Source: Cellulomonas shaoxiangyii
GTDB lineage: Bacteria > Actinomycetota > Actinomycetes > Actinomycetales > Cellulomonadaceae
DNA: 64,000 nt
Reading direction: 5' to 3'
Assembly (NCBI RefSeq): GCF_004798685.1
Contig: NZ_CP039291.1
Span: forward strand, 248,001-312,000
The position numbers were made by a program, and so were the translations under genes. The stretch's first letter is position 1, and every line of letters begins with the position of its first letter. Positions 1-64,000 of the stretch are shown here, piece by piece. Under the pieces are notes generated by a model. That model saw only the letters and a list, made by a program, of their open reading frames with translations, was not told the DNA's origin and ran no database searches.

Positions 1-76
1 CGGGGCGCTGGTGAGCGACTCGAGGAGCGTGCGCGATGTCCTGTTGTACCGGCTGGTGAGCGGCCTCCTCCGCTGA
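1..76 (+). CDS. C-terminal end of an unidentified protein (5' end outside window)
   Basis: An open frame runs in from the left edge and stops with TGA at 74-76, giving the last 24 residues of a protein ending in GLLR. The composition (hydrophobic, Arg-rich) does not identify a family. It is followed by about 100 nt before the binding-protein gene. It could also be a chance open frame, because such frames are common at this GC content. Confidence 0.3.
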   Translation, partial: GALVSDSRSVRDVLLYRLVSGLLR

Positions 77-177
77 GCCACGGCGCCCCCGCGCCGTCGT
101 CCCCACGGCCCCCCTGCGGCCGGTGCTCCGCCGTCCGCGGCGCGGGCGAGCCGCCGCGCGTCCTCCCCGAGGTCCCC

Positions 178-1836
178 ATGAACGTCCGTCGTCCCCTCGT
201 CCGCGGGCTCGTCGCCCTCACCGCCGCGACCCTCCTGCTGAGCGCCTGCACCACCACCGGCGACCCCGAGCCCGGTGGGACCGCCGCCGCCGGCGGCACG
301 GTCCAGGAGGCGACCGTCGTCGTCGCCCAGGAGCTCAACACGATCGACCCGCCGCTCGCGATCGACTCCAACTCCGCGATCGTCGTCAACAACGTCTACG
401 AGGGCCTGTACCGCCTCGACGAGGCCAACCAGCCCGTGCCCGCCGGCGCAGCCGACCTCCCGGAGGTCAGCGCGGACGGCCTGACGTACACCATCCCGCT
501 CAACCCCGACGCGACGTGGTCCGACGGGACCCCCGTCACCGCGCACGACTACGTGTTCGCGTGGCAGCGGGCGGTCGGCCTCGACAACGCAGGCGAGAAC
601 CAGAAGTACTACGGGACGATCCTGAACGCCGACGCGATCATCGCCGGCGAGCAGGAGCCCGACCAGCTCGGCGTCGAGGCGACCGACGACCACACGCTCG
701 TCGTGACGCTCGCGGCGCCCGTCGCGTACTTCCCCTCGATGCTGGCCGTCGTGCCGTTCTTCCCGGTCAGCGAGGCGTACGTGACCGAGCAGGGCGACGC
801 GTTCGCGTCCGACTCCGAGCACGCGGTCTACAACGGCCCGTTCGTGCTCGCCGACTTCGCCGGCCCCGGCATCGGGACCGACTGGACGTACGAGCGCAAC
901 GACGAGTACTGGGACGCCGGGTCCGTGCGGCTCGACTCGATCGCGGTGCGGGTCGTCAAGGAGACGACCACCGCGGTCAACCTCTACAAGAGCGGCGAGG
1001 TCCACCAGGTCGCGATCGCGGGCGCCCAGGTCCAGGCCGAGCAGGCCGACCCCGGCTTCGTCGCCGACACGACCGCGACGTCGGCGTTCCTCGGCTACAA
1101 CCACGCCGACCCGGTGCTCGCGGACCCGCGCGTGCGCGAGGCGATCTCGCTCGTCATCGACCGCGAGGCGCTGACGGCGAGCGTGCTGGCCGACGGCTCG
1201 ACCCCCGCGACCGGCCTGGTCCCGCCGGGCCTGGCCACGAGCCCCGACGGCGAGGACTTCGCCGACGCCGCCGGTGACCTGCTCACGACCGACGTCGCCC
1301 GCGCGCAGGACCTGTGGGCCCAGGCGCGCGCCGACCTCGGCGTGAGCTCGCTCGCGATCGACCTGCAGACGTTCGAGTCCGACCGCACGCGCGCCGTCGC
1401 GGAGTACCTGCAGGGCGCGGTGCAGGAGAACCTGGAGGGCGTCACGCTGGCGGTCACCACCAACCCGGTGGCGAACTTCCTCGAGAAGACGGGCTCGGGC
1501 GCCTTCGGCGCGTACCTCGTCACGTGGGGCGCGGACTACGCCGACCCGTCCAGCCAGCTCGGCCTGGTCCGGTCGGACGCCGGCACCAACTGGGGCGGGT
1601 ACGCCAACCCCGAGTTCGACGCCGCCCTCGAGGCCGCGCAGGTCACGCACGCGACCGACGCCGCCGCACGCTTCGACGACCTGCTGCACGCGCAGGAGGT
1701 CCTCGTCGCCGACCAGGGCGTCACGCCGATCTACTTCCAGAGCTCGACGCTGCTGCGCTCGCCGGACCTCAAGGGCGTGGTGTTCCACACCGCCGGGCCG
1801 GCGTTCGAGTACAAGTCGGCGTACCTGGAGGACTGA
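178..1836 (+). CDS. ABC transporter substrate-binding lipoprotein, family 5 (oligopeptide/dipeptide type)
   Basis: The 552-residue protein is a solute receptor for an ABC importer, anchored to the outer face of the membrane. Residues 1-23 form a lipoprotein signal peptide (Arg-rich start, hydrophobic core, lipobox LSAC) with the acylated cysteine at position 24. The rest has the SBP_bac_5 fold length and features, including an early NTIDPPLAIDSNSA stretch and a C-terminal region with repeated Trp/Tyr positions. A GAGG ribosome site lies 5 nt before the ATG. Two permease and two ATPase genes follow on the same strand, so it belongs to a complete Opp/Dpp-like importer. Which peptide or other ligand binds cannot be told from sequence. 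Confidence 0.93.
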   Translation: MNVRRPLVRGLVALTAATLLLSACTTTGDPEPGGTAAAGGTVQEATVVVAQELNTIDPPLAIDSNSAIVVNNVYEGLYRLDEANQPVPAGAADLPEVSADGLTYTIPLNPDATWSDGTPVTAHDYVFAWQRAVGLDNAGENQKYYGTILNADAIIAGEQEPDQLGVEATDDHTLVVTLAAPVAYFPSMLAVVPFFPVSEAYVTEQGDAFASDSEHAVYNGPFVLADFAGPGIGTDWTYERNDEYWDAGSVRLDSIAVRVVKETTTAVNLYKSGEVHQVAIAGAQVQAEQADPGFVADTTATSAFLGYNHADPVLADPRVREAISLVIDREALTASVLADGSTPATGLVPPGLATSPDGEDFADAAGDLLTTDVARAQDLWAQARADLGVSSLAIDLQTFESDRTRAVAEYLQGAVQENLEGVTLAVTTNPVANFLEKTGSGAFGAYLVTWGADYADPSSQLGLVRSDAGTNWGGYANPEFDAALEAAQVTHATDAAARFDDLLHAQEVLVADQGVTPIYFQSSTLLRSPDLKGVVFHTAGPAFEYKSAYLED

Positions 1837-1837
1837 G

Positions 1838-2068
1838 TCACGACGGGCTCAGCGCCGCGGCCAGCGCCGCGACCGCGACGAGCCCGGCCCCGGCGAGCAC
1901 CCAGGGGGACCACCCCCGCGGCTGCCGCACCCGGCGCACCTGCCCGGGTGCGGCGGCCGGACCGGGCCGGCGTCCGCGCAGGACGCCGAGCTGGCCGGAC
2001 GCCCCGATGGTCCGCACGGCGCCGACGAGCAGGAGCAGCAGACCCACGATGAACGCGACGTCCGACAC
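1838..2068 (-). CDS. small two-TM membrane protein on the opposite strand inside the importer operon
   Basis: The 76-residue frame starts at a GTG on the minus strand. It has a hydrophobic helix near residues 4-19, a basic Pro/Arg/Gln-rich linker, and a second hydrophobic helix near residues 56-73. The pattern (segment, positive loop, segment) looks like a real small integral membrane protein rather than a random shadow. Its stop lies one base past the stop of the binding-protein gene, so the two are convergent. Its start lies about 40 nt upstream of the first permease gene and faces away from it. No family is recognised. The open frame extends further upstream, so the start is chosen by hydrophobicity and length. 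Confidence 0.6.
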   Translation of the reverse strand: MSDVAFIVGLLLLLVGAVRTIGASGQLGVLRGRRPGPAAAPGQVRRVRQPRGWSPWVLAGAGLVAVAALAAALSPS

Positions 2069-2107
2069 GGCCCTCACGCGGCACCGCCGCGCGCCCGGGA
2101 GGTCGTC

Positions 2108-3046
2108 GTGAACCTGGCGAGGTACGTGGGCGGGCGCCTGGTGTACATGGCGCTCACGCTGTGGGTCGTCGTCACCGTGACGTTCTTCCTCATGCACCTG
2201 CTGCCCGGGTCGCCCTACGTCGACCTGCACAAGCTCACGCCCGAGCAGATCGCCATCCTCGACGCGCGGGCGGGTCTGGACCGACCGCTCCTGGAACAGT
2301 ACGTGCTCTACGTGCGCAACCTCCTGACCGGTGACCTGGGCGTCTCCTTCCAGTTCAAGAACCAGCCGGTCACCGCGCTGCTCGCGGGGCGGATCGGCCC
2401 GTCCGTCCAGCTCGGGCTGCAGGCGCTCGTGGTCGGGACCGTCCTCGGCGTCGTCCTCGGCGTGGTCGCGGCCGTGCGGCGCGGGACGTGGCTCGACGGC
2501 GGGTCGACCGTGCTCGCCGTGATCGGCCGCTCGGTGCCCAGCTTCGTGCTGGCCGCGGTGCTGCAGTACGTGCTCGCGCTGCGGCTCGGGCTGTTCCCGA
2601 TCGCCGGCTGGCGCGACCTGTCCTCGACCGTGCTGCCGACGCTCGCGCTCGCGATGGCGCCGCTCGCGGACTCCGCCCGGTTCGTGCGCACCGAGATGGT
2701 GGAGGTGCTCGCGTCCGACCAGGCCGAGCTGGCGCGCGCGAAGGGCCTCGGGCCGTGGCAGGTCGCGTGGCGGCACGGCGTGCGCAACAGCGTCGTCCCG
2801 CTCATCACGCTGCTCGGGCCGATGTCCGTCGCGCTGCTCACCGGCTCGCTCGTGGTGGAGAACATCTTCGCGGTCCCCGGCATCGGCGAGCAGTTCGTCA
2901 AGTCGGTGCTGGCGAACGACTACCCGACGATCATGGCGGTGACCATCCTGTACTCGGCCCTCCTGCTCGTGGTCGTGCTCGTCGTCGACGTGCTCTACAG
3001 CCTCGTCGACCCGCGCATCCGGCTCGGCGGGGAGGTGCGGCGATGA
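2108..3046 (+). CDS. ABC transporter permease, OppB/DppB type
   Basis: The 312-residue integral membrane subunit has a first helix at about residues 11-31, then five more hydrophobic segments. The cytoplasmic EAA loop, which couples the permease to the ATPase, is visible near residues 200-230 (EVLASDQAELARAKGLG). The C-terminus has the family pattern VPGIGEQFVKSVLANDYP. The GTG start has GGGAGG 5 nt upstream. Its stop overlaps the next gene's start in an ATGA, so the two permeases are translationally coupled. It forms the channel with the following permease. It is separated from the binding-protein gene by the minus-strand gene at 1838-2068. Confidence 0.93.
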   Translation: MNLARYVGGRLVYMALTLWVVVTVTFFLMHLLPGSPYVDLHKLTPEQIAILDARAGLDRPLLEQYVLYVRNLLTGDLGVSFQFKNQPVTALLAGRIGPSVQLGLQALVVGTVLGVVLGVVAAVRRGTWLDGGSTVLAVIGRSVPSFVLAAVLQYVLALRLGLFPIAGWRDLSSTVLPTLALAMAPLADSARFVRTEMVEVLASDQAELARAKGLGPWQVAWRHGVRNSVVPLITLLGPMSVALLTGSLVVENIFAVPGIGEQFVKSVLANDYPTIMAVTILYSALLLVVVLVVDVLYSLVDPRIRLGGEVRR

Positions 3047-4074
3047 CCGCGCCCGCGCTGCCGCCGGAGGCGTTCGCGCCGGTCCCGCGCCCCGACGGCG
3101 AGGCCGGTGCGCCGCGCCCCGACGCGCCGCACGCCCCCGCGCGCTCGCACGACGCCTGGCACCGGCTGCGGCGTCGGCCCGCCGCGCTCGTCTCGCTCGC
3201 GCTGCTCGTCGTGGTCGCCGCGGTCGCGGTGCTCGCGATCTGGTTCACGCCGCACGACCCGACGCTGCAGGACGTCACGCGCGTCAACCTGCCGCCGCGC
3301 CTGCCGGGCGTCGACGTGGCCGGGCTCGACGGCACCGCGGTCGTCGGTGGCGAGCGCGTCGACCGGTACGCGCAGGCCGGGGTCCCCGCCGACGTGCACC
3401 ACCTGCTGGGCACCGACGGCTTCGGCCGGGACCTGCTGTCGCGGCTGCTCGTCGGCGTGCGCGTCTCCCTGACGATCGCGCTCGTCGCCGGTCTGCTGGA
3501 CCTGACGATCGGCGTCGCGTGGGGTCTGGTGTCCGGGCTCGGGGGACGGGCCGTCGACGGCGTGCTGCAGCGCGTGCTCGAGGTGCTGTCCGGCATCCCG
3601 ACGCTCGTCGTGCTCGTCCTCATGCTCACCGTGCTGGAGCCCGGCCTGGTGACCATCGTGCTGGCCATGGCCGTCACGGGTTGGATCCCGATGGCGCGCC
3701 TCGTGCGCGCGCAGGCGCTGCGGCTGCGCGAGCAGGAGTTCGTGCTGGCCGCGCGCGTGCTCGGCGCCGGCCGCGTGCGGCTCGCCCTGCGCCACGTGCT
3801 GCCCGGGTCGGTCGGCCTGATCGTCGTGCAGACGATGTTCACGATCCCGACCGCGATCTTCTTCGAGGCGTTCCTCAGCTTCATCGGCCTGGGCCTGCGC
3901 CCGCCGACCGCGTCGCTCGGCACGCTGCTCGACACCGGCTTCGAGACGTTCACGTTCCTGCCACACCAGATGCTCGCCCCCGCCGTGACCCTCTCGGTCC
4001 TCATGATCGCGTTCAACCTGCTGGCCGACGGCCTGCGAGACGCGTTCGACCCGCGGGGGGTGACCCTCCGGTGA
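3043..4074 (+). CDS. ABC transporter permease, OppC/DppC type
   Basis: The 343-residue second channel subunit starts at the ATG overlapping the previous stop. It has a Pro/Arg-rich cytoplasmic tail of about 45 residues, one helix near residues 46-67, then an external loop. The family pattern LGTDGFGRDLLSRLLVGVRVSL follows, in which DxxGRD is typical of OppC. The permease domain carries an EAA loop (EQEFVLAARVLGAG) and an ending SFIGLGLRPPTASLGTLL. It overlaps the downstream ATPase gene by a GTGA. It pairs with the OppB-type subunit, and no residue looks out of place for the family. Confidence 0.93.
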   Translation: MTAPALPPEAFAPVPRPDGEAGAPRPDAPHAPARSHDAWHRLRRRPAALVSLALLVVVAAVAVLAIWFTPHDPTLQDVTRVNLPPRLPGVDVAGLDGTAVVGGERVDRYAQAGVPADVHHLLGTDGFGRDLLSRLLVGVRVSLTIALVAGLLDLTIGVAWGLVSGLGGRAVDGVLQRVLEVLSGIPTLVVLVLMLTVLEPGLVTIVLAMAVTGWIPMARLVRAQALRLREQEFVLAARVLGAGRVRLALRHVLPGSVGLIVVQTMFTIPTAIFFEAFLSFIGLGLRPPTASLGTLLDTGFETFTFLPHQMLAPAVTLSVLMIAFNLLADGLRDAFDPRGVTLR

Positions 4075-5159
4075 GCGCCGCACCGGTCCTCGAGGTCGAC
4101 GACCTGCACGTCTCGTTCGCGACCCGCGCGGGGCGCGTGCAGGCGGTCCGCGGGGTGTCGCTCACGCTGCACGCGGGCGAGGTGCTCGCGGTGGTGGGCG
4201 AGTCCGGCTCCGGCAAGTCCGTCACGGCGCGCGCCGTGACGGGGCTGCTGCCCGCCAACGGGCGCGTCGACGCGGGCTCCGTGCGGTACCGCGGGCAGGA
4301 CCTCGTGCGCGCCGACGAGCGGGCGCTGCGGCGCGTGCGCGGCAACGGCATCGCGATGGTCTTCCAGGACCCGATGACGTGCCTAGACCCGACGATGACG
4401 ATCGGCGCGCAGGTCGCCGAGCCGCTGCGCGTGCACACGTCGCTCTCGCGGCGCGCGGCCCGGGACGCCGCGGTGCGCCTGCTCGAGCGCGTCGGCATCC
4501 CCGAGCCCGCCGTGCGCGCCCGCCAGTACCCGCACCAGTTCTCCGGCGGGCAGCGGCAGCGCATCGCCATCGCGATCGCGCTCGTGTGCGGGCCGGACGT
4601 GGTGCTCGCGGACGAGCCGACGACCGCGCTCGACGTGCGCGTCCAGGCGCAGGTCCTCGACCTGCTCGGTGAGCTGCGCCGGGACACCGGCACGGCGGTG
4701 GTCCTCGTCACGCACGACCTCGGCGTCGTCGCGAGCGTCGCCGACCGCGTCGCCGTCATGTACGCCGGTCGCATCGTCGAGATCGGCACCGCCCGGGAGG
4801 TGTTCGGCCACCCGCAGCACCCGTACACGTGGGGCCTGCTCGGGTCCCTGCCCACCGCCGACCAGCCCGACGGGCGGCTGCTCGCGATCCCCGGGTCGCC
4901 GCCCGACATGATCGACCCGCCGACCGGCGACGCGTTCTGGCCGCGCAACCCCTACGCCGTGCGCATCGACACCGAGCAGGCGCCGCCGTTCTTCGACGTC
5001 TCCCCGACGCACCGCGCCGCGACGTGGCTGCTCGCACCGGGGGCACCCGCGGTGGAGCCGCCCCCGGCGGTCGCGCAGCGGTGGGCGCGCCACGCCGCGT
5101 CGGCGGACCTGCCCGCGGGCCGGCCGACCGAGCCCGTCGAGCCGGGCGGTGGCCGGTGA
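4071..5159 (+). CDS. ABC transporter ATPase, OppD/DppD type
   Basis: The 362-residue nucleotide-binding subunit powers import. The Walker A motif GESGSGKS is at residues 43-50, followed by a Q-loop (VFQDP), the signature FSGGQRQR, Walker B VVLADEPTTALD and the H-loop THD. The C-terminal oligopeptide-transporter segment HPYTWGLLGSLP follows. The tail after about residue 290 is longer than usual and ends in a Pro/Glu-rich stretch. The GTG start overlaps the OppC stop (GTGA), and its own stop overlaps the next ATPase gene in the same way. With the following gene it makes a heterodimeric ATPase. Confidence 0.94.
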   Translation: MSAAPVLEVDDLHVSFATRAGRVQAVRGVSLTLHAGEVLAVVGESGSGKSVTARAVTGLLPANGRVDAGSVRYRGQDLVRADERALRRVRGNGIAMVFQDPMTCLDPTMTIGAQVAEPLRVHTSLSRRAARDAAVRLLERVGIPEPAVRARQYPHQFSGGQRQRIAIAIALVCGPDVVLADEPTTALDVRVQAQVLDLLGELRRDTGTAVVLVTHDLGVVASVADRVAVMYAGRIVEIGTAREVFGHPQHPYTWGLLGSLPTADQPDGRLLAIPGSPPDMIDPPTGDAFWPRNPYAVRIDTEQAPPFFDVSPTHRAATWLLAPGAPAVEPPPAVAQRWARHAASADLPAGRPTEPVEPGGGR

Positions 5160-6046
5160 GCGGCGAGCACCTGCTCGAGGTGTCCCGCCTCGTGCACACG
5201 TTCGGCGGCCGGCGCGGGCCGCGCGTGCACGCGGTCGACGACGTGAGCCTGTGGGTCGACGAGGGCGAGACGTTCGGCCTCGTCGGCGAGTCCGGCTCCG
5301 GCAAGTCGACGCTCGGGCGCTGCGTCGTCGGGCTGTACGCGCCGACGGGCGGGAGCGTGCGGTACCGCGACCGCGACGTCACCCGCTGGGCCCGCGCGCG
5401 CGACGCGTCGCAGCTGCGACGCGAGGTGCAGATGGTCTTCCAGGACCCGTACGCGTCGCTCGACCCGCGCATGCGGGTCCGTGACATCGTCGCCGAGGGC
5501 CTCGAGATCGGGCGCCTCGAGCCGGACGCGCGCCGGCGTGCGTCCCGCGTCGACGACGCCCTCGCCGCGGTCGGCCTCGACCCCGCGGTCGGCGGCCGGT
5601 ACCCGCACGAGTTCTCCGGCGGTCAGCGCCAGCGCGTCGGCATCGCGCGGGCGCTCGTCCTCGAGCCGCGGCTCGTCGTGTGCGACGAGCCCATCTCGGC
5701 GCTCGACGTGTCCGTGCAGGCGCAGATCGTCAACCTGCTCACCGACCTCAAGCGCGACCGGGGGCTGACGTACCTGTTCGTCGCGCACGACCTGGCGATG
5801 GTGCGCCACGTCAGCGACCGCGTGGGCGTCATGCACGACGGGCGGCTCGTGGAGGTGGGCCCGGCGGACGACGTCTACCGCGACCCCCTGCACCCGTACA
5901 CCCGCAGCCTCCTGGCGGCGGTCCCGGTGCCGGACCCCGACGCGCCGCCGCGGCCGCGGCTGCCGTACGACGCACCCGCGCGGCACGGCGAGCTCGTCGA
6001 GGTGCGTCCGGGCCGGTGGGTGCGCGAGGCGGTCGACGCCGGGTAG
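5156..6046 (+). CDS. ABC transporter ATPase, OppF/DppF type
   Basis: The 296-residue second ATPase of the importer has Walker A GESGSGKST at residues 44-52, Q-loop VFQDPYASLDPRMRV (a typical OppF sequence), signature FSGGQRQRVGIARAL, Walker B VVCDEPISALDVSVQAQ and H-loop AHD. The terminal HPYTRSLLAAVPVPDP is the family hallmark. The GTG start lies within the previous stop, so the last four genes of the operon are all stop-start overlapped. A convergent lipoprotein gene ends 24 nt downstream. I see no long terminator hairpin in that gap, only a short CCCC/GGGG inverted repeat. Confidence 0.94.
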   Translation: MSGEHLLEVSRLVHTFGGRRGPRVHAVDDVSLWVDEGETFGLVGESGSGKSTLGRCVVGLYAPTGGSVRYRDRDVTRWARARDASQLRREVQMVFQDPYASLDPRMRVRDIVAEGLEIGRLEPDARRRASRVDDALAAVGLDPAVGGRYPHEFSGGQRQRVGIARALVLEPRLVVCDEPISALDVSVQAQIVNLLTDLKRDRGLTYLFVAHDLAMVRHVSDRVGVMHDGRLVEVGPADDVYRDPLHPYTRSLLAAVPVPDPDAPPRPRLPYDAPARHGELVEVRPGRWVREAVDAG

Positions 6047-6069
6047 GTGTTCCCCGAGGGGCGCCGTGC

Positions 6070-7794
6070 TCAGTTCTCGTCGGTGGTCGCGGTGGGCTCG
6101 GGGCTCGCGGGGCTCGCGGTGCTCGCGGTGCCCTCGGCGGCGACCTCCGCCGCGACCGGCACGTCGAGGAGGCGGAAGTCGTCCGTGGCGGACGAGGTGC
6201 CCGTGCCGGCCTGGAAGACGACCGTCTCCACGTCGAGGCGCGGGTACACGAACGAGAACGTCCGCGTCTGGCCCCCGTCGATCCACGAGCTGGCGTCCAG
6301 GTCGGAGGCGGTGAACCACTCGCCGCCGGGCCACGCGTCGTTCGCGCCGACCTGGTAGTCCAGCGGGAACAGGCGCGTCGCGCCCTGCAGCACCGAGCCG
6401 CGCGCGGTGATGCTGTGCGGGGTCACCGTGTCCCTGCCGCGGTGCGAGGAGAAGCCGCGCAGGAAGCCCGGGGCCCAGCCGAGGCCGTCCTTCTGGTCGG
6501 TGGCCGTTACCGTCAGGTCGACCACGACGTGCCCGTGCACGCGGCGTGCCGACGCGTCGACCTCCCACTTACGGATGTTGTTCGCGATGGGCAGCGGGGT
6601 GCCTGCCGTGCCGACGAGGGCCTCGAACGGCGGCAGCTCGCCCGTCGTCGTGACGTCGGTGCGCGTGACGACCGTCGACGTCAGCGTCACCGTGACGCGC
6701 CGGTTGAGCGCCCGGCCCTCGTCGGTGCCGTTGTCGGCGACGGGCTCCTGCTCGCCGCGACCCTCGACGCGGGCCGGGTACGCGGCCGCGTCGACCTGCG
6801 CGCCGAGGGCGTCGGCGACGGCCTGCGCGCGCCGCCGGGACAGGTCCAGGTTGTACGCGTCGTCCGCCTGGTCGTCGGTGTGGCCGACCACCTGGACCGT
6901 GCCGGGGTCGCGCTCGGACAGGCGCTGCGCGACGAGCGCGACGGCGTCCGCGGCCTCGGGGGCCAGGTCCGCGGAGTCGAACGGGAAGAGCACGTCCGAG
7001 CCGAGCGTCACCTCGACCCGGTCGGTCGACTCGGTCGTGCGCACCGCGCCCGCCAGCTCGGCGCTCGTGGACTCGAGCGGGAACGTCGGCGCCGTCACGA
7101 CGGCGTCCAGGTCGAGCGCCTCGGGCGGCTCGACGTCGTCGGGCGTCGCGGTCGACGACGTGCCGCCCGTCGGGCGGGCGGACGCGCTCGCCGCGGCGTC
7201 GGCGGCGGCGGCCACGTCGTCGGGGTGCGCGGCGGACGGCAGCTCGCCGTCGACGATCGGCACGTCCGCGAACAGGGGCGCTCCCGGGACCAGCAGCGAC
7301 AGCCCGGTCACGTCGGCGGGCGGCGCCGCGAACGGCATCTGCAGCCGCGTGCCGTGATCGGCGCGCACCCGGTTCCAGTGCTCGGGTGCGACCACGGGCT
7401 TGCCGTCGGCGCCGGCACCCACGTGGTGGACGACGTCGCGCGCAAGGTCGAGGAGCCGGACGTTGACGGGCGGCCTGCCCTCCGCGACGAACGACGTGAC
7501 CCCGAAGCCGGTCACGTGCACGGGGTCGTCCTCGTCCACCTCCTCCAGGGGCACCAGGTCGAGCGTCAGCACCACGTGCTCGCCCGCACGCACGAGCGGG
7601 TGCACGCGGACCTCGAGGTCGACGCCGCCCTCCGGGATCACGGCGGTGGCAACCACGTCCTCCGGCTGCGGGCCGGGGTCGGCGCTCGCGGTCGCCGGAG
7701 CCGAGGGGTCGGGGGAGCCGCCGGCCGTGCAGGCAGCGAGCGCGGCGACGAGCAGGGCGCCGACGAGGGCACGGACGGGACGCTGCGGGCGCAC
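6070..7794 (-). CDS. lipoprotein with a central OmpA-type peptidoglycan-binding domain
   Basis: The 574-residue protein starts at a GTG preceded by AGGAG with 7 nt spacing. Upstream in-frame codons exist (ATG at 7827), but this start puts the lipobox LAAC at the usual distance, with the lipidated cysteine at residue 22. The middle of the protein, roughly residues 265-375, carries the OmpA_C pattern: a VLFPFDSADL entry strand, VVGHTD, the helix LSRRRAQAVADAL and the closing NRRVTVTL. OmpA_C domains bind meso-diaminopimelate or ornithine peptidoglycan in other bacteria. Here the domain sits mid-protein, between an N-terminal region and a roughly 190-residue C-terminal region that both look beta-rich and extracytoplasmic. 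It may tether the membrane to the wall, which is inference. Confidence 0.8.
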   Translation of the reverse strand: MRPQRPVRALVGALLVAALAACTAGGSPDPSAPATASADPGPQPEDVVATAVIPEGGVDLEVRVHPLVRAGEHVVLTLDLVPLEEVDEDDPVHVTGFGVTSFVAEGRPPVNVRLLDLARDVVHHVGAGADGKPVVAPEHWNRVRADHGTRLQMPFAAPPADVTGLSLLVPGAPLFADVPIVDGELPSAAHPDDVAAAADAAASASARPTGGTSSTATPDDVEPPEALDLDAVVTAPTFPLESTSAELAGAVRTTESTDRVEVTLGSDVLFPFDSADLAPEAADAVALVAQRLSERDPGTVQVVGHTDDQADDAYNLDLSRRRAQAVADALGAQVDAAAYPARVEGRGEQEPVADNGTDEGRALNRRVTVTLTSTVVTRTDVTTTGELPPFEALVGTAGTPLPIANNIRKWEVDASARRVHGHVVVDLTVTATDQKDGLGWAPGFLRGFSSHRGRDTVTPHSITARGSVLQGATRLFPLDYQVGANDAWPGGEWFTASDLDASSWIDGGQTRTFSFVYPRLDVETVVFQAGTGTSSATDDFRLLDVPVAAEVAAEGTASTASPASPEPTATTDEN

Positions 7795-7878
7795 GGAAAG
7801 GCTCCTGGGGGTGGGGAAGGGGCCCATCGTGCCGGATACGTCCGGCCGCCCGCGTCAGGCGTCCGGGTGACGCGGCGG

Positions 7879-7947
7879 GAGCGCACCCGACGTCGCACGA
7901 GCGCACCGGACGTCGCACGAGCGCACCGCTGAGCACGGGCGCGCTCG
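7879..7947. repeat. intergenic 20-bp tandem units ending in an inverted copy (GAGCGCRCC element, copy A)
   Basis: Two 20-bp units at 7879-7898 and 7899-7918 differ at one base. They are followed by a third partial unit and an inverted arm GGCGCGCTCG at 7938-7947, which pairs with CGAGCGCACC at 7918-7927 except at one position. The same unit type occurs at 10955-11015, and the same core hairpin at 36728-36778. Here it lies between two minus-strand genes. Confidence 0.7.
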
Positions 7948-7976
7948 ACCGACGACCGGCGCGGTCGACGGAGCCG

Positions 7977-8246
7977 TCAGGAGGTCTGCGCCACGAACCC
8001 GTCCCCGTCGGCGACGACGCTCCACCGGCGGACGTCCTTGCCGACGCCGTCGTTGCTCTTCTCCTGCAGCACGGCGGTGTGGGTGTCGGCGGTGCCCTGG
8101 CCGCAGACGACGTGCTCGCCCGTGCTGCCCCGCAGCAGGACGGAGACGGTGCCGACGAAGTCCGTGAGCGCGACCGGGGTGCGCCCCTGCACCTCGAGCA
8201 CCTCGTAGGGGACGGCGGACACGATGGGGTCGACGGTGGTGTGCAT
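7977..8246 (-). CDS. small uncharacterised protein
   Basis: The 89-residue, probably soluble protein begins MHTTVDPIVSAVPYEVLEVQ and ends FVAQTS. A GGAG with 7 nt spacing precedes the ATG, which makes this a likely real gene despite its size. Residues 7-45 alternate hydrophobic and polar positions like a small beta-rich domain. No signal peptide, cysteine cluster or nucleotide-binding motif is visible. I do not recognise the family. It is flanked by a GAGCGCRCC repeat element on its 3' side and by about 210 nt without other features on its 5' side. Confidence 0.55.
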   Translation of the reverse strand: MHTTVDPIVSAVPYEVLEVQGRTPVALTDFVGTVSVLLRGSTGEHVVCGQGTADTHTAVLQEKSNDGVGKDVRRWSVVADGDGFVAQTS

Positions 8247-8415
8247 CGTGGTGCTCCGATCGGATGCCGGGTCTTCTCACGGCGGGGGTGGGCCTGCTGC
8301 GGAAGTGCGGCGTCGGCCGCGCCGAGCCGACGCGGTGCGGCACGGAGGTGCGTGTCGCGCGAGTGACGTGGAGCACAGTGACGGTACCCCGTCGACCCCG
8401 GCACCTGCTACGGCC

Positions 8416-8438
8416 GGCGCCGGCCGGTGACCGGCGCC
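8416..8438 (-). terminator. putative terminator hairpin after the GH31 gene
   Basis: An inverted repeat GGCGCCGG / CCGGCGCC with a 7-nt loop lies about 20 nt beyond the stop of the minus-strand glucosidase gene. There is no clear T-run, as is common in such GC-rich genomes, so termination is inferred from position. Confidence 0.4.
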
Positions 8439-8460
8439 CACGCGTCCCGCCGCGGGCCCG

Positions 8461-10857
8461 TCAGGCCGACGCGCGGGCCAGGACGATCTCCTCCGCGGCG
8501 GCGCGCAGCACGGGCGGCGCGTCCAGGGCCGCCAGGTGCGAGAGGCGCACGTGCAGCGGCCGGTCGGACGTGAGCACCTCCAGGACGCGGCGCTTGAGCT
8601 CGTACCCCGCCTGCGCGGCGTCGAGCAGCCGGTGGAGCCGGCCCGCGACGTCGTTCGGGCGCAGCGTCGGTGCCGCGCCGAGGCCGACGCGCAGCACCGC
8701 GCCGACGGGCACGTCGTGGACCGTCACGCGCAGGTGCCCCTCGGCGGTGCGCGCCACGACCGGCTCGACGGCCGCGCCCTCCACGGTGGCGACGGGCGCG
8801 ACGTCGTCCGCCACCGACAGGAACGTCGCCGTCCACGTCCGCGCCGCGGGCAGGAACCCGGTCGCACCGGTCGCCGGCCCGACCGTCAGCACGCCGGCCG
8901 CCTGGTCCCACCGCAGCGGCGTGCGCGCGACCCGGGACTCGTCGCGGCCGTCGCCCGTGCCGTCGTCCTCCACCATCGTGAACGCGCCGTCCGCGCCCAC
9001 GACGACGAGCACCTCGAGCCAGGTCGGCTCGACCGGGTCGTCCGCGGGCACCTCGGCGGCGTCGAGCGGGACGAGTGCCCCGGCCGGTGCGAGCACCGGG
9101 ACCGAGGCCAGGTCGCGGTGCAGCACCAGCTGCCGGCCGCCGTCGTAGACCAGGCCCGTCAGCACGTCCACCCACACGCCGTCCGGGAGCCACGCGCGCA
9201 CGGGCGCGACCGCCGCCGCGCGGTCCCGCGGCGTGGTCACCGCGGCGACCAGCAGCTCCGAGCCGAACGCGACCTGGCCGGGCACGTCGTACGCCTCCGT
9301 GTGCCGGGACCAGCGGTGGTACATCGGCGTCACGAGCGGCACGCCGTCGCGCGCCGCGCGGTGGTTCATGGTGTGCAGGTAGGGGACGAGCCGGTGCCGC
9401 AGGCGCAGGAACTCGGTCTGGACGGCGGCGTGCTCGGGCGCGTAGGCCCACGGCTCCTTGGTCATGAACGGGTTGTTCGAGGAGTGCAGGCGCAGGACCG
9501 GCGAGAACACGCCCAGCTGCACCCACCGGGTCGCGAGCTCGTCGTCCTTGGCGCCGAACATGTGCCCGCCGACGTCGTGGCTCCACCAGCCATAGCCGAT
9601 GTTCGCGGCCGTCGCGGTCACGTACGGCTGGAACCGCAGCGACGCCCACGACACCACGGTGTCGCCGGAGAACCCCACGGGGTAGCGGTGCGAGCCCGGC
9701 CCCGCGTACCGGGAGAACGTCAGGGGGCGGCGCCCGTCGCGCGCGGCGTCGAGGAAGTGGAAGTGGTTGAGCATCCACAGCGGGTCGATCCCCGCGATGC
9801 GCGAGTGCGCGCCCTGCTGCCAGTCCAGCCACCAGAAGTCGACGCCCTCGGCCTCGAGCCGGCGGTGCAGCACGTCGAAGTAGGCCGTCAGGAACGCCGC
9901 GTCGGTGACGTCGAACGCGACCGGCTCGCGCGTCGCGGGGTCGAGGCCCAGCGCCGCGCACATCTCCTCGTACACGTCCTCGTGCGGGCCGACGCCGTCC
10001 GCCGGGTGCACGTTGAGGGTCACGCGCAGGCCGCGCGCGTGCAGGTCGTCGAGGAACGCGCCCGGGTCCGGGAACAGGTCGCGGTTCCAGGAGTACCCGG
10101 TCCAGCCGCTGGAGATCGCCGGGTCGACGTCCGTGACGTGCCAGTCCATGTCGAGCACGGCCACCGAGAACGGGATCCCGCTCGCCGCGAACCGGTCGAG
10201 CAGCGCCGCGTACTCGTCGGCGGTGTACGGGTGGTACCGGCTCCACCAGTTGCCGAGCGCCCACCGCGGCAGCACCGGCTGCGGCCCGGACACCGCGTAC
10301 AGGGCGCGCACCGCCTCCGCGTGGTCGTGCCCGTACGCGAACACGTAGAGGTCGGTGCGGCCGCCCTCGCGCGGTGCGACCCAGCCGTCGTCGGTCAGCA
10401 GGAAGGACCGGGAGTCGTCGAGCACGGCGTAGCCCCACCGCCCCACCACGCCCGGCTCCAGGGGGATGGCGCCGTCGGCCTCGTCCAGCGTGCGCACCGT
10501 GCCGCCGAGGTTCCGGTCCGGGGTGTCCTGCCCGTACCGCCACACCGAGTGGTAGTTCGTCACCGCGCCGAGCACCGCCACGGACAGCCCGCTCGTCGTG
10601 AACGGGCCCTTGTCGTACGTCAGCCGCAGCCTGCTCGTCACGACCTCGAGGTGGCCGCCCTGGTCGACGACGCGGAAGTCCGGGACGGGCTGGCGGCGGT
10701 GCAGCGCGAACGTCGACGCGCGGTCCTCGAACACGCCGTCCTCGGCGTACTCCAGCCGCACCAGGCCCTCGGTGAGGACGGTGATGCGCCACCGGTCGCC
10801 CGCGACGACGGCACCGGGGTCGGCGACGGGGGACGTGGGCAGGCTGGGGGACGGCAT
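8461..10857 (-). CDS. glycoside hydrolase family 31 (alpha-glucosidase/alpha-xylosidase type)
   Basis: The 798-residue protein is probably cytoplasmic, since it has no signal peptide. The N-terminal beta-sandwich covers about residues 20-190. The TIM barrel holds the catalytic nucleophile Asp345 in FWWLDWQQG, the GH31 WxD motif. The acid/base Asp399 lies in [10 protein letters not shown]. The flanking [10 protein letters not shown] is the usual substrate-pocket motif. Two C-terminal beta domains follow. GH31 retaining enzymes remove terminal alpha-glucose or alpha-xylose, and the exact sugar is not decided by these motifs. I chose the ATG at 10857 because AAGGA lies 8 nt before it, while the ATG at 10866 would sit inside that site. 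A divergent gene lies upstream across a hairpin repeat. Confidence 0.9.
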
Positions 10858-10954
10858 GCGGTCCATCCTTCGCGCGCCCGCACGGGCCCGCACCCGCAGC
10901 CGGCACCCGCCCGCCCCGGCACCCGCCGGCCCCGGCACCCGCGTCCCGGCCGTC

Positions 10955-11015
10955 GAGCGCGCCACTCGTCGCACGAGCGCGCCACTCAGGACGGGCGCGC
11001 TCGTGCGACAAGTGG
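10955..11015. repeat. large hairpin repeat (GAGCGCRCC element, copy B) in a divergent intergenic region
   Basis: The perfect 16-bp arms at 10968-10983 and 10994-11009 enclose a 10-nt loop. The stem continues as CCACT/AGTGG after one mismatch. The 13-bp sequence GAGCGCGCCACTC is also directly repeated at a 20-bp period (10955 and 10975). The element sits between the divergent GH31 and oxidoreductase genes, so it is not positioned as a simple terminator. About 280 nt of this gap is otherwise empty, with short GGCACCCGC repeats. Confidence 0.75.
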
Positions 11016-11140
11016 TGCGCTCGCGAGTGCGCGGGTGCGCGGTTGGACGGGTGAGGGCTCGGGGTGCAGGGGGTGACGATCGGCGGGGAGGAGCGTGCCC
11101 GGAGGGGAATGGCCGGCGGGCGGAGGTCGTTGGGACCGGC

Positions 11141-11581
11141 ATGCCACTCGACGGTGAGTACGCCCCCAGCCCCGACGCCTTCCCGCGCGAGCAGGTCGAG
11201 CTCTTCGAGCGCTCGAACGGCGCGGAGGGCAACACGCTGAACGGCCGCCCCGTGATCGTCATGACGACGGTCGGCGCCCGGAGCGGGAAGCTGCGCAAGA
11301 TCCCGCTCATGCGCGTCGAGCACGACGGCGAGTACGCCGTGGTCGCGTCCAAGGGAGGCGCCCCCGAGCACCCGACGTGGTTCCACAACCTCACCGCGCA
11401 CCCGCGGGTCGAGCTGCAGGACGGGCCCGTGCGCCGCGAGTACGACGCCCGGCTGGTCACCGGCGAGGACCGCGCCACCTGGTGGGCGCGGGCCGTGCAG
11501 ACGTGGCCGGCGTACGACGAGTACGTGACGAAGACGGACCGGGAGATCCCCGTCTTCGTGCTGAGCCCCGTCGGCGACTGA
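11141..11581 (+). CDS. nitroreductase/deazaflavin (F420)-dependent oxidoreductase family protein
   Basis: The 146-residue protein matches the small split-beta-barrel family typified by mycobacterial Ddn. It has the central pattern [19 protein letters not shown] and then [24 protein letters not shown], where the GxxSGxxRxxPL segment contacts the cofactor phosphates in that family. Members use reduced F420 to reduce quinones or nitro compounds, and F420 use here is inferred from family only. The ATG was chosen because upstream sequence in the frame is Arg/Pro-rich non-coding-like DNA. It is monocistronic and faces away from the GH31 gene. Confidence 0.85.
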
Positions 11582-11678
11582 GCCGACTGAGCGGACTGAG
11601 CCGTCGGGGACTGAGCGCGGTCGCTGCCGCCCGGTCGCTGCCAGCCCGGTCGCGGCCCGGACGCGCGGACGCGCCGGC

Positions 11679-12269
11679 TCAGTGCGCCGCTCGCCCCTCG
11701 GCGGCCGCCGCCACGATGCGCCCCACGCGGGCGGCCCGCGTCGCCGGCCGGCGGGCCTCGGCCAGCCAGCGCAGCTGCGCGCGCCGCACGCCGGGCGTGA
11801 ACGCGTCCCACCCGGACGCGGCGGCGGGGTCGGCGGCCAGCGCGTCGGCGAGGTCGGCCGCGACGACGCCCGCCTCGGCGTCGTCGTACATCTCCCACGT
11901 GCCGTCCGCGCGCGCCGCCGCGATCACGGCCCGCCCGGCGTCCGTCATCCGCCCCGACGCCTCCACGCGCGCGAGCCGCTCCTTGGTCAGCCGCGACCAG
12001 CCGCTGCCGGGGCGGCGGCGCGTGCACCAGATCTCCGTGCGCTCGTCGTCCACGGTGCGCTGCGTCGCGTCGATCCAGCCGACCGCGAGCAGCTCCTCGA
12101 CCAGCGGCTCGTAGCCGAGCGCCGGACGTCCCGACGACGGCTTCCACCGGACGACCCACACGCCGGGGCTCGTCGCGTGGTGCTCGGCCAGCCAGGCGCG
12201 CCACCCGGCGGCGGTCGCGACGAGCACGCGCTCGTCGCGACCGCTCCCCGGGCCGGGCGCGTCCGTCAC
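11679..12269 (-). CDS. YdeI/OmpD-associated family protein
   Basis: The 196-residue cytoplasmic protein has the family's opening pattern: a WRAWLAEHHATSPGVWVVRWK stretch, a central LAVGWIDATQRTVD, then RRPGSGWSRLTKERLARVEASGRMTDAGRAVI. Its biochemical role is unknown in most bacteria. The GTG start overlaps the stop of the upstream amino acid permease gene (GTGA on the minus strand), so the two are probably translated together. The Ala-rich C-terminus resembles the helical domain normally found at the end of these proteins. Confidence 0.82.
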   Translation of the reverse strand: MTDAPGPGSGRDERVLVATAAGWRAWLAEHHATSPGVWVVRWKPSSGRPALGYEPLVEELLAVGWIDATQRTVDDERTEIWCTRRRPGSGWSRLTKERLARVEASGRMTDAGRAVIAAARADGTWEMYDDAEAGVVAADLADALAADPAAASGWDAFTPGVRRAQLRWLAEARRPATRAARVGRIVAAAAEGRAAH

Positions 12270-13813
12270 AGCGGGGGCGCGTCCTCGCCGAGCGGCTCGG
12301 GTGCGCCGCGACCGAGCATCGAGTGCCGGTAGGAGTACGCCGCGTAGATGACGAAGCCGACGACCAGCCAGGCGAGGAACCGCAGCCAGGTCAGCGTCGT
12401 GAGGTTGAGCATCAGCCAGATGCACGCCACGCCGGAGATGATCGGCAGGACCGGGGACCACGGCACGCGGAACCCGCGCTCCAGGTCGGGGCGCGAGCGG
12501 CGCAGCAGCGGGATGCCGAAGCTGACCAGCACGAACGCGGACAGCGTGCCGATGTTGATCATCTCCTCGAGCAGCTCCACCTCCGACAGGCCGGCGATGA
12601 GGGCGATGATCACGCCGCACGCGATCTGCAGCCCGACGGGCGTGTGGAACCGCCGCGACGTCTTCGACAGCCCGCGCGGCAGCAGCCCGTCGCGGCTCAG
12701 CGCGAACACGATGCGCGTGAGGCCGAGCATGAGCACCATGAGCACGCTCGTGAGCCCGACGAGGATGCCGATCGAGATGACCCGCCCCGCCCAGTCGGCG
12801 CCCACCAGGACGAACGCGCTGGTCAGCGACGGGCTGTCCTGCTCCGCGAGCTCGGTGTAGCTGACCATGCCCGTGACGACCACGGTCACGAGCACGTACA
12901 GGACGGTCACGAGCGCGAGGCCCCCGAGGATCCCGCGCGGCACGGCGCGCTGAGGGTCCTTCGTCTCCTCGGCGGTGGTCGCGACGACGTCGAAGCCGAT
13001 GAACGCGAAGAACACCAGCGCCGCACCGGACAGCAGCCCCATGACGCCGTACGTCGAGGGCTCGAAGCCGAGCAGGAAGCCCGACAGCGGCTGGTCCAGG
13101 GTGGTCGAGCCGGGCGCCGCGGGCTGCGACGGCGGCACGAACGGCGTCCAGTTCTCGGCCTTGACGTAGAAGAAGCCGGCGACGATCACGAAGATCGTGA
13201 TGGCGACCTTGAGGATCGTGAAGACGCTGTTCACGCGCGTGCTCAGGCGCGTGCCGATCGCGAGCAGCGTCGTGAACACGGCGACGATGAGCATCGGCGC
13301 CCACGCCACGTCGACGCCCGCGACGGTGGACGTCGTCGGCACGTCCATGCCCAGCAGCGTGAACGCGTCCGCGAGGTACACGCCCCAGAACTTCGCGATC
13401 ACCGCCGACGCGAGCAGCATCTCGAGGATCAGGTCCCAGCCGATGATCCAGGCGACGAGCTCGCCCATCGTCGCGTAGGAGTACGTGTACGCGGACCCCG
13501 CGACCGGGATCGTCGACGCGAACTCGGCGTAGCACATGATCGCCAGGCCGCACACGACCGAGGCGATGAGGAACGAGACGATGACGCCCGGGCCGGCGTA
13601 CTGCGCCGCCGCGGTCGCGCCGACGGAGAAGATGCCCGCGCCGACCGCGACCGCGACCCCGAGGACCGCGAGGTCCCACGCGGTGAGCGACCGGTGCAGC
13701 TGCCGCTCCGGGTCGTCGATGTCCGCGAGCGAGGCCTCGACCGACTTGCGCCGCAGGACGCCGCGGGGCGCCGGTGCGGTGGCCCCCCGGCCTGCCGTGC
13801 CGTCGTGCGTCAT
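12266..13813 (-). CDS. APC-superfamily amino acid permease (cationic amino acid transporter-like)
   Basis: The 515-residue membrane protein has about 12-14 hydrophobic helices. The first helix carries the APC glycine motif GVAVAVGAGIFSVGA, the substrate carboxylate site in this fold. The second contains YAEFASTIPVAGSAYTYSYATMGE, and a later segment has FFAFIGFDVVATTAEETKDPQR. All three are typical of the YfnA/CAT subfamily. The N-terminal cytoplasmic tail contains RKSVEASLAD, also usual there. GAGGGG lies upstream of the ATG. The downstream YdeI-like gene overlaps its stop. The upstream intergenic region contains a strong hairpin at 14011-14054. Confidence 0.9.
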   Translation of the reverse strand: MTHDGTAGRGATAPAPRGVLRRKSVEASLADIDDPERQLHRSLTAWDLAVLGVAVAVGAGIFSVGATAAAQYAGPGVIVSFLIASVVCGLAIMCYAEFASTIPVAGSAYTYSYATMGELVAWIIGWDLILEMLLASAVIAKFWGVYLADAFTLLGMDVPTTSTVAGVDVAWAPMLIVAVFTTLLAIGTRLSTRVNSVFTILKVAITIFVIVAGFFYVKAENWTPFVPPSQPAAPGSTTLDQPLSGFLLGFEPSTYGVMGLLSGAALVFFAFIGFDVVATTAEETKDPQRAVPRGILGGLALVTVLYVLVTVVVTGMVSYTELAEQDSPSLTSAFVLVGADWAGRVISIGILVGLTSVLMVLMLGLTRIVFALSRDGLLPRGLSKTSRRFHTPVGLQIACGVIIALIAGLSEVELLEEMINIGTLSAFVLVSFGIPLLRRSRPDLERGFRVPWSPVLPIISGVACIWLMLNLTTLTWLRFLAWLVVGFVIYAAYSYRHSMLGRGAPEPLGEDAPPL

Positions 13814-14010
13814 GGTGGTTCCCCTCCCCCTGGTACGGGCCGGCGGCGCGCGTCACCGTGGACCTGCCGTCGCGGCGGGGCGCCCCGCGCACGAGCATGT
13901 CGGAGACGCGGATCGACGGCCAATCGGGTGACGCGACGGTGCCGGTCGCCCACCTCACCCGGCCCGCGGCACCGGGTCCGCCACACCCGGTCCGCCACGG
14001 CCGGCGAAAC

Positions 14011-14054
14011 CGGACTTCCTCATCACGGCCGGGCGGATGTGGTGAGGAAGTCCG
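14011..14054. repeat. 16-bp hairpin in a divergent intergenic region
   Basis: CGGACTTCCTCATCAC at 14011-14026 pairs with GTGGTGAGGAAGTCCG at 14039-14054. The only non-Watson-Crick pair is a G-U, and the loop is 12 nt. It is less GC-rich than its surroundings. It lies between the starts of two divergent genes, so it is more likely an operator, an RNA leader structure or a REP-like element than a terminator. The rest of 13814-14141 shows no gene. Confidence 0.65.
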
Positions 14055-14141
14055 GGGTCGACGACGGGCGGTGGGCGGGGACGGGGGGCGGGGACCGGGG
14101 TCGGCGGGCGGGGTGGTGGGGGCGCGGGCAGCATGGCGCGC

Positions 14142-14669
14142 ATGACGCAGCAGGACGGGTCCACGGGAAGCCTCGCCGAGGACGACGTGGCGGGACGGCC
14201 CGCCGGGGACGCCCGGTCGCGGCAGGACGGCCCGGACGACGCGCACCGCCGGCCGCCCGGCGTGGACGACGCGACGGTCGAGGCCGTCGGCGGCGTGACG
14301 GCGGCCCTCGAGGTGGTCGAGCACGCGCGCGGGGTGCTGTACGAGTTCCACCGGCTCATCGGCCAGGCCGACATCGAGCTGGGTGAGGCGCTCGAGAAGC
14401 TGGAGGCCGCCGGGCACGCCGAGCTCGCCGCGGGCCTGCGCGCCGACGTGCTCGGCGCGAACGTGCTCGCGGGCCGCTGGACGTTCCAGGTGGTCGAGGA
14501 CTTCGACGCCGGGTACCACGCCACGTTCCGCGCGGCCGAGCAGCGGGTGCGCGACGAGCTCATGGCGGGCCGCCGGCACGTGTACGAGGCCGCGCTGAAG
14601 GAGCGGAACCGCACGCACGGGCGCGCGGGGCACGAGGCGCTGCCGGAGGACCTCGGCACGGGGACCTGA
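14142..14669 (+). CDS. uncharacterised helical protein
   Basis: The 175-residue soluble protein has an acidic, disordered-looking first 45 residues. A mostly alpha-helical body follows, with VVEHARGVLYEFHRLIGQ, LGEALEKLEAAGHAELAA and a basic RAAEQRVRDELMAGRRHVYEAALKERNRTHGR at the end. No catalytic motif or membrane helix is seen, and I do not recognise a named family. I prefer the ATG at 14142 because CAGCAT lies 7 nt before it and could be the -10 of a leaderless transcript. The ATG at 14133 would overlap that hexamer and add three residues. Confidence 0.7.
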   Translation: MTQQDGSTGSLAEDDVAGRPAGDARSRQDGPDDAHRRPPGVDDATVEAVGGVTAALEVVEHARGVLYEFHRLIGQADIELGEALEKLEAAGHAELAAGLRADVLGANVLAGRWTFQVVEDFDAGYHATFRAAEQRVRDELMAGRRHVYEAALKERNRTHGRAGHEALPEDLGTGT

Positions 14670-14807
14670 CGGCGCGCGGCGCCGTCGGGCGGGGTACCGC
14701 CCGGCGAGGGCGCTCGGCCGTCCCCAGCGTCCGCCGCGACGACGCGATCCCCGTGGACGGCGGGTCGGCGGCGTCGATGTCCGAGGTGTCCGGCATGCTC
14801 CCGGTCC

Positions 14808-15530
14808 GTGACCTCACTGCTGGACGCGCTGCCCGACAGCCCACGACGCCGCGCCCGGCGCGGGCCCTGGGGGCTGGTGCTCGTGGTGGCGGTGGCGGTG
14901 GGGCTCGGCGGTCCCGTCTGGCTCGACGCGCGGGCGGGCGCCCGCTACCCGGTGGCGGCGGCCGACGTGGAGACGGCCCGCGCCCAGCTCGCGGACCTGC
15001 CGGTCAAGGGCCGCGCGCCGCGCACGGGGTACGAGCGCGAGGAGTTCGGGCAGGCGTGGGCGGACGTGGACCGCAACGGCTGCGACACGCGCAACGACGT
15101 GCTCGCGCGCGACCTCGTCGACATCGCGACGAAGCCCGGCACGCAGGACTGCGTCGTGCTCAGGGGCACGCTGCACGACGTCTACACCGGCACGACCATC
15201 GACTTCGAACGCGGGCCGCAGTCGTCGCAGGTGCAGGTCGACCACGTGGTCGCGCTCTCCGACGCGTGGCAGAAGGGCGCGCAGCAGTGGACGGACGAGC
15301 AGCGCCGCGAGTTCGCCAACGACCCCGCGAACCTGCAGGCCGTGCAGGGCCGGGCCAACCAGCAGAAGGGCGCCGGCGACGCCGCGACGTGGCTCCCACC
15401 GGAGAAGGGCTACCGCTGCGTGTACGCGCTGCGCCAGGTCGGCGTGAAGCACGCGTACGGGCTGTGGGTGACGCGGGCCGAGCGGGACGCGCTGGCCCGG
15501 GAGATCGACCGGTGCGCGGTCGTGCGGTGA
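14808..15530 (+). CDS. exported or membrane-anchored HNH-family nuclease (DUF1524 type)
   Basis: The 240-residue protein has a basic cytoplasmic start, then one hydrophobic helix at about residues 21-38 that can act as signal or anchor. The rest lies outside the membrane. The nuclease core has VQVDHVVALSDAW with the general-base His in DHVVAL, then NDPANLQAVQGRANQQKG, where the Asn residues and Lys complete the beta-beta-alpha-metal fold. Cys pairs flanking the core (NGCDTR, QDCVVL, YRCVY, DRCAVV) could form disulfides outside the cell. Such proteins are common in actinobacteria, and a nutritional or DNA-degrading role is inference. The GTG start has no obvious Shine-Dalgarno sequence. Confidence 0.85.
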   Translation: MTSLLDALPDSPRRRARRGPWGLVLVVAVAVGLGGPVWLDARAGARYPVAAADVETARAQLADLPVKGRAPRTGYEREEFGQAWADVDRNGCDTRNDVLARDLVDIATKPGTQDCVVLRGTLHDVYTGTTIDFERGPQSSQVQVDHVVALSDAWQKGAQQWTDEQRREFANDPANLQAVQGRANQQKGAGDAATWLPPEKGYRCVYALRQVGVKHAYGLWVTRAERDALAREIDRCAVVR

Positions 15531-15552
15531 CCGTGCTGCGCTCGCTCCGGCG

Positions 15553-17436
15553 TCAGCGCTCGCCCGTCGGCGTGTGCACGAGCTGGCCCAGGTCGTCGAA
15601 CCGCAGCGCCCAGCCCGGCACACCCGGCCGGCGCTGCCACGGTCGCGGCCCCTCGAGCGGGCGGTACCCGACCCCGGCGGCGTCGAGCCGGGCCAGGTGC
15701 GCACCCGTGAGGCGGCGTTCCAGGTCGGCGAACCCGGCGCGCTCGCGCATCTCGCGCGGCGTCCACACCACCTCGGCGAACGCGCACAGCCGCGGCCACG
15801 TCGCGTAGTCCACGCGCCGCGGGGAGTCGAGCTGTTCCGTCCACACCTGCGCCTGCGCGCCCAGCACGCGCCCGGCGCCGTCCTCGGCCATCGTCTCGGC
15901 CGCCGCCGGGCTCACCGGCTCGAAGGCGTGCACGTCCTCGAGCGTGTGCACCGTGCCGACCGGCACGGGCTCGTCGAGGCCGGGCGCGGCACGGTGGTCG
16001 AGGTACAGGCGGTGCTCGGTGCAGACCACGACGTCGTGGCCGTCGCGCAGCGCGTCCAGGCCGCTGCGCACGCCCCGCCAGGAGTTCACGACGACGTCCC
16101 GGGGCACGCGCGCGCCGCCCACCTCGTCCCACACGCTGACGCGCCGCCCGTGCCCGCGCAGGTGCTCGGTGAGCCGGCCGACGAACCACGGCAGCAGCTC
16201 GTCCACGTCCTCCAGGCCCAGCTCGCCGACCCGCGCGAGCGCGGCCGGGTCCGCGGCCCAGGCGTCGAGCGGCACCTCGTCCCCGCCGAGGCACACCACC
16301 GGGGAGTCGAAGACCTCGACGAGCTCGTCGAGCACCGTGCGGTAGAAGTCGAGCACCGCCTCGGTCGGGGCGAGCGCGTGCGGGTTGAGGCCCCACCGCG
16401 TCCACACCTCGTCCGGCGCGGTCCCCGCCGCGAGCTCCGGGTACGCGGCCATCGCCGCCTGCGAGTGCCCGGGGACGTCCAGCTCCGGCACCACGGTGAC
16501 GCCCCGCGTGCGCGCGAACGCCACGATCTCGCGCAGGTCGTCCTGCGTGTACCAGCCGCCGTGGGGGCGGCCGTCGAACAGCGGCGAGCGCGACGAGCCG
16601 AGCTGCGACTCCCGGCGCCAGCCCCCGACCTCGGTGAGCCGCGGGAACGCCCGGACCTCGAACCGCCAGCCCTGGTCGTCGGTGAGGTGCAGGTGCAGCA
16701 CGTTGAGCTTGTGCGCGGCGGCGAGCTCGACGAACCGCAGCACCTCGCGCTTCGGCAGGAAGTGCCGCGCGACGTCCAGCAGCACGCCGCGGTGGGAGAA
16801 GCGCGGGCCGTCCTCGACGCGCACGCCCGGCAGCGGCAGGGCGGACGCGTCCAGCGGCGCGTCGCGGAACGCGGCCGGGCCGACCAGCTGACGCAGGGTC
16901 TGCACCGCGTGCCGGGCGCCGTCGGCGCCGGCGGCCCGGACCTCCACGCCCGCGGGGCCGACGTCGAGGACGTGGTGCTCGGGCGCGAGCGCCGGGTCGT
17001 GCGTGAGCGTGACGACGAGGGCGCCGGGCGGCGGCTGGTCCGCGGAGGGCGGTGCGGGGGGTGCGGTGCCGTCCGCGGAGGGCCGCACGGGCGATGCGGT
17101 CCCGTTCGCGGGGAGGGGCGCGGGGCGTGCGGGACCGCCGGGGGACGGTGCGGGTGCCGCGCACCCGGGACGGTCCGCGACCGTCAGCCGGCGGCCGAGG
17201 CGGCGCACGACCAGGTCGGCGAGCAGCGGCAGCGCACCCGCGAGCGCGGGGTCGAGGACGACGTGGACACGCTCCCACACGGCGGTGCCGCGGGCGCGGG
17301 ACGTGACTCGCACGGGGGCGGGGACGAGCGCGGGCCCCGCGGCGGCCGGCCCCGCGGCATCCGGCTCAGCGGCGCCCGGCGCCCGGGCGGGCCGGGGCCT
17401 CGGGGTCCACCCGGAGGCGTCGGCCGCCGCCGTCAT
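15553..17436 (-). CDS. glycoside hydrolase family 20 beta-N-acetylhexosaminidase
   Basis: The 627-residue enzyme hydrolyses terminal beta-GlcNAc/GalNAc from chitin, peptidoglycan or glycan fragments. The N-terminal GH20b domain (about residues 36-205) contains a Pro/Ala-rich insertion at about 92-138. The TIM barrel begins at FSHRGVLLDVARHF and includes LHLHLTDDQGWR, VPELDVPGHSQA, and the catalytic Asp386-Glu387 pair in VCLGGDEVPLDAW. The pair acts by substrate-assisted catalysis. No signal peptide is present, so it is probably cytoplasmic. It lies 37 nt downstream of an IclR-type regulator on the same strand, which may control it. The upstream frame is open, so the start is assigned at the ATG before MTAAADASGW. 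Confidence 0.9.
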   Translation of the reverse strand: MTAAADASGWTPRPRPARAPGAAEPDAAGPAAAGPALVPAPVRVTSRARGTAVWERVHVVLDPALAGALPLLADLVVRRLGRRLTVADRPGCAAPAPSPGGPARPAPLPANGTASPVRPSADGTAPPAPPSADQPPPGALVVTLTHDPALAPEHHVLDVGPAGVEVRAAGADGARHAVQTLRQLVGPAAFRDAPLDASALPLPGVRVEDGPRFSHRGVLLDVARHFLPKREVLRFVELAAAHKLNVLHLHLTDDQGWRFEVRAFPRLTEVGGWRRESQLGSSRSPLFDGRPHGGWYTQDDLREIVAFARTRGVTVVPELDVPGHSQAAMAAYPELAAGTAPDEVWTRWGLNPHALAPTEAVLDFYRTVLDELVEVFDSPVVCLGGDEVPLDAWAADPAALARVGELGLEDVDELLPWFVGRLTEHLRGHGRRVSVWDEVGGARVPRDVVVNSWRGVRSGLDALRDGHDVVVCTEHRLYLDHRAAPGLDEPVPVGTVHTLEDVHAFEPVSPAAAETMAEDGAGRVLGAQAQVWTEQLDSPRRVDYATWPRLCAFAEVVWTPREMRERAGFADLERRLTGAHLARLDAAGVGYRPLEGPRPWQRRPGVPGWALRFDDLGQLVHTPTGER

Positions 17437-17473
17437 GCGCCCGTCCGCGCGCTCGTGCGCCCGGCCCACGCGG

Positions 17474-18409
17474 TCACGCCCCCGTCCTCGACCCCGGGGC
17501 CGCCGTCGCCACGCCGCGGTGTGCCGGCGCGGTGTCGGTCGCCGGGACGGGCACGCGTCCCACGGACGCGCCGCCGAGCAGCCGCGTGACGGCCCGCGCC
17601 GCCAGCACGACCGTGCGCGCGTGCGCCTGCACGGCCGCGGCGGACAGCTGGGTCGCCGGTGCGTGGACGCCGAGCGCACCGACCACCGTGCCGGTGTGGT
17701 CGAGCACGGGCGCCGCGACGCCGCGCACCTCGGGGTCGCCCTCCCGGTCGTCGATCGCGAAGCCGCGCCGGCGCGTGCGCAGCAGCTCGGCACGGAGCTC
17801 GCCCGGGTCGGTGATGGTCCGCGACGTGTAGGGCGCCAGGCCTGCCGCGACGGTGCGGTCGACCAGGGACGGTGCGGACAGCGCGAGCACGGCCTTGCCG
17901 GTGGCGGAGCAGTGCAGGGGCGCGTGCGCGGCCGCCCGCTCGGCGACGCGCCCGGACGCGGCGGGGGCGGCGTGCCGGCGCGTCACGCGCACGAGCAGCC
18001 CGTCCGGCACCGCGAGGACGGCCGTGCACCCGGTGGTCGCGGCGACCTCGGCCAGGTGCGGGTCGGCGACGGCGCCGACGTCGAGCGCGGCCAGGTACGC
18101 GTGCCCGAGGCGCAGGGTCCCGGGCCCGAGGCGGAAGCGGCCGCCGGCGACGTCGCGGGCGAGGAGCCCCGCCTCGAGCAGCGGGACGGCCAGCCGCAGC
18201 ACGGTGGACTTGTGCACGCCGAGCCTGCGGCCGAGCTCGGCGGCGGACAGCCCCGCGGGGTCCGGGTCGGCCGCGCACACGTCGAGGAGGGCGAGCGCCC
18301 GCCGCAGCGACAGGGACTCGTTGCGCCCGGAGGCGCCCGGGTCGCCGGCGGCCTGGGTGTCGCCGGGAGCCGTGTCGGTGGGTCCTGCCGCGGTGGGCGT
18401 TGCGTGCAC
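17474..18409 (-). CDS. IclR-family transcriptional regulator
   Basis: The 311-residue regulator has a winged helix-turn-helix at about residues 28-85 (LRRALALLDVCA, AAELGRRLGVHKSTVLRLAVPLLEAGLL). An effector-binding domain follows, with the family features LHCSATGKAVLAL, YTSRTITDPGELRAEL, GFAIDDREGDPEVRGVAAPV and GALGVHAP. IclR proteins bind small carbon metabolites and usually control neighbouring catabolic genes. The GH20 gene immediately downstream is the obvious candidate. The GTG start is uncertain because the frame stays open far upstream. The first 26 residues are Thr/Pro/Ala-rich and may not all be translated. Confidence 0.85.
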   Translation of the reverse strand: MHATPTAAGPTDTAPGDTQAAGDPGASGRNESLSLRRALALLDVCAADPDPAGLSAAELGRRLGVHKSTVLRLAVPLLEAGLLARDVAGGRFRLGPGTLRLGHAYLAALDVGAVADPHLAEVAATTGCTAVLAVPDGLLVRVTRRHAAPAASGRVAERAAAHAPLHCSATGKAVLALSAPSLVDRTVAAGLAPYTSRTITDPGELRAELLRTRRRGFAIDDREGDPEVRGVAAPVLDHTGTVVGALGVHAPATQLSAAAVQAHARTVVLAARAVTRLLGGASVGRVPVPATDTAPAHRGVATAAPGSRTGA

Positions 18410-18534
18410 CGCGACACCGTGGCACGCCCGGCCCGGTTGCCGGGAGAGGCGCCCCCGCCGTCGCGCGTCGCCGTCGCGACCTGCACACCCGTCCAGTGCG
18501 TCGCGCCCGCGGCGCGGCGACCGGCGGGCCGGCC

Positions 18535-20325
18535 TCAGGACGACGACGACGACGGTGCCGCCGCCCGGGCGCGCCGCGCCACCGCCGACCCGACCGCGAT
18601 GCCCGCGAGCACGCCCAGGGAGATCGCCACCATCGTGGCGCCGGCCGTCACCACGGTCGCGAGCGCCGGTGCGCCCTCGCCGATCACCGTGGTGACGCCG
18701 ACCAGCCCCAGCGCGCCCGGCACGAGCAGCCAGAACCCCGGCAGGAAGCCCACGAGCGTGGGCGGGCCCGTCGGCCGCGTCGCCGCGAACATCGCCACGA
18801 CCGTCATGGCCAGCGCCCCGACGAACGCGGACGGCACGCGGCCGAGCAGCAGCCCGCCGATCACCTGGCCGGAGTAGGCGACGACCAGCACGAGGAGGAT
18901 CCACGGCAGCGCGCTGCGGTACGCGCAGTTGTGGAACACCACGCCGCACCCGTACACGAGCACGCCGAGCCACGGGCCGGCCCAGCCCAGGGGCTGGGGG
19001 GACGCTGCGCCGACGCTCGTCGCGGGCACCCCGACGAGCGCCGCGGCCGCGGTGATGCCGAGCGCCAGCAGCACCAGCTGCATCGATCCGGCGGCGAGGC
19101 GCGCGGACCCGGCGATCATCTGCCGCGTGGCGAGGTCGATCGCGGCCGTGGTGAGCAGGGCCCCCGGCAGGAGGGACACCAGCGGCGCGGCGAGCGGTGC
19201 GAGCGTGCCGACGTCGAGACCCGTGCGGGACAGCGCCAGGACCGCGGCGGAGACGAGGAACGCACTGACCAGCACGAGCAGCGCCTGGTACACGGCGGGC
19301 AGGCGGGTCGCGGCCACCTGGAGCCCGGCGACCCCGGCGCCGAGCACCGCCGCGACCACGACGTCGAGGAGGCTGCCGCCCAGGATCATCGCGAGCCCCG
19401 CGGACGACGCCACGTACCCCAGCACCCGCGTCGGGCCGTCGTACAGCGGCGGCGCGTGGACGGCCGCGCGGACGCGCGCCAGGCCCTCGGCCGGGTCGAT
19501 GCGGCCGGACTCCGCGGCGTCGGCGACCTGCAGCACGTCGGCCACCTGGTGCAGCCGCAGCGCGCGACCGCCCGCGCTCGAGGCCACGGTCTGCGGCGAG
19601 GCGCCCTCGGGCACGGAGATCACCAGCGCCGTCGGCAGGGCGACGACCGCGACGCCGGGCAGCGCGTTGACCGCGGCGATCCGCTCGATCGTCTCCTCGA
19701 CCTGCACGACCGGGGCGCTCGCGTCCGTGAGGGCCGTGCCGAGCGCGACCAGGAACTCCATCGTCACGGCGGGGTCGGCCGCCGGGGCCGACCGGGTGGG
19801 GGCAGTCGCCGGCGCGGGGGTGTCGGTGACGGCGCCGTCCGCGTTCGTCACGACCGCCGCGGCCGCGGGCTCCGGCCCCGACGCCGGGTCGCCGCGGCGC
19901 GCGCGGCGGTACAGGACGACGAGCACGGCGGTGACGACCAGCAGGACCAGGGCCGCGGTGAGGACCACGCCGAACGGGATGGTCGACGACGCGACGGCCG
20001 GCTCGCGCGACCACGGCACGACGGTCCCCGGCACGGACGCGGGGGTGGTGGGCGTGGCGGTCGGGACCGTGGTCGGCGTCGCGGTCGGCACCGGCGCCGG
20101 GACCGGCGTGGACAGGTCCGTGGCGGTCGGGGCCGGTGCGGGGCCGGGGACGGGCCCGGCGGTCGGGGCGTCGGTGGCGCTCGGGGTGGGCGCGGGGCTG
20201 TCGACCGTCGGCGCGGGCGTCGGCGTCGTCGGCGGCTCGACGCCCTGCGGCGTCTCGGGCGGTGTCGGCCCAGGGGCGGGCGGCACGTCGACCCCGTGCG
20301 CGAGCCGTCCGCCGGGTGCCCCCAT
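18535..20325 (-). CDS. ThrE-like threonine/serine exporter family protein
   Basis: The 596-residue membrane protein has a long Pro/Thr/Ala-rich N-terminal segment (about residues 1-105, with degenerate PTATPTT repeats) and then one helix. A soluble domain of the DUF1212 type follows (MEFLVALGTALTDASAPVVQVEETIERIAA, then VVALPTALVISVP). About nine further helices cover both halves of the exporter, including SLLPGALLTTAAIDLATRQMIAGSARLA and FLPGFWLLVPGALGL. Family members such as Corynebacterium ThrE export threonine and serine. The ATG has GGAGAGGA 7 nt upstream. It is the third gene of a run with the M50 peptidase and LmeA-like genes, 65 nt after the peptidase. Confidence 0.85.
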   Translation of the reverse strand: MGAPGGRLAHGVDVPPAPGPTPPETPQGVEPPTTPTPAPTVDSPAPTPSATDAPTAGPVPGPAPAPTATDLSTPVPAPVPTATPTTVPTATPTTPASVPGTVVPWSREPAVASSTIPFGVVLTAALVLLVVTAVLVVLYRRARRGDPASGPEPAAAAVVTNADGAVTDTPAPATAPTRSAPAADPAVTMEFLVALGTALTDASAPVVQVEETIERIAAVNALPGVAVVALPTALVISVPEGASPQTVASSAGGRALRLHQVADVLQVADAAESGRIDPAEGLARVRAAVHAPPLYDGPTRVLGYVASSAGLAMILGGSLLDVVVAAVLGAGVAGLQVAATRLPAVYQALLVLVSAFLVSAAVLALSRTGLDVGTLAPLAAPLVSLLPGALLTTAAIDLATRQMIAGSARLAAGSMQLVLLALGITAAAALVGVPATSVGAASPQPLGWAGPWLGVLVYGCGVVFHNCAYRSALPWILLVLVVAYSGQVIGGLLLGRVPSAFVGALAMTVVAMFAATRPTGPPTLVGFLPGFWLLVPGALGLVGVTTVIGEGAPALATVVTAGATMVAISLGVLAGIAVGSAVARRARAAAPSSSSS

Positions 20326-20390
20326 GGGTCGATCCTCTCCCTCCGGCACCGGGACCGCACCGGTGGCCAGGGCGGGTCGGGGCGTGCGGT

Positions 20391-21173
20391 TCAGGCCGGC
20401 CAGGCCGCCAGCAGCCAGGCCCCGCCGACGACGAGCAGGGCGACGCACACGAGCAGCAGCACCCCGACCCACGCGACCGCCGGCAGGTGCGTCAGCCCGG
20501 CGAGCAGGCCCGCGTCGGACTGGTCCCGGCCGCCGTTGCGCCGCACCCGACGACGCTGCGCCTGCATCTCCAGCACGGCCCGGGGTGCGCCGAGCAGGAA
20601 GAACCACGTGAGCGCCGCCGCCACGACCGTCTGCACGGCGGTGGGTGCCCAGCCGGTCACGCCGACCAGGACGGCGGCGCTGACGAGCACCGCCCACAGC
20701 CCGTACCAGTTGCGGATCTGCAGGAGCACGAGCGTGACCACGAGCAGCAGCAGCCAGAGCACCCCGACCGCGTACCCGCGGGAGAGCAGCCAGGCGGCGG
20801 CGGCGCCGAGCACGGCCGGGGCCGGGTAGCCGGCCGCGACGGTGGCGACCATGCCGGGACCGCGCGGCTTGCCGCGGGAGACCGTCAGCCCCGACGTGTC
20901 CGAGTGCACGCGGATGCCGCTGAGCCGGCGGCCGACCAGCACCGCCACCGCCGCGTGGCCGGCCTCGTGCACGATCGTCAGGCCGTGCCGCAGCAGGTGC
21001 CAGACGCCGGGCACGAGCAGCGCGGCGAGCACGACCGCTCCCACCACGGCCACCGTCGCGCGGGCCGGTGCGGGCTGCGGCGTGGTCACCTGCTCCCACC
21101 ACGCGGCGAGCTGACCGGTGACGTCCTGGTCCGCGGGGGCGGCCGCGACGGGGCCGGTGACGGCGGTGCTCAC
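20391..21173 (-). CDS. M50-family (site-2-type) membrane zinc metallopeptidase
   Basis: The 260-residue membrane protein has a hydrophobic helix near residues 38-55, then the zinc motif HEAGH in LTIVHEAGHAAVAVLVGRRL, which marks M50 intramembrane or membrane-embedded peptidases. At least four more helices follow. A second metal ligand of the usual NPDG type is not evident, so activity is uncertain. Many small actinobacterial M50B-like proteins share this state. The GTG start overlaps the stop of the upstream LmeA-like gene (GTGA), indicating coupled translation. Confidence 0.8.
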   Translation of the reverse strand: MSTAVTGPVAAAPADQDVTGQLAAWWEQVTTPQPAPARATVAVVGAVVLAALLVPGVWHLLRHGLTIVHEAGHAAVAVLVGRRLSGIRVHSDTSGLTVSRGKPRGPGMVATVAAGYPAPAVLGAAAAWLLSRGYAVGVLWLLLLVVTLVLLQIRNWYGLWAVLVSAAVLVGVTGWAPTAVQTVVAAALTWFFLLGAPRAVLEMQAQRRRVRRNGGRDQSDAGLLAGLTHLPAVAWVGVLLLVCVALLVVGGAWLLAAWPA

Positions 21174-21862
21174 GGGGCCACCGGCAGGACGACGTCGGTG
21201 CCCTCGGCGGTGATGCGCACGCCGTCCGGCACCACGACGGCGGACGTGAGGACGACGCCCTCGGGCAGGCCCTCGACCGGCACCTCGATGCCGCTGACGT
21301 CGTCCCCGAGGCCGCCGGGCAGGTCGTCGAGGTCGAGCCTGCGGTCGCCGAGCGCGACGTCGGCGAGGTCGACGAGCAGGACCCCGTCCTCGACGCGCGG
21401 CTCCAGCCCCGCGGACAGCGACAGGCCGAGCACGTCGCCGGCCACGCGCAGCAGGCCGCCCTCCACGGTGAGCGTGACGTCGAGGTCGGTCTGCTCCACG
21501 AGGACGCGCTCGAGCGACGCGGGCGGCAGGGTCGCGGCGAGCGTGGCCGCGCGCACCGTGGCCGGCTCCGTGAGGCCGACGCCCTGCGCGGTCACGCGCA
21601 CGTCGGTCGCGTCGATGCCCTCGAGCGTCAGCCCGGCCGCGGCCGCGTCGACGTCGTCGAGCTCGCGCGCGGCCAGCTGCGTGAGGAACGGGAACCCGTG
21701 GATCGTCACGTCCGGCTCGCCGGTGACGGCGAGCTGCTGGGTGACGACCTCGCGCGCGCGGTCCTCGGCGAGGCCGAGCGCGACCCGGTCCGCCACGACC
21801 GCACCGGCTCCCACGACGACGAGCGTGACCACCGTGCCGACGAGCGCTCTCCTGGCTCCCAT
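21170..21862 (-). CDS. DUF2993 (LmeA-like) membrane-anchored lipid-binding protein
   Basis: The 230-residue protein has an N-terminal signal/anchor helix (residues 5-27). The DUF2993 pattern follows: LAEDRAREVVTQQL, then GEPDVTIHGFPFLTQLAAREL and GIDATDVRVTAQGV. In mycobacteria, LmeA helps lipomannan elongation and binds phosphoinositides, and these family members lie on the outer face of the membrane. A GGAGG lies 4 nt before the ATG. It begins a run of minus-strand genes with the M50 peptidase and the ThrE-like exporter. No missing core motif is apparent. Confidence 0.85.
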   Translation of the reverse strand: MGARRALVGTVVTLVVVGAGAVVADRVALGLAEDRAREVVTQQLAVTGEPDVTIHGFPFLTQLAARELDDVDAAAAGLTLEGIDATDVRVTAQGVGLTEPATVRAATLAATLPPASLERVLVEQTDLDVTLTVEGGLLRVAGDVLGLSLSAGLEPRVEDGVLLVDLADVALGDRRLDLDDLPGGLGDDVSGIEVPVEGLPEGVVLTSAVVVPDGVRITAEGTDVVLPVAP

Positions 21863-21981
21863 GACCCTCCGTCCCTCGACGCCGCGCCCACCGTACGGGT
21901 CGCGGGGCCGGCGTGCGGGGTGGTTCGGCGCGCGCCCGGGTCGCCCGCCGCGGCCATCCGCCGGCCCTGTCCACCCCGGCG

Positions 21982-21997
21982 TGTGGCGTGCGTCACA
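21982..21997 (+). promoter_or_regulatory. CRP/GlxR-like operator
   Basis: TGTGGCGTGCGTCACA matches the CRP/GlxR pattern TGTGA-N6-TCACA with one mismatch. It lies about 10 nt upstream of a candidate -10 (TAGGCT, 22007-22012), where a bound regulator would cover the -35 region and probably repress. Confidence 0.45.
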
Positions 21998-22006
21998 ACG
22001 GCGACC

Positions 22007-22012
22007 TAGGCT
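22007..22012 (+). promoter_or_regulatory. candidate -10 element (TAGGCT)
   Basis: TAGGCT fits the actinobacterial -10 pattern TANNNT. It lies about 27 nt before the ATG of the following gene, leaving a short leader that contains a GAGGGA ribosome site. Confidence 0.45.
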
Positions 22013-22038
22013 GGTCGCCGGACCACGAGGGACGCGCG

Positions 22039-22455
22039 ATGACCTGGGCACTCCTCCTGCTGACTGCCGTCGCACCGACGGTGCTGCTGGCGGCCGTCTG
22101 GTCGCTGATCCCCTCGGCCGAGGAGCGCCCGCGCTGGCGGGTGGCCCTGGCCGAGCGGCTCGAGCGGGCGGCGGCACGACTGCGCCGTGAGCGGCCGGTG
22201 CCGGAGGACCCGTTCCAGACCCTGCGCGTGCAGCAGCGCCTCGGCGTGGTCGCCGCGCACGTGCGCAGGCTCGAGGACGACGACCGGATGTTCGCGCGCG
22301 CGGAGCGGATCATCGCGTCGCAGCTCGCCTACGACCAGCTGCTCGCCGAGGCGTGCCGCATGGCCGGCGTTGAGGTGCTGCCGGCCGCGAAGGGGGACCC
22401 CGCCGAGCGGTTCCGCGAGGAGGTGGAGCTGGCCGAGCGCGGGTGGTCGTGGTGA
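22039..22455 (+). CDS. small membrane-anchored coiled-coil-like protein
   Basis: The 138-residue protein has one N-terminal transmembrane helix (about residues 4-25). A charged, helical cytoplasmic part follows, with LAERLERAAARLRRER, LRVQQRLGVVAAHVRRLE and EDDRMFARAERIIASQLAYDQLLAEACRMAG. The heptad-like spacing suggests a short coiled coil. No enzymatic motif is seen and I do not recognise a named family. A GAGGGA precedes the ATG. A CRP-like site and a -10 lie upstream. It is convergent with sbcC, 49 nt away. Confidence 0.75.
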   Translation: MTWALLLLTAVAPTVLLAAVWSLIPSAEERPRWRVALAERLERAAARLRRERPVPEDPFQTLRVQQRLGVVAAHVRRLEDDDRMFARAERIIASQLAYDQLLAEACRMAGVEVLPAAKGDPAERFREEVELAERGWSW

Positions 22456-22504
22456 CGCCGCGCCTCCCGCCTGCGCCGCCTCCCGCCTGCGCCGCGGCCC
22501 GCTC

Positions 22505-25500
22505 TCAGCCCGCGCGCACCGTGAGCGTGCTCGGGCCGGACGGGGTCGGACGGACCTCGATGCGGTCGGCGACGGCCTGCTTCAGCGCCTCGACGTGGGA
22601 GACGACGCCGACCACGCGCCCGCCGGCCCGCAGCCGCCCGAGCTCGCCGAGCACCTGGTCGAGCACGTGCGGGTCGAGCGCCCCGAACCCCTCGTCGACG
22701 AACAGCGTGCCGAGCTCGACGCCGCCCGCCTCGGCGGTCACGACGTCGGCCATGCCGAGCGCCAGGCACAGCGAGACGTAGAACGTCTCGCCGCCGGACA
22801 GCGTGCGGGGGTCGCGGGCCTGCTCGGTGCGGTGGTCGAGCACGCGCATCGACAGCCCGGTCGTGCGGGTGCGCACGTCCTCCTTCTCGTCACTGCGCGC
22901 CAGCTCGTAGCGTCCGTCGGACATGACGCGCAGGCGGTCGTTGGCCGCGTCGACGACGTCCTCGAACCGGCGGGCGAGCACGTACGTCGCGAGCGACAGC
23001 GCGTGCGCGTTGTCGCTGCCCGTGCCGGCCGCGAGGCCCGCCATGCGGGCGACCGGCACGGCGTCGGCGACCCGCCGCTCGAGCGTCGTCGCCGCGCGGC
23101 GCACGTCCGCGCCGGCAGCCAGCGTGGCGTCGGCGCGCTCGCGGGCGGCGTGCGCGCGGCCCGCGAGGCCGTCCGCCGCGGCGCGGGCCGCGCGCTCGGC
23201 CGCGCGGGCGGCGTCCACGTCGACGGTCACGTCCTCGGGCAGGTCGCGCACCGCGGGCTCACCGAGGCCCGCGGTGACGCGCGCCTGCTCCTGGCGCCAG
23301 CGCTGCACGTCCCGGTCGAGGGTCGCGAGGTCCGCGGGCGTCAGCCACGCGTCGCGGGCGGTCCGCGCGTCGTCGAACCCGTGCTCACGCAGGCCGACGA
23401 GCAGCTCGGCGAGCCGGCGGCCGGCGTCGCGGGCCGCCGCGCGCTCGGCCGCGAGGGCGTCGAGCAGGTCCGCCGCGAGGTCCGCGCGCGCGGCGAGCGC
23501 GCCGTGCCGGGCCGCGACGGTGGGGTGCTCGCCGCGGCCCTCGCCGACCTCGACCTCGGCGCGCGCGAGCGCGTCACGCAGCGCGTCGAGCGCCGCCTCG
23601 GCGGACGCGACACGGCGGGCGCGCTCCTCACGGCGGGCACGGCGCGCCTGGGTCGCGGCGTCGAACCGGTCGATCTCGGCGTCGCGCCGGCCCGCCTCGG
23701 CGGCGGCGGCCCGCGCGGCGGTCGCGTCGGCGGTGGCGACGGCGAGCGCCTCGCGTGCGGCGGCCTCGTCGAGGTCGCCGACGCGCTCGCGCAGCGCGGT
23801 CGCGCGGGCGTCCGCGGCGGCCTCCGCGGTGCTCTGGGCGGCGAGCCGGCGTTCCGCGGCGACCCGCTGCTCCTCGGCGGCCGCGACGCGCTCGGCGGTC
23901 ACGTGGTCGGCGCCGAGCGACGCCTTCCTCGGGTGCTCGACGCCCCCGCACACGGGGCACGCGTCGCCGTCGCCCAGACCCGCGGCGAGCTCGCCCGCGA
24001 GGCCGGCGACGCGCGCGGTGCGCAGCTCGGCCTCGGCGCGGACGGCGGCGTGCGCCTCCTGCGCGGCGGCCGCGCGTGCGGTGCGCGCGCGCTCGTGCTC
24101 CTGGGCGGCGGTACGCAGCGACGTCACGTCGCGCAGCACCTGCTCGGCCGCGCCGACCCGCGCGTCGCACGTCGCGACCGTGGCACCGTGCGCGCGGGCC
24201 GCGTCGCGCGCGGCGACGAGCGCCAGCCGGTCGTCGGGGCGCGCCGCGAGCCAGGCGTCGTCGGCGGTGATCTCCACCCGGAGGTCCTCGATGGTGGTCC
24301 CCGCGTCCCGCACCGCACGGCGCTGGGCCCCGAGCCCCTCCTCGACGCCGACGAGCCGCCGCAGGGCCGCCGCGTCGTCGGCACTGGCCGCGCGCGCGTC
24401 CGCGAGCCGCACGCGCCAGTCCTCCGCGTCGACCTCGTCCGCGCCGCCGGTGCGCGTGCCGGTCGTGCCAGGCCCGTCCGTGCCCGCGCCGCCGGCCGGG
24501 TCCGTCGCGTCGGTGCCGCGCAGGGCGTCGAGCACGCGCGCCGCGGGGTGCAGGTCGGCGGGCGCGGCGTCCACGGCCGCGAGGAGGGCCTTGCGGGCAC
24601 CGGCCCACGCCGTGGCCGCCTCGTCGGCGCCCAGCAGCAGCGGGCGCACCGCCGCGGCCGCGCGCGCGGCGGAGAGCCGCAGGACGTCGGCGTCGTGACG
24701 GGGCCGGGCGTCCTCCAGGCGCGCGAGGTCCGCCCGCAGCTCGGTCCGCCGGGTGAGGAGCCGGGCGGTCGCCACGGCGTCGTCGCAGCCCTGGCGTGCG
24801 CGGTCCCACGTGGCGCCCGCCGCCGCCGACTCCGCGGTGAGCCGGGTCGCGGCCGCGGTGAGCCGCGCCACGACGGCGTCCACGGCGGCCGCGGCGTGTG
24901 CCGCGGGACCCTCGGCCCCGGTCGAGGTGGCCTCGGCGGCCGCCGTCAGCTCGGCGCGGAGCGTGTCGGCCGCGTCGGCGTCGAGCCCGCACGCGCCGAC
25001 CAGGTGCGCCGACGCGCCCTGCAGCCGGCTGCGCGCGTCCTCCACGGCGCGGTCCGCCTCGCGGCGCAGCTGGGCGAGGCGCTGCTGCACCTGCTCGTAG
25101 ACCGCGGTGCCGAAGATCTTCTGCAGCAGCCCGCGCCGGTCCTCGGGGTTGGCACGCAGGAACCGCGCGAACTCGCCCTGCGGCAGCACGATCGTCTGCA
25201 CGAACTGCGCCCGGTCCAGCCCGACCACGCGCTGCAGCTCGAGCCCGACCTCGTCGAGGCGCGTGCTGACGAGCTCGCCGACGGTGTCGAGCGCGTCGGG
25301 TCCGCCGGTGCAGTCGACGTCGGCCGGCAGCCGCCACAGCCGGGCGCTCGCCTGGGCGGTCGTCGTCCCGGCGCCGCGGCGCTTGGCACGCTGGTACGCG
25401 GGGGTGCGACGCACGCGGTAGACGCCGGACGGCACCTCGAGGACCAGGTCGACGACCGACTCCACGTCCGGCGCCGCGTACGCCGACCGCAGCCGCTCGT

Positions 25501-25687
25501 CGCTCGCGTCGGCGCCCGCGACCTTGCCGTACAGCGCGAAGACGACCGCGTCGATGAGCGTCGACTTGCCCGCGCCCGTCGGCCCCTCGAGCAGGAACAG
25601 CCCGGCCGCGCCGAGCGCGGCGAAGTCGACGGTGTGCCGGTCCGCGAACGGCCCGATCGCCTGGACGGTGAGAGAGCGCAGGTGCAT
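22505..25687 (-). CDS. sbcC: SbcC, large subunit of the SbcCD nuclease (Rad50-like SMC ATPase)
   Basis: The 1060-residue protein has Walker A GPTGAGKST at residues 35-43 and the Q-loop region QTIVLPQGEFARFLRA near residue 165. Two long Ala/Arg/Glu-rich coiled-coil arms are joined by a zinc-hook CPVCGG near residue 577. The C-terminal ABC signature LSGGETFYVSL (about 964) and Walker B LFVDEGFGALDP (about 997) complete the ATPase head. SbcCD opens hairpins and trims DNA ends with bound protein during repair. The start ATG overlaps the sbcD stop by one base (TGATG), so the two subunits are co-translated. Length is typical for actinobacteria. Confidence 0.96.
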   Translation of the reverse strand: MHLRSLTVQAIGPFADRHTVDFAALGAAGLFLLEGPTGAGKSTLIDAVVFALYGKVAGADASDERLRSAYAAPDVESVVDLVLEVPSGVYRVRRTPAYQRAKRRGAGTTTAQASARLWRLPADVDCTGGPDALDTVGELVSTRLDEVGLELQRVVGLDRAQFVQTIVLPQGEFARFLRANPEDRRGLLQKIFGTAVYEQVQQRLAQLRREADRAVEDARSRLQGASAHLVGACGLDADAADTLRAELTAAAEATSTGAEGPAAHAAAAVDAVVARLTAAATRLTAESAAAGATWDRARQGCDDAVATARLLTRRTELRADLARLEDARPRHDADVLRLSAARAAAAVRPLLLGADEAATAWAGARKALLAAVDAAPADLHPAARVLDALRGTDATDPAGGAGTDGPGTTGTRTGGADEVDAEDWRVRLADARAASADDAAALRRLVGVEEGLGAQRRAVRDAGTTIEDLRVEITADDAWLAARPDDRLALVAARDAARAHGATVATCDARVGAAEQVLRDVTSLRTAAQEHERARTARAAAAQEAHAAVRAEAELRTARVAGLAGELAAGLGDGDACPVCGGVEHPRKASLGADHVTAERVAAAEEQRVAAERRLAAQSTAEAAADARATALRERVGDLDEAAAREALAVATADATAARAAAAEAGRRDAEIDRFDAATQARRARREERARRVASAEAALDALRDALARAEVEVGEGRGEHPTVAARHGALAARADLAADLLDALAAERAAARDAGRRLAELLVGLREHGFDDARTARDAWLTPADLATLDRDVQRWRQEQARVTAGLGEPAVRDLPEDVTVDVDAARAAERAARAAADGLAGRAHAARERADATLAAGADVRRAATTLERRVADAVPVARMAGLAAGTGSDNAHALSLATYVLARRFEDVVDAANDRLRVMSDGRYELARSDEKEDVRTRTTGLSMRVLDHRTEQARDPRTLSGGETFYVSLCLALGMADVVTAEAGGVELGTLFVDEGFGALDPHVLDQVLGELGRLRAGGRVVGVVSHVEALKQAVADRIEVRPTPSGPSTLTVRAG

Positions 25688-26865
25688 CAGGCGCTCCGCT
25701 CGCCGGCGAGGACCTGCTCGTACGCGCGGCGCAGCACGTGCACCTCGGCATCGGTCGGCGGGGCGCCCGTGACGTGCGCGACGAAGTCGCCCGCCACCTC
25801 GACCGGGTCGGCGGCCGACGTGACCAGCGCGGCCCGCGCGGCGACCCGCTCGACGCCGGCGGGGCGGTGGTGGACCGCCAGGGCGTGCGGGAACCGCGCG
25901 CGCACCCGCCGGAACAGGTCGGCGGGCCGGGCGGCGTCGGTCACGGTGACGCGCACCCAGTCGTCGGCGTGGGCCTCGCCGGCCGCACCCAGCAGGTCCT
26001 CGAGCGCGCCCGAGACCTCGGCCAGGCGCCGCGGCACGGGCGCGGGCACGAGCTCGGTGACGGGCACGTCGCCGCTCAGGTCGACGAGCACCGAGGACTT
26101 GCGGTGCCGGAGCTCCGAGAACGAGTAGGCGAGCGGCGAGCCGGAGTAGCGCAGCACCGTGCGGCCCGGCCCGGCCACCGCCTGCGGCCCGTGCAGGTGG
26201 CCGAGCGCGACGTAGTCGACCCCGTCGAAGACGTCGGCCGTCACCTGGTCCACCCCGCCGACGCGGATGTCGCGCTCCGACTCGCTGGCCTCGCCGCCCA
26301 CGACGAACGCGTGCGCCGCGACCACGGTGCGCGGCCGCCCACCGCCGCCGCGGGCCGCCGCGTCGGCGCGCACCCGCGCCATCGCCGCCGTCGTCACGGC
26401 CTGGTGGGACCGCGCCAGCGGCACGCGCCCGTCCGGGCCGTCCTCGCCCAGCTCCGTGCGGGCGGCGTCGGGGTCGAGGTACGGCAGCCCGTAGACGAGC
26501 ACGTCGCCGTCGTCGGACGGCAGCACCACCGGCTCGGCGAGCCCCGCGACGCGGGTGCGAAGCCGGACGCGCTCGCGCATGAGCACGGCACCGAACCCGA
26601 GCCGCGTCGCCGAGTCGTGGTTGCCCGACGTGACGACCACGGTCGTGTGCTCGGCCAGGCGCGCGAGCGTCTCCGACAGCAGCGTCACGGCCTCGACGGG
26701 CGGGATCGCGCGGTCGTACACGTCCCCGGCGACGACGACGGCGTCGACCGCCTCGGCGCGCACGACCTCGACCAGGTGGTCGAGGTGCGCCGCCTGGTGG
26801 TCGAGCAGGTCCACCCCGTGCAGGGTGCGGCCCAGGTGCCAGTCGGAGGTGTGCAGCAGCCGCAT
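25687..26865 (-). CDS. sbcD: SbcD, nuclease subunit of SbcCD (Mre11-like)
   Basis: The 392-residue metallophosphoesterase shows all phosphodiesterase motifs in order: HTSDWHLGR (residues 5-13), VVAGDVYDRAIP, VVTSGNHDSATRLG, then AAHAFV and YVALGHLHGPQ. These ligate two manganese ions. The C-terminal capping and SbcC-binding domain follows from about residue 280. The ATG lies 6 nt after TACGTT, which fits a leaderless transcript, and no Shine-Dalgarno is evident. It forms a bicistronic unit with sbcC. Confidence 0.96.
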   Translation of the reverse strand: MRLLHTSDWHLGRTLHGVDLLDHQAAHLDHLVEVVRAEAVDAVVVAGDVYDRAIPPVEAVTLLSETLARLAEHTTVVVTSGNHDSATRLGFGAVLMRERVRLRTRVAGLAEPVVLPSDDGDVLVYGLPYLDPDAARTELGEDGPDGRVPLARSHQAVTTAAMARVRADAAARGGGGRPRTVVAAHAFVVGGEASESERDIRVGGVDQVTADVFDGVDYVALGHLHGPQAVAGPGRTVLRYSGSPLAYSFSELRHRKSSVLVDLSGDVPVTELVPAPVPRRLAEVSGALEDLLGAAGEAHADDWVRVTVTDAARPADLFRRVRARFPHALAVHHRPAGVERVAARAALVTSAADPVEVAGDFVAHVTGAPPTDAEVHVLRRAYEQVLAGERSA

Positions 26866-26871
26866 GCGGGC

Positions 26872-26877
26872 AACGTA
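26872..26877 (-). promoter_or_regulatory. candidate -10 for leaderless sbcDC transcript
   Basis: TACGTT on the minus strand is 6 nt before the sbcD ATG. That places the expected transcription start at or next to the start codon. No purine-rich ribosome site is present between them. Confidence 0.5.
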
Positions 26878-26938
26878 TCCGGGGGCACCGACACGGCCGC
26901 CGCCGCCGCGCCCGCCCCGCCGTGCAGGGGGTGTGAGA

Positions 26939-27352
26939 TCAGCCCTCGTCGTCGGGGATGAGGACGGACAGCCCGACCATGTCGAGCACCTCGCGCAGCA
27001 CCCGGTGCGGGTCGCGCAGGGTCACGGGGATGCCGGCCTCGGAGGCGGCGAGGTGCAGCTGCAGGACGAACGCCACGCCGGAGGAGTCGACGAACGTCGC
27101 CTCGGTCGCGTCGATGACGACCGGCAGGCCGCTCATCAGCGCCATGCCCATGGAGGCGCTCGCCTCGGCCCGCAGCGCGGCGTCGACCTCGCCGACGAGC
27201 CGCACGACCGCGCGGCCGTACTCGGCCTCGACACGGATCGCGTGCACGGGCGCGGGGTCCGCGGCGGCGACAGCGGGGTCGAGAGCCGGGTCCAGGACCG
27301 GGTCGGGCGTGGGGTCCGCGAGCGCGCGCACGGCGTCCCTCAGCTCCGTCAT
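26939..27352 (-). CDS. STAS-domain protein (anti-sigma-factor antagonist type)
   Basis: The 137-residue protein has about 37 disordered Asp/Pro/Ala-rich residues (repeats of DPxLDPA), then a STAS domain. The domain has the beta-strand RAVVRLVGEVDAAL and the key loop ATFVDSSGVAFVLQLH, whose Ser is the residue phosphorylated in SpoIIAA/RsbV homologues. Such proteins release sigma factors by binding RsbW-like kinases. No kinase or sigma gene is adjacent, so its partner lies elsewhere. AGGAGA precedes the ATG. Confidence 0.85.
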   Translation of the reverse strand: MTELRDAVRALADPTPDPVLDPALDPAVAAADPAPVHAIRVEAEYGRAVVRLVGEVDAALRAEASASMGMALMSGLPVVIDATEATFVDSSGVAFVLQLHLAASEAGIPVTLRDPHRVLREVLDMVGLSVLIPDDEG

Positions 27353-27537
27353 GGGTGGTGTCTCCTGCTTCTCGTCGACATCCCGGCACGTCTCTGGACC
27401 GGTCCGACGGCGCCGCCACGCTACCGGGCGCCCGTACGGCCGTCTCCCTCAACGCCGAACCTGCGCTCGACGTTCCCCGGACGCGCGTCTGCGCAGGTGG
27501 GACGCGTGCGCCGGCGCGGCGAGGGGCGTCCGGCGCG

Positions 27538-28044
27538 TCACTCCTCCGGGTCGGTGACGTCCGCGACCGTGGCGCTGAGCGCCTGCACGAGGTCGTCGCC
27601 GTCCAGCGTGAACCCGACGCCGTGGCCGCCACCGCCGATGGACACCCGGTGCCCGCGCACGCGCTCGTCCGCCACGACGGGCCACGTGTGGGTCGTGCCG
27701 AACGGGGTGATCGTGCCGCGCTCGTAGCCGGTCACGGCCAGCGCCGTCGCCGCGTCCGGCATCGACATCCGGTTGACGCCCAGCAGCGCGCGCAGCCGCG
27801 GCCACGCGATGGTCCGGTCGCCCGGCACGAGCACGAGCACGTAGTCGTCGTCGCCACGCCGCACGACGATCGTCTTCAGCAGGTCCGCGGGGGCGACGCC
27901 CCGGGCCGCCGCCGCCTCCGCGAGGGACGAGACGCGTCCGTGCCGGGTGCGCTCGTGGGTGACGCCCGCCGCGGCCAGGGCCTCCGCCGCGCGGCGCTCG
28001 CCGTCGGTCCGCAGGTCGTCGTCGCCGGTCGCGTGCTCGCTCAC
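27538..28044 (-). CDS. YbaK/EbsC-family aminoacyl-tRNA deacylase
   Basis: The 168-residue cytoplasmic protein has the YbaK/ProX fold pattern: LLKTIVVRRGDDDYVLVLVPGDRTIAWPRL with the conserved Lys of the active site, then a GYERGTITPFG segment and VSIGGGGHGVGFTLDGDDLV. Family members hydrolyse mischarged Cys- or Ala-tRNAPro. The Gly-rich loop GGGGH and the Gly-Thr-Ile-Thr-Pro-Phe-Gly segment are diagnostic. The GTG start lies 6 nt after TACCGT, suggesting a leaderless mRNA. A small gap separates it from the tail-anchored protein upstream. Confidence 0.85.
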   Translation of the reverse strand: MSEHATGDDDLRTDGERRAAEALAAAGVTHERTRHGRVSSLAEAAAARGVAPADLLKTIVVRRGDDDYVLVLVPGDRTIAWPRLRALLGVNRMSMPDAATALAVTGYERGTITPFGTTHTWPVVADERVRGHRVSIGGGGHGVGFTLDGDDLVQALSATVADVTDPEE

Positions 28045-28050
28045 GCGCCC

Positions 28051-28056
28051 ACGGTA
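28051..28056 (-). promoter_or_regulatory. candidate -10 for leaderless YbaK-family gene
   Basis: TACCGT on the minus strand lies 6 nt before the GTG start and matches the -10 spacing seen at several other genes in this window. Confidence 0.45.
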
Positions 28057-28064
28057 ACCAGACG

Positions 28065-28565
28065 TCAGAGGCCCAGCGCGAGCGCCAGCACGAGCAGCGG
28101 GACGACGACGGCCGCGACCGCACCGGCCACGAGCCAGCGCGCGGCCGTGCCCGCGCCGTCGCGGCCGGGTGCGTCCGGCTCCGGGGCACGGCGCGCGAAG
28201 GCCCCGACCCAGTCCTGCTCGGGGGTCCAGCGCTGCTCGGGCGCGGGGGCCGGGTGCGGGATCCACGCCGGCTCGGGCAGCCAGGTCGCGCCCCGCAGCG
28301 GGTCGGCGGACGGCTCGGGTGCCGACCGGCCCGCACGCCCCCCGTCGCCGCGGGTCCCGCCGCCGTCGTGCGCGGGCTGCGGCTGCGCGCTGCCGTCGGT
28401 GCGGTGCGGCGGTGCCCCGCCCGGGGGAGCCGCGGGCCGCCACGCCGCCGGGGGGCGGACCGGCAGGGCGGCGTCGTCGGCCCACGCGCGGGCGTGCGCG
28501 TCCCGCGGCTGCTGCGGGCCGTCGTGCGCGGGGGGCCAGGGTGCGTCGAGCACGTGCCCTCCCAT
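28065..28565 (-). CDS. proline-rich tail-anchored membrane protein
   Basis: The 166-residue protein has a hydrophilic Pro/Ala/His/Asp-rich body without fold-like patterning. It includes one short segment rich in aromatic residues (LPEPAWIPHPAPAPEQRW). A single hydrophobic helix closes the C-terminus (about residues 144-166, ending LALALGL). This suits a C-tail anchor with the body in the cytoplasm. No family is recognised. The ATG is chosen because the more upstream in-frame sequence is irregular. The gene is divergent from hrpA. Confidence 0.55.
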   Translation of the reverse strand: MGGHVLDAPWPPAHDGPQQPRDAHARAWADDAALPVRPPAAWRPAAPPGGAPPHRTDGSAQPQPAHDGGGTRGDGGRAGRSAPEPSADPLRGATWLPEPAWIPHPAPAPEQRWTPEQDWVGAFARRAPEPDAPGRDGAGTAARWLVAGAVAAVVVPLLVLALALGL

Positions 28566-28804
28566 CGTGGACGTCGGACGATCCGGACGAATCACCCGAC
28601 GCCCCAGCATGCCCTGCCCGGAGCCCCCGGGGGCACCGCGGCACCCGAACGTGTCACGCGCCGCGGTCACCGCGTGAGACCGGCGTCGGCGGGGGTTGTA
28701 CGCCCGCCGGCGACGGGCTCGACGCCGCGCACGCGTCCCCGGTCCGTGGCGGTCCGGGCTATGACCGCGCGGTGCGCGCCCCGGGCCTGGGAGGATGGGA
28801 CGCC

Positions 28805-31800
28805 GTGAGCACGACCGACCCCACCCCGAGCACGGACGAGCGCGCACCGCGCCGCCCGCGGGGTCGTCGTCCCCGCAGGGACGGCGAGGACCGCCGGTCC
28901 GGCGGCCGCCCGGACGCAGGGGGGTCGGACGCAGGTCGGTCGGACGCAGGTCACCCCGACGCAGGTCGCCCGGACGCAGGCCGCCCGGACGCAGGCCGCA
29001 GGGACGGAGGCGGGTCGGACGGCACCGCACCCGACGACCGCAGCGCCCCCGACGCGCCGCACGACGGCAGCACCCCGGACGCGCGGCGCGACCGCCGAGC
29101 CGACGACCGCCCAGCCGACGACCGCCGCACCCACGACCGCCGCACGCCCGACGACCGCAGCGACCGCCGGCCCCGCTCGGACCGCCGCGCCCGCGACGAG
29201 CACCGCCTCGCGCAGGCCGCCGAGCGCCGCGCCGCGGTGCAGCTGCCCCCGATCGTCTACCCCGAGCAGCTGCCGGTCTCGGCGCGCCGGGACGAGATCG
29301 CGGCCGCGATCCGCGACCACCAGGTCGTGGTCGTCGCGGGCGAGACGGGGTCGGGCAAGACCACGCAGCTGCCGAAGATCATGCTCGACCTGGGCCGCGG
29401 CCGGGCCGGGCAGATCGGCCACACGCAGCCCCGGCGCATCGCGGCGCGGTCGGTCGCGGACCGCATCGCCGACGAGCTGGGCACGACGCTCGGCGGCGTC
29501 GTCGGGTACCAGGTGCGGTTCACCGACGAGTCCTCAGACGAGACGCTCGTCAAGGTGATGACGGACGGCATCCTGCTCGCGCAGATCCAGCGGGACCCGA
29601 TGCTGCGCCGGTACGACACGCTCATCATCGACGAGGCGCACGAGCGCTCCCTCAACATCGACTTCATCCTCGGGTACCTCACGCGCCTGCTGCCGCAGCG
29701 GCCGGACCTGAAGGTCGTCATCACGTCGGCGACGATCGACTCGGCGCGGTTCGCGCGGCACTTCGCCGGCCCGCCGACCCCCGAGCACCCCGACGGCGTG
29801 CCCGCTCCCGTCGTCGAGGTCAGCGGGCGGACGTACCCGGTGGACATCCGGTACCGGCCGCTGACGGGTGACGGCGGCGAGGACCGGGACATGGTCACCG
29901 GCATCACCGACGCGGTGGACGAGCTCATCGCGGAGGGCCCCGGCGACGTGCTGGTGTTCCTGTCCGGCGAGCGGGAGATCCGGGACGCCGAGGAGGGCCT
30001 GCGCGGCTCGCTCGGCACCCGCGCGACGGACCCGCGGCACCCGCAGGCGGTGGAGCTGCTGCCGCTGTACGCGCGGCTGTCCGCCGCCGAGCAGCGGCGG
30101 GTCTTCGAGCCGCACTCGACCCGCCGGGTCGTGCTCGCGACCAACGTCGCGGAGACGTCGCTGACCGTCCCCGGCATCGCGTACGTCGTCGACCCCGGGA
30201 CCGCGCGCATCTCGCGGTACTCGAAGGCGACGAAGGTGCAGCGGCTGCCGATCGAGCCGATCTCGCAGGCGTCGGCCAACCAGCGCTCGGGGCGGTCCGG
30301 GCGCCTGTCGCCGGGCATCGCGATCCGGCTGTACTCGGAGGAGGACTTCGCGTCCCGGCCGCAGTACACCGAGCCGGAGATCCTGCGCACGTCGCTGGCG
30401 TCCGTGATCCTGCAGATGATCTCCGTGGGGGTCGTGCGCAGCCCCGACGAGGTCGTGGAGTTCCCGTTCGTCGACCCGCCGGACGTGCGCGCGGTCCGCG
30501 ACGGCGTCGCGCTGCTCACCGAGCTCGGCGCGCTCGAGGTGCGCGACGGCCGCACGCGCCTGACCGAGACGGGCCGCGCGCTCGCGCAGATCCCGGTCGA
30601 CCCGCGCATCGCCCGCATGGTCGTCGAGGCGGGCCGCCGCGGTGTCGCGCGGGAGGTCGTCGTCATCGCGGCCGCGCTGTCGATCCAGGACCCGCGCGAG
30701 CGCCCCGCGGAGCAGCGCGACGCCGCCGACCTGATGCACCGGCGCTTCGCCGACCCGAGCAGCGACCTGCTCAGCTACCTCAACCTGTGGACGTACCTGC
30801 GCGAGCAGCAGCACGCGCTCTCGGGCTCGGCGTTCCGGCGCATGTGCAAGGCCGAGCATCTGCACTACCTGCGCGTGCGCGAGTGGCAGGACGTCGTCAC
30901 GCAGCTGCGCGACCTCACCAAGCCGCTCGGCATCGCGGCGAAGGGCGCGCCGACGCCCGTCTCCGACGAGGTCGTCGCCGCGCGCGCCGCGGCGGAGGCG
31001 GCCGGCGGGGACGGCGGCCGGGGGCGGCGCGGGCCCGCGGGGGCGCCGGTGCAGGAGGTCGTCGAGCCGACGACGCCCGCAGGTGCGGCCGAGGGCACGC
31101 GGACGCGCTGGTCGTGGGACGGCGACGCGATCCACCAGGCGATCCTGTCGGGCCTGCTCTCGCAGGTCGGCATGCAGCTCGCGACCGAGGTGCAGGCGAC
31201 CGGCAAGGACGCGAAGGGCCGCGGACGGGCGCAGTCGGACCGTCGGGCGCGCAACGAGTACCTCGGCGCGCGCGGCGCCCGGTTCGCGCTCTTCCCCGGG
31301 TCCGGGCTGTCGAAGCGGCCGCCGGCGTGGGTCATGGCGGCCGAGCTCGTCGAGACGTCCCGGCTGTGGGCGCGCGACGCCGCGCGCATCCGCCCGGAGT
31401 GGGCCGAGGAGCTCGGCGCGCACCTCGTGAAGCGCACGTACTCCGACCCCACCTGGTCGACGCGGCAGGGCGCCGCGATGGTCGTCGAGAAGGTGCTGCT
31501 CTACGGCGTGCCGATCGTCGCGGACCGTCGCGTGCTGCTCGGCAAGGTCGACCCCGCGGGCGCGCGCGAGCTGTTCCTGCGGCACGCGCTCGTGCAGGGC
31601 GAGTGGACGACCCACCACGCGTTCTTCCACGAGAACCGCCGCCTGCTCGCCGAGGTGGGCGACCTGGAGGCGCGCACGCGCAGCCACCTCGTCGTGGACG
31701 ACGACGTGCTGTTCGACTTCTACGACGAGCGCGTCCCGGACGACGTCGTCTCCGCGCGCCACTTCGACCGGTGGTGGAAGGACGCGCGCCGCCGCGACCC

Positions 31801-33451
31801 GGACCTGCTGTCGTTCACGCGCGAGCTGCTCGTCGGGTCGGACACGGCCGTCGACGAGCGCGCGTTCCCGTCGCGCTGGCCGCAGGGCGAGCTGTCGTTC
31901 CCGCTGACCTACCAGTTCCAGCCCGGCACCGAGGCCGACGGCGTGACCGTGCACATCCCGCTGCCGCAGCTGCCGCGGGTGCGGCCCGAGGGCTTCGACT
32001 GGATGGTGCCCGGCCTGCGTGCCGAGCTGCTCACGGCCACGATCCGCGCGCTGCCGAAGGCCGTGCGCGTGCAGCTCGTGCCCGCGCCGGACGTCGCCCG
32101 GTCCGTCGACGCGTGGATGGCCGAGCACGTCGCGACGTGGGAGGACACCGTCCGCGCCGCCGACGCCGCGCCGTCGTTCCGGGAGATGTTCGCCCGCGCC
32201 GTGCGCGCGCTGCGCGACGTCGAGGTGCCGCCCGACGCGGTCGACGAGGACAAGCTCCCGCCGCACCTGCGCATGACGTTCCGGGTCGTCGGCGAGCGCG
32301 GCGGCGTCGTCGACGAGGGCAAGAACCTGCTGGTCCTGCAGCGCCGCAACGCCGACCGGGCGCAGGACGCGGTGTCGTCGGCGGTGCGCAGCGCCGTGCG
32401 GGCCGCGATGGAGGAGGCGATGGCGGCGACCGGCGCGTCGGCGGGTCCGGTCGCCGCGGCCGCGGACGGCGGTGCGCCGGCGGGGCGTCGCGCCGCGGGT
32501 CCGCGACCGTCCGACCGGGCGCCCGCACCGGGCGTCGACCTCGAGCGCACGGGCCTGACGTCGTGGCCCGACCTGCCCGGTCCGCTGCCGGACGTCGTCG
32601 AGGCGCCGTCCGCCGCGGGCGGTGCCGTGCGCGCGTACCCGACGCTCGTCGAGGAGACCACGGGCGGGCGCGCGTCCGTCGCGCTGCGCGTGCTCGCCGA
32701 CGCCGCCGTCGCGGAGGCCGCCGCCCGGCGAGGGCTGCGCCGGCTGCTCGTGCTCGACGCGGGCCTGCCCCCCGGGCGCGTGACGAGCCGGTGGACGGGC
32801 CCGCAGGCGCTCGCGCTCGCGGCGTCGCCGTACCCGTCGACGGAGGCGCTGGTCACCGACGTGCAGCTCGCGTCCGTGGACCGGCTCATGGCCCGCCACC
32901 TGGGCGGCCGGTCGCCGCGCGAGGTCCGCGACGCGGACGCGTACGCCGCGCTGCGGGCGGACGTCCGCGGGGGCCTGGAGGACGACGTGCACCGCGTGGT
33001 CGGCGACCTCGTGGGCGTGCTCACGGCGTGGCGCGAGCTCGACGCCGACGTGCGGGCGTCGACGAGCCTCGCGCTGCTGTCCACCGCGCAGGACGTGCGC
33101 GAGCAGGCCGCCGCGCTGGTCCACGACGGGTTCGTCTCCGAGGTCGGCGCGGACCGGCTCCCGCAGCTCGTCCGGTACCTGCGCGCGGCCCGGCACCGGC
33201 TCGGCAAGGCGGGGGAGAACCCGCACCGGGACGCCGACCTCGCGTGGCAGGTGCACGACGTGCTCGAGCAGTACGAGGCGGTCCGGGCCCGGCTCGCCGC
33301 GGCGTCGCCCGACCCGGCGCGGGCGCGCGCGCTCGACGACGTCCGGTGGCTGATCGAGGAGCTGCGCGTGAGCCTGTTCGCGCAGCAGCTCGGCACGCCG
33401 GTGCCCGTCTCGCCCACCCGCATCCGCAAGGCGCTCGCGGCGATCGGCTGA
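28805..33451 (+). CDS. hrpA: HrpA-type DEAH-box ATP-dependent RNA helicase
   Basis: The 1548-residue protein is longer than typical HrpA (about 1300). The extra length is an N-terminal, highly charged, repeat-containing tail of about 130 residues, then linker. The helicase core has GETGSGKTTQLPKI near residue 180, the DEAH box DEAHERS near 276, SATIDS, and the C-terminal RecA lobe with ETSLTVPGIAYVVDPG and QRSGRSGRLSPG. The HrpA-specific domain, including DUF3418-like sequence, runs to the end (RYLRAARHRL...). HrpA acts on mRNA and ribosomes. The GTG start is set by GGAGG 10 nt upstream. No other gene is co-directional within 90 nt. Confidence 0.95.
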   Translation: MSTTDPTPSTDERAPRRPRGRRPRRDGEDRRSGGRPDAGGSDAGRSDAGHPDAGRPDAGRPDAGRRDGGGSDGTAPDDRSAPDAPHDGSTPDARRDRRADDRPADDRRTHDRRTPDDRSDRRPRSDRRARDEHRLAQAAERRAAVQLPPIVYPEQLPVSARRDEIAAAIRDHQVVVVAGETGSGKTTQLPKIMLDLGRGRAGQIGHTQPRRIAARSVADRIADELGTTLGGVVGYQVRFTDESSDETLVKVMTDGILLAQIQRDPMLRRYDTLIIDEAHERSLNIDFILGYLTRLLPQRPDLKVVITSATIDSARFARHFAGPPTPEHPDGVPAPVVEVSGRTYPVDIRYRPLTGDGGEDRDMVTGITDAVDELIAEGPGDVLVFLSGEREIRDAEEGLRGSLGTRATDPRHPQAVELLPLYARLSAAEQRRVFEPHSTRRVVLATNVAETSLTVPGIAYVVDPGTARISRYSKATKVQRLPIEPISQASANQRSGRSGRLSPGIAIRLYSEEDFASRPQYTEPEILRTSLASVILQMISVGVVRSPDEVVEFPFVDPPDVRAVRDGVALLTELGALEVRDGRTRLTETGRALAQIPVDPRIARMVVEAGRRGVAREVVVIAAALSIQDPRERPAEQRDAADLMHRRFADPSSDLLSYLNLWTYLREQQHALSGSAFRRMCKAEHLHYLRVREWQDVVTQLRDLTKPLGIAAKGAPTPVSDEVVAARAAAEAAGGDGGRGRRGPAGAPVQEVVEPTTPAGAAEGTRTRWSWDGDAIHQAILSGLLSQVGMQLATEVQATGKDAKGRGRAQSDRRARNEYLGARGARFALFPGSGLSKRPPAWVMAAELVETSRLWARDAARIRPEWAEELGAHLVKRTYSDPTWSTRQGAAMVVEKVLLYGVPIVADRRVLLGKVDPAGARELFLRHALVQGEWTTHHAFFHENRRLLAEVGDLEARTRSHLVVDDDVLFDFYDERVPDDVVSARHFDRWWKDARRRDPDLLSFTRELLVGSDTAVDERAFPSRWPQGELSFPLTYQFQPGTEADGVTVHIPLPQLPRVRPEGFDWMVPGLRAELLTATIRALPKAVRVQLVPAPDVARSVDAWMAEHVATWEDTVRAADAAPSFREMFARAVRALRDVEVPPDAVDEDKLPPHLRMTFRVVGERGGVVDEGKNLLVLQRRNADRAQDAVSSAVRSAVRAAMEEAMAATGASAGPVAAAADGGAPAGRRAAGPRPSDRAPAPGVDLERTGLTSWPDLPGPLPDVVEAPSAAGGAVRAYPTLVEETTGGRASVALRVLADAAVAEAAARRGLRRLLVLDAGLPPGRVTSRWTGPQALALAASPYPSTEALVTDVQLASVDRLMARHLGGRSPREVRDADAYAALRADVRGGLEDDVHRVVGDLVGVLTAWRELDADVRASTSLALLSTAQDVREQAAALVHDGFVSEVGADRLPQLVRYLRAARHRLGKAGENPHRDADLAWQVHDVLEQYEAVRARLAAASPDPARARALDDVRWLIEELRVSLFAQQLGTPVPVSPTRIRKALAAIG
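28911..29010 (+). repeat. 15-bp coding minisatellite in the hrpA N-terminus
   Basis: GACGCAGG recurs at exactly 15-nt spacing at 28913, 28928, 28943, 28958, 28973 and 28988, with a variant GACGGAGG at 29003. The repeat is in frame and encodes DAG plus two variable residues per unit, so gain or loss of copies would keep the frame. Confidence 0.85.
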
Positions 33452-33531
33452 GGCCGGCGGGCGACGACGCCCGGACCGCGCACGTCGGCCGCGTCGGACG
33501 GTGCCGGTGGGTCCGGCGCGCAGGACGCGGG

Positions 33532-33537
33532 CAGGAT
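33532..33537 (+). promoter_or_regulatory. candidate -10 for leaderless PIN-domain gene
   Basis: CAGGAT lies 6 nt before the ATG of the PIN-like gene. It matches the spacing of -10 elements at other leaderless starts, although its first base is C rather than T. Confidence 0.35.
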
Positions 33538-33543
33538 GGCGGC

Positions 33544-33945
33544 ATGACCCGCTACGCCATCGACCACCTCGTCGCCGTCGAGCTCGCCCGGGACGGGGTC
33601 GTCGTGCCCGAGGAGCACCAGCTCGTCGGGCCGACGCTGCTGCGCTCCCACGTGCTCGGCTACCTGTACCGGGCCGTGCGCGCCGGCGTGCTGCCGGAGG
33701 CGGAGGGGCGGCGGCTGCTCGACGGCGTCACGACGACGAGGATCCGGCTGCTGGGCGACCGCGTCTCGCGGGCGGCCGCCTGGCGCATCGCCCACGAGCT
33801 GGGCTGGTCCGACACCGCCGACGCCGAGTACCTCGCCGTCGCACAGCTCCAGGCCGACGCGTTCGTCACGCTCGACCCCGTGCTCCGCACCGCCGCCGCG
33901 GGCCGCGTGCCGCTCGCCGACGTCGAGGACCTCTACCCGTCCTGA
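33544..33945 (+). CDS. PIN-domain protein (VapC-like ribonuclease fold), without adjacent antitoxin
   Basis: The 133-residue protein resembles PIN-domain nucleases. An acidic residue sits on the first strand (YAIDHLVAVEL, Asp7). A helix LRSHVLGYLYRAVRAG follows, and the C-terminal half has SDTADAEYLAVAQLQADAFVTLDPVLRTAA, where Asp/Glu residues and the TxDxxL-like strand align with the metal site of VapC proteins. The usual N-terminal Asp is at position 7 rather than 4-5. The 92-nt gap upstream has no room for a normal antitoxin gene, and none follows. It may be a solitary PIN protein or have a distant antitoxin. Confidence 0.7.
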   Translation: MTRYAIDHLVAVELARDGVVVPEEHQLVGPTLLRSHVLGYLYRAVRAGVLPEAEGRRLLDGVTTTRIRLLGDRVSRAAAWRIAHELGWSDTADAEYLAVAQLQADAFVTLDPVLRTAAAGRVPLADVEDLYPS

Positions 33946-34008
33946 GCGCAGCACGCGGGCGCGGGCCGGTCGCGGGGCCGGCCGGTTGCGGCCGCCCCGC
34001 CGCGGGAC

Positions 34009-34014
34009 GAGCAT
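34009..34014 (+). promoter_or_regulatory. candidate -10 for leaderless dehydrogenase-like gene
   Basis: GAGCAT lies 6 nt before the ATG at 34021, with no ribosome site between. It is a weak match to TANNNT. Confidence 0.3.
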
Positions 34015-34020
34015 CGCCGG

Positions 34021-35247
34021 ATGACGGACCCGCGCGAGCACGACCTCGTCCTGTTCGGCGCGACGGGGTTCGTGGGGAGGCTCGTCGCGGCGCACGTCGC
34101 CGAGCACGCCCCGCCGGGCCTGCGCGTCGCGCTCGCGGGCCGCACGCGGGCCAAGGTCGAGGACGTGCGCGCCGCCCTGCCCGCGGCGGCCCGCGACTGG
34201 CCCGTCGTCGTGGCGGACACCGCCGACCCGGCGTCGCTCGCCGCGATGGCCGCGTCCGCGCGGGTCGTGGTGAGCACCGTCGGCCCGTACCTGCGCCACG
34301 GCCTGCCGGTCGTCGGCGCGTGCGCGCGGGCCGGGACCCACTACGCCGACCTGACCGGGGAGGTGCCGTTCGTGCGCCGGGCGATCGACCGGTACGACGC
34401 GGTCGCCCGGGCGTCGGGCGCGCGGCTCGTGCACGCGTGCGGGTACGACGCGGTGCCGTCCGACCTCGCCGTCCTCGCGCTGCACCGCCGGGTCGCGGCG
34501 GACGACGCGGGGGCGCTGCGCGACGTGCGGCTCGTCGCGACCGCCCGCGGGGGCGTGAGCGGCGGCACGGTCGCCTCGATGCGGGGGATCGTGCAGCAGG
34601 CCGCCCGCGACGCGCGGATCCGCCGGCTGCTGGCGGACCCGCACGCGCTGAGCCCCGACCGCGACGCCGAGCCCGACGTCCCGCAGCCCCCGGACACCCC
34701 GGCGCCCGGCCGCACGGTCGACGGCGGCTGGGTCGCGGCGTCCCCGATGGCGTCGTTCAACACGCGCGTCGTGCGCCGCAGCAACGCGCTGCAGGGCTGG
34801 GCGTACGGGCGCACGCTGCGCTACGGCGAGGTCGCGGGCACGGGCCGGGGTGCGCGCGGCGCCGCGGCGGCCGCGGGCCTGACCGTGGGGCTGGGCGTGC
34901 TCGCCGGGGCGGTCCTCCTCCCGCCGACGCGTGCGCTGCTCGACCGCGTCCTGCCCGCCCCGGGCGAGGGGCCGGACGAGGAGACGCGCCGCACCGGCCG
35001 GTTCCGCATGGACGTGCACGCCGTCACGACGACCGGCCGGCAGTACCGCGCGCTCGCGGCGGGCAGCGGGGACCCGGGCTACGCCGCCACGGCCGTGATG
35101 CTCGGCGAGGCGGCCCTCGCGCTGGCCCTCGACCAGGACCGCCTCCCGGACGCGGCCGGCTCGCTCACGCCCGCGACGGCCCTGGGTGACGTGCTCGTCG
35201 AGCGCCTGCGCGCCGCGGGCCAGACGTACGAGGCGACACCCCGCTGA
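34021..35247 (+). CDS. saccharopine dehydrogenase NADP-binding family protein (enoyl reductase-like)
   Basis: The 408-residue protein has an N-terminal Rossmann domain: VLFGATGFVGRLVAAHVAEH (GxTGFxG, residues 11-30), GRTRAKVEDV, and VVSTVGPYLRHGLPVVGACARAGTHYADLTGE. These match the saccharopine-dehydrogenase-like trans-acting enoyl reductases known from mycobacterial glycolipid synthesis. The active residues of true saccharopine reductase are not recognisable, so lysine metabolism is unlikely. The segment at about 281-303 is hydrophobic, as in related membrane-associated proteins. No polyketide synthase is nearby. Its substrate is unknown. Confidence 0.82.
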   Translation: MTDPREHDLVLFGATGFVGRLVAAHVAEHAPPGLRVALAGRTRAKVEDVRAALPAAARDWPVVVADTADPASLAAMAASARVVVSTVGPYLRHGLPVVGACARAGTHYADLTGEVPFVRRAIDRYDAVARASGARLVHACGYDAVPSDLAVLALHRRVAADDAGALRDVRLVATARGGVSGGTVASMRGIVQQAARDARIRRLLADPHALSPDRDAEPDVPQPPDTPAPGRTVDGGWVAASPMASFNTRVVRRSNALQGWAYGRTLRYGEVAGTGRGARGAAAAAGLTVGLGVLAGAVLLPPTRALLDRVLPAPGEGPDEETRRTGRFRMDVHAVTTTGRQYRALAAGSGDPGYAATAVMLGEAALALALDQDRLPDAAGSLTPATALGDVLVERLRAAGQTYEATPR

Positions 35248-35268
35248 CGCCCCCGGCGGGGACTCGGG

Positions 35269-36675
35269 TCAGGACTCGTGCGTCCCCGCGGGCTCGCCCT
35301 GGTCGACGCCGAGCGCGGCGCCCTCGGCGGAGGCCCGGGGCACGAACAGCCGGTTGACGACGTAGAGCACGACGCCGATGCCGAGCAGCAGGCCGGCGCG
35401 CGCGTACACGTCGAGGTCGCGGCCGGTGAGCGGCGACGCGAGCACGAGCGACACGACGGCGCCGAGCGCGGGCGCCCACGTCGGCGCACGGAAGGTGCGC
35501 TCGGCGTCGCCCTGCGGCGTCGCGTCGTCGTCGGCGTGGGAGCGGCGGCGCAGCACCAGCACCGACACGTTGACGGTCGCGAACACGAGCAGCAGCAGGA
35601 GCACGGTCGTGTCGGCCAGGCCGGACAGGTCGCCCGTGCTGACCAGCGTCAGGGCGATGACGGTCGTGAAGAGGATCGCCGTCCACGGCGTCTGGCGGCC
35701 GCTGCCGACCTTGCCCAGCCAGCCGGGGACGATGCCCTCGCGCGACATCCCGTAGACCACGCGCGACGCCATGATCATGTTGATCAGCGCCGTGTTCGAC
35801 ACCGCGACCAGGGCGATCAGCGCGAACAGCCACGGCGGGAAGACGAGCCCCGCGACCCGCACGACCTCGAGCAGCGGCCCGGTCGAGTCCGCCAGCGTGT
35901 CGGTCTCGACGAGCATCGACGTCGTGAAGGCGACCGCGAGGTAGATGACGCCGGTGATGGCGATGCCGCCGAACAGGGCGCGCGGGAAGTCGCGGCGGGG
36001 GTGCTGGCACTCCTCCGCGAGGTTCACGGAGTCCTCGAAGCCGAGCAGCGCGTAGAACGCGAGCGCGGTGCCGCCGAGCACGGCCATCCACGCGGGGCCG
36101 TCGGCGGTGAGGGTCATCGCGCGGGACGGGTCGCCCTCGCCGGACAGGAACGCCCGCGCCCCGATGACGAGGATCACGGCGAGGCCGGTCACCTCGACGG
36201 CGGTCAGCACGAGGTTGACGCGCACGGACTCGGCGACGCCGACCGCGTTGACGGCTGCGATGACCAGCACGAACACCCAGGCGGCGAGGAGCGTCGGCAC
36301 GGTGACGAGCTCGGCGAGGTAGTCGCCGCCGAACGCGCGCGCGGCCGCGCTCGCGCTCGTGATGCCGGACATGAGGACGGCGAACGCGACGAGGAACGTG
36401 ACGAACGGCCGCCCGAACGCCTGCTGCGCGTACACGGCCGCACCGGCGGCGCGCGGGAACCGGCCGACCAGCTCCGCGTAGGCGGTCGCCGTGAGCGTGG
36501 CGAGCACGAAGGCGACGACGAACGGGATCCAGATCGCCCCGCCGACCTCGCCGGCGACGCGGCCGGTCAGCGCGTAGATCCCCGCGCCGAGGATGTCCCC
36601 GACGATGAAGATCAGCAGCATCCGGCGGCCCACGGTGCGCCTCAGCGCGCTGGGCGGTGGTGCGGTGGCGACCAT
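35269..36675 (-). CDS. APC-superfamily amino acid permease
   Basis: The 468-residue membrane protein has about 12 helices. The first has the APC motif FIVGDILGAGIYALTGRVAGEVGG, and the next has TATAYAELVGRFPRAAGAAVYAQQAFG. The later FYALLGFEDSVNLAEECQHPRRDFPRALFGG is diagnostic of the family. Charged ends are short. The ATG has GGGGAGG 5 nt upstream. Substrate is not predictable beyond amino acids or amines. It differs from the permease at 12266-13813 and is not a recent duplicate. Upstream lies a hairpin repeat. Confidence 0.9.
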   Translation of the reverse strand: MVATAPPPSALRRTVGRRMLLIFIVGDILGAGIYALTGRVAGEVGGAIWIPFVVAFVLATLTATAYAELVGRFPRAAGAAVYAQQAFGRPFVTFLVAFAVLMSGITSASAAARAFGGDYLAELVTVPTLLAAWVFVLVIAAVNAVGVAESVRVNLVLTAVEVTGLAVILVIGARAFLSGEGDPSRAMTLTADGPAWMAVLGGTALAFYALLGFEDSVNLAEECQHPRRDFPRALFGGIAITGVIYLAVAFTTSMLVETDTLADSTGPLLEVVRVAGLVFPPWLFALIALVAVSNTALINMIMASRVVYGMSREGIVPGWLGKVGSGRQTPWTAILFTTVIALTLVSTGDLSGLADTTVLLLLLVFATVNVSVLVLRRRSHADDDATPQGDAERTFRAPTWAPALGAVVSLVLASPLTGRDLDVYARAGLLLGIGVVLYVVNRLFVPRASAEGAALGVDQGEPAGTHES

Positions 36676-36727
36676 GGCGACCTCCCCTGGCGGCGGTGAG
36701 GGGGAGTCTGCTCCTGCTCGCCCCGTC

Positions 36728-36778
36728 GCGCCTGCCGAGCGCACCGGCCGCTGCCCGCGCGGTGCGCTCGACAGGCGC
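36728..36778. repeat. hairpin repeat (GAGCGCRCC element, copy D) in a divergent intergenic region
   Basis: Arms CGAGCGCACCG (36736-36746) and CGGTGCGCTCG (36760-36770) pair perfectly. The stem continues as GCGCCTG/CAGGCGC after one C-A mismatch, the same outer-mismatch design as the hairpin at 10955-11015. It lies between the divergent permease and YtxH-like genes. Confidence 0.7.
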
Positions 36779-36903
36779 GCCGGGCCGTCCGCACCTACGC
36801 TCAGGGACCTCCGGGTGGTGCGTGCGAGCAGGCCGCTGCCACCCGACGGCACGCATGTCCCACAGACGACGACCGGCCGTCGCGGCCGGTCCGAGGAGGC
36901 CGC

Positions 36904-37263
36904 ATGAAGGGCAAGCTCACGTTCCTCGTCGGAGCCGGGGTCGGGTACCTGCTGGGCACCCGGGCCGGCCGGCAGCAGTTCGAGAAGATCAAGGGCTGGG
37001 CGACCGAGACGTGGCAGGACCCCCGGGTCCAGGGCTACGTGAAGGACGCCGAGTCGGCCGCCACGGACTTCGCGAAGACCCAGGGCGGGGCGCTCAAGGA
37101 GAAGGCGGTCAGCACCGCCAAGTCCGCGTTCCACAAGGGCGACTCCGACGAGTCGGCCGACGAGCCCACGAGCGAGACGTCGTACCCGCAGACGTCGTAC
37201 CCGCAGACCGACGGTCCGCTGGTCGACGCCGACGACGCCAACCCGAACGCGCCGAAGATCTGA
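36904..37263 (+). CDS. YtxH-like small membrane protein
   Basis: The 119-residue protein begins with a short helix MKGKLTFLVGAGVGYLLGTRAGRQQFEKIK. That is a glycine-rich membrane segment followed by the TRAGR motif typical of YtxH/general-stress-type proteins in actinobacteria. A helical, amphipathic middle (residues 31-75) and an acidic Ser/Asp-rich tail with a repeated TSYPQ complete it. Function is unknown. GGAGG lies 4 nt before the ATG. It ends in a strong hairpin that also serves the convergent gluconokinase gene. Confidence 0.8.
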   Translation: MKGKLTFLVGAGVGYLLGTRAGRQQFEKIKGWATETWQDPRVQGYVKDAESAATDFAKTQGGALKEKAVSTAKSAFHKGDSDESADEPTSETSYPQTSYPQTDGPLVDADDANPNAPKI

Positions 37264-37284
37264 CGCGCTCGGCACGGAACGGGC

Positions 37285-37316
37285 GACGGGCGGTGGGGGA
37301 GAACCCACCGCCCGTC
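37285..37316. terminator. bidirectional terminator hairpin
   Basis: GACGGGCGGTGGG (37285-37297) and CCCACCGCCCGTC (37304-37316) form a perfect 13-bp stem with a 6-nt loop. It lies between two convergent genes. Confidence 0.8.
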
Positions 37317-37332
37317 GTCATGTCCGGACCCG

Positions 37333-37845
37333 TCAGGAGCGCAGCAGGCGCAGCGCCTCCGTGACGGTCGCGTCGACGTCACCGCGCACGTGCACCGTGA
37401 CGCCGTCCTCGTCGGTCTGCAGCGCCTCGAGCACCGCGAGCTGGGAGTCGAGCAGGCTCGGCGGCATCCAGTGCCCGGTCCGCCGGGCGACGCGCTCGCG
37501 CAGCAGCTCGGGCGGGACGTCGAGCAGCACGAACCGCACGCGCCCCTGCGCCTGCGTGAGGGTCGCGCGGTAGACCCGGCGCAGGGCCGAGCACGCGGTC
37601 ACCGTGGACCGGCCGGCGCGCGCGTGCGCCGTCATCGCGTCCCGGACCGCCTCGAGCCACGGCCACCTGTCCTCGTCGGTGAGGGCGGTGCCGCTGCTCA
37701 TCTTCGCGACGTTGGCGGCCGGGTGCAGGTCGTCGCCCTCGACGAACGTCCGGTCGAGGCGGGCGGCGAGCCCGCGGCCCACGCTCGACTTGCCGGTGCC
37801 GGAGACGCCCATGACGACGAGGTGCTCGACGGGTGCGGTGTCCAC
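37333..37845 (-). CDS. gluconokinase (GntK type)
   Basis: The 170-residue kinase phosphorylates gluconate to 6-phosphogluconate, feeding the pentose phosphate pathway. The P-loop GVSGTGKS is at residues 13-20. The substrate region EGDDLHPAANVAKMSSGTALTDEDRWPWL is nearly diagnostic of GntK. The LID-type segment RVARRTGHWMPPSLLDSQLAVLE follows. Length is normal. The start is assigned to a GTG giving VDTAPVEHLVVMG; the ATG at residue 12 would cut into the first strand. It is convergent with the YtxH-like gene. Confidence 0.92.
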   Translation of the reverse strand: MDTAPVEHLVVMGVSGTGKSSVGRGLAARLDRTFVEGDDLHPAANVAKMSSGTALTDEDRWPWLEAVRDAMTAHARAGRSTVTACSALRRVYRATLTQAQGRVRFVLLDVPPELLRERVARRTGHWMPPSLLDSQLAVLEALQTDEDGVTVHVRGDVDATVTEALRLLRS

Positions 37846-37949
37846 GCCGACACCCTGCCACCCGGCGCGCCCGGCGCGGGCCGTCCCGCGCGTGCGGGGG
37901 CTGACCGCCGGTGCGCCGGGTACGGTCACCGGCGACGGAGGGAGCGGAC

Positions 37950-39038
37950 GTGGACACGGACGCCGGGACGGGCGACGCACGCGGGGCCGACGCACGCGGG
38001 GCCGGCGCAGCCGGGGCCGACGGGACGCGGCACGCGGACCGGGTCGTCGTCGACTGCGGGCTCTACGTCGACGGGCGGCGCGCACCCGGGCGCCTCCCGC
38101 TCGGACGCGCCGGCGACGTCGCGCGCGAGACCGGCGGATTCGTCTGGCTCGGCCTCGAGGGGCCGACCGTCGCGGACGTCGCGGAGGTGGCCGGCGAGTT
38201 CGGCCTGCCCCCGCTCGCGGTCGAGGACGCCGTCAAGGCGCACCAGCGGCCCAAGCTCGAGGTGTACGACGACGTGGTGTTCGTCGTGCTCAAGCCCGTG
38301 CGCTACGTCGACCACGACGAGGTCGTCGACGTCGGCGAGCTCGCGCTGTTCCTGGGCCCGCACTTCGTCGTGACCGTGCGCCACGGCAAGGGTGACGTGC
38401 TGCGGCGCGTGCGCGAGGAGCTGGACCGCGGCGAGGGCCCGGCGGCCGGCTTCGGGCCCGCGGGCGTGCTGTACCGGGCGGCGGACCTCGTGGTCGACGG
38501 GTACGAGTCGGCCCTGGGTGAGATCGACATCGACGTGGACGACATCGAGGCGCGCGTGTTCGGGCCCGGGCAGGTCAACCACGCGGAGCGCATCTACAAG
38601 CTCAAGCAGGAGGCGGCGGAGGTGCGCCGCGCGGTGCTGCCGCTCGGCCGCCCCCTGCAACGGCTCGTCGACGGCGACGTGCCGCACGTGCCGGCCGAGG
38701 CCGCACCGTACTTCCGCGACGTGCAGGACCACCTGCTGCGCGCGGCCGACGCGGTCGAGACCGTCGAGCGCCAGCTCGCCGACGTGCTGCAGGCCAACAC
38801 CGCACGCGTCACCGTCGCGCAGAGCGAGGTCGCGCTGCGCCAGAACGGTGACATGCGCAAGATCTCCGCCTGGGCGGCGATCGCGCTGGTGCCCACGGCC
38901 ATCGCGGGCGTGTACGGCATGAACTTCGAGTACATCCCCGAGCTGCGCTGGCGGTTCGGGTACTTCCTCGTGCTCGGCGTGATCGCCGGCGCCTGCGTCG
39001 GGCTGCACCGCCTCTTCCGGCGCAACGGGTGGCTGTAG
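37950..39038 (+). CDS. corA: CorA-family magnesium/divalent cation transporter
   Basis: The 362-residue inner membrane channel has an N-terminal cytoplasmic domain with LEVYDDVVFVVLKPV and a long stalk helix. It ends in two transmembrane helices with the filter motif YGMNFEYIPEL near residue 329 (GMN), the hallmark of CorA. The GTG start has a GGAGGGA upstream. The first 30 residues are a low-complexity Asp/Ala/Gly tail encoded by 15-bp repeats and are probably disordered. Substrate may be magnesium, cobalt or nickel. Sequence alone does not decide. Confidence 0.93.
   Translation: MDTDAGTGDARGADARGAGAAGADGTRHADRVVVDCGLYVDGRRAPGRLPLGRAGDVARETGGFVWLGLEGPTVADVAEVAGEFGLPPLAVEDAVKAHQRPKLEVYDDVVFVVLKPVRYVDHDEVVDVGELALFLGPHFVVTVRHGKGDVLRRVREELDRGEGPAAGFGPAGVLYRAADLVVDGYESALGEIDIDVDDIEARVFGPGQVNHAERIYKLKQEAAEVRRAVLPLGRPLQRLVDGDVPHVPAEAAPYFRDVQDHLLRAADAVETVERQLADVLQANTARVTVAQSEVALRQNGDMRKISAWAAIALVPTAIAGVYGMNFEYIPELRWRFGYFLVLGVIAGACVGLHRLFRRNGWL
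37974..38018 (+). repeat. 15-bp coding repeat in the corA N-terminus
   Basis: Two copies of GACGCACGCGGGGCC (37974 and 37989) and a third variant at 38004 follow one another in frame and encode Asp-Ala-Arg-Gly-Ala units. Confidence 0.75.
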
Positions 39039-39106
39039 GGGCGGCCGTGCGCGGCGGCGAGGCGCGCGTCACGTCGCCCGCGGCGGGAGCACGGCCTGCG
39101 CGCACG

Positions 39107-39112
39107 TAGCAT
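39107..39112 (+). promoter_or_regulatory. candidate -10 for leaderless MFS gene
   Basis: TAGCAT lies 6 nt before the GTG at 39119, with no ribosome site between them. Confidence 0.5.
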
Positions 39113-39118
39113 CACCCG

Positions 39119-40402
39119 GTGCGCCACCTGCTCGTCGACCTGACCCCCGTCCGGGTCAGCCCGGCGTTCCGGCGCCTGTGGCTCGGCCTGTCGGTCGCCA
39201 ACCTCGGGTCGCAGCTCACGGTCGTGGCGGTGGGCCTGCAGGTGTACGCGCTCACCGCCTCGACGCTCGCCGTCGGCGTGCTGGGCCTGTGCGCGCTCGT
39301 GCCGCTGGTCGTCTTCGGGCTGTACGGCGGGGCGCTCGTCGACCACTACGACCGCCGGACGGTCGCGGTCGTCGCGTCGGTCGTCAGCTGGGTCGCCGTG
39401 CTGGCGCTGGTCGCGCAGGCCGTGGTCGGCAACGAGCAGGTCGGGCTGCTGTACGCGCTCGTGGCGGTGCAGTCCGCCGCCGGCGCCGTGAACTCCCCGG
39501 CCCGGTCGGCGATCATCCCGCGCCTCCTCGAGCCGCGGCTCATGCCGGCCGCCAACGCCCTGCAGACCATCGGCTGGAACACGGCCCTCACCATCGGGCC
39601 GCTCGCGGGGGCCGTGCTGGTCGCGTCCGTCGGGTACGCGTGGGCGTACGCCGTCGACGCGGTCCTGTTCACGTTCGCCCTCACCGCGCTGCTGCGCCTG
39701 CCGCCCGTCCCGCCCGAGCCGTCGGCGAACCGCCGCGCGCGCCTCGGCCTGGGCTCGGTCGTCGACGGGCTGCGGTACCTGGGCACGCAGCCGAACGTGC
39801 GCATGACGTTCCTCGTCGACATCGTCGCGATGGTCACCGCGATGCCGCGCGCGCTGTTCCCCGCGGTCGGCGTGCTGTACCTGGGCGGCGGCGAGGCGAC
39901 GACGGGCGCGCTCACGGCCGCGATCGCCGTCGGCGGCATCGGCGCCGGGCTGTTCTCCGGCGGGCTCGCGCGCGTGCGCTGGCAGGGCCGCATCATCGCG
40001 GCCGCGATCACCGCGTGGGGCCTGTCGATCGTCGGCTTCGGGGCCGTGCTCGTCGCCGCCGGGCGTACGTCGCCGGACCAGGTGGTGCCGGTCGCGCTCG
40101 TCCTCGCGCTGGCGATGCTCGTGCTCGCGGGCGCGTCCGACACCGTCTCGTCGGTGTTCCGCCAGACCATCCTGCAGACCGCGACGCCCGACGACATGCG
40201 CGGGCGGCTGCAGGGCGTGTTCGTCGTGGTCGTCGCCGGCGGGCCGCGCCTGGGCGAGCTCGCGCTCGGCGCCGCGTCGACGCGCGTCGGCGAGGGCTGG
40301 GCGGCCGTCGCGGGCGGCGTCGCGTGCGTCGTGCTCGTGTGGGTGCTCGTCCGGGCGCAGCGCACGTTCTGGGACTACGACGCGCGCAACCCGACGCCCT
40401 GA
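39119..40402 (+). CDS. MFS transporter, EntS/MefA-like
   Basis: The 427-residue protein has 12 hydrophobic segments. The N-terminal half has SPAFRRLWLGLSVANLGSQLTVVAVGLQVY. The region YDRRTVAVVASVVSW contains the loop 2-3 motif, and SPARSAIIPRLLEPRLMPAANAL is the helix 5 signature of the EntS-like (enterobactin exporter/macrolide efflux) group. The C-terminal half has DDMRGRLQGVFVVVVAGGPRLGEL. Substrate is unknown and siderophore export is only a family association, with no siderophore genes nearby. It begins at a GTG with a -10 just upstream. Confidence 0.88.
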   Translation: MRHLLVDLTPVRVSPAFRRLWLGLSVANLGSQLTVVAVGLQVYALTASTLAVGVLGLCALVPLVVFGLYGGALVDHYDRRTVAVVASVVSWVAVLALVAQAVVGNEQVGLLYALVAVQSAAGAVNSPARSAIIPRLLEPRLMPAANALQTIGWNTALTIGPLAGAVLVASVGYAWAYAVDAVLFTFALTALLRLPPVPPEPSANRRARLGLGSVVDGLRYLGTQPNVRMTFLVDIVAMVTAMPRALFPAVGVLYLGGGEATTGALTAAIAVGGIGAGLFSGGLARVRWQGRIIAAAITAWGLSIVGFGAVLVAAGRTSPDQVVPVALVLALAMLVLAGASDTVSSVFRQTILQTATPDDMRGRLQGVFVVVVAGGPRLGELALGAASTRVGEGWAAVAGGVACVVLVWVLVRAQRTFWDYDARNPTP

Positions 40403-40470
40403 CCCCGGACTCGGCCGGCCGGCGGTGCACCCGCCCGCCGGACCCCGCCCGCGCGGCGCACCCGCGCCGG

Positions 40471-40476
40471 TAGCGT
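40471..40476 (+). promoter_or_regulatory. candidate -10 for leaderless propeller-protein gene
   Basis: TAGCGT lies 6 nt before the ATG at 40483. The convergent paralog has the same hexamer at the same distance. Confidence 0.5.
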
Positions 40477-40482
40477 CCGGCC

Positions 40483-42048
40483 ATGACCCTGCACGACGTC
40501 GAGCTGGTCGAGGACGACGAGCCCGCCGCGCCGGCCGCGCGCGACGAGGAGCCGGCCGCACGCGCGTGGCTGCGCCGGCACCCGGGCGTGGTGGTCGCGC
40601 TCGCGGTCGTGCTCGTCGGGGCCGTGGGGACCGGGGTGCTGCTCGAGCACCGGACGCGGCAGCGGGACGCGGACCGCGTCGCCGCGCTGCAGGAGGTGCC
40701 CGGTGTGCTGCGACCGGTCGACCCGGCGCTGCCCGTCGCCCAGCACCTGACGTGGTCCGCCACGGACGGGCCGTCGGTGGAGAACCAGGCGCTCCTGGCC
40801 GGGGTCCAGGTGGGCGACGTGACGGTGGTCGGGGACTGGGACTCCGGGCCCGACGCGGTCGTCGCGGGCGTCGGTGCGCAGGGCGAGCAGCTGTGGCGCA
40901 CCACCGTCCCGCCGCCCGACAGGGTCGACCGGCAGCAGGGGTCGTACGCCTCGTGCACCGAGCCGCTGCAGGACTCGCCCCCGCGGGACCGCGAGCGGCC
41001 ACGCGAGCTGACGGCAGACGTCGTCGCGTGCGTGGTGCAGTGGAGCCGGCCGGTCGACGCCGCCACCGCGCCGGACGGCCGCGTCCCGACCGTCGTGGCC
41101 CTGCTCGAGCTCGACCCGTCCGACGGGCGCGTCGTCCACCGGGCCGACCAGCCGGACGACGCCTCCGTGACGCGCGTGCCCGGCGGGTGGGTGACGTCCC
41201 TCCACGGGGACGACGACGTCGTCGTCAGGCTGCTCGCCGGCGACGGGACGCCGCGCTGGAGCACGACGCTGCCCCTGCCCGGGGCCGAGGAGTACCCGTG
41301 GTCGCACGCGACCGTCCGGGACGACCGCGTGCTCGTCATGATGGAGGGCGGTTCGGCGCTGCTCGCGCTCCCGGACGGGGCCGTGCTGGCGCGCTACCCA
41401 GGAGGCGGCGGCGGAGGAGGCATGATCCTGCCCGGCGGGTCGGTGCTGCTCCACGACAGCACCGGCGGCGTGCGCCCCGCCGCCCACCTGCACCGCCCGG
41501 ACGGCACGGCCACGGACCTCGACGGCGAGTCGCTCGGGTGGGTCGCCGTCGACGACGGCAGCCTCGGCGACGTCCTGCTGACGAGCGGCGAGGGCGAGGA
41601 CGCGCGGACGACCCTGCGCGACGTCGACGGCGCGGTGCGGTGGCGCGTCGACGGCGAGCTCCGCTCGGCCCTGGTCGTCGACGGGAGCGTCCTCGCCGCG
41701 GTGGGCGACGAGCTCGTGCGCCTGGACGGCAGCGACGGGCACGCGCGCTGGCGCGTGGCCCTGTCGCACGAGGACGTGCAGCTCATGACCGACGGCGCCG
41801 TGGTCCTCGCGACCTCCCCGACGCGCATCGACGCGTGGACGTACGACGGCGCGCCGACCTGGTCCGGGCAGGTGCGGCGCGAGGACGGCGGCGTCACCGT
41901 CCGGGCGGGCACGCCCGCACCGTCGCCGTCGAGCGGGCGCCCGCGCGGCGGCGGCGGAGGGACGTGGTGGGTGGCCCTGCGTGACGGGCGGCTCGCGCTG
42001 CAGGTGCTGTCCGGCGACGGGGACGAGGAGGTCCTCGTCCTCGGCTGA
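40483..42048 (+). CDS. membrane-anchored PQQ-like beta-propeller protein (paralog 1)
   Basis: The 521-residue protein has a short acidic cytoplasmic tail (MTLHDVELVEDDEP), one transmembrane helix near residues 35-53, and a large extracytoplasmic domain. That domain is built of repeated beta-blades of the PQQ/WD-like type (recurring patterns such as DGAVRWRVDG, DGHARWRVAL, YDGAPTWSGQ). The RxDADRVAALQEVPGVLRP stretch after the helix is shared with the paralog at 42062-43528. No PQQ-dependent catalytic residues are evident, so a binding or sensing scaffold is likelier than a dehydrogenase. The two genes face each other across 13 bp. Confidence 0.8.
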   Translation: MTLHDVELVEDDEPAAPAARDEEPAARAWLRRHPGVVVALAVVLVGAVGTGVLLEHRTRQRDADRVAALQEVPGVLRPVDPALPVAQHLTWSATDGPSVENQALLAGVQVGDVTVVGDWDSGPDAVVAGVGAQGEQLWRTTVPPPDRVDRQQGSYASCTEPLQDSPPRDRERPRELTADVVACVVQWSRPVDAATAPDGRVPTVVALLELDPSDGRVVHRADQPDDASVTRVPGGWVTSLHGDDDVVVRLLAGDGTPRWSTTLPLPGAEEYPWSHATVRDDRVLVMMEGGSALLALPDGAVLARYPGGGGGGGMILPGGSVLLHDSTGGVRPAAHLHRPDGTATDLDGESLGWVAVDDGSLGDVLLTSGEGEDARTTLRDVDGAVRWRVDGELRSALVVDGSVLAAVGDELVRLDGSDGHARWRVALSHEDVQLMTDGAVVLATSPTRIDAWTYDGAPTWSGQVRREDGGVTVRAGTPAPSPSSGRPRGGGGGTWWVALRDGRLALQVLSGDGDEEVLVLG

Positions 42049-42061
42049 CGGGCGCCGGCCG

Positions 42062-43528
42062 TCACCGGAGCACGGTCACCCCCGCTGCCTCGAGCTCGAC
42101 GAGCCGCCCGCCCCACGGGATGACCGACCACACGTCCGGCGGCAGGGAGACGACGCCCCGCTCGGCACCGTCCGCGGGGTCCAGCCCGACGAGCTCCGGC
42201 CGCCCGGCCTCCCGGGTCGACGCGCGCGGCTCGTACAGCAGCGTCCCGTCGGTGAGGACCCCGGCGCCCCACACGGTCGACCAGCGCTCCCGCTCCCACA
42301 GGCGCGCGCCCGTGCGGCCGTCGAGGGTCACGAGCGTCGCCGGGGAGGGCACGTGCACCCGCCCGTCGAGCACCCCGACGGCGTTCGGCAGCGCCACGGC
42401 GGCCTCCCACCGGACCTCGCCGGTGCGCGCGTCGACGGCGTGCACCCGGCCGGCTCCCTCGGTGAACAGGACGCCGGGCACGGAGCCGTCGTCCACCATC
42501 ACGTTCAGCAGGCGCCCCGGGACCCGGAGGTCGCCCGCGGCGCGGACCACGTCGGCGTCCTCGCCCCGGGGGACGGCCAGGTCGGTGCGTCCGTCGATGT
42601 GATGGGTCACCACGGCGGGCGACGTGCCGCGCAGCGGCCCGCGCACGACGCGTGCGTCGGCCGGGTCGAGGACCAGCGCGGAGCCGTCCTGGGCGGCGAC
42701 GCCGACCGTGCCGTCGCCGAGCGCGTACGGGATGTCGGCGGCGGCGGCCGGCAGCAGGCGGTCGTCGGCGGCGGGCAGAGCCTCGCCCCCGGCCTGCAGC
42801 CCGGAGGCGAGGTCGAGCGACCACGCGTGCGACGTGCCGTCCGCGGCCGTGCCGACCAGCACGACCCGCTCGCCCGCCAGCGCGAACGCGTGCGCGTGCA
42901 CCCCCTCCGCGGAGCGCGCGGCGTGGTCCGCGGCGACCTCTCCGGTGCGCACGTCCACCACGACGACCCGTGACGTCGTGCCGGCGCCGGTGGTGGCGCG
43001 CGGCTCGTCGCCCGGGCGCGTCAGCACGGCGTCGCTGCCGAGGCACACGAGCCGGTCGTCGTCCGCCGCCGCGCACCGGCTGCCCACGCGGAAGGCCTGC
43101 GCGTCGTCCGCCTCCGGCGCGGGGACGAGGGGGAGCACCCACCGGTCCGCACCCGTGAGCGCGTCGACGGCCGCGACCTCCGTCGCACCGTCGGACGTCG
43201 TGCGCAGCCCGGCGAACGTCCGTGGGTCGTGCCAGCCGTCCGCGTAGGGCGGCACGTCCGGCGCCGTCCACAGCACCTCCAGCGCGCCGGCGGGTGGGGC
43301 GACCGCGCCGGGGACCTCCCGGACGTCGTCGAGGCGGGCACGCTCCCGGTCGTCGACCACGGCCTGCGCGGCGACCAGCGCGCCCACCAGGACGACCGCG
43401 CCGGCGCCACCGACGACCCACCACCGGCGCCGGCCGGCGGGACGACCGTCGCCGTCCTCGCCCGCGGCAGCGCGTGCGGGCTCGTCCTCGACGAGGTCGA
43501 CCTCCTGCGTGGGGCGTGCGCGCGCCAT
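42062..43528 (-). CDS. membrane-anchored PQQ-like beta-propeller protein (paralog 2)
   Basis: The 488-residue protein has the same plan as its convergent neighbour: tail with EVDLVEDEPA, transmembrane helix near residues 35-57, an RARLDDVREVPGAV linker, then repeated beta-blades. These include DALTGADRWVLPL, DARTGEVRWEAAV and DGRTGARLWERER, which carry the D-x-x-T-G-x-x-x-W signature of PQQ-like repeats. Residues around GSRCAAADDDRLVC give a Cys pair that may form a disulfide. The sequence is well diverged from the partner outside the N-terminus and the repeats. Ligand and role are unknown. The ATG lies 6 nt after TAGCGT on the minus strand. Confidence 0.8.
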   Translation of the reverse strand: MARARPTQEVDLVEDEPARAAAGEDGDGRPAGRRRWWVVGGAGAVVLVGALVAAQAVVDDRERARLDDVREVPGAVAPPAGALEVLWTAPDVPPYADGWHDPRTFAGLRTTSDGATEVAAVDALTGADRWVLPLVPAPEADDAQAFRVGSRCAAADDDRLVCLGSDAVLTRPGDEPRATTGAGTTSRVVVVDVRTGEVAADHAARSAEGVHAHAFALAGERVVLVGTAADGTSHAWSLDLASGLQAGGEALPAADDRLLPAAAADIPYALGDGTVGVAAQDGSALVLDPADARVVRGPLRGTSPAVVTHHIDGRTDLAVPRGEDADVVRAAGDLRVPGRLLNVMVDDGSVPGVLFTEGAGRVHAVDARTGEVRWEAAVALPNAVGVLDGRVHVPSPATLVTLDGRTGARLWERERWSTVWGAGVLTDGTLLYEPRASTREAGRPELVGLDPADGAERGVVSLPPDVWSVIPWGGRLVELEAAGVTVLR

Positions 43529-43534
43529 CCGCGC

Positions 43535-43540
43535 ACGCTA
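43535..43540 (-). promoter_or_regulatory. candidate -10 for leaderless paralog 2
   Basis: TAGCGT on the minus strand is 6 nt before the ATG at 43528, identical in sequence and spacing to the convergent paralog's element. Confidence 0.5.
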
Positions 43541-43632
43541 GCGGCGTGGTCCGGGCCGCGTCACGGCCGGGACGGCCCGCCCTGAGAGCGCCCCCGCCCG
43601 ACCGGACACTCCGCCGACCCGTCCCTCCGCGC

Positions 43633-43736
43633 GACCTCGTCACCCCCGCCCGACCTCGCCGCTGCGCGCGACCTCGTCACTCCCGCCCGAGCTCGTCACC
43701 CCCGCCCGACCTCGTCACTCATGGGTGACGAGGTCG
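43633..43736. repeat. 19-bp tandem intergenic array ending in a hairpin
   Basis: Units of the form GACCTCGTCACYCCCGCCC start at 43633, 43652 (degenerate), 43670, 43689 and 43708. The last unit forms a perfect 12-bp hairpin with its inverted copy (arms 43707-43718 and 43725-43736, loop of 6). A further inverted fragment GTGACGAGCTCG follows at about 43745. The array lies downstream of the ThDP enzyme gene. The rest of 43529-43913 shows no gene. Confidence 0.8.
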
Positions 43737-43913
43737 ACGCACGAGTGACGAGCTCGCACGCGGCGGGGCTGGGGCGCGGCCGAGGGCGTCGCCGCGTGGC
43801 GCGACGCCGGCGGGGCCCGTCGTCAGGGCGTACGCACAGCGTGCGTACGCCCGCGGGAGGACGTCCCGGTCCCGCCCGGCGCACGGGCGACACGCCGGCC
43901 GCGCACCCGTGCG

Positions 43914-45698
43914 CTACGGGCGCGGGACGTTGCGCAGGTTCGAGCGGGCCATCGCCATGACCTCGCCGAGCCCGCCGCCGAGCACCTCCTTGCTCATGGC
44001 GGCGGTGAACCCGGCGACCTGCTGGCGCGTGATCTTCGGCGGCAGCGACAGCGCGCGCGGGTCGGTCACGAGCTGGACGAGCGCGGGCCCGTCGTGCGCG
44101 AACGCCTCCCGGAGCGCCCCGCGGATCTCCCGCGGGTCCTCGACGCGCGCGGACGGGATGCCGATGGCCGCCGCGATGCCCGCGTAGTCGACCGCGGGGG
44201 AGTCCGTGGCGTACGACGGCAGGCCGTCGACGAGCATCTCGAGCCGCACCATGCCGAGCGACGCGTTGTCGAACAGCACGACCTTGACGGGGAGCTCGTA
44301 GTGCTTGGCGGTGATGAGCTCGCCGAGCAGCATGGACAGGCCGCCGTCGCCGGCCATCGCCACCACCTGCCGCGGCCGGCCGTCGAGCCCGCCGCCGTCC
44401 CGGGCCCGGCCCGCGAACGCCGCGCCGATGGCGTGCGGCACCGCGTTCGCCATCGACCCGTGCCAGAAGGACCCGATGACGCGCCGCCGGCCGTTGGGCG
44501 TGACGTACCGCGCCGCCCACACGTTGCACATGCCCGTGTCGACCGTGAAGACCGCGTCGTCGGCCGCCTCCTCGTCGAGCACGACGGCGGCGTACTCGGG
44601 GTGGATGGGCCGGTGCCTCTCGACGTCCTTCGTGTAGGCGCCGACGACGCCGGTCATCGCGCGGTGGTGCTTCTCGAGCATCGCGTCGAGGAACCGGCGG
44701 TCGCGGTCGCGGGTCAGCAGCGGCAGCAGCGCGCGGACGGTCTCCCCGACGTCGCCGACGACGACGAGGTCGTTGCGCGTGCGCCGGCCCAGGTGCGTCG
44801 GGTCGACGTCGACCTGCGCGGTGCGCACGTCCGACGGCAGGAACTGGTCGTACGGGAAGTCGGTGCCGAGCAGCAGGAGCAGGTCCGCACCCTCCATCGC
44901 CGCCTGGCACGCGCCGTAGCCGAGCAGGCCGGACATGCCGACGTCGAACGGGTTGTCGACCTGCACGTGCTCCTTGCCGCGCAGCGAGTGCCCGACCGGG
45001 GCCCGCAGCGCGTCGGCCAGCGCGAGCACGTCCTCGCGCGCCCCGGCGCACCCGGCGCCCGCGAAGATCGTGACCCTGCCGGCCGCGTCGAGGGCCGCCG
45101 CCAGCGCGGCCACCGCACCCGCGTCGGGCACGACGCGCGGCGCGGGCGGCGGCGTCAGCACGTCGACGTCGTCGCCCTCCGCGGGCAGGTCCGCGACGTC
45201 GCCGGGCATGGTGAGGACGGCGACGCCGCGGTCGCCGTACGCGTGGTGGATCGCGGTGCGGAACACCCGGGCGGCCTGCGTGGGCGTCGAGACGAGCTCG
45301 CAGTACACCGAGCAGTCGGCGAACAGCCGGTCGGGGTGCGTCTCCTGGAAGAAGTTCGTGCCGACCTGCGCGCTCGGGATGTGCGAGGCGATCGCGAGCA
45401 CCGGAACACCGGTCCGGTTCGCGTCGTACAGGCCGTTGATCAGGTGCAGGTTGCCGGGGCCGGCCGACCCGGCGCAGACGGCGAGCCGGCCGGTCACCTC
45501 CGCCTCGGCCGCGGCGGCGAACGCGCCGGCCTCCTCGTGGCGCACGTGCACCCACTGGATGTCGACGCCGGCCTCGTTCGCCCGGCGCACCGCGTCGACC
45601 ACCGGGTTGAGGCTGTCACCGACGATCCCGTACACGTGCCGCGCACCGGCGGCGACGATCTGGGCGACGAGCTGGTCGGCGACGGTACGGCGCGCCAC
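43914..45698 (-). CDS. thiamine-diphosphate enzyme, pyruvate oxidase/dehydrogenase (PoxB-like) type
   Basis: The 594-residue enzyme has three ThDP domains. The N-terminal pyrimidine domain has WVHVRHEEAGAFAAAAEAEVTG with the catalytic Glu, then VCAGSAGPGNLHLINGLYDAN. The middle domain has VTIFAGAGCAGAREDVLALADAL. The C-terminal cofactor domain has VAMAGDGGLSMLLGELITA, then FDNASLGMVRLE, the GDG-N motif for Mg-ThDP. The overall pattern is closest to PoxB-like enzymes that convert pyruvate to acetate or acetyl phosphate. Whether it uses FAD and quinone or oxygen is not settled here. The GTG start has AGGAGG 6 nt upstream. Divergent to the DUF2231 gene. Confidence 0.88.
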   Translation of the reverse strand: MARRTVADQLVAQIVAAGARHVYGIVGDSLNPVVDAVRRANEAGVDIQWVHVRHEEAGAFAAAAEAEVTGRLAVCAGSAGPGNLHLINGLYDANRTGVPVLAIASHIPSAQVGTNFFQETHPDRLFADCSVYCELVSTPTQAARVFRTAIHHAYGDRGVAVLTMPGDVADLPAEGDDVDVLTPPPAPRVVPDAGAVAALAAALDAAGRVTIFAGAGCAGAREDVLALADALRAPVGHSLRGKEHVQVDNPFDVGMSGLLGYGACQAAMEGADLLLLLGTDFPYDQFLPSDVRTAQVDVDPTHLGRRTRNDLVVVGDVGETVRALLPLLTRDRDRRFLDAMLEKHHRAMTGVVGAYTKDVERHRPIHPEYAAVVLDEEAADDAVFTVDTGMCNVWAARYVTPNGRRRVIGSFWHGSMANAVPHAIGAAFAGRARDGGGLDGRPRQVVAMAGDGGLSMLLGELITAKHYELPVKVVLFDNASLGMVRLEMLVDGLPSYATDSPAVDYAGIAAAIGIPSARVEDPREIRGALREAFAHDGPALVQLVTDPRALSLPPKITRQQVAGFTAAMSKEVLGGGLGEVMAMARSNLRNVPRP

Positions 45699-45873
45699 GG
45701 TGGACCTCCTGGGGGTGTGGGGACGGTCCTTCCATCGTCCGACCGTCACCCGCGGGCCGCGACCGGGCGCGGTCGCGCTGCGTGGTGAGCCGCGCACGGC
45801 CATGCTGGACGAGGCGTCGAGACCGCGCCGCACCCGACGCACCGAGCCCAGCAGCGACCGCCCGGAGGCCCCC

Positions 45874-46431
45874 GTGTCCCACTCCCGCTCGTCCGACACC
45901 GACAACACCGCCCTGCAGTGGGCCCACGGGCTCGAGGCGGACGCCCGCCTCGACCGCCCCGTGGCGGCCGCGCGCGCGGCGTACGCGCCCCTGCTCTCGC
46001 ACGACCGCATCCGCGGCCTGCTGAACGGCGAGCCGATCGGCCACGCGCTGCACCCGCTGATGACGGACCTGCCGCTGGGCCTGTGGATCAGCGCGACGAC
46101 GCTGGACCTCGTCGGCGGCGAGGACGCGGAGCATGCCGCGGACCGGCTCCTCGGGCTCGGTGTGCTGGCGGCGCTGCCCACGGCGCTGACCGGTGCGGCC
46201 GACTGGTTCAACGGCAACCGGCGCGTGCAGCGCGTCGGTGCGGTGCACGCCGCGCTCAACAGCGTGGGGCTCGGCATGTACGCGGGCGCCTACCTGCTGC
46301 GCAAGAAGGGCAGGCGCGGGCTCGGCAAGGCGGTCGTGCTGGCCGCCGGCGCCGTCGTGGGTGTCAGCGGGTACCTCGGCGGGCACATGACGATCGTGCA
46401 GAAGTACCCCGAGGGCGGCCTCGCCGACTGA
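45874..46431 (+). CDS. DUF2231-family membrane protein
   Basis: The 185-residue protein has a charged N-terminus and four hydrophobic segments. The first follows IGHALHPLMTDLPLGLWISATTLDL, whose HPxxxDxPxG pattern is the DUF2231 signature. The second includes AALPTALTGAADWF, and the last includes GKAVVLAAGAVVGVSGYLGGH. These proteins are of unknown function, sometimes with Rieske or redox partners. The GTG start has GGAGG 5 nt upstream. The more upstream open frame lacks a ribosome site. Confidence 0.85.
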   Translation: MSHSRSSDTDNTALQWAHGLEADARLDRPVAAARAAYAPLLSHDRIRGLLNGEPIGHALHPLMTDLPLGLWISATTLDLVGGEDAEHAADRLLGLGVLAALPTALTGAADWFNGNRRVQRVGAVHAALNSVGLGMYAGAYLLRKKGRRGLGKAVVLAAGAVVGVSGYLGGHMTIVQKYPEGGLAD

Positions 46432-46468
46432 CGTCCCGGCGGGGCGCCGGGGGAGGTGTCCGGGCCCC

Positions 46469-47803
46469 TCAGGCGTGCGGCGCGCCCGGGCGCGGTGCCG
46501 CCTGAGCCGCGGTCTCGCAGGCGGCGACGGTCGCGCCGCCCGTCGCGCTCGGGCTCAGGTCCTCGACCCGCCGCTGGCCGGGTGCGTCCGGCGCCGGCGC
46601 GCGGCTGCCGGCCCGCGGCCGCAGCACGGGCAGCGCGACGAGCGTCGCGACGAGCGCGGCGGCCGCGGCGACGACGACGACGAGGAACCCCGCGTGGGCC
46701 CCGGCGGCGTCGATGCGCGACCCGGCGACCGACGACCCGACGGACACCCCGACACCGAGGGCCGTGCTGACCCAGGTCAGCCCCTCGGTGAGCCGGCCCG
46801 CCGGCACGAGCCCCTGCACCAGCGCGTTGCCGTTGATGAGCGTGGGCGCGATCGAGAACCCGACGACGAACATGACGACGGCCAGCACGGTGAGCGACTG
46901 CGCGAGGAAGAACGCGCACACGCCGAACGCCAGGGCGATGACCCCGATCGCGAACCGGCGGTGCACCGGGGAGGCCCAGTGCCGGGCGCCGTAGAGCAGG
47001 CCGGACAGGAGCGAGCCGAGCGCGAACACGGCGAGCACGACGCCCGCCATCCCGGGGCGGCCGACCTCCTCCGCGAACGCCACGGTGGACACGTCGGTGG
47101 CGCCGAAGATCGCGCCCATGGCGATGAAGACCACGACGAGCACGACCATGCCGGGGGAGCGCAGCACGCTCCCGCGCGGCCGGTCGGCGACGGGCAGGGT
47201 GCCCGTGGCGGGTGGCTCGGTGGGGCGCTGCGCGAGGAACCAGATCCCGCCGACGACCATCGCGACGACGGGCACGACGAGCCCGGCGGCGGGCGCCACG
47301 GACGTGGCCAGCACGGTCGCCAGCACGGGGCCGATGACGAAGACGAGCTCGTCGAGCGCGGACTCGAGCGAGAACGCGGTGTGCACGCCGCGCGGGTCCT
47401 CGCCCAGCGCGTGGGTCCAGCGGGCGCGCACGAGCGCCCCGAAGGACCCGATCGTCGACCCCGCGAGCACGGCGGCGGCGTACAGCCACACCGGGTGCGC
47501 CCGCTGCGTGGCGGCGAGGACGAGCAGCACGATCCCGGCGGCGGACACGAGCACCGCGGGCCGCATGACGCGCGCCTGCCCGTACCGGTCGACGAACCGC
47601 GCGATCTGCGGGGAGCACGCCGCCTGCGCGACGACGAACACGGCGGAGACCCGCCCGGCCAGGCCGTACGAGCCGTACAGCGCCTCGACCATGAGGACGA
47701 TGCCGATGCCGACCATCGACATGGGCATGCGGGCCACGACGCCGGCGGACGAGAACGCGAGTGCGCCGGGACGCGCGAGGACGTCCCGGTAGGGCTGGAG
47801 CAT
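46469..47803 (-). CDS. MFS transporter
   Basis: The 444-residue protein has about 12 transmembrane segments, starting MLQPYRDVLARPGALAFSSAGVVARMPMSM. The loop 2-3 motif is FVDRYGQARVMRPAVLVS. Helix 5 has FSLESALDELVFVIGPVLATVLATSVAPAAG, typical of a group of actinobacterial MFS exporters. A roughly 55-residue hydrophilic Ala/Pro/Arg-rich C-terminal tail follows. Substrate unknown. The ATG lies 6 nt after a weak GAGAGT hexamer. Divergent from the acetyltransferase gene. Confidence 0.87.
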   Translation of the reverse strand: MLQPYRDVLARPGALAFSSAGVVARMPMSMVGIGIVLMVEALYGSYGLAGRVSAVFVVAQAACSPQIARFVDRYGQARVMRPAVLVSAAGIVLLVLAATQRAHPVWLYAAAVLAGSTIGSFGALVRARWTHALGEDPRGVHTAFSLESALDELVFVIGPVLATVLATSVAPAAGLVVPVVAMVVGGIWFLAQRPTEPPATGTLPVADRPRGSVLRSPGMVVLVVVFIAMGAIFGATDVSTVAFAEEVGRPGMAGVVLAVFALGSLLSGLLYGARHWASPVHRRFAIGVIALAFGVCAFFLAQSLTVLAVVMFVVGFSIAPTLINGNALVQGLVPAGRLTEGLTWVSTALGVGVSVGSSVAGSRIDAAGAHAGFLVVVVAAAAALVATLVALPVLRPRAGSRAPAPDAPGQRRVEDLSPSATGGATVAACETAAQAAPRPGAPHA

Positions 47804-47892
47804 GCCCTCACTCTCGCACCCGGCGGCGACACCTCCGCGCCCCGGTCCGCGCCGGTGGTTCCTCTCCGGCTGCGGCGCCCGCGCCGGTCGAC

Positions 47893-47898
47893 GATGAT
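47893..47898 (+). promoter_or_regulatory. candidate -10 for leaderless acetyltransferase gene
   Basis: GATGAT lies 6 nt before the ATG at 47905, with no ribosome site between. Confidence 0.35.
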
Positions 47899-47904
47899 CG
47901 CGGC

Positions 47905-48195
47905 ATGACCGATGTCGTCGTGACGGACGTGCCGGACGCGCTGCGCTTCGAGGCGCGCACGCCGGGCGGCGACCTGGTCGGCACCGCCGCGTACGAGCGG
48001 CGGGGGGACGACGTCGTCCTCACCCACACCGTCGTGGAGCCCGCGGCGGAGGGGCACGGGATCGGCAGCGCGCTCGTGCGGCAGGCCCTCGACCAGCTGC
48101 GTGCGGCGGGCGCCCGGGTGGTGCCGCAGTGCGCCTTCGTGCGCGCGTTCGTGGCGGAGCACCCCGAGTACCGCGACATGGTGATCGATCACTGA
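47905..48195 (+). CDS. small GNAT-fold N-acetyltransferase-like protein (YjdJ/NATD1 type)
   Basis: The 96-residue protein is a minimal GNAT fold: first strands FEARTPGGDLVGTAAYERRGDDVVLTHTVVEPAAEGHGIGSALVRQALDQLRA, where GHGIGSAL is the acetyl-CoA pyrophosphate loop. It closes with the VVPQCAFVRAFVAEHPEYRDMV pattern. Such short proteins have an unknown acceptor. It stands alone, divergent from the MFS gene, with the start close to a -10. It is followed by the long AT-richer leader of the first polysaccharide cassette. Confidence 0.87.
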   Translation: MTDVVVTDVPDALRFEARTPGGDLVGTAAYERRGDDVVLTHTVVEPAAEGHGIGSALVRQALDQLRAAGARVVPQCAFVRAFVAEHPEYRDMVIDH

Positions 48196-48231
48196 ACGTC
48201 CGGCCAGCGCTCGCGCGCGCGTCCAAATGAG

Positions 48232-48247
48232 TGAGATCTACGTCACA
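48232..48247 (+). promoter_or_regulatory. CRP/GlxR-like site upstream of cassette 1
   Basis: TGAGATCTACGTCACA fits TGTGANNTANNTCACA, the GlxR-type consensus, with one mismatch (third base). A matching site lies upstream of the second cassette. The surrounding leader, 48196-48628, is AT-richer than the genome average and is otherwise empty of genes. Confidence 0.55.
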
Positions 48248-48271
48248 CCGCCACGGCCGTTTCGTGCATCC

Positions 48272-48353
48272 TGGACATTTGTACGACTAGGCCTCTGACC
48301 TGCGCAATAACCCGGTCTGTCCGGGGCGGTCATGGACATCTGTCCGATTAGAC
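48272..48353 (+). promoter_or_regulatory. pair of direct repeats in the cassette 1 leader
   Basis: The 21-bp sequences at 48272-48292 and 48333-48353 share TGGACAT, then TGT, CGA and TAG at the same offsets (16 of 21 identical), 61 bp apart. The second contains the inverted repeat GGACA-TC-TGTCC. They could be operator sites. Confidence 0.45.
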
Positions 48354-48628
48354 CGTTTGCGAAATCATGACTGATACGAATTTGTGGTCACTCGTTCGTG
48401 CGGTGCATCGTCACCCCATCGAGGCACGGCGACGCACCCAGCGGCGGCCGGTACCGCCGCGGAGCAGGACCGGACGAAGGGGCCGGCCGCACCGCCCGGC
48501 CCTCGCGCCACGCGGCCCCGGCCGCTCACGTCCCGACGCCCGGCCGGCCACCCCGACCCGCGCGTCATGCGGCTGCGCCGACGACGCCCCAGCCGGACCG
48601 CCGACCGCCCGGTTCTCAGGAGCGCGAC

Positions 48629-50149
48629 TTGTTCATCTTCATCCTGCAGATGCGGCACATGATCGAAGGCCCCCACCACGAGGTGTACCTCTTCGCGGTG
48701 TTCTCGGCCCTCGTCTGGGCCCTCTGGATCCTCAAGGTGGTGCTGTCCCGGCGCTACCGCCCCGTCACGGCGCCGTACGCCGTCGGCACGTCCGTCGTCG
48801 TCCCGGTCGTCGACGAGCCCCTCGAGCTGTTCCGCGACGTGCTCCGCCGCATCGTCGAGCAGCGCCCCGACGAGGTCATCGTCGTCATCAACGGCGCACC
48901 CAACCCCGACCTCGAGTCCGTCTGCGACGAGTTCGCACCCCTGGTCCAGCGCGTGCACACCCCCATCCCCGGCAAGCGCAACGCCGTGAAGATCGGCACC
49001 GAGATGTCGCGCGGGGAGATCACGGTGCTCGTCGACTCCGACACCGTCTGGACGGACGGCACGCTCGCCGAGCTGGTCAAGCCGTTCGCCGACGCGTCGG
49101 TCGGCGGCGTCACGACCCGCCAGCGCATCCTCGAGCCGAACCGCTCCTGGATCACCCGCTGGGCCGACTGGCTCGAGAACACCCGCGCCCTCTACTCGAT
49201 GCCGGCGCAGTCGGTCCTCGGGCAGATCGGCTGCCTCCCGGGGCGGACCATCGCGTTCCGCCGCCGCATCCTCGTGCAGGTCATGGACGCGTTCATGCAC
49301 GAGAAGTTCCTCGGCGTCTTCCTCGAGGTCTCGGACGACCGCACGCTGACGAACCTCACGCTCAAGGCCGGCTACCGCACGGTCTACCAGTACTCCAGCC
49401 TCGTCTACACCGACGCCCCGCTGCAGGTGAAGAAGCTGTTCAAGCAGCAGCTGCGCTGGTCGCGGGGCAGCCAGTACAACACCCTGCGGATGCTGCCCTG
49501 GATGCTCGGGCACGCACCCGTCCTGGCGATCTTCTTCCTCACCGACATCATCCTGCCGTTCCTGCTCTTCGGGACGATCGCCGGGTGGGTCTACCGCGCC
49601 GCCACCGGCACGGGCGTCAACCTCTACGAGGCGATCCTGCAGAGCGGCGCGGGCCTGCACGGCTGGGCGTGGGTCGTCGCGCTCATGATCGTGTCGTCGG
49701 TGCTGTCGATGGCGATCCGCCAGATCCGGCACCTGCAGGAGAAGCCCTCGGACTTCTTCCGCCTGCCCGTGTTCATCATCGTCTCGACGCTGTTCCTCAT
49801 GCCCATCCGGCTCATCGGCTTCTTCCGCATGGCGCACGTCGCCGGCTGGGGCACCCGGGCCGGCGCCTACACGGCGGGCCAGGAGGACAGCGTCGGCGAC
49901 GACCCCATGGCCGAGCTCGCGAGCACCCCCGGCGACGTCCCCGTCGACCTGGTCGACCGTGACGGCCCCCGCACGCCGGCGACCGGCACCCCGGCGCCGG
50001 GCACCGGTGACGGGCGCCTCGCGCTGCGGGCACCGGTCCGGCAGCGCACACGCGTCGAGCAGCCGCGCCGCACGCACAACCCCCTGGCCCTCGTCCCCTA
50101 CGCGATCGGGATCATGATGTTCGCACTCATGGCGGTGTTCTATGTCTGA
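48629..50149 (+). CDS. processive GT2 polysaccharide synthase (cassette 1)
   Basis: The 506-residue membrane glycosyltransferase starts at TTG with AGGAG about 6 nt upstream. The second copy has ATG at the equivalent place. Residues about 20-39 form the first transmembrane helix. The catalytic domain has VVVPVVDEP (donor site), the DxD motif at Asp136/Asp138 in LVDSDTVW, GCLPGRTIAFRR (about 201), EVSDDRTLTN with Asp236/237, and QQLRW at 273-277, the QxxRW of processive cellulose- and hyaluronan-type synthases. At least three more hydrophobic segments and a terminal one follow. The last codons overlap the GH26 start by 8 nt. The polymer is unknown; the adjacent ugd suggests UDP-glucuronate use. 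Confidence 0.9.
   Translation: MFIFILQMRHMIEGPHHEVYLFAVFSALVWALWILKVVLSRRYRPVTAPYAVGTSVVVPVVDEPLELFRDVLRRIVEQRPDEVIVVINGAPNPDLESVCDEFAPLVQRVHTPIPGKRNAVKIGTEMSRGEITVLVDSDTVWTDGTLAELVKPFADASVGGVTTRQRILEPNRSWITRWADWLENTRALYSMPAQSVLGQIGCLPGRTIAFRRRILVQVMDAFMHEKFLGVFLEVSDDRTLTNLTLKAGYRTVYQYSSLVYTDAPLQVKKLFKQQLRWSRGSQYNTLRMLPWMLGHAPVLAIFFLTDIILPFLLFGTIAGWVYRAATGTGVNLYEAILQSGAGLHGWAWVVALMIVSSVLSMAIRQIRHLQEKPSDFFRLPVFIIVSTLFLMPIRLIGFFRMAHVAGWGTRAGAYTAGQEDSVGDDPMAELASTPGDVPVDLVDRDGPRTPATGTPAPGTGDGRLALRAPVRQRTRVEQPRRTHNPLALVPYAIGIMMFALMAVFYV
48755..48999 (+). repeat. 245-bp identical block shared with the second GT2 gene (54161-54405)
   Basis: By eye, all 245 bases are identical to 54161-54405, including silent third positions. 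Bases on both sides of the block differ between copies. It covers the first half of the catalytic domain. Confidence 0.85.
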
Positions 50150-52040
50150 GCGCACCGGGAACCACTGGTGGACCATGACGGGCCGGCTGGGCTTCGCGGC
50201 CCGGCTCGGCGCCCTCGTCACGGCGCTCGCCCTCGGAGCCGTGACCGGCATCGTGTGGCTGTCCCCGTCGGGCGCGTCGCCCGGCAGCCCCAAGACCGAG
50301 GCCGAGCTGCGGCTCGAGCGCGAGGTCGCCGACCTCCAGGCCGTCCTCGCGGACCGTGACGACGAGCTCGCCGCGATCGAGCGCGGCCACACCAAGTCGG
50401 CGACCGAGCGCGCCGCGGGGGCCGAGCGCGGCAAGGCGAAGGCGGCGCAGGAGCGCGCCGCGGCGGCCGCCGCCGGCAAGGCGAAGGCGGCGGGCGACCA
50501 GGCCGCGTCCGCCGCGGCCGGCAGGGCGAAGGCGGCCGCCGAGCGTGCCGCCGCGGCCGAGGCCGGGCGCACCAAGGCCGCGGCCGAGCGTGCCGCCGCC
50601 GACCGGCGCGGCCAGCAGAAGGCGGCGCTCGAGCGCCAGCTCGCCGACGCGCGCGGAGCCGCCGAGGGTGCGGCGATCCGCGAGGCCGTGGCGCGCCAGG
50701 CGGCGGACGCGGCGGCGGCCGCCCGTGCGGCCCGTGAGGCGGCGGCCCGGCCGGTGAAGCCGACGGCCCCGTCGCTGGCGAGCCTGCTGCAGCCCGCGGA
50801 CCGGTACTTCGGCCTGTACACGCCGCAGTCGCCGTTCAACTGGGCCGAGGTCGACGACGTGGCAGGACAGGTCGGCGTCGCGCCCGACATGGCCGGCTAC
50901 TTCCAGGGCTGGGACACCCCGTTCCGGCCCGACGCGGTGACGCGCTCCTGGAGCAAGGGGATGCTGCCCATGCTCACGTGGGAGTCGCGCCCGATGGCCG
51001 CCGGCAACGACCAGGTCGACGAGCCCGAGTACGCGCTGCCGCGCATCATCGACGGCGCGTTCGACGAGTACCTGCGCCAGTACGCCCGTGAGATCCGGGA
51101 CCTCGGCCTGCCCATGGCGATCCGCCTGAACCACGAGATGAACGGCTCCTGGTACCCGTGGGCCGAGCAGGGCAGCCAGGGCGTGCCGATCAACGGCAAC
51201 CGCTCGGGCGACTTCGTGGCGATGTGGCGCCACGTGCACGACATCTTCGAGGCCGAGGGTGCGAACGCCCACGTCATCTGGGTGTGGGCGCCGAACATCG
51301 TCAACCGGCTCCCCGCGGTCAACCAGTCGCTCGAGTACACGCGGAGCCTGTACCCCGGCGACGAGTACGTCGACTGGGTGGGCCTGTCCGGCTACTTCCG
51401 CCCGCCGTACGCGGACGGTCAGCAGCCGACGTTCGACGACACGTTCGGGCGCTCGCTCACGCAGCTGCGGGCCATCACCTCCAAGCCCGTCGTCCTCGCG
51501 GAGATCGGGGCGTCGGAGAGCGGCGGGGAGAAGGGCGCGTGGGTCACGGACCTGTTCGACGCGCTCGCGCGTCCGGAGAACACGGACGTCATCGGCATGG
51601 CCTGGTTCCACCACTCCGTCACGACGATCACCGGTGGCGAGCGGGTGACGAACGACTGGCGGATCACGTCGCGGGCGGACTCCCAGGCCGCGTTCGTCGA
51701 GGGCATCCGTGACCCGGCGGCGAGGTTCCTGCCCGGTGCCCCGCTCGGTGCGGCGAGCACGCTCGCCGCACCCGCGGCCCGGCTCGCCGCGCCGGCCGAT
51801 CCGGTGGCGGCGGTGCTGGCCCCGGCCGAGCCCGCCCCCGCCGGGCCGGCCCCCGCCGAGCCCGCCCCGCTCCCGGGCGCACCGGCCGATCCGGCCCCGG
51901 CCGAGGCGCCCGCCGCCCCGGTGCAGGGCCCGCCCACGCCCGCCCCCGCGGGTCCCACGGCGACGCCGGCCCCGGCGTCCCCGACCCGCACGGACGGCCC
52001 GGCTCCCACGCCGACGCCGACCGTGTCGCGCACCCGATGA
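50142..52040 (+). CDS. membrane-anchored GH26 glycoside hydrolase with pentadecad stalk (cassette 1)
   Basis: The 632-residue type II protein has a cytoplasmic tail, one helix at about residues 21-40, and a helical Ala/Lys/Glu-rich stalk with six 15-residue repeats (76-165). The GH26 domain covers about 219-525, and a Pro/Ala-rich tail runs to the end. In GH26 the acid/base is Glu332 in NHEMNGSWYPW and the nucleophile is Glu454 in VLAEIGASE; both are present. GH26 enzymes cut beta-mannan, beta-1,3-xylan or mixed-linkage glucan, and the substrate here is unknown. The catalytic domain would sit outside the membrane on a stalk, near the synthase encoded by the overlapping gene upstream. Likely trims the polymer (inference). 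Confidence 0.88.
   Translation: MSERTGNHWWTMTGRLGFAARLGALVTALALGAVTGIVWLSPSGASPGSPKTEAELRLEREVADLQAVLADRDDELAAIERGHTKSATERAAGAERGKAKAAQERAAAAAAGKAKAAGDQAASAAAGRAKAAAERAAAAEAGRTKAAAERAAADRRGQQKAALERQLADARGAAEGAAIREAVARQAADAAAAARAAREAAARPVKPTAPSLASLLQPADRYFGLYTPQSPFNWAEVDDVAGQVGVAPDMAGYFQGWDTPFRPDAVTRSWSKGMLPMLTWESRPMAAGNDQVDEPEYALPRIIDGAFDEYLRQYAREIRDLGLPMAIRLNHEMNGSWYPWAEQGSQGVPINGNRSGDFVAMWRHVHDIFEAEGANAHVIWVWAPNIVNRLPAVNQSLEYTRSLYPGDEYVDWVGLSGYFRPPYADGQQPTFDDTFGRSLTQLRAITSKPVVLAEIGASESGGEKGAWVTDLFDALARPENTDVIGMAWFHHSVTTITGGERVTNDWRITSRADSQAAFVEGIRDPAARFLPGAPLGAASTLAAPAARLAAPADPVAAVLAPAEPAPAGPAPAEPAPLPGAPADPAPAEAPAAPVQGPPTPAPAGPTATPAPASPTRTDGPAPTPTPTVSRTR
50367..50636 (+). repeat. six 45-bp coding repeats (15-residue units) in GH26 copy 1
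   Basis: Six consecutive units align without gaps to the pattern AAAxxxGxxKAAxER. The repeat is in protein more than DNA. Each unit has Gly at position 7 and Lys at position 10. Confidence 0.8.
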
Positions 52041-52105
52041 GCCCCCGCAGCCCCGGTGCGGGCGCGTCCCCCGCGCCCGCACCCCTCGACACCCGGAGCG
52101 CCGCC

Positions 52106-53527
52106 ATGGCCACCACCAAGGTCCCCCGCACGACCCCTCGCCCCACCGACGAGCACGCCGTTCCCGCCCCGGAGCTCGCGCCGGCACCCGCCCCCGCGGA
52201 CGCTCCGCTCCGCATCACGGTGCTGGGCACCGGGTACCTGGGTGCGACGCACGCGGTGGCGATGGCGGAGCTGGGTTTCGACGTGACGGGGGTGGATACC
52301 GATCAGTCGAAGGTGGACGCCCTGGCGGCGGGGAAGGTGCCGTTCTTCGAGCCGGGGTTGGACGTGCTGCTGGAGAAGAACCTGGCCACGGGGCGGCTGC
52401 GGTTCACGACGGACGTGGCCTCGGCGGTCAGTCAGGGTGATGTGCACTTCGTGTGTGTGGGGACCCCGCAGCAGCGGACCTCGCACGCGGCGGACCTGCG
52501 GTTCGTGGAGGCCGCGACGAGCGCGATCGCGCGGCACCTGACCAAGGACGCGGTGATCGTGGGCAAGTCGACGGTGCCGGTGGGGACCGCGGCGCGGCTG
52601 CGGGAGCTGGTCGCGAGGGAGGCGCCGGCGGGGGTGGAGGCCGAGCTGGTGTGGAACCCGGAGTTCCTGCGGGAGGGCAAGGCCGTCGCGGACACCCTGC
52701 ACCCGGACCGGATCGTGCTCGGTGGGACGTCCCCGAAGGCGGAGGCCGTCCTCCGGACCGTCTATGCCGGTCCGATCGCCGAGGGCACCCCGGTGGTGGT
52801 GTGTGACCTGCCGACCGCGGAGCTGGTCAAGGTCAGTGCGAACGCGTTCCTGGCGACGAAGATCTCGTTCATCAACGCGATCGCGGGGGTCTGCGAGGCC
52901 GCCGGCGCGGACGTGACGGTCCTGGCCGACGCCCTCGGGCACGACGTGCGCATCGGGCGCCAGTTCCTCGACGCCGGGCTCGGGTTCGGCGGCGGGTGCC
53001 TGCCCAAGGACATCCGCGCGCTGATGCACCGCGCGAACGAGCTCGGCGCCTACCGGGCGTCGGCGCTGCTGCAGCAGGTCGACGAGATCAACATGGGCCA
53101 GCGTGAGCGGGTCATCGACCTGGCCCTGGCCGCGTGCGACGGGTCGGTGCTGAACAAGCGCGTCGGGGTCCTGGGTGCGGCGTTCAAGCCGCTGACCGAC
53201 GACGTGCGTGACTCCCCGGCGCTGAACGTCGCGGCGGCGTTGCACCTGCGCGGGGCGCAGGTCACGGTCTACGACCCCGAGGCCGGTGACACCGCGCGCC
53301 GGCTGTTCCCGACCCTGTCCTACGCGACCTCCGCGGAGGAGGCCGTCGAGGGCGCCGACGTCGTCCTGGTCCTGACCGAGTGGGACGAGTTCCTCACCGC
53401 CGACGCCGCGCGGCTGGCGCCGCTGACGCACCGGGCGAAGGTCATCGACGCCCGCGGCAAGCTCTCCGCGGACGCCTGGCGCGAGGCCGGGTGGCAGTTC
53501 ACCGGACTGGGGCGCGTCGCCGCCTGA
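52106..53527 (+). CDS. ugd: UDP-glucose 6-dehydrogenase (cassette 1)
   Basis: The 473-residue NAD-dependent enzyme oxidises UDP-glucose to UDP-glucuronate. After a Pro/Ala-rich tail of about 33 residues comes the Rossmann motif ITVLGTGYLGATHA (Gly41, 43, 46), then NPEFLREG, the catalytic Cys298 in GFGGGCLPKDI, and the C-terminal GAAFKPLTDDVRDSPAL. The start ATG has GGAG 7 nt upstream and gives exactly the length of the second copy. An earlier ATG at 52037 overlaps the GH26 stop (ATGA) and could be an alternative start adding 23 residues. The sequence from residue 31 to 430 is nearly identical to copy 2. Confidence 0.93.
   Translation: MATTKVPRTTPRPTDEHAVPAPELAPAPAPADAPLRITVLGTGYLGATHAVAMAELGFDVTGVDTDQSKVDALAAGKVPFFEPGLDVLLEKNLATGRLRFTTDVASAVSQGDVHFVCVGTPQQRTSHAADLRFVEAATSAIARHLTKDAVIVGKSTVPVGTAARLRELVAREAPAGVEAELVWNPEFLREGKAVADTLHPDRIVLGGTSPKAEAVLRTVYAGPIAEGTPVVVCDLPTAELVKVSANAFLATKISFINAIAGVCEAAGADVTVLADALGHDVRIGRQFLDAGLGFGGGCLPKDIRALMHRANELGAYRASALLQQVDEINMGQRERVIDLALAACDGSVLNKRVGVLGAAFKPLTDDVRDSPALNVAAALHLRGAQVTVYDPEAGDTARRLFPTLSYATSAEEAVEGADVVLVLTEWDEFLTADAARLAPLTHRAKVIDARGKLSADAWREAGWQFTGLGRVAA
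52196..53395 (+). repeat. 1200-bp near-identical block shared with ugd copy 2 (57794-58993)
   Basis: The two blocks align without an insertion or deletion, and most bases match. The sharp left edge falls where the variable N-terminal tails end. The last roughly 40 codons differ again. Confidence 0.85.
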
Positions 53528-53551
53528 CCACAGCCGCACCCGTACGACCGT

Positions 53552-53594
53552 GAGCGCGCGGTCCGGCCCCTCCCGGGGGTCGGGCCGCGCGCTC
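53552..53594 (+). terminator. strong terminator hairpin after cassette 1
   Basis: A 19-bp stem (53552-53570 with 53576-53594, two G-U pairs) and a 5-nt loop lie 25 nt after the ugd stop. It separates the two cassettes. Confidence 0.75.
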
Positions 53595-53705
53595 CTGCGT
53601 GGGTGGGCGCGGGCCCGACGCGGACGATCGCGCGCTGCACAACTCCGGACCGCCCGGCGCCGCGCTGGACGCCGGGATCGTCCCGGCCGCGGCCCGCCGG
53701 CGGGG

Positions 53706-53721
53706 TGAGACGTGCGTCACG
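53706..53721 (+). promoter_or_regulatory. CRP/GlxR-like site upstream of cassette 2
   Basis: TGAGACGTGCGTCACG fits TGTGA-N6-TCACA with two mismatches and shares 12 of 16 bases with the site upstream of cassette 1. It sits about 320 nt before the GT2 start. The rest of 53528-54037 is without a gene and contains a moderately AT-rich stretch near 53830-53850. Confidence 0.5.
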
Positions 53722-54037
53722 CGGGCCGTCGCGACGGGCGCCCCATCGGGGGAGGCGAACCGCGTCTGCGACCAGCGAATTCACCCCGTTGCCCGGCTTT
53801 GTCCAGGACGCGCGTCCAGAACGAGCGTTCACATCGAATTTTCCCTGGGCGCCTATCGCGGTGCGCGACGGGGCCTGCAAGGTGGGCTCGCACCACTGCA
53901 CCGGTGGCGCCGCATCCAGCGGCGCTACGGCCTCGAGGCCGTCGACCGCACGCACCGGGTCGACCCTCCGGACCACGCTCCTGCTGCGCGCCGATGACGC
54001 CGTCAGCTCATCCGCCACCGGCACCGCCAGGAGACCC

Positions 54038-55597
54038 ATGTTCATCTTCATCCTGCAGCTACGGCACATGCTCGAGGGCCAGAACGAGATCTACCTCTTC
54101 GCGGTCTTCTCGGCCCTCGTCTGGGCGCTCTGGATCCTCAAGGTCGTGCTGTCCCGGCGGTACCGCCCCGTCACGGCGCCGTACGCCGTCGGCACGTCCG
54201 TCGTCGTCCCGGTCGTCGACGAGCCCCTCGAGCTGTTCCGCGACGTGCTCCGCCGCATCGTCGAGCAGCGCCCCGACGAGGTCATCGTCGTCATCAACGG
54301 CGCACCCAACCCCGACCTCGAGTCCGTCTGCGACGAGTTCGCACCCCTGGTCCAGCGCGTGCACACCCCCATCCCCGGCAAGCGCAACGCCGTGAAGATC
54401 GGCACGCAGATGTCGCGCGGGGAGATCACGGTGCTCGTCGACTCCGACACGGTCTGGACCGAGAACACCCTGTCGGAGCTGGTCAAGCCGTTCGCGGACC
54501 CGTCGGTCGGCGGCGTCACGACGCGCCAGCGGATCCTCGAGCCGAACCGCTCCTGGATCACCCGCTGGGCCGACTGGCTCGAGAACACCCGCGCCCTCTA
54601 CTCCATGCCCGCGCAGTCGGTGCTGGGCCAGGTCGGCTGCCTGCCGGGCCGGACCATCGCGTTCCGCCGCCGCATCCTCATGCAGGTCATGGACGCGTTC
54701 ATGCACGAGAAGTTCCTCGGCGTCTTCCTCGAGGTCTCGGACGACCGCACGCTGACGAACCTCACGCTCAAGGCCGGCTACCGGACCGTGTACCAGTACA
54801 CGAGCCTCGTCTACACGGACGCCCCGCTGAAGATCAAGAAGCTCGCCAAGCAGCAGCTGCGCTGGGCCCGCGGGAGCCAGTACAACACCCTGCGGATGCT
54901 GCCCTGGATGGTCGGGCACGCACCCGTGCTGGCCGTCTTCTTCGTCACCGACATCCTGCTGCCGTTCCTGCTGTTCGGGACGATCGCGGGCTGGGTCTAC
55001 CGCGCCGCGTCCGGCACGGGCACGAACCTCTACGAGGCGATCCTGCAGAGCACGACCGAGCTGCAGGGCTGGGCGTGGGTGGTCGGCCTCATGATCGTGT
55101 CGTCGGTGCTGTCGATGGCGATCCGCCAGATCCGGCACCTGCAGGAGAAGCCCTCGGACTTCTTCCGCCTGCCCGTGTTCATCATCGTCTCGACGCTGTT
55201 CCTCATGCCGATCCGGCTGCTCGGCTTCTTCCGCATGGCGCACGTCGCCGGCTGGGGCACCCGGGCCGGCGCGTACACCGCCGGTCAGGACGGCGGCACC
55301 GACGCCGACCTGATGGCGGAGCTCGAGAGCGTCCGCGAGGCGGACGCCCCGGTCGACCTCGTCGACCGGACCCCGCCCGGCGGCACGCCCGTCGTCGCGG
55401 GCGCCGTCACCGGCCCCGCCGGTGCACCCGGTGCGAGCCCCGGCACGGCGCGGCTCGCGCTGCGCACCCGGGCCCGCGACCGCGCCCAGGTCCGCGGGGC
55501 GGTCCCCGCCCCACGCCCACGTCGCAACCCGCTCGCCCTCGTCCCCTACGCGATCGGACTCGCGATGTTCGCCCTCATGGCGGTGTTCTATGTCTGA
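54038..55597 (+). CDS. processive GT2 polysaccharide synthase (cassette 2)
   Basis: The 519-residue copy starts at an ATG with AGGAG 5 nt upstream (MFIFILQLRHMLEG). It has the same catalytic motifs as copy 1: LVDSDTVW (DxD), GCLPGRTIAFRR, EVSDDRTLTN and QQLRWARGSQYN. The transmembrane plan is also the same, including the conserved final hydrophobic segment NPLALVPYAIGLAMFALM. Compared with copy 1, one codon is lost near the start and the hydrophilic linker before the last helix is longer. The 245-bp block at 54161-54405 is identical to copy 1. The stop overlaps the GH26 start by 8 nt, exactly as in cassette 1. Confidence 0.9.
   Translation: MFIFILQLRHMLEGQNEIYLFAVFSALVWALWILKVVLSRRYRPVTAPYAVGTSVVVPVVDEPLELFRDVLRRIVEQRPDEVIVVINGAPNPDLESVCDEFAPLVQRVHTPIPGKRNAVKIGTQMSRGEITVLVDSDTVWTENTLSELVKPFADPSVGGVTTRQRILEPNRSWITRWADWLENTRALYSMPAQSVLGQVGCLPGRTIAFRRRILMQVMDAFMHEKFLGVFLEVSDDRTLTNLTLKAGYRTVYQYTSLVYTDAPLKIKKLAKQQLRWARGSQYNTLRMLPWMVGHAPVLAVFFVTDILLPFLLFGTIAGWVYRAASGTGTNLYEAILQSTTELQGWAWVVGLMIVSSVLSMAIRQIRHLQEKPSDFFRLPVFIIVSTLFLMPIRLLGFFRMAHVAGWGTRAGAYTAGQDGGTDADLMAELESVREADAPVDLVDRTPPGGTPVVAGAVTGPAGAPGASPGTARLALRTRARDRAQVRGAVPAPRPRRNPLALVPYAIGLAMFALMAVFYV
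54161..54405 (+). repeat. 245-bp identical block shared with the first GT2 gene
   Basis: This is the partner of 48755-48999. By eye it shows no differences, while flanking codons differ. Confidence 0.85.
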
Positions 55598-57545
55598 GCC
55601 CACGAGCACGCCCACCCGGCACTGGTGGACCCTCACGGGGCGGCTGGGCCTGGCCGCCCGGCTCGGTGCCCTCGTCCTCGCCCTCGCCCTGGGCGCCGTC
55701 AGCGGCATCGTGTGGCTCTCGCCCTCGGGCGCGGTCACGTCCGCCGAGAAGACCGAGCTCGAGAAGCAGCTCGAGCTGGAGAACGCCGACCTCAAGGCCG
55801 TCCTCGCGGACCGCGAGGACGAGCTGTCCGCCCTGGAACGCTCGCAGGCCAAGGCGAAGACCGAGCGGCAGGCGGCCGTCGAGCGGGGCCGCGAGAAGGG
55901 GGCCGCTGAGAAGGCGGCGGCCAAGGCCGCCGAGGAGCGCAGCGCGCAGAAGGCTGCCGCCGAGAAGACCGCGGCGGCCCAGCGCGGCAAGCAGAAGGCC
56001 GCCCGCGACAAGGCCGCGGCGGCCCAGCGCGGCAAGCAGAAGGCCTCGGGCGAGAAGGCGACTGCCGGCGCGCGGGCCAAGCAGCGGGCCGCCGCCGAGC
56101 GGGCCGAGGCCGAGCGCCGCACCGCGCAGAAGGTGTCGCTGGAGAAGCAGGCGGCCGACGCGCGAGGTGCGCTCGACGCCGCCCGGCAGGCCGCCGCGCA
56201 CGCCGCTGCGCTGGCCGCGGCCGAGAAGGCGCGCGGCGACGACCTGAGCGACCAGCTCAACAACCCGGCACCCAAGCCGCCGCCCGCGCCGGCGCCCAAG
56301 CCGGTGACGCCGTCCCTCGCCGAGCTCATCGCACCGAAGGACCGGTACTTCGGGATGTACACGACCCAGTCGCCGTTCAACTGGGCCGAGTTCGACGACA
56401 TCACGCGCAAGGTCCAGGCCACGCCCGACATGTCGGGGTACTTCCAGGGCTGGGACGGCGACTTCCGCCCGGACGCCGTCACGCGCTCGTGGCAGAAGGG
56501 CATGCTCCCGCTGCTCACGTGGGAGTCGCGGCCCATGAACGCCGCGAACGACCAGGCGATCGACCCGAACTACTCCCTGCCGGTCATCATCGGCGGGAAG
56601 TACGACGACTACCTGCGCAAGTACGCCCGCGACGTGGCCGCCCACGGCATGCCGCTCGCGATCCGCCTCAACCACGAGATGAACGGCTCCTGGTACCCGT
56701 GGGGCGAGCGCGAGTGGGGCGGCGGCCCGCTCAACGGCAACCGCAAGGGCGACTTCGTGAAGATGTGGCGCCACGTGCACGACATCTTCGAGGAGGAGGG
56801 CGCCAACGAGTACGTGCTGTGGGTCTGGGCGCCGAACATCGTCAACGCCCTGCCCGACTACGGCAAGAACTCCTCCTGGTACATGAAGTCGCTCTACCCG
56901 GGCGACGAGTACGTGGACTGGGTCGGCCTGTCCGGCTACTTCCGCCCGCCGTACCGCGCCGACCAGACGCCGACGTTCTCCTACACCTACGACCGCTCGC
57001 TCGGGCAGCTGCGGGAGATCACGGACAAGCCGATCCTGCTCGCGGAGATCGGGGCGTCGGAGGTCGGCAACCAGAAGCCGCAGTGGGTCGCGGACCTGTT
57101 CCGGGGCCTGGCCAGACCCGAGAACCAGGACATCATCGGCATCGCGTGGTTCCACCACACGGTGACGACGATCAGCGGGGGGCAGCGCGTCACGAACGAC
57201 TGGCGCATCAACTCCCGCGCCGACTCCCTCCGGGCGTTCGTCGACGGGATCCACGACCCGGCCGCCGGCTTCGGGTACGAACCGCTCGCGTCGCCGCTCG
57301 CGGCGGCGACGACGGAGGCCGCACCCGCGGCCCCCGCCGAGCCGGCCCCCGCGGCACCGGCGGCGCCGGTCCAGGGCCCGCCGGCACCGGCCGCGCCGTC
57401 GCCGACGACCACGTCCCCGCCCGCACCGGCGGCGCCCGTCCCGGCGGCCCCGGAACCGGCGCCCGCACCGGCCCCGGAGCCCACCCCGGAGCCGACGGTC
57501 GCGGCCCTGGCGCCCGCCGGCGCCACGCCGTCACCCACGCCCTGA
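55590..57545 (+). CDS. membrane-anchored GH26 glycoside hydrolase with pentadecad stalk (cassette 2)
   Basis: The 651-residue paralog has the same plan as copy 1: tail and helix (HWWTLTGRLGLAARLGALVL... with helix to about residue 43), then a Lys/Glu-rich stalk of 15-residue units from about residue 79 to 186 (one unit of 18). A Pro-rich hinge precedes the GH26 domain (about 250-560). Catalytic residues are Glu363 in NHEMNGSWYPW and Glu486 in LLAEIGASE. The Pro/Ala tail shares APVQGPP with copy 1. The N-terminal 40 residues are far better conserved between the copies than the stalk or tail, suggesting the helix contacts a conserved partner, probably the synthase. Confidence 0.88.
   Translation: MSEPTSTPTRHWWTLTGRLGLAARLGALVLALALGAVSGIVWLSPSGAVTSAEKTELEKQLELENADLKAVLADREDELSALERSQAKAKTERQAAVERGREKGAAEKAAAKAAEERSAQKAAAEKTAAAQRGKQKAARDKAAAAQRGKQKASGEKATAGARAKQRAAAERAEAERRTAQKVSLEKQAADARGALDAARQAAAHAAALAAAEKARGDDLSDQLNNPAPKPPPAPAPKPVTPSLAELIAPKDRYFGMYTTQSPFNWAEFDDITRKVQATPDMSGYFQGWDGDFRPDAVTRSWQKGMLPLLTWESRPMNAANDQAIDPNYSLPVIIGGKYDDYLRKYARDVAAHGMPLAIRLNHEMNGSWYPWGEREWGGGPLNGNRKGDFVKMWRHVHDIFEEEGANEYVLWVWAPNIVNALPDYGKNSSWYMKSLYPGDEYVDWVGLSGYFRPPYRADQTPTFSYTYDRSLGQLREITDKPILLAEIGASEVGNQKPQWVADLFRGLARPENQDIIGIAWFHHTVTTISGGQRVTNDWRINSRADSLRAFVDGIHDPAAGFGYEPLASPLAAATTEAAPAAPAEPAPAAPAAPVQGPPAPAAPSPTTTSPPAPAAPVPAAPEPAPAPAPEPTPEPTVAALAPAGATPSPTP
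55824..56147 (+). repeat. 45-bp coding repeats (15-residue units) in GH26 copy 2
   Basis: Seven units fill residues 79-186. Six are 15 residues and one is 18. Consensus is like copy 1, with a stretch of two adjacent near-identical units (AAAQRGKQKA). Confidence 0.78.
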
Positions 57546-57703
57546 CGGCCCCCCCGGCCGGCCGGCCGCGCCCACCGCGCGCCCGGTCGGCCGGGGCACC
57601 GGGCGCCCGCGCGCCCGTCGGACGCCCCGCGCGTCCCTCCGCTCTCGCCCGCCGGTCGTGCGTCTCCGCACGCCGGCGCCCCACCCCTACCCAGGGAGAC
57701 GCC

Positions 57704-59125
57704 ATGAAGAGCCTGCGCACCGCCGTCCGCCCGGACGCCCTCCCCACCCCCGACCTCGCCCCGACCTCGGCCCCGGATCTCGCCCCGCCCCCCGCGGACG
57801 CTCCGCTCCGCATCACGGTGCTGGGCACCGGTTACCTGGGTGCGACGCACGCGGTGGCGATGGCGGAGCTGGGTTTCGACGTGACGGGGGTGGATACCGA
57901 TCAGTCGAAGGTGGACGCGTTGGCGGCGGGGAAGGTCCCGTTCTTCGAGCCGGGGTTGGACGTGCTGCTGGAGAAGAACCTGGCCACGGGGCGGCTGCGG
58001 TTCACGACGGACGTGGCGTCGGCGGTGTCGCAGGGTGATGTGCACTTCGTGTGTGTGGGCACTCCGCAGCAGCGGACCTCGCACGCGGCGGACCTGCGGT
58101 TCGTGGAGGCCGCGACGAGCGCGATCGCGCGGCACCTGACCAAGGACGCGGTGATCGTGGGCAAGTCGACGGTGCCGGTGGGGACCGCGGCGCGCCTGCG
58201 GGAGCTGGTGGCCCGTGAGGCGCCGGCGGGGGTGGAGGCGGAGCTGGTGTGGAACCCGGAGTTCCTGCGGGAGGGCAAGGCGGTGGCGGACACCCTGCAC
58301 CCGGACCGGATCGTGCTGGGCGGGGTCTCGGCCAGGGCGGAGGCGACGCTGCGCAGGGTCTATGCCGGTCCGATCGGCGAGGGCACGCCGGTGGTGGTGT
58401 GTGACCTGCCGACCGCGGAGCTGGTGAAGGTGTCGGCGAACGCGTTCCTGGCGACGAAGATCTCGTTCATCAACGCGATCGCGGGGGTCTGCGAGGCCGC
58501 CGGCGCGGACGTCACGGTCCTGGCCGACGCCCTCGGGCACGACGTGCGCATCGGGCGCCAGTTCCTGGACGCCGGGCTCGGGTTCGGCGGCGGGTGCCTG
58601 CCCAAGGACATCCGCGCGCTGATGCACCGCGCGAACGAGCTCGGCGCCTACCGGGCGTCGGCGTTGTTGCAGCAGGTCGACGAGATCAACATGGGCCAGC
58701 GTGAGCGGGTCATCGACCTGGCCCTGGCCGCGTGCGACGGGTCGGTCCTGAACAAGCGCGTCGGGGTCCTGGGGGCGGCGTTCAAGCCGTTGACCGACGA
58801 CGTGCGTGACTCCCCGGCGCTGAACGTGGCCGCGGCGTTGCACCTGCGCGGGGCGCAGGTCACGGTCTACGACCCCGAGGCCGGTGACACCGCGCGCCGG
58901 CTGTTCCCGACCCTGTCCTACGCGACCTCCGCCGAGGAGGCCGTCGAGGGCGCCGACGTCGTCCTGGTCCTGACCGAGTGGGACGAGTTCCTCCAGGTCG
59001 ACCCGGCGGCCCTCGCGCCGCTGACCGCCAGCCCTCGCCTCATCGACGCCCGCGGCAAGCTCGCGGCCGACGCGTGGCGCGCCGCGGGCTGGCAGTTCAC
59101 GGGTCTGGGACGCGTCGCCGCCTGA
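57704..59125 (+). CDS. ugd: UDP-glucose 6-dehydrogenase (cassette 2)
   Basis: The 473-residue enzyme has the same catalytic features as copy 1 (VLGTGYLGATHA, NPEFLREG, GFGGGCLPKDI, AAFKPLTDDVRDSP). The ATG has GGGAG 5 nt upstream and follows a 158-nt gap after GH26 (unlike cassette 1, where the genes nearly touch). The first 30 residues differ from copy 1, and the catalytic body is nearly identical with no gaps. Substitutions cluster around residues 208-226 and the last 40 residues. A terminator at 59156-59191 follows, shared with the convergent pgm gene. The product supplies UDP-glucuronate for the synthases (inference from context). Confidence 0.93.
   Translation: MKSLRTAVRPDALPTPDLAPTSAPDLAPPPADAPLRITVLGTGYLGATHAVAMAELGFDVTGVDTDQSKVDALAAGKVPFFEPGLDVLLEKNLATGRLRFTTDVASAVSQGDVHFVCVGTPQQRTSHAADLRFVEAATSAIARHLTKDAVIVGKSTVPVGTAARLRELVAREAPAGVEAELVWNPEFLREGKAVADTLHPDRIVLGGVSARAEATLRRVYAGPIGEGTPVVVCDLPTAELVKVSANAFLATKISFINAIAGVCEAAGADVTVLADALGHDVRIGRQFLDAGLGFGGGCLPKDIRALMHRANELGAYRASALLQQVDEINMGQRERVIDLALAACDGSVLNKRVGVLGAAFKPLTDDVRDSPALNVAAALHLRGAQVTVYDPEAGDTARRLFPTLSYATSAEEAVEGADVVLVLTEWDEFLQVDPAALAPLTASPRLIDARGKLAADAWRAAGWQFTGLGRVAA
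57794..58993 (+). repeat. 1200-bp near-identical block shared with ugd copy 1
   Basis: This is the partner of 52196-53395 at a constant offset of 5598 bp, with no indels seen. Confidence 0.85.
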
Positions 59126-59155
59126 CCCACCGACGCGGGCGCACGCGTGACGCGC

Positions 59156-59191
59156 CGAGGGCCCGACCGCGTGCCGGCGGTCGGGCCCTCG
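59156..59191. terminator. bidirectional terminator after cassette 2 and pgm
   Basis: A perfect 15-bp stem (59156-59170 with 59177-59191) has a 6-nt loop and lies between two convergent genes. Confidence 0.8.
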
Positions 59192-59216
59192 CGCGTCCGC
59201 GGCCGGAGCCGGTGCC

Positions 59217-60902
<1,686 letters not shown>

Positions 60903-61047
60903 GCGCCGATCCTCCCGCACGGGAGGGGCGCGCCGCACCCGGTCGGGCGTGCGTCCAACGCCGACACGTCGGGCCGGGCGTGATGTCCGCCGGCGGCGCA
61001 CGCGCCGTGCGGCGGTCTGCGCGCCCCGGACGGAACGGCGTGCGAGC

Positions 61048-62028
61048 TCAGCGTGACCCGGCCGACGGGCCGCGCCGCAGGCCCCGCTGCGGGACGCGCA
61101 CGCGCAGCGCGCCCGCGTCGACGTGCACGAGGAGCGGCTCGTCCGGCCCCACGGTGCCCGTGAGCTCGCCGTCGACGTCGAGGCGCAGGACGCGGTCCGT
61201 GACGACCCGGATCTCGGTGCCCGTGACGTGGCCCTTGTGCCCGAGCGGCCGCCACGGCGTCGTCGCCTGGTGCGCCGCCGCGGCGAGCACCGACGCCGGG
61301 TGCGCGCCGCCGAGCGCGTACGCGACGAGCAGGCGGTCGTCGATGCCGGCGTCGGCCGCGATGGCCGTGCCCGCGTGCACGCGGCCGTTGGCGACGTTGA
61401 GCTGGTGCGTGCGCACGTGCAGCACGCGACCGTCCACCGTCACCTCGGCCTCGAACGGCCGGTGCGTCGCGAGCGCCCGCGCCGCGGTGAGCGCGTACGC
61501 CGCCCGCCCGAGGTGCCGCTTGAGCGCGTGCGGCGTGCGCCCGGCCACCTCGGACGACAGGCCGACGCTCACCAGGTTCGCGAACCAGTCCCCGTTCGCG
61601 CGGCCGAGGTCGACGCCGACGGTGCGTCCGTGCGCGACGACGTCGAGCGCGGCGCCCAGGCGCAGCGGCAGGCCCAGGCTGCGGCCCGTGTTGTTCGTCG
61701 TCCCCAGCGGCAGGTAGCCCAGCACGGTGCGGCGCCCCGCGAGGTGGTCGACGACCGTCGCGAGCGTCCCGTCGCCGCCGCCCAGGACCAGCATCTCCGG
61801 GTCGGTCGCCAGCACGCGCGGGAGCAGGTCCGGGAGCTGGGCGGCCGGGTCCCGGACGACGTGGACGTCGAGCACCCGCACGCCGCGCTCGGTCAGCGCC
61901 GGCGCGATGCGGTCGTGCAGCGCGGCGCCGCGCCGGGACCGCGCGTTCACCACGACGACGGCCTCGGGCGCGCGCGAGGTCTCCGGCACGGCGGGCGCGG
62001 GCACGCGGCGGCGGTCGACGGGTGGCAC
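61048..62028 (-). CDS. diacylglycerol kinase family lipid kinase (YegS/DagK-like)
   Basis: The 326-residue soluble kinase phosphorylates a lipid hydroxyl such as diacylglycerol. The ATP-binding motif [16 protein letters not shown] is present, with VNARSRRG near the N-terminus as the first nucleotide loop. [17 protein letters not shown] follows, the family's GTxND-like motif here reading GTTNNTGR. A second beta-rich domain covers the rest. The GTG start has GGGAGG 4 nt upstream. A 19-bp repeat lies immediately upstream at 62036-62073. No adjacent lipid genes. Confidence 0.87.
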
Positions 62029-62035
62029 CGGACCT

Positions 62036-62073
62036 CCCTGGACGAGGTGGACGTGCCTGGACGAGGTGGACGT
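62036..62073. repeat. 19-bp tandem duplication upstream of the lipid kinase gene
   Basis: Two adjacent 19-bp copies (CCTGGACGAGGTGGACGTG) at 62036-62054 and 62055-62073 lie just before the GGGAGG/GTG start on the minus strand. Confidence 0.7.
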
Positions 62074-62196
62074 GCGTCAAGGATGCCCGAAAGGCCCCGC
62101 CCCGCGCCGCGCGGACCCGTGCCGCGAGACCGTCGTCGAGGGGGCGTGAGGTGCCCGCCGACGCGGTCTCACGGGTCGCCGTCGGACGCCGCCCGG

Positions 62197-62202
62197 TAGC
62201 CT
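62197..62202 (+). promoter_or_regulatory. candidate -10 for leaderless DUF5926-type gene
   Basis: TAGCCT lies 6 nt before the GTG at 62209. Confidence 0.45.
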
Positions 62203-62208
62203 CGGCCC

Positions 62209-63030
62209 GTGCCCGCCAACGACACCTTCGTCCTGCGTCCCTTCGAGGGCCTGCCCGGTGAGCCCGACTGGGTCGCGCTCCGCGAGCTGGTCCCCGCCGC
62301 CACCGCGACCGCCCGGACCACCGCCGAGCACGGCGCGCGCGACGTCGTCGTGACGACCGTGCTGCCCAGCTCCTGGTCCGCGCTGCACCGCGCCGACGGC
62401 ACCGTGCTGCTCGCCCTGCAGACCGGGACGAGCTCGGGCGACGCGAGCCGCGACCTTGCGACCGCGCTGCTGCTCGCGCTCGACGCCGAGCCCGGCACCG
62501 CGATCGAGACGATCGGCCTGCCGACGCCGGGTCCCCGCCTGCAGGACGTGCTCGACCTGTCCGTGCCGTTCGAGGTCACGGTCGAGGAGAGCTTCTCCTA
62601 CTGGCTCGACCCCAGCACCGAGAAGACGCCGGAGCTCGAGGCCGCCATCGAGGAGGCCGACGCCGGCATCATCGACACCCGCAAGCTCGCCGCGGTGGAC
62701 TCCGCCTACTGGTGCCGGATGGGCGCCAGGGAGTACGTGCGCTGGGCGCAGGCGGAGGACGAGCAGGTCGTGCTCGACGGCCTCGCGCGCCTGCACGGCC
62801 GCCGCGAGTCCGGCTTCGACGGCGGGCGCTTCCTCGGCTACTTCCGCGCCGCCGGCCTGGTCGTGCCCGTGTGGGAGCTCGCCCGCGGGTCCGAGGCCGA
62901 CGACGTCGAGGCGCCCCTCGCCGAGTTCGCGCCGCGTCTGGCCGCGGCCATGGCCGACACCGCACCGCTCGACCCGAACGCCCGCCGCGCCCGTGCCGGG
63001 CTGGTCGCGCGGCAGGTCACGCTCCGCTGA
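62209..63030 (+). CDS. DUF5926-type conserved actinobacterial protein
   Basis: The 273-residue soluble protein has a start LRPFEGLPGEPDWVALRELVPAATA and a SFSYWLDPSTEKTPELEAAIEEAD segment that I recognise from DUF5926-type actinobacterial proteins. In the versions I recall, a Cys/His-containing SEC-C-like segment precedes this, and here it is absent. Function is unknown. The closing part has LGYFRAAGLVVPVWELA and then a short C-terminal tail. The GTG start fits a leaderless transcript. The gene is followed on the same strand by a GT2 gene, a common neighbour order as far as I recall. Confidence 0.75.
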   Translation: MPANDTFVLRPFEGLPGEPDWVALRELVPAATATARTTAEHGARDVVVTTVLPSSWSALHRADGTVLLALQTGTSSGDASRDLATALLLALDAEPGTAIETIGLPTPGPRLQDVLDLSVPFEVTVEESFSYWLDPSTEKTPELEAAIEEADAGIIDTRKLAAVDSAYWCRMGAREYVRWAQAEDEQVVLDGLARLHGRRESGFDGGRFLGYFRAAGLVVPVWELARGSEADDVEAPLAEFAPRLAAAMADTAPLDPNARRARAGLVARQVTLR

Positions 63031-63123
63031 ATCGTGCGCGACCTGCGCGTCCGTCCGGGTGGCGGCGGGGTCGCACGGCTCGGACGGGGCGTGGTCGTGA
63101 GGCGGCCGCGCCCCGTTCGTCGC

Positions 63124-63129
63124 TAGGGT
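63124..63129 (+). promoter_or_regulatory. candidate -10 for leaderless GT2 gene
   Basis: TAGGGT lies 7 nt before the GTG at 63137. It supports that start over the GTG at 63128, which would overlap this element. Confidence 0.45.
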
Positions 63130-63136
63130 GGGAGCC

Positions 63137-63958
63137 GTGACACCCACGGGGAGCGAGGCCGGCCGCAGCCAGGAGAAGGCCGTCGAGAGCCGCCCCCGCG
63201 GGCCCCGGCAGCGTCAGCGCGTCGCCGTGATCATCCCGGCGAAGGACGAGTCCCGGCGCATCGCCGCGACCGTCCGCTCCGCGCGCGCCATCCCGCACGT
63301 CGACCTCGTCCTCGTGGTCGACGACGGGTCGGAGGACAACACGCAGCACGTCGCGCGTGAGGCCGGTGCGGTCGTCGTGCGGCACTCCCACAACCGCGGC
63401 AAGGCGGCCGCCATGGAGACGGGCGCCGCGGTCGTCGCGATGCGCGACGCGCCGGACCGCCTGCCCCGCATGCTCCTCTTCATCGACGGCGACCTCGGCG
63501 ACACGGCCGTCAACACCGCGCCGCTGGTCGCGCCCGTCCTCGACGGCGTCACGGACCTCACGATCGCCCTGCTGCCGCCGCAGCCCGGTGCCGGCGGCCG
63601 CGGGCTCGTCGTCGGCGCCGCGCGCCGGGCGATCGTCTCGATGACGGGGTGGACGCCGACGCAGCCGCTGTCCGGCATGCGGTGCCTCACGCGCGCGGCG
63701 TTCGAGGCGGCGACGCCGCTCGCCCGCGGGTGGGGCGTCGAGGTCGGCATGACCATCGACCTGCTGCGGCAGGGCTACCGCGTGCTCGAGGTGCCCTGCG
63801 ACCTGCGGCACCGTCCGTCCGGCACGGACCTCAAGGGCCAGCTGCACCGGGCCGCGCAGTACCGCGACGTGCAGATCGCGGTCAACGCCCGCCGCGCGCG
63901 CTCGGCGGCGTCGTCGGTGCGTCGGACGCTGACGCCGGGGGAGCGCCCGGTCCGCTGA
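63137..63958 (+). CDS. family 2 glycosyltransferase, soluble type
   Basis: The 273-residue protein has a basic N-terminus of about 30 residues, then the GT-A domain: VAVIIPAKDESRRIAATV, LVLVVDDGSEDNTQHVAREAGA with the DDGS motif, RHSHNRGKAAAMETGA, LLFIDGDLGDT as the DxD-like site, and later SGMRCLTRAAFEA. The fold resembles glucosyl-3-phosphoglycerate synthase and dolichol-phosphate mannosyltransferase-type enzymes. No transmembrane segments. The acceptor and donor are not predictable. The gene lies 106 nt after the DUF5926-type gene and ends 42 nt before the window's right edge. Confidence 0.88.
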   Translation: MTPTGSEAGRSQEKAVESRPRGPRQRQRVAVIIPAKDESRRIAATVRSARAIPHVDLVLVVDDGSEDNTQHVAREAGAVVVRHSHNRGKAAAMETGAAVVAMRDAPDRLPRMLLFIDGDLGDTAVNTAPLVAPVLDGVTDLTIALLPPQPGAGGRGLVVGAARRAIVSMTGWTPTQPLSGMRCLTRAAFEAATPLARGWGVEVGMTIDLLRQGYRVLEVPCDLRHRPSGTDLKGQLHRAAQYRDVQIAVNARRARSAASSVRRTLTPGERPVR

Positions 63959-64000
63959 CCGTCGGCCGGTCCGCGGCCGCACCGTCCCGCCCGGCCGCGT

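Follow-up and report, generated by a model that had tools for sequence, protein, structure and literature searches.

In has-type operons a synthase is encoded with a UDP-glucose dehydrogenase (UGDH) as its partner; in the type 3 capsule of pneumococcus the UGDH is Cps3D, and we know of no GH26 gene in that locus. A glycosidase or lyase encoded beside the synthase is found for cellulose (BcsZ), alginate (AlgL) and the Pel, Psl and PNAG systems (their hydrolases), all of which belong to other enzyme families and to Gram-negative envelopes. Within GH26, the lichenase CtLic26A is a secreted degradative enzyme. The type 3 polymer consists of Glc and GlcA and is made by the synthase Cps3S, according to the available text of PMC3912152. 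Two further reports come close to the locus described here: the wps-1 exopolysaccharide cluster of Actinoplanes missouriensis, which encodes the GH26 protein WpsE, needed for normal sporangia, and whose pathway is predicted to be Wzx/Wzy-dependent (available text of PMC13390465), and RiGT2 of the Gram-positive Romboutsia ilealis, a mixed-linkage glucan synthase producing beta-1,3;1,4 chains (main text of PMC10374906).

In this work we analysed a stretch of 64,000 nucleotides from Cellulomonas shaoxiangyii (the window), in which two same-strand cassettes, each comprising genes for a family 2 glycosyltransferase (GT2), a membrane-anchored GH26 protein and a UGDH, occupy positions 48629-53527 and 54038-59125 (Table 1). 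The initial annotation had reported this three-gene order twice on one strand with the same 8-nt GT2/GH26 overlap, and our coordinates and Pfam families agree; the catalytic motifs that it named are likewise present, namely DxD and QxxRW in GT2, the Glu pair in GH26 and, in the UGDH translations, GGGC, which we take to be catalytic. The 8-nt overlap likely reflects translational coupling of synthase and hydrolase. GT2a starts at a TTG codon, with an ATG at the aligned place in GT2b, and the gap between GH26b and UGDHb is 158 nt if the ATG at 57704 is taken as the UGDHb start. The phosphoglucomutase encoded beyond the second cassette lies outside the conserved unit and could plausibly serve UDP-glucose supply. 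In 10 loci, clustered proteins of similar length encoded at a comparable place on the opposite strand may represent the same gene.

Table 1. Positions of the cassette genes, their overlaps and the adjoining phosphoglucomutase gene in the window
Feature	Position	Strand	Details
GT2a, processive-type glycosyltransferase family 2	48629..50149	+	506 aa; 5 predicted TM segments; DSDT / SDDR / QxxRW / WGTR
GT2a/GH26a overlap	50142..50149	+	8 nt
GH26a	50142..52040	+	632 aa; TM anchor aa 16-34; Ala-rich stalk with 15-residue period; GH26 domain from ~aa 220 (acid/base Glu332, nucleophile Glu454); Pro/Ala-rich C-terminal tail
UGDHa, UDP-glucose 6-dehydrogenase type	52037..53527	+	496 aa; 4-nt overlap with GH26a
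GT2b	54038..55597	+	519 aa; 5 predicted TM segments; DSDT from 135, SDDR from 234, QQLRW 272-276, WGTR 406-409
GT2b/GH26b overlap	55590..55597	+	8 nt
GH26b	55590..57545	+	651 aa; TM anchor aa 25-43; stalk; GH26 domain from ~aa 251 (acid/base Glu363, nucleophile Glu486); closest solved structure endoglucanase H (CtLic26A)
UGDHb	57704..59125	+	473 aa; sister of UGDHa
Phosphoglucomutase	59217..60908	-	TIGR01132, above its cut-off

Key to the interpretation of this locus is the conservation of the triad, which was assessed across 86 distinct loci, mostly in Cellulomonadaceae and Microbacteriaceae. In this set, which draws on the best 80 of 126 loci from a GH26-first scan and on a GT2-first scan, GT2 lies upstream of GH26 in all 77 with room for it, and UGDH lies downstream in 71 of 75, a count that takes in one locus (L059) whose aligned ends overlap by 3 nt. 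The overlap is exactly 8 nt in 65 of the 79 loci having both genes; four GH26 start choices (-7 twice, -185 and 1314) were scored as different, and these resemble start-choice or frame artefacts. Because gene order and overlap recur across genera, the cassette pattern is beyond chance. The question of whether GT2 homologues mostly occur without GH26 or UGDH was addressed by the GT2-first scan of 19 loci (12 of them from genomes already in the GH26-first scan): GH26 adjoins in 18, and the nineteenth is truncated where its contig stops. Of the 15 loci with room for UGDH, 13 have it downstream. These 12 repeats and one locus lacking GH26 at a contig end (L102) were left out of the counts above. 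Together, both scans lend good support to the dedicated three-gene system proposed in the initial annotation, although UGDH, not found in four of the 75 loci with room, is less constant than GH26. The triad is kept while its flanks vary: no other protein cluster exceeds 26 of 99 loci (single-linkage clusters of genes predicted by a home-made caller; repeats make up 12 of the 99, and many loci are cut by contig ends), and a wider gene cluster was rejected on this count.

Of the 10 plasmid records with a GH26 match, six were examined. A Curtobacterium plasmid carries one copy of the triad, in which the 8-nt and 4-nt overlaps recur, and a Deinococcus plasmid carries the order GH16, hypothetical protein, GT2 and lichenase-type GH26, with no UGDH among its listed genes. 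No synthase is listed within ~6 kb of GH26 on the Arthrobacter, Pseudarthrobacter and Halococcus plasmids, whose gene tables are incomplete, and none of the six ORFs of at least 150 aa in the unannotated Acetoanaerobium stretch appeared synthase-like by eye. The source genome itself holds two further UGDH-like genes, a point that weighs against the cassette model. At G000:C1:3145950-3152275 it also encodes a second GT2 along with a UGDH and two beta-helix proteins. This locus and the Deinococcus GT2-GH26 pair were counted as parallels for the cassette model. A phage origin was rejected, the second cassette having no megablast match in 50,697 phage records. A phylum-wide GT2 search at E 1e-60 recovered one of 396 genomes, the source genome alone, among three scored candidates per listed genome, and this restriction makes the negative a weak one.

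The two cassettes do not share a single history. Codon-aligned nucleotide identity between copies is 88.9% for GT2, 71.5% for GH26 and 92.3% for UGDH. The cassettes had been annotated as tandem-duplicated, but a simple recent tandem duplication is rejected for GH26, whose copies belong to distinct lineages (AU test for sisterhood, p 5e-168; the pair tested was the one claimed in the annotation, and a FastTree tree had been seen beforehand). The UGDH copies are sisters (support 99/96), sisterhood of the GT2 copies is not rejected (AU p 0.265), and both pairs share near-identical tracts of the kind that gene conversion leaves. Judged from these alignments and trees, the two cassettes are a patchwork, in which GH26 genes of different ancestry are joined to GT2 and UGDH genes that bear conversion-like tracts.

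Both GH26 proteins score well above the Pfam cut-off of 20.2 for Glyco_hydro_26 (PF02156; 53.1 and 51.5 bits), and their Glu pair is invariant across 14 aligned proteins. Against solved GH26 structures, the family profile matched endoglucanase H at 116.3 bits, followed by YdhT at 42.6 and a named beta-1,4-mannanase at 41.6; the endoglucanase H entry is presumably the lichenase CtLic26A (2bv9 and others). By sequence, then, the cassette GH26 is nearest to lichenase and not to mannanases, and a mannanase reading was rejected on similarity to solved structures. On the opposing side, all lichenase chains matched are one enzyme, and GH26 is mainly a mannanase family in the available text of PMC13390465. 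Each copy has one N-terminal hydrophobic helix. The membrane-anchored GH26 with a rod of 15-residue repeats, as first annotated, holds in general for its anchor, which is found in 80 of 81 proteins, but the rod is confined to one clade. The 15-residue period stands above shuffled sequences in both stalks (lag-15 identity 0.44, with the 95% null at 0.29, in one copy, and 0.29, with the null at 0.23, in the other). Periods were tested in 61 relatives, the members of a set of 79 with a recognised domain start and a long enough stalk; the 15-residue period ranks first among the significant ones in 13 of them, which all fall within a single clade of the GH26 tree. Anchor and stalk are general features, the stalk measuring 111-269 residues. 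UGDHa and UGDHb contain all three UDPG_MGDP_dh domains (Pfam) but do not reach the TuaD and AglM equivalog cut-offs. Among solved dehydrogenases, the UGDH matches one for UDP-glucose at 344 bits, against 196 for GDP-mannose and 140 for UDP-ManNAcA dehydrogenase.

Gene order, overlap, families, motifs, the predicted anchor and conservation are read directly from the DNA and its translations, and from here we infer polymer chemistry, extrusion, and cutting and its purpose. We give about an even chance to the proposal that the three genes by themselves form a synthase-dependent exopolysaccharide system whose tethered GH26 cuts a beta-1,3/1,4-linked, glucuronate-containing chain. UGDH would provide UDP-glucuronate, and GT2 would build the chain from UDP-sugars on the cytoplasmic side of the membrane and, in the manner of hyaluronan synthase, extrude it through the synthase's own TM helices. 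GH26, held outside by its single N-terminal helix and stalk, would cut the emerging chain, which may set its length, free it or clear stalled chains. The closeness of GH26 to lichenase makes a glucose-rich, glucuronate-containing chain with beta-1,3/1,4 linkages the most likely product, and its plan would be closest to that of the type 3 polymer of pneumococcus, not to that of hyaluronan.

The kinship of GH26 with lichenase also suits a different product, a neutral mixed-linkage or other beta-glucan, in which case UGDH would be linked otherwise (through side chains or cell-wall uronate) and GH26 would trim or recycle a glucan free of uronate. Consistent with this are three loci where no UGDH was found after GT2-GH26, namely L009, whose contig ends 3.4 kb further on, L045, and L106, where an acyltransferase-SGNH gene precedes the pair; a fourth locus, L032, which also lacks UGDH but is cut upstream; a second GT2-GH26 pair in Cellulosimicrobium (L033), with no UGDH within the 2.8 kb read downstream; and the Deinococcus pair, with GH16 near. 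However, the placement of UGDH close behind GH26 in nearly all loci with room is difficult to account for unless their use is shared, and we consider a neutral glucan unlikely.

The properties of GT2 bear on the remaining alternatives. Both copies match Glyco_tranf_2_3 (Pfam; 88.9 and 88.5 bits), and all four of DxD, DDR, QxxRW and WGT occur in 79 of 81 GT2 proteins by strict pattern, the other two being without a strict DSDT. The nearest named family is NodC, to which GT2b is only 24-30% identical; for the NodC chitooligosaccharide synthase model TIGR04242, the two copies score 99.3 and 106.6 bits, below the NCBIfam cut-off of 550. In searches of the PDB with GT2b and with the family profile (best E 2.4e-20), the closest solved structures are hyaluronan synthases, with matches of only 66-76 bits. 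The HAS residues K177, D201, D203, C267, D302, R303, R341 and W342 and the gating-loop WGTR are kept at aligned places, which was counted for the cassette model. It is conceivable, if very unlikely, that GT2 makes a hyaluronan- or heparosan-like polymer from GlcNAc and GlcA, beside a GH26 that has drifted to a hyaluronidase-like role. The closest solved structures, the adjoining UGDH, in the fashion of has operons, and the WGTR motif shared with CvHAS agree with such a synthase. Nevertheless, H174, R256, Y299, G300, S345 and R348 are not: GDDR at CvHAS 300-303 is replaced by SDDR, position 299 is Val and R348 falls in a gap. The K177/R341 pair, which holds glucuronate in CvHAS, failed as a discriminator, since it also occurs in NodC, which uses GlcNAc. 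Invariant GDDR, R348 and Y/F299 are residues conserved in hyaluronan synthases in the available texts of PMC12987647 and PMC11750622, and as none is kept a strict class I hyaluronan synthase was rejected. The GH26 activities named in the texts consulted, moreover, cover mannan, xylan and mixed glucan and include none on glycosaminoglycans. Weaker still, and quite improbable, is a GH26 acting as a surface guard or scavenger (e.g. against foreign or plant beta-glucan) and merely co-expressed with GT2, which would suit the plant origin of some hosts, such as one from a Medicago seed coat, and the distant plasmid GH26s without a listed synthase, but not the recurrent overlap with the synthase gene, the near-universal N-terminal anchor or the constant upstream GT2 among the best 80 of 126 matches kept.

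If the preferred reading of a coupled synthase and tethered hydrolase is true, an acidic polysaccharide system of just three genes is common to dozens of Micrococcales, a very small plan for coupling polymer making and cutting across one membrane. Such a system would offer a compact test bed for chain-length setting, and soil and plant bacteria could become a source of a polymer resembling hyaluronan or the type 3 capsule. It would also correct labels such as 'mannan endo-1,4-beta-mannosidase' and 'glycosyl hydrolase' carried by cassette proteins. A broader proposal, possible but doubtful, is that of an unnamed class of Gram-positive exopolysaccharide systems spread between Micrococcales, in which a coupled synthase and moored lichenase-type GH26 would cut the chain on its way out of the cell and yield an acidic beta-1,3/1,4 glucuronoglucan of set length, with GH26 modules exchanged between cassettes, synthase and UGDH homogenised by gene conversion, and two grades of one polymer per cell.

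Compared with known systems, GT2 resembles class I hyaluronan synthases (CvHAS, XlHAS1) in being of the processive type and in its DxD, DDR, QxxRW and WGT(R) gating motifs, but has SDDR for the invariant GDDR and has lost several of their residues; unlike in has-type operons, the synthase and UGDH genes of the cassette are separated by the gene for a hydrolase. The type 3 capsule would be alike in plan, in that one GT2 and a UGDH suffice in principle for a beta-Glc/beta-GlcA polymer. RiGT2 is likened to the cassette GT2 by description, GH26 being unmentioned in the main text of PMC10374906, and wps-1 shares a GH26 within an exopolysaccharide cluster, with no GT2-GH26-UGDH triad in the available description (PMC13390465). 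CtLic26A, by far the best solved match, shares the GH26 catalytic domain, whereas the cassette enzyme is N-terminally membrane-anchored and linked to a synthase. In contrast to the c-di-GMP-controlled BcsA type, neither GT2 copy has a PilZ domain at E 0.001 in Pfam. Finally, the cassette differs from systems of the BcsZ and AlgL type in employing a membrane-anchored GH26, encoded by a gene that overlaps the synthase gene, in Gram-positive hosts.

Two in-line triads of GT2, membrane-anchored GH26 and UDP-glucose dehydrogenase (UGDH), cassettes a and b, lie on the same strand of the window, as the initial annotation had described, with identical gene order and an 8-nt GT2/GH26 overlap in each. 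The likeness of the cassettes holds for order and overlap but not for the GH26/UGDH junction, where the overlap in cassette a stands against a gap of 158 nt in cassette b, given the UGDHb start assumed in the table; the initial annotation did not mention this difference. The window (G000:C1:248001-312000) has a GC content of 76% on a contig of 3.9 Mb, and the closest named relatives of its GH26 proteins are Cellulomonas proteins. A further small GT2 at 63128-63958, beside a DUF5926 gene, shows weak likeness, below cut-offs, to glucosyl-3-phosphoglycerate synthase and AglJ.

Genes of the two cassettes (window positions)
Gene	Position	Strand	Remark
GT2a	48629-50149	+	
GH26a	50142-52040	+	
UGDHa	52037-53527	+	4-nt overlap with GH26a
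GT2b	54038-55597	+	
GH26b	55590-57545	+	
UGDHb	57704-59125	+	ATG start at 57704 assumed

Conservation of the triad was examined across 86 distinct GH26 loci, comprising the best 80 of 126 from a GH26-alignment scan of the genome collection and six new ones found GT2-first. GT2 lies upstream of GH26 in all 77 loci where the contig extends 2.4 kb or more on that side, and UGDH lies downstream in 71 of the 75 that extend 2.5 kb or more (70 by script; L059 added after inspection). UGDH was not found in L009 (Actinotalea; the contig stops after 3.4 kb), L032 (from a MAG, with its upstream side cut), L045 (one of two Leifsonia poae copies) or, within 7 kb after GH26, the variant locus L106:7167-12470, where GT2 is ~60% identical, the divergent GH26 36% identical, and an acyltransferase-SGNH gene precedes GT2. 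Among 79 loci carrying both genes the GT2/GH26 overlap is exactly 8 nt in 65, the others having 14 nt (five), 17 nt (four) or 20 nt (one), with four unresolved. Judged by record title, 38 of the 86 loci are from Microbacteriaceae, 35 from Cellulomonadaceae and 2 from Promicromonosporaceae, with 11 lacking a family assignment, and no protein cluster outside the triad occurs in more than 26 of 99 loci. A GT2-first control, bearing on whether most GT2 homologues occur without GH26 or UGDH, covered 19 other loci, 12 of them from genomes that the GH26-first set includes as well. GH26 adjoins in 18, the nineteenth ending at a contig edge, and UGDH comes next in 13 of the 15 with room. This outcome favours the dedicated system initially proposed, which we regard as nearly certain.

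Presence of the synthase is patchy. GT2 matches at E 1e-100 or better occur in 18 of 121 same-family genomes, singly except for the two in C. shaoxiangyii, and in 3 of 119 genomes of the order, C. shaoxiangyii among them; even inside the genus, six of ten listed members carry it. Together with a full triad on the Curtobacterium plasmid pTCL (typed non-mobilizable; 8-nt and 4-nt overlaps, generic labels only), this suggests that the triad may be able to move. Tandem copies were also found in Cellulosimicrobium cellulans (L033:6359-14736, GT2-GH26-UGDH-GT2-GH26), and Leifsonia poae and Lacisediminihabitans changchengi each have two separate loci.

Gene trees of 18-19 rows indicate that cassettes a and b did not arise by one recent duplication. 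UGDHa and UGDHb are sisters (support 99/96). GH26a clusters with the sequences of C. telluris and of one Cellulomonas MAG. GH26b belongs to the opposite half of the tree, beside sequences from C. massiliensis, Actinotalea and Root930; a tree constrained to pair GH26a with GH26b is worse by 87.6 log-likelihood units (p-AU 5e-168). GT2a and GT2b are apart in the best tree, with sisterhood not rejected (p 0.265). Windowed nucleotide identity in UGDH and GT2 is patchy, stretches at 98-100%, in which third positions of unchanged residues are 95-100% identical, lying between stretches at 80-94% (lower in the GT2 tail), and the GH26 copies remain at 58-82% throughout. The description "tandem-duplicated" is not supported as it stands; the pattern resembles the trace expected of gene conversion between two cassettes whose origins differ in part.

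Protein anatomy was compared in 81 proteins (two from the window, 79 relatives). By hydropathy only, GT2a and GT2b have five predicted membrane segments, as do 75 of the 81: one N-terminal, three past the catalytic domain and one C-terminal behind a variable tail. Motifs are DSDT, SDDR, QxxRW and WGTR. GH26 starts with a single hydrophobic helix, continues with a stalk that leads to the catalytic domain (Glu363 and Glu486 in GH26b) and ends in a Pro/Ala-rich tail. The strict nucleophile pattern is missed in 13 of 81, ten having a Glu-bearing variant (e.g. AEMGASE, TEIGASE), and in L038, L047 and L048 this Glu is not visible in the sequence piece inspected; the acid/base Glu is seen in relatives failing the strict pattern, preceded in L082 by Gln rather than His. 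P0070, a cassette-type GH26 of Cellulomonas sp. ACRRI, is listed with a C-terminal FHA domain, perhaps through fusion, perhaps through an error of frame or annotation. The initial picture of an anchored GH26 on a 15-residue-repeat rod is general for the predicted anchor (helix in 80 of 81) but limited for the rod. Stalks span 111-269 residues (median 154; 78 measured), and the 15-residue period exceeds shuffled sequences significantly in GH26a and GH26b alike. Of 61 relatives tested, 13 have it as their strongest significant period, and it ranks first in no Microbacteriaceae stalk among those tested. A single clade of the GH26 tree holds all 13, together with members lacking the period such as L008, L011 and L012; the conserved part is therefore anchor plus spacer, and the rod a local style.

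Against the PDB, the GT2 profile matches hyaluronan synthase (HAS) best (8smm, E 2.4e-20; CvHAS, 5e-19). Of the residues discussed in the HAS literature, mapped by local alignment with chain numbering one ahead of the papers' numbering, K177, D201, D203, C267, D302, R303, R341, W342 and the gating-loop WGTR are kept and H174, R256, Y299, G300, S345 and R348 are not. NodC is the closest named NCBIfam family (106.6 bits against a cut-off of 550) and the nearest named among annotated plasmid matches (27-30%); it too has the Lys and Arg by which the carboxylate of glucuronate is gripped, so this pair is no proof of glucuronate use. Among solved structures, UDP-glucose dehydrogenases are the closest to UGDH (344 bits versus 196 for GDP-mannose dehydrogenase). 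The GH26 profile scores 116 bits with endoglucanase H, an entry we take to be the lichenase CtLic26A, followed by YdhT (42.6) and a named beta-1,4-mannanase (41.6). In the available text of a published GH26 phylogeny, lichenases form a two-sequence branch separate from mannanases (PMC6556568). A third GH26 of the genome (G000:C1:845235-846044), a strong Pfam match at 177.5 bits, lies apart from the cassettes within an open frame of 1592 aa and is perhaps an ordinary secreted mannanase.

Sequence comparison establishes the families, gene order, overlap, predicted anchor and conservation. In the mechanism we propose, UGDH would supply UDP-glucuronate, GT2 would polymerise and extrude the chain, and the tethered GH26 would cut it. 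The polymer probably contains glucuronate. Kinship of GH26 to lichenase leads us to expect beta-1,3 and beta-1,4 linkages, and we give even chances to such a chain being the one that GH26 cuts.

We found no description of the triad in the listed entries, abstracts and text passages covered from the open-licence PubMed Central literature. In the available text, the Cellulomonas fimi genome paper places GH26 under mannan degradation and treats GT2 in curdlan synthesis (PMC3544764), a Cellulosimicrobium genome paper treats levan only (PMC8325422), and the Actinoplanes authors state that they know of no earlier characterised Wzx/Wzy cluster containing a GH26 (PMC13390465). An Enterococcus faecium plasmid (L112:4672-7089) carries a nucleotide sugar dehydrogenase, then a NodC/HAS-like GT2 with WGTR and GDDR labelled only "glycosyltransferase"; similar GT2 matches occur on Lactococcus plasmids.

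We file the triad among those synthase-dependent exopolysaccharide systems that include a glycosidase of their own. Like the cassettes, Deinococcus taeanensis plasmid p_TS293_4 (L116:2714-6795) pairs a synthase with a lichenase-type GH26, in the row GH16, hypothetical, GT2, GH26, but its GT2 differs (nearest PgaC, below cut-off) and UGDH is not among the listed genes; the row is a possible neutral mixed-linkage glucan cassette. A second synthase locus of C. shaoxiangyii (G000:C1:3145950-3152275; L118:5951-12276) has the same plan but a different fold between synthase and UGDH, namely two right-handed beta-helix proteins. Its GT2 (31-34% identical to the cassette GT2s; UGDH 59%) overlaps the first beta-helix gene by 4 nt and occurs in 8 of 121 family genomes, only C. 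shaoxiangyii carrying both GT2 kinds. The first beta-helix protein has N- and C-terminal hydrophobic stretches (by eye) and the second weak chondroitinase B similarity, below cut-off; by plan the locus is alginate- or glycosaminoglycan-like. For the cassettes, the type 3 pneumococcal polymer, composed of glucose and glucuronate (PMC3912152), may offer the analogue, having the beta-1,3 and beta-1,4 linkages that would be expected of their chain.
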